DNA of 8,734 nucleotides, taken from assembly GCA_016764835.1 (NCBI GenBank), contig JAESRD010000324.1, forward strand, positions 1 to 8,734, in the 5' to 3' direction. Positions within the stretch are counted from its first letter, which is position 1; every line of letters starts with the position of its first letter. Positions 1-8,734 of this stretch are shown piece after piece. A program made the translations under genes and the position numbers. The notes under the pieces are model-generated. The model did not search any database and had not been told where the DNA came from. It worked only from the letters and a program-made list of their open reading frames with translations. The DNA comes from Paracoccaceae bacterium (GTDB lineage: Bacteria; Pseudomonadota; Alphaproteobacteria; Rhodobacterales; Rhodobacteraceae).

Positions 1-1
1 G

Positions 2-664
2 ACCAACGCCGCCGCTCTCGCCGCCCGCCAAGGGCTGACCTGTCTGAGCATTGTCGCCGCGTCGCTTGTCGTTAAGCCAGCCCTGCGCCCAGTCATCTCT
101 GCCCACCTGCCGCTTTCTGTCAGCGAAGCCGGTCAATTGCATGTTTTTCGCAGCACTGACGGCGTGCAAGAACATTATGCAGTTGAGATCGGCTGGCCCG
201 ACCGCGCCAAGCCAGTGCTGGCCCGGCTGCATTCGGCCTGTCTGACCGGCGACCTGCTCGGCAGTCTCAAATGTGACTGCGGCCCGCAACTGCGCGCTGC
301 CATGGCGCAGATGGGCAAAGAAGGCGCAGGTGTCCTTATATACCTCAACCAAGAGGGCCGCGGCATTGGTCTGGCCAACAAGATGCGCGCCTACAGCCTG
401 CAAGATCAGGGTTTTGACACTGTAGAGGCCAACCACCGGCTTGGTTTTGAAGACGACGAGCGCGACTTTCAAACCGGGGCGCAGATCTTGCAGCAGATGG
501 GCTTTAGCGCCGTGCGCTTGTTGACCAATAACCCGGCCAAGATTGCCCGGATGCAAGAATGTGGCATAGAAGTCACCGAACGCGTGCCGCTCAAAGTCGG
601 CCAAACAAAGCAGAACCGCGCCTATCTGGCGGTCAAAGCCGCCAAGTCAGGCCATTTGCTATGA
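2..664 (+). CDS. ribA: GTP cyclohydrolase II, 3' part (5' end outside window)
   Basis: RibA opens the imidazole ring of GTP to give 2,5-diamino-6-ribosylamino-pyrimidinone phosphate, formate and pyrophosphate, the first step of riboflavin synthesis in the cytoplasm. The frame is open from the window edge, so 220 residues are visible and the start lies upstream. The core matches the family along its length: the zinc site HSACLTGD...LKCDCG (cysteine codons at 239, 272 and 278), the phosphate-binding NQEGRGIGL, DTVEAN, the catalytic DERDF segment (Asp codon 455, Arg codon 461), LLTNNPAK and ERVPL, ending in GHLL as in E. coli RibA. The roughly 35 residues before the core do not belong to the E. 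coli-length enzyme. They fit the longer N-terminal extension I recall from rhodobacterial RibA proteins, but too little is visible to say whether a DHBP-synthase-like domain precedes it. A TTG at 137 is only an internal codon. The stop overlaps the next gene's ATG. Confidence 0.95.
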   Translation, partial: TNAAALAARQGLTCLSIVAASLVVKPALRPVISAHLPLSVSEAGQLHVFRSTDGVQEHYAVEIGWPDRAKPVLARLHSACLTGDLLGSLKCDCGPQLRAAMAQMGKEGAGVLIYLNQEGRGIGLANKMRAYSLQDQGFDTVEANHRLGFEDDERDFQTGAQILQQMGFSAVRLLTNNPAKIARMQECGIEVTERVPLKVGQTKQNRAYLAVKAAKSGHLL

Positions 665-1167
665 GCCCGCATGATCTGGTGCTGACACCAATGGGTCTGC
701 GGTTCATGGGCCAGACCTATCCTTGCACCATCGGCCAAGGCGGGCTAACATCGGACAAACAAGAGGGCGACCGGGCCACCCCCCGCGGCAGCCACGCGCT
801 GACATCTGTGCTTTACCGCCCAGACCGCCTGACACCGCCGCGTCTGCACTCTGGGCTGCCGCTCTATCAGATATTACCCGGTGATCTGTGGTCTGATGAC
901 CCGGCCGACCCGGCCTATAATAGCCCCGTCCATGCACCATATAAGTATAGTGCCGAAAACCTGCGCCGGTCCGCACCGGTTTATGACCTGATCATCACCA
1001 GTGATTGGAACTGTTATCCGGCAATTCCCGGCCATGGTTCGGCAATCTTTATCCACCAATGGCGCAGGCCCGGCTTTCCAACCGCTGGCTGCATTGGCCT
1101 GCCCCGCACTGTGCTGCACTTTATCGCGGGCGCGCTGCTGCCCGGCGCAAAGCTGGTCGTCCGCTAG
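661..1167 (+). CDS. L,D-transpeptidase, YkuD family (COG3786-like, no signal peptide)
   Basis: The predicted protein has 168 aa and a YkuD catalytic domain. Such domains use a cysteine nucleophile to cross-link or modify peptidoglycan stem peptides or attach partners to them. The N-terminal block YPCTIGQGG...DKQEGDRATPRG...LYRPDR is typical of the short COG3786 subgroup. The catalytic segment reads GSAIFIHQW...PTAGCIGLP, with His132 and Cys144 as the likely pair; the common SxGC(R/V) form is replaced by TAGCIGL, which also occurs in this subgroup. No signal peptide or membrane segment is visible, so the route to the periplasm and the true substrate are unclear. The start at 661 is chosen because it overlaps the ribA stop in ATGA and gives a family-like N-terminus; no strong ribosome site is seen, which suggests translational coupling to ribA. 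The stop shares a CTAG with the convergent gene. The enzyme class is secure; the physiological role is not. Confidence 0.88.
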   Translation: MSPHDLVLTPMGLRFMGQTYPCTIGQGGLTSDKQEGDRATPRGSHALTSVLYRPDRLTPPRLHSGLPLYQILPGDLWSDDPADPAYNSPVHAPYKYSAENLRRSAPVYDLIITSDWNCYPAIPGHGSAIFIHQWRRPGFPTAGCIGLPRTVLHFIAGALLPGAKLVVR

Positions 1168-1811
1168 CGCGCGCCAAAAATAGCCGAGCCAACCCGCACA
1201 TGCGTCGCGCCTTCGGCGACTGCCAGCTCATAATCACCACTCATGCCCATCGACAGACCCGCCAGCCCGCAGCCCTCGGCCAGCTTTCGCAGCTGTGCGA
1301 AATGCGGCACCGGATCTTGCCCGGCCGGGGGGATACACATCAGCCCAATAACCGGCAGGTCCAATTTGCGGCATTGCGCGGCAAAAGCCTCAGCCTCGGC
1401 CGGTGCCACCCCGGCCTTTTGCGGCTCCTCGCCAGTGTTAACCTGAATGAACAGGTGCGGGCACGCGCCCCGCTCTTGCGCCAACCGCGCCAAAGTTGTG
1501 GCCAGCTTTGGCCGGTCGAGCGTATGAATATGGCTGGCCATCTCAACAGCCTGACGTGCCTTGTTGGTCTGCAGCGGCCCAATAAGATGCAGCGCAACAT
1601 CGCCGTATCGCGCCCGCAAAGCCGGCCACTTGCCCGCCGCCTCCTGCACCCGGTTTTCGCCAAAGATCCGCTGCCCGGCCGCCAGCACCGCCTCAACCCG
1701 CTCAATCGGTTGCTGCTTTGATACCGCAATCAGCTCTATATTATCTGCCTGTCGGCCCGCCGCCTGCGCGGCGTGGGCCAGCTTGCGTCGAACATCAATT
1801 AGCGTCTGCAT
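1164..1811 (-). CDS. yggS: YggS/PLPBP family pyridoxal-phosphate homeostasis protein
   Basis: This cytoplasmic single-domain, alanine-racemase-like TIM-barrel protein binds pyridoxal 5'-phosphate. Family members buffer vitamin B6 and indirectly affect amino- and keto-acid balance; no enzymatic activity is established for them. Family motifs appear in order: IAVSKQQP with the PLP lysine at Lys32, FGENRVQEA, HLIGPLQTNK, VNTGEEPQKAG, GLSMGMSGDYELA and THVRVGSAIFG near the C-terminus. The length of 215 aa fits the family. The start at 1811 is preferred over an in-frame ATG at 1823 because GGAG (complement of 1818-1821) lies 6 nt before it, while 1823 has no such site. The frame stays open upstream to about 2006, but that translation does not look like this family. 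The gene converges on the L,D-transpeptidase gene and diverges from the porin. Confidence 0.95.
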   Translation of the reverse strand: MQTLIDVRRKLAHAAQAAGRQADNIELIAVSKQQPIERVEAVLAAGQRIFGENRVQEAAGKWPALRARYGDVALHLIGPLQTNKARQAVEMASHIHTLDRPKLATTLARLAQERGACPHLFIQVNTGEEPQKAGVAPAEAEAFAAQCRKLDLPVIGLMCIPPAGQDPVPHFAQLRKLAEGCGLAGLSMGMSGDYELAVAEGATHVRVGSAIFGAR

Positions 1812-2030
1812 AAGCCGCTCCATATATAGCGTACCGATTTGGCCGCATCTGCCACCAAGTGGTAAAAGCCCGCCAGCGCCGCGTATAGGGGCAAGCCCCG
1901 CCAAAAACAGCAAAAATTGACCGGCAATTCCAGTAGGGCGATTCGCTTTTACCTGCAATTTGCCAGCTTTAGCGGCTAGGTGCGCAGCCCAGCCCGGCAA
2001 ACACACAATACATTAACGAGATGCCGCTAT

Positions 2031-2045
2031 TTGGCGCATCGCCAA
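2031..2045. promoter_or_regulatory. Operator-like inverted repeat TTGGCG-cat-CGCCAA
   Basis: This is a perfect 6-bp inverted repeat with a 3-nt spacer, in the long intergenic region upstream of the porin. The symmetry suits a dimeric regulator or a small hairpin. I cannot name a regulator, and one isolated site may be chance. Confidence 0.3.
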
Positions 2046-2072
2046 GGGAAACCTCATCAGCCAGCCCAGAAT

Positions 2073-2100
2073 GCGGGGTTTTTAGTGCAAAATACCCCGC
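2073..2100. repeat. Stem-loop in the porin upstream region
   Basis: GCGGGGT pairs with ACCCCGC. The stem continues inward as TTTT/AAAA after one bulged T, leaving a loop of five bases (agtgc), so 11 base pairs lie within 28 nt. Neither strand carries a T-run after the stem, so it does not look like an ordinary intrinsic terminator. It could be part of a long porin leader, an operator or a small-RNA element. Confidence 0.5.
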
Positions 2101-2172
2101 TCATGTGCATAAACAGTATAGTTTAGCTGGTTTCCCTATATATCAGCCCGGTTAGCGCGGCCCTAAGGCACA

Positions 2173-2182
2173 ACCAGCTGGT
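2173..2182. repeat. 10-bp perfect palindrome ACCAGCTGGT
   Basis: The ten bases are self-complementary. Outside them, CAC on the left can pair with GTG on the right if one A is skipped. It lies about 140 bp before the porin start. It may be a protein-binding site, but nothing else supports that. Confidence 0.25.
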
Positions 2183-2321
2183 GTGGCACTCCTGCATCAT
2201 ATTTGTGGCAGAGCCCGGTTCGCGGCCAATTCACTTGAGTGTGCACCGGCTTCAGCGCAAAGACAGTGTCAATGCTAGATGGACTGGCATTCAAGAGAAT
2301 GCACAAACCCGAGGGAACATC

Positions 2322-3389
2322 ATGAAAACTATCCTCCTCGCTTCCGTATCCGCTTTCGCCTTTGCTGGTGCAGCTGCTGCCGAAGTTAACCTTAGTGGCG
2401 ACGCCACATTGGGCTACAACGACAATTCCGGCTCTTACTGGGATGCTACAGTTGCTGTAGGTTTCTCCCAAGAGCTTGATAACGGCCTGACTTTCGCTGG
2501 CTCGATCAACTTTGACATCGTAGACGGCAACCAAGGCTTCATCGTTGGCGCGTCCGACTATGAAATCTCGCTGACTACAGACACAGCTGGCCTGTATTTT
2601 GGTGACATCGACACAGCAACAGACGTTGCTTTCTCGACACCAGACGGCATGTCCGTTGGCCTGTCCGATGATTTTTCTTACTACGTTCCAAATGCTGATC
2701 CACTATTGGCGGGCACTTGGAACGATGCTGACGCTGGCATCCGTGGCGAAGTGACATTTGGTGGCGTTAGCGCTTACCTGTCATACGGCGTAAACAACAA
2801 TGGCGACTTTACCGGTCTCCAGGTTGCTGCAACTGGCACATTCGGTCAGTTCGAAGTTGGCTTCGGCTACCAAGACGCAGACCACGAAGACGGTGAAATC
2901 TTCGGCGTATCCGCTGGCGCAATGTTCGCTGGTGCAGACATCGACCTCGCATACACCTCTTCCGATGCAGAAGACTCCATCGGTGTTGGCGTAAGCTACG
3001 GCTTCGGCGCAGTAACAGTTGGCGGCTACTATGCTTCTAACTCCGTATCCTTCGATGAAGCTGGCGTAGACGTTGCTTACTCCTCCGGCGCAATTTCGGT
3101 TGCTGCATACTTTGACATCGTAATCTCTGATGATGATGCCATTGAGAACGCATCAACCTTCGGCGTGGACGCATCCTATGATGTTGGCAACGGCCTTACA
3201 GTCCTAGTCGGCGCTGACTCTTCCGATGCAGGTGGCGATGACTACTACGTCGCTGCAACTTATGACCTTGGCGGTGGCGCTGAGATCCTCGTTTCCTACG
3301 GTGTTGACGATGACAACTCCGCTGACAACGAAATCGGAGATCCAGAGTACCTTGCAGGCGCAACTGTTGAAGTTTCGTTCTCCTTCTAA
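2322..3389 (+). CDS. Outer-membrane porin, Rhodobacter/Porin_4 type
   Basis: The 355-aa precursor is predicted to form a beta-barrel pore in the outer membrane for passive diffusion of small solutes. A signal peptide (MKTILLASVSAFAFAGAAAA) is followed by EVNLSGDATLGYNDNSG, typical of mature alphaproteobacterial porins. The body is a run of short amphipathic strands with alternating glycine and aromatic residues separated by Asp/Glu-rich loops. The chain ends in VEVSFSF, the terminal-Phe signal read by the BAM complex. The start at 2322 has GAGGGA 5 nt upstream and gives a clean signal peptide, whereas the longer frame from 2181 would bury it. Ala codons are mainly GCT/GCA, unlike the GCC-rich neighbours, a sign of high expression. 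The gene stands alone, with its own leader and a strong terminator. Solute selectivity cannot be read from the sequence, although the acidic loops might favour cations. Confidence 0.92.
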   Translation: MKTILLASVSAFAFAGAAAAEVNLSGDATLGYNDNSGSYWDATVAVGFSQELDNGLTFAGSINFDIVDGNQGFIVGASDYEISLTTDTAGLYFGDIDTATDVAFSTPDGMSVGLSDDFSYYVPNADPLLAGTWNDADAGIRGEVTFGGVSAYLSYGVNNNGDFTGLQVAATGTFGQFEVGFGYQDADHEDGEIFGVSAGAMFAGADIDLAYTSSDAEDSIGVGVSYGFGAVTVGGYYASNSVSFDEAGVDVAYSSGAISVAAYFDIVISDDDAIENASTFGVDASYDVGNGLTVLVGADSSDAGGDDYYVAATYDLGGGAEILVSYGVDDDNSADNEIGDPEYLAGATVEVSFSF

Positions 3390-3392
3390 GTA

Positions 3393-3407
3393 AAACCCTT
3401 ACGGTTT
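3393..3407 (+). repeat. Small 3'-UTR hairpin after the porin stop
   Basis: AAACC and GGTTT form a 5-bp stem around the loop cttac, between the porin stop codon and the main terminator. It may be a stability element. Its apex resembles that of the terminator at 8251-8282. Confidence 0.35.
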
Positions 3408-3416
3408 AACTTGATA

Positions 3417-3448
3417 AGAGCGGCCCCTAACCGGGCCGCTCTTTTTTT
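3417..3448 (+). terminator. Rho-independent terminator of the porin gene
   Basis: A perfect 10-bp stem, AGAGCGGCCC (3417-3426) with GGGCCGCTCT (3433-3442), surrounds a 6-nt loop. A run of seven T begins at the last base of the stem. It lies 28 nt after the porin stop and isolates the porin transcript from the downstream operon. Confidence 0.95.
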
Positions 3449-3542
3449 CTTTGGCACGCGGCTTTTTGCCCCGCCAGCCCCGGCTTGGCCCAAACAGCCC
3501 CCCGACAAGGCTTGTGACAGCCCCCCCGCTCCGTTAAACATT

Positions 3543-3551
3543 TGCTAATAT
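3543..3551 (+). promoter_or_regulatory. Possible extended -10 promoter for the DUF3576-leuS operon
   Basis: TGcTAATAT matches an extended -10 element (TGnTATAAT) and would give a short leader before the GGGGGGA ribosome site at 3563-3569. No good -35 box stands 17 bp upstream, where the sequence is a C-run. An alternative pair is TTGTGA at 3512 with TAAACA at 3535, which is weaker in the -10. It is placed correctly between the porin terminator and the first gene of the next operon. Confidence 0.35.
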
Positions 3552-3575
3552 CTAGATCCCTTGGGGGGAATGCCC

Positions 3576-4055
3576 GTGACCACAACACTGCCAACTGCAC
3601 CGCACAAACGCCTCGGCAAGCTCGCCCTCATGGCCGTGCTAACGCTCAGCCTGTCAGCTTGCGGCGGCTCCAGCCCCTTTGGCAGCATTGGTCTCGGCGG
3701 CGGCAATAGCACCCCAGATGATGCAACCCGCCAAGCCGCCCGCAGCCAAGGCGCGGAAAGCGTCGCCGTTAACCGCTACCTCTGGTCGGCCTCAATTGAT
3801 ATTCTCAGCTTCCTGCCAATCCAAAGCGTAGACCCGTTCACCGGCGTTATCGTCTTTGGCTACGGCACCCCGCCCGGCGGCGCCACAGCCTACCGCGCAA
3901 CAGTATACATCACAGACCCCGCGCTCGACGCCCGCTCGCTCAACGTAGCCCTTGCCACCCGCAGCGGCCCGGTTAGCGCAGACACGCAAACTGCGGTTGA
4001 AGACGCGATCCTGACCCGCGCCCGCCAAATCCGCGTCGCCGATAACGCGCTGTAA
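3576..4055 (+). CDS. DUF3576 domain lipoprotein
   Basis: This 159-aa putative lipoprotein belongs to DUF3576, a family of unknown function largely confined to alphaproteobacteria. The N-terminus is a lipoprotein signal: basic HKRLGK, a hydrophobic stretch and the lipobox LSAC with Cys29 as the lipidated residue. A low-complexity Gly/Ser linker follows. The family block then runs from about residue 60: [27 protein letters not shown], a Tyr/Gly-rich turn, and a YRATVYI...LNVALATR segment. I chose GTG at 3576 because the purine run GGGGGGA (3563-3569) sits 6 nt before it. ATG at 3570 is too close to that run, and TTG at 3561 lies before it. It appears to be the first gene of the operon with leuS, lptE and holA. 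With LptE nearby, an outer-membrane assembly role is an attractive guess, but nothing in the protein proves it. Confidence 0.85.
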
Positions 4056-4134
4056 GCGCTATCATCCTGCCCCGCACTGGATTATGAACCATAGCGACGC
4101 AGCCGCGCCGCCTAAACTGATGTCCGAGGATAAG

Positions 4135-6669
4135 ATGCCAAGCTATAATGCCGCCGAAATAGAGCCAAAATGGCAAGACATCTGGGACCAAGCCCAGACA
4201 TTTCGTGCCGCCGCCCCTGACGGCCGGCCCAAATATTATGTGCTAGAGATGTTCCCCTACCCGTCGGGTCGTATCCATATGGGCCATGTGCGCAACTATA
4301 CGATGGGCGATGTGGTTGCCCGCCATAAGCTGGCCACTGGCCATAATGTGCTGCACCCTATGGGCTGGGACGCGTTCGGCATGCCCGCTGAAAACGCCGC
4401 CATGAAAACCGGCGTGCACCCCAAAGCCTATACTTACGGCAATATCGAAGAGATGAAGACGCAGATGAAACCGCTGGGCTGGTCGCTCGACTGGTCTCGC
4501 GAATTTGCCACCTGCGACCCCGAATATTACGGCCAACAACAGTCCCTGTTCCTCGACTTTCTCAAAGCCGGGCTGGTTTACCGCAAAAACGCTGTGGTCA
4601 ATTGGGACCCTGTCGACATGACCGTGCTGGCCAATGAGCAAGTGATCGACGGTAAGGGCTGGCGCTCTGGCGCTGATGTCGAGCGGCGCGAGTTGACGCA
4701 ATGGTTCTTCAAAATATCCGACTATTCTGAAGAACTGCTGGCGGCAATCGACAGCCTCGACAACTGGCCCGCCAAGGTCAAACTGATGCAGGCCAACTGG
4801 ATCGGCAAATCGCGCGGGCTTGAATTCAGCTTCAAACGAGTGGATGGCAAGGGCGACATCACCGTCTACACCACCCGCCCCGACACGCTGAACGGCGCGT
4901 CATTTGTCGGCATCTCGCCCGACCACCCGATTGCTAAAGAGCTAGAGGCATCCTCGCCCGAGATTGCTGCGTTTTGTGCCGAATGTCGCAAAGGCGGCAC
5001 CACCGCCGCCGCGATAGAGACCGCCGAAAAGCTGGGCTATGATACCGGCATCCGGGTGCAACACCCGCTCGACTCCGGCCAAGAACTGCCGGTCTGGATC
5101 GCCAATTTCATCTTGATGGATTACGGCACAGGTGCAATATTTGCCTGCCCGGCTCATGACCAACGCGACCTCGATTTTTGCCGCAAATACGACCTGCCAG
5201 TGATCGACACATTCTTTGCCCTGGGCGACGGCACCCCCGTCACCGACAAAGCTTTCGTGCCGCAAAAGTCCGAAAAAGTCCGCTGGGTAAACCACTTTGC
5301 TGGGCTAACCGAGGCCACCGGCCAAGACGCTGTTGATACCACAATCGACTTCGCCGAAGCCGCTGGCTGGGGCAAGGCCACCACCAATTACCGCCTGCGC
5401 GACTGGGGCCTGTCGCGGCAGCGCTATTGGGGCTGCCCAATCCCAGTTGTCCATTGCCCTATCTGCGGCGTCGTCCCCGAAGCCAAGGAAAACCTGCCCA
5501 TCATCCTGCCCGATGATGTCAGTTTTGACATTCCCGGTAACCCGCTCGACCGCCACCCAACATGGCGCAATTGCAGCTGCCCGACTTGTGGTGCCGATGC
5601 CCAGCGCGAAACCGATACGATGGACACTTTCGTCGATAGCTCATGGTATTTTGCCCGCTTCACAGCGCCAAATGCCGCAACGCCAATCGACACCGAAGCC
5701 GCCGCCTATTGGATGAATGTCGACCAATATATTGGCGGCGTTGAGCATGCTATTTTGCACCTGCTCTATAGCCGCTTCTTTGCCCGCGCTATGCATATCA
5801 CCGGTCACCTGCCCAAGAGCGCGACCGAGCCATTTGACGCGCTGTTCACCCAAGGCATGGTCACCCACGCCATTTTCCAGACCAGCGATGCCAAGGGAAA
5901 ACCGGTCTATCACTACCCCGAAGAGGTCACAGATGGCCGCTTGGCCGATGGCACTGAAGTTGAGGTTATTCCCTCGGCAAAGATGTCCAAATCCAAGAAC
6001 AACGTGGTCGACCCGGCCAGTATCGTTGCCGCCTACGGTGCCGACACGGCGCGCTGGTTTGTGCTGTCAGACAGTCCGCCCGAGCGCGATGTTGAATGGA
6101 CAGCCTCAGGCGCTGAGGCCGCACACAAACACCTCGCCCGTGTCTGGCGCATTGTCACCGAGATCGGCACAGCCGAAGCAGGCTCGCAATCGGGCGACGA
6201 AGACCTGCGCCGCGCCACCCACCGCGCCATTGCCGATATCAGCAGCGCGATTGACAGCTTTGGTTTCAATGCCGCAATCGCCAAGCTTTATGGCCTAACC
6301 AGCACGCTGCAAAAGGCCAATGCCTCACGCGTCGCCAAGACCGAAACGGCGCTGATCCTCGCTCAGCTCATGGCCCCGATGACCCCGCATATCGCCGAGG
6401 AAATATGGGAGCGCTTGGGCGGCGAAGGTCTGATCGCCACCGCCCCTTGGCCCGTCGCAGACGAAGCCCTTCTGGTTGAAGACACAGTGACCATGCCAGT
6501 GCAGATTAACGGCAAGCGCCGCACTGAGCTGTCGGTGCCAAAGGACATGTCCAAAGCCGATATAGAGGTGCTGGTGCTGGCCAATGAGATTGTGCAGCGC
6601 AACCTAAACGGGGCCGCGCCGAAGAAGCTGATTATCGTGCCGGGGCGTATTATCAATGTCGTGGTTTAA
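4135..6669 (+). CDS. leuS: Leucine-tRNA ligase (leucyl-tRNA synthetase)
   Basis: LeuRS is a class I aminoacyl-tRNA synthetase that attaches leucine to tRNA-Leu in the cytoplasm and hydrolyses mischarged products. In residues counted from 4135: the opening [14 protein letters not shown]-type HMGH at 48-51 within [15 protein letters not shown], the CP1 editing domain with [10 protein letters not shown] and HDQRD (341-345), [16 protein letters not shown], a zinc module with CPIC (441/444) and CPTC (482/485), [15 protein letters not shown] at 616-620, the anticodon-binding helical domain and the C-terminal domain ending INVVV. All functional motifs are intact and 844 aa is a normal length. The start is uncertain: ATG 4135 has GAGGA 4 nt upstream and gives the usual N-terminus, while an in-frame ATG at 4084 would add 17 non-conserved residues with a weak ribosome site. 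The last 14 nt overlap lptE, and the 3' end is copied in a tandem repeat. Confidence 0.97.
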
Positions 6670-7216
6670 CCGCGCCACACCAAAGTCGTGGTTTAACCAC
6701 GCCACACCAACCACGCGGTCTAACCGCCTAACGCGACGGCTCTTCGCCGCCGGCCTGCTCAGCCTCGCCGCCGGCTGCGGCTTCGTGCCGCTCTATCATG
6801 CGGGCGGCACAGGCACCGCTTTGTCTGGCCAAGTGTTAATAACCACGCCCGAAACCATCGAAGGCTACCACCTGCGCGCCAGCCTGCTGACCCGGCTCGG
6901 CCCCGGCGAGAGCGGCGCATACAGGCTCAATTCCAGCTTTGAAATTGCCGAGCGCACCGCCGCGATCGGCAATGACGGCGCGGTCATCCGCTATACGCTA
7001 ACCGGCACAGCCAATTGGCGTTTTCTGGGCCGCACAGGGGCTCAGATATCCTCCGGCACAGCCAGCAACTTTGTTAGCTATTCGGTCAGCGGCACAACTG
7101 TCGCCACCCGTACCGCGCGCGATGATGCGACCCGCAGATTGGCTCAGCTTTTGGCCGACCTCATCGCCGCCCAACTTTTGGCGCTACCGCCCGATCTGGT
7201 AACTGGTGCTCTATGA
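6656..7216 (+). CDS. lptE: LPS assembly lipoprotein LptE
   Basis: LptE is an outer-membrane lipoprotein that plugs the LptD barrel and helps deliver lipopolysaccharide to the cell surface. The 186-aa product has the lipobox LAAGC (Cys41) followed by GFVPLYH, the CGFxPLY hallmark of alphaproteobacterial LptE. The remainder is a beta-rich domain with [12 protein letters not shown], a [11 protein letters not shown] strand and a long helix of [20 protein letters not shown], as in the family. The region before the hydrophobic core is unusually long, because the first 20 residues are mostly a nonapeptide repeat ([18 protein letters not shown]) produced by a DNA duplication. TRRLFAA before the core also resembles a twin-arginine motif. 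The start at 6656 overlaps leuS by 14 nt, with GGGG about 13 nt upstream; no better in-frame ATG exists before the lipobox. The end overlaps holA (ATGA). Confidence 0.88.
6658..6711 (+). repeat. 27-nt tandem duplication across the leuS stop and lptE 5' end
   Basis: Bases 6658-6684 and 6685-6711 are consecutive 27-nt units; their first 26 bases differ at one position (G versus A). The unit begins with GTCGTGGTTTAACC, which in the leuS frame encodes Val-Val-Val-stop and in the lptE frame Ser-Trp-Phe-Asn. Being a multiple of three, it preserves the lptE frame and leaves the leuS product unchanged. A third, decayed unit may follow at 6712-6738, where GGTCTAACCGC resembles GGTTTAACCGC. Confidence 0.93.
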
Positions 7217-8235
7217 AACTCAGCGCGCGCGAAGCAAACAACTGGCTGCGCAAGCCCGACCCGGCCAGCGCCGGACTTTTGCTCTTTGGCGGCGACCCAA
7301 TGCGCGTCGCCTTGCGCCGTAAAGAAGTGATCACGGCGATGATCGGCCCGCAAGGCGAAGAGGAAATGCGCCTGACCCGGATGTCTGCCGCCCAGCTGCG
7401 CAAAGACCCAGCTTTGCTCGATGACGCGCTCAGAGCCCAGGGGTTTTTCCCCGGTCCGCGTGCCGTCTTGGTCGAAGATGCCACCGACGGCATGACCAAA
7501 CAGATCGGCGCGGCCTTGGTTGATTGGCGCCCCGGCGACGCGCAGATCATCGTCACCGCTGGCGCCCTCGCCGCCCGCTCATCTTTGCGCAAACTGTTTG
7601 AGGCCGCGCCAAACACCGTGTCGATTGCGCTCTACGATGATCCGCCCTCCGCCGAAGAACTGGCCGGGTTGCTCAACGGCGCTGGCCTGGCCAACCTTAG
7701 CGACGACGCCCGCACCGGCATGACCGACTTTTCGCGCAGCCTTGACCCCGGCGATCTGCGGCAATTCATTGAAAAACTGTCGCTCTACAAGCTGGGCGAC
7801 ACCAGCCCGCTCAGCGCCGATGATCTGACCGCCTGCGCCCCGCTCTCATCAGAGGCAGCAATGGATGAGCTGATTTTGGCAGTGGCTGGCGGCGCGCCAG
7901 ATAAAGTCGGGCCACTTACGGCGCGGTTAACGGCGCAAGGCACAACCCCGGTTAGCCTGTGTATTATGCTGACCCGGCACTTTCGCAGCCTGCATGTTTT
8001 GGCCAGCGGCTCTGGCGGCCCGGCCAACACGATTGGCCGCATGCGCCCGCCAATATGGGGGCCACGGCGGGATCAAATGATCCGCCAGGCTGGGCGTTGG
8101 GGCAGCCCACGGCTGGAGGTGGCTTTGCGGCTGCTCATTGATACAGATTTGAAACTGCGTTCGTCTGACCGCACGCCTGCTATGGCGCATATGGAACGGC
8201 ATATGATCCGGCTGGCAATGATGGCGGCGCGCTAA
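7213..8235 (+). CDS. holA: DNA polymerase III, delta subunit
   Basis: HolA is the clamp-loader wrench that opens the sliding beta clamp during replication, working with delta' and tau/gamma in the cytoplasm. The 340-aa length matches the family (E. coli about 343). The N-terminal AAA+-like module shows LLFGGDPMRVALRRKEVI, RMSAAQLRKDPALLDDALRAQGFF and the beta-strand segment GPRAVLVEDATD. The middle has RSSLRKLFE and a helical lid region. The C-terminal collar contains LRQFIEKLSLYKLGD, LSADDLTAC and LTRHFRSLHVLASG. As in other delta subunits there is no functional Walker A motif. The ATG overlaps the lptE stop in ATGA with a weak ribosome site, so translation is probably coupled. The gene closes the + strand operon. 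No + strand terminator with a T-run follows; the nearby hairpin serves the opposite strand. Confidence 0.93.
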   Translation: MKLSAREANNWLRKPDPASAGLLLFGGDPMRVALRRKEVITAMIGPQGEEEMRLTRMSAAQLRKDPALLDDALRAQGFFPGPRAVLVEDATDGMTKQIGAALVDWRPGDAQIIVTAGALAARSSLRKLFEAAPNTVSIALYDDPPSAEELAGLLNGAGLANLSDDARTGMTDFSRSLDPGDLRQFIEKLSLYKLGDTSPLSADDLTACAPLSSEAAMDELILAVAGGAPDKVGPLTARLTAQGTTPVSLCIMLTRHFRSLHVLASGSGGPANTIGRMRPPIWGPRRDQMIRQAGRWGSPRLEVALRLLIDTDLKLRSSDRTPAMAHMERHMIRLAMMAAR

Positions 8236-8250
8236 GACAACCGCCAAAAC

Positions 8251-8282
8251 GAAAAACGGCGAAACCCGTAAGGTTCCGCCGT
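8251..8282 (-). terminator. Rho-independent terminator of the small exported-protein gene
   Basis: Read on the minus strand, ACGGCGGAACC pairs with GGTTTCGCCGT around a TTACG loop, with 10 of 11 positions paired. TTTT and then CGTTTT follow the stem. It lies about 55 nt after the stop of the 74-aa gene. On the + strand the stem is not followed by a T-run, so it would at best act weakly on holA transcripts. Confidence 0.8.
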
Positions 8283-8288
8283 CTATTC

Positions 8289-8311
8289 GCATAGTGACCT
8301 GACCGCTATGC
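8289..8311 (-). repeat. Second hairpin in the 3' UTR of the small gene
   Basis: GCATAG (8289-8294) and CTATGC (8306-8311) form a 6-bp stem around an 11-nt loop, just upstream of the terminator as read on the minus strand. It has no T-run, so it may be an mRNA stability or processing element, or chance. Confidence 0.35.
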
Positions 8312-8335
8312 AGCCAAAGTCAAACTGAGATCAAA

Positions 8336-8560
8336 TTACTCAGCTGCTGTACCTTCGTCGGACTCGGAAGACGTTGCTGCAACAGCAACCAGAGCGGCCA
8401 GAAGTGCGGCTGGGATAACCCAAGCTGGAAGCGAGAAGCCGGAAGCCGTGTCGATTACGATGATTGGCTCAACGATTTCGTCAGCGAAACCGCCGGCGGA
8501 AACAGTGCCAGCAAATGTAGTTGCGATTGCGGCTGCGGCGATGATCTTTGTAAGGCTCAT
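8336..8560 (-). CDS. Small exported single-pass protein (copy 1 of a tandem pair)
   Basis: I do not recognise a named family; it recalls short unannotated exported proteins of Rhodobacterales. The 74-aa product has a signal peptide (residues 1-22, MSLTKIIAAAAIATTFAGTV then SA), a short mature head GGFADEIVEPIIVIDTAS, one hydrophobic segment from about 43 to 62 (LPAWVIPAALLAALVAVAA) and an acidic tail SSESDEGTAAE. It would lie in the inner membrane or envelope with a head rich in Pro, Ile, Val and acidic residues. There is no cysteine, so it is not a lipoprotein. The start at 8560 has GGAG (complement of 8568-8571) 7 nt upstream and gives the signal peptide; the longer frame from 8611 adds unlikely residues. 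Ala codons are mostly GCT/GCA, as in the porin, suggesting strong expression. It has its own terminator, and a near-identical second copy lies upstream. Function unknown. Confidence 0.82.
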   Translation of the reverse strand: MSLTKIIAAAAIATTFAGTVSAGGFADEIVEPIIVIDTASGFSLPAWVIPAALLAALVAVAATSSESDEGTAAE

Positions 8561-8683
8561 TTTAGAACTCCAGTTAAATTGGTAAATTTTCTTTTTCACG
8601 TTATTCACCAAGCCTCATGCGTGACTTGGTGAACATTTGGTCTGGGCTGGGCCAATATGAGGCGCCGGCCAAAGTCTTGGCGT
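8561..8683 (-). promoter_or_regulatory. Spacer and leader between the two small-gene copies
   Basis: This 123-nt gap holds a strong hairpin (8604-8633), an A-rich stretch on the minus strand (gaaaaagaaaattt) before the ribosome site of copy 1, and two direct TTGGCC words. No standard -35/-10 pair is convincing, so I cannot say whether copy 1 has its own promoter or is read through from copy 2. Confidence 0.45.
8604..8633. repeat. Perfect 9-bp stem-loop in the leader of copy 1
   Basis: TTCACCAAG (8604-8612) is the exact inverse of CTTGGTGAA (8625-8633) with a 12-nt loop; inside the loop TCA and TGA can pair further. No T-run follows on either strand. It could be a partial terminator for copy 2, an RNA processing site, a leader stabiliser for copy 1 or an operator. 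Confidence 0.6.
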
Positions 8684-8734
8684 TTAGCCGCCTGTGCCTT
8701 CGTCGGACTCGGAAGACGTAGCTGCAACAGCAAC
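8684..8734 (-). CDS. Small exported protein, copy 2 (only the 3' end in window)
   Basis: On the minus strand the last 51 bases read VAVAATSSESDEGTGG-stop, matching copy 1 residues 58-71 and then ending in GG rather than AAE. The DNA of 8693-8734 matches 8348-8389 at 40 of 42 positions, and both differences are synonymous (GCA/GCT and GGT/GGC). The signal peptide and head lie beyond the window. It is a tandem, same-strand paralogue placed 5' of copy 1. Confidence 0.85.
   Translation of the reverse strand, partial: VAVAATSSESDEGTGG

Follow-up and report, generated by a model that had tools for sequence, protein, structure and literature searches.

Tandem genes for small, probably exported proteins in Rhodobacteraceae and their possible link to YjbF-YjbH polysaccharide export

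Introduction

At the end of a stretch of Rhodobacteraceae DNA of 8,734 nucleotides (the whole of which is called the window here), two genes for small proteins stand in tandem on the minus strand, and they raise the question of what such proteins do and why one half of them should be kept the same while the other varies. An earlier note on this DNA had proposed an undescribed system, which we find too strong a description, as the context of the relatives points to a known, if poorly understood, system: YjbF-YjbH/Gfc export. GfcA is needed for an E. coli capsule by a mechanism that is unknown. Deletion of gfcA in EPEC is reported to abolish the capsule, which returns when the gene is supplied on a plasmid (PMC3853201), and loss of any gfc gene has been reported to disrupt the capsule buoyancy phenotype (PMC8592465). 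This 2021 study gives the functions of gfcABCD as unknown and offers, as speculation, that GfcA might be O-antigen-modified and directed to GfcD (PMC8592465), and a 2024 study describes GfcA and GfcD as entirely uncharacterised (PMC11494523). The yjbEFGH genes have been described as contributing to an exopolysaccharide that is not colanic acid (PMC8117528). The interest of the present locus lies in this open question of GfcA-type proteins, joined to a common helix that is specific to the genome; a large family in which tandem copies occur naturally, the variable parts can be separated from the fixed ones and some members are fused to a chaperone would make the question of the GfcA mechanism testable. 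Rhodobacteraceae, moreover, include laboratory-tractable marine strains.

Architecture of the Two Copies

Copy 1 is a complete gene of 74 amino acids on the minus strand (8336-8560, with its stop codon at 8336-8338), and its product is probably an exported protein with one helix after the signal peptide. The predicted signal peptide, residues 1-22 (8495-8560, minus strand), follows the A-x-A rule with the cut after SVSA and before GG, and the flanking residues A22 and G23 are invariant in the family alignment A5, which joins 72 of the 93 member references to 7 database proteins. An AlphaFold2 model of copy 1, built on a 79-sequence alignment, places helices at residues 3-21 and 48-68 with an uncertain linker between them; its pLDDT has a mean of 74.3 and stands at 88 over residues 41-50, 95 over 51-60 and 73 over 61-70. 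A polar acidic tail occupies residues 64-74 (8339-8371, minus strand). The three parts that had been described from the letters, namely a signal peptide (here a signal-peptide-like start), one hydrophobic segment and an acidic Ser/Glu tail, are all present in copy 1 by sequence and by model. After the signal peptide, mature copy 1 holds no Lys or Arg and eight Asp or Glu residues; 61 of 93 family members likewise lack Lys and Arg there, a count that omits the two of 95 members with at least 100 amino acids, both of them Peptidase_S74 (S74) fusions. By the positive-inside rule, a lone helix that is flanked by acidic residues and lacks basic ones would be an unusual inner-membrane anchor.

The window end cuts copy 2, of which the last 16 codons and the stop are visible (8684-8734, minus strand). 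A database search with the copy 1 protein returned itself and one more, P0002, a protein of 76 amino acids whose C-terminus is the visible C-terminus of copy 2; both are recorded with a longest contig of 43,948 bases, and P0002 is almost certainly the full copy 2 protein. As the earlier note had it, the two copies lie on the same strand 123 nt apart (the gap is 8561-8683), share 42 bases, or 14 codons, with two synonymous changes (GCA/GCT and GGT/GGC), and diverge in their last residues (AAE versus GG); a 43-nt direct repeat between them, 95% identical and in the same frame, is beyond chance. The description of the genes as near-identical has to be given up: copy 1 and P0002 align at 64% identity overall, with 16 of 40 residues identical across signal peptide and linker, against 31 of 31 in the C-terminal part. 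This identical segment (residues 41-71 of copy 1; 8348-8440, minus strand) contains helix 48-68, the second of the two, and reaches into the acidic tail. Given this contrast, copies 1 and 2 are, as aligned, paralogues in which one half is fixed and the other varies. Two doubts attached to the pair, that the upstream copy might lack a start or signal peptide and that it might be an assembly artefact, fare poorly as well, for P0002 has a start of its own and opens in the manner of a signal peptide, and the divergence of its N-terminal half speaks against an artefact.

Distribution of the Family

That the product belongs to no family that could be named has been borne out. Scanned against Pfam and NCBIfam, copy 1 gave no family (its single Pfam match fell far under the cut-off), and neither did 79 members, whose best E-values were 0.014 and 0.011; weak matches to TrbC/VirB2 pilin models occurred in 5 of the 79 (best E 0.019). 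PHROGs gave no family for the small protein, PADLOC returned no match for the four members tested, and relatives were found neither by scanning genome contigs and viral contigs with single sequences nor by tblastn against plasmids and phages. A motif regular expression run over loci with leucyl-tRNA synthetase (LeuRS loci) matched nothing because the motif was too near the window type; looser patterns and a profile found members in the same LeuRS loci that the expression had missed.

Profiles carried the search further. A two-sequence profile recovered P0003 to P0005 as strong relatives and, with E-values between 0.008 and 0.13, P0006 to P0008 as weak ones; the weak three were taken into an eight-sequence profile, A2, from which P0009 (E 6.0) and P0010 (E 7.5) were left out. 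At E 0.01, with at most 30 candidates scored per genome and individual members being those among the matches listed, A2 has matches in 165 of 198 sampled Rhodobacteraceae genomes, all belonging to the same family as G001, the genome that contains locus L001. The A5 profile, at the stricter E of 1e-4, matches 4 of 190 class-wide genomes, including G001 and G063, which argues that it does not pick up just any signal peptide. The small-protein family is therefore widespread in Rhodobacteraceae and not a private oddity of one genome. Among the matches listed in a search of open-access texts, no title or beginning of an abstract concerned this small-protein family in Rhodobacteraceae.

Arrays of 2 to 6 copies stand at 19 of 40 loci fetched, these loci having been picked partly for having several matches, and with up to 6 copies at one place in relatives the suggestion that the window's array may be longer gains support. 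Small size, tandem arrays and variable N-terminal parts are also what small secreted bacteriocin-like or signalling peptides would present, and one of the 79 members has a hit to a class IIb bacteriocin model, although below threshold (E 0.19). Against this stand the presence of the family in so large a share of the genomes, the fusion of some members to S74 and the empty PADLOC result for the members tested, and we consider such peptides a very improbable explanation.

Sameness of the Shared Segment

The earlier note had ascribed the likeness of the copies to recent duplication or gene conversion under protein-level selection. Local DNA-level gene conversion or partial duplication would keep the C-terminal halves of the window pair alike with no common functional demand. 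In its favour, the two copies agree at every one of the 31 residues of the segment and at 12 of its 14 visible codons, as compared with 16 of 40 residues in the N part, and some arrays have a high codon identity in the segment (20 of 21 in L020, 22 of 22 in L153). Across 46 within-array pairs of relatives, however, the N part has a residue identity of 0.79 and the segment one of 0.89, whereas the fraction of unchanged codons at identical residues is 0.67 in both, and this equality means that the segment has no general excess of DNA identity. At p = 0.11, the 12 of 14 codons of the window pair cannot be told apart from that average of 0.67.

Copies at separate loci of one genome likewise speak against conversion as the general account. 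Forty-one such pairs from 17 genomes, which are not independent of one another, have identities of 0.56 in the N part and 0.77 in the segment, the latter with 0.57 unchanged codons, as compared with 0.48, 0.45 and 0.43 respectively for 4,186 between-genome pairs. When N-part identity is matched, segment identity is 0.77 within genomes versus 0.49, and 34 of the 41 pairs lie above the matched mean. The best separate-locus pair reaches a segment identity of at least 0.77 in 11 of 17 genomes and stays under 0.77 in G191, G131, G054, G005, G141 and G077. On these residue and codon comparisons, paralogues in most, though not all, of the 17 genomes keep a common segment at the protein level, and the sameness of the segment looks to be mostly a protein-level one that extends to copies at other loci. 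What stands of the earlier account is the tandem paralogues and a sameness that looks to be held mostly in the protein; conversion as a general explanation is not supported. That local conversion or partial duplication, with no common functional demand, accounts for the window pair we regard as improbable, although local conversion may have acted there, and an older gene conversion followed by synonymous change may lie behind the common segment. A common partner, or paralogues that pack together, would explain it too.

Linkage to yjbF and yjbH

In the window, leuS, lptE and holA (4084-8235, plus strand) run convergent with the copies and mark the same site in relatives. Among 80 LeuRS loci holA is present in 78, with small genes after holA in 8. 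In 5 of these 8 loci yjbF adjoins the small genes, and in 4 of the 5 yjbH does so too, against no yjbF found in the 70 loci that have holA but lack small genes (Fisher p = 3e-6), 5 of which break off within 2.7 kb of holA. The yjbF model used for these loci was built from relatives at such loci and recovers yjbF in 70 of 70 loci found by Pfam. Six more leuS-/holA-linked loci, found via their small genes, have an adjacent yjbF in five cases (L131, L135, L136, L139 and L142) and none in L141. Taken together, yjbF is adjacent, often with yjbH, in 10 of 14 leuS/holA-linked loci with small genes and absent from that position in 4 (L002, L007, L018 and L141). Pfam names the representatives' YjbF and YjbH as gfcB and exopolysaccharide families. 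Loci with the window-like motif SLPxWVIPA, standing at the leuS/holA site or beside yjbF, have an adjacent YjbF confirmed by Pfam in L131, L136 and L138; two others, L132 and L137, lie in neither setting.

The association can also be approached from the side of yjbF. PF11102 (yjbF) was found in 115 of 198 genomes, and 70 loci were sampled as 70 of the best 75 PF11102 rows, the five omitted being second matches in genomes already sampled (two of them, G073:C3 and G140:C84, have small genes adjacent by coordinates). In 33 of the 70 loci a small open reading frame that shares the architecture stands no more than 700 bases from yjbF, by a filter written after candidates had been seen, versus 10 of 297 control places, chosen at random in L001 to L062 and unmatched for closeness to gene ends; in the other 37 sampled loci no small candidate lies within 700 bases. 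By profile alone, at E 0.05, members occur in 19 of the 70 loci, some beyond 700 bases. The candidates fall downstream of yjbF in 35 of 36 cases and on its strand in 26, and at least one, L240 (opposite strand, Val-rich), looks spurious. They range from the window type, through intermediates, to forms with Gly/Ala-rich segments and Thr-run tails that resemble E. coli YjbE and GfcA. In L215 (3416-4631, plus strand) yjbF has downstream of it a tandem of three small genes that are Thr-tailed and YjbE-like, so that tandem copies are not limited to the window type.

For the window's own genome we infer that yjbF and yjbH lie beyond 8734. Among 7,997 candidates scored, there was no YjbF protein on the 43,948-base contig.

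Other Neighbours

A second branch of the family, single or tandem and beginning MKKLAL, stands beside hemH (ferrochelatase) and a gene for a YkuD L,D-transpeptidase; its homology to the window type rests on the A2 profile and its iteration. When neighbours are clustered, the hemH-cluster protein is beside the small gene in 16 loci and the YkuD-cluster protein in 15, both clusters having been named via Pfam on one representative each. This branch is exemplified by L149 (5813-6391, minus strand), and L150, L151, L155 to L157, L159, L161, L164 and L165 are similar; a CAP-domain gene lies beyond the hemH and YkuD neighbours in L149 and in loci that cluster with it. Another neighbour of the small genes, on our reading of that neighbour's sequence, is lon. 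Small genes of this kind may be annotated as ferrochelatase; the neighbour of the one branch is hemH.

These neighbours favour a reading in which the small proteins form a general Rhodobacteraceae envelope family that co-assembles via the common helix and is not specially tied to polysaccharide export, yjbF being one of several neighbours. Genomes without a yjbF match keep the small-protein family (e.g., G018, G027, G029, G030 and G057, of unstated completeness), dispersed copies have the common segment, and S74 fusions occur both in arrays and elsewhere, all of which fit such a family; the enrichment beside yjbF and the Thr-tailed intermediates found there do not, and we hold this reading to be possible but doubtful.

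Likeness to GfcA and YjbE and a Proposed Role

E. coli GfcA and YjbE resemble the window proteins in having a signal peptide, a weakly hydrophobic Ala-rich segment and a polar tail, and in being short (80 and 101 amino acids for the K-12 GfcA/YjbE pair, 74 and 76 for the window copies). In E. coli they belong to gene clusters with gfcB/yjbF and gfcD/yjbH, and in the window's relatives yjbF is adjacent at 10 of the 14 leuS/holA-linked loci. There are also differences. The E. coli genes are the first of the gfcABCDE and yjbEFGH clusters, whereas the relatives' small gene is the last, after a yjbH-yjbF order; the tails are Ser/Glu in the window proteins and Thr-rich in GfcA/YjbE; and the window genes are tandem, unlike those of E. 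coli. The YjbE model, PF11106, was over its cut-off in none of 198 genomes and left the window protein unmatched, and in a control it gave E. coli YjbE 113.6 bits and E. coli GfcA no match at all, so that it is too narrow to exclude GfcA-like proteins. Comparison of A5 with E. coli YjbE and GfcA by hhalign produced no profile-profile match (probability 2.3, over 12 columns in the signal peptide). Because PF11106 is unmatched and the profile comparison fails, the window proteins are not filed here as members of GfcA/YjbE.

From the role of gfcA/yjbE and the yjbF/yjbH context we nonetheless read the window proteins as acting in the way of GfcA/YjbE, and we lean, if only slightly, to the reading that they are a GfcA/YjbE-type accessory of YjbF-YjbH (GfcB-GfcD-like) polysaccharide export. 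Each small protein would be exported through Sec and lose its signal peptide after A-x-A, leaving a flexible acidic linker; its one Ala-rich helix would then lie either in a membrane or along another helix, with an acidic Ser/Glu tail that remains polar. The helix, kept alike within most genomes examined, would most likely allow paralogues to pack together or to bind one common partner, for which YjbF or YjbH are candidates, and polysaccharide or other ligands would meet the linkers and tails, which vary. A bolder extension makes the hydrophobic helix, in a version specific to each of many Rhodobacteraceae genomes, an assembly tag of dispersed tiny exported proteins that co-assemble in the envelope and anchor or guide YjbF-YjbH export, some of them with a removable trimerising S74 chaperone; we think this unlikely, and were it true, GfcA-type proteins would have a mechanism, an oligomer built on the helix in which linkers and tails can be exchanged.

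A hydrophobic segment common to otherwise different exported proteins of one genome is also the mark of PEP-CTERM and GlyGly-CTERM sorting signals, which the family resembles in this respect. It differs from them in having no basic C-terminal cluster and no long passenger; in the S74 fusions the segment is internal, and no such model matched copy 1.

Peptidase_S74 Fusions

In six family members from six genomes (G020, G076, G153, G129, G088 and G191), a Peptidase_S74 domain (PF13884) follows the hydrophobic segment, whereas copy 1 lacks the domain and P0002, with only 76 amino acids, has the same end. The fusions lie at L129 5965, L152 5402 and L253 1498-1947 on the minus strand and at L254 1477-1914, L255 1501-1929 and L256 1465-1893 on the plus strand; PF13884 was present in all six scanned, all in bacterial genomes, and all six keep a Ser-Asp-x-Arg-Leu-Lys stretch. 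Matches in G009, G090 and G106 cover what reads as nearly the whole of an S74-type fusion. Compared by sequence with solved structures, the L256 fusion had none close (best E 0.048, with names unrelated to S74). S74 domains (the chaperone of endosialidase) bring their cargo into trimers and are afterwards released by self-cleavage. If the domain does so here, the mature fusion product would be much like a stand-alone small protein and would act as a trimer or larger assembly.

A separate observation concerns L259 (1492-1794, minus strand), where a 101-aa protein carries a Peptidase_S74 domain behind a short leader-like start, EKPAILRRDSLSTITQGGPS, and no signal peptide. We take this start to look like a lasso leader; NCBIfam had no match for it.

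Surroundings of the Pair

The spacer between the copies (8561-8683, minus strand) holds a hairpin at about 8602-8635, with a fold z-score of -3.3 and an inverted repeat at 8604-8633, and a ribosome-binding-like GGAG at 8568-8571, seven bases before the start of copy 1. Downstream of copy 1, before the convergent holA, lies a terminator-like hairpin (8254-8284, minus strand); terminator-like sites in 8200-8734 number 2 against 0.7 expected. In relatives, inverted repeats with arms of at least 8 bp occur in 19 of 31 gaps between tandem copies, a count made without a chance control, in addition to that of the window; L001, L002, L020, L130, L149 to L153, L159 and L221 are among the loci with such gaps. 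Several of these repeats start with runs of A and end with runs of T, like terminators, and copies may have their own transcripts. Elsewhere in the window an ordinary porin gene of the Porin_4 family (2319-3389, plus strand) stands between a DUF3576 gene and an Ala_racemase_N gene that we take to be YggS-like.
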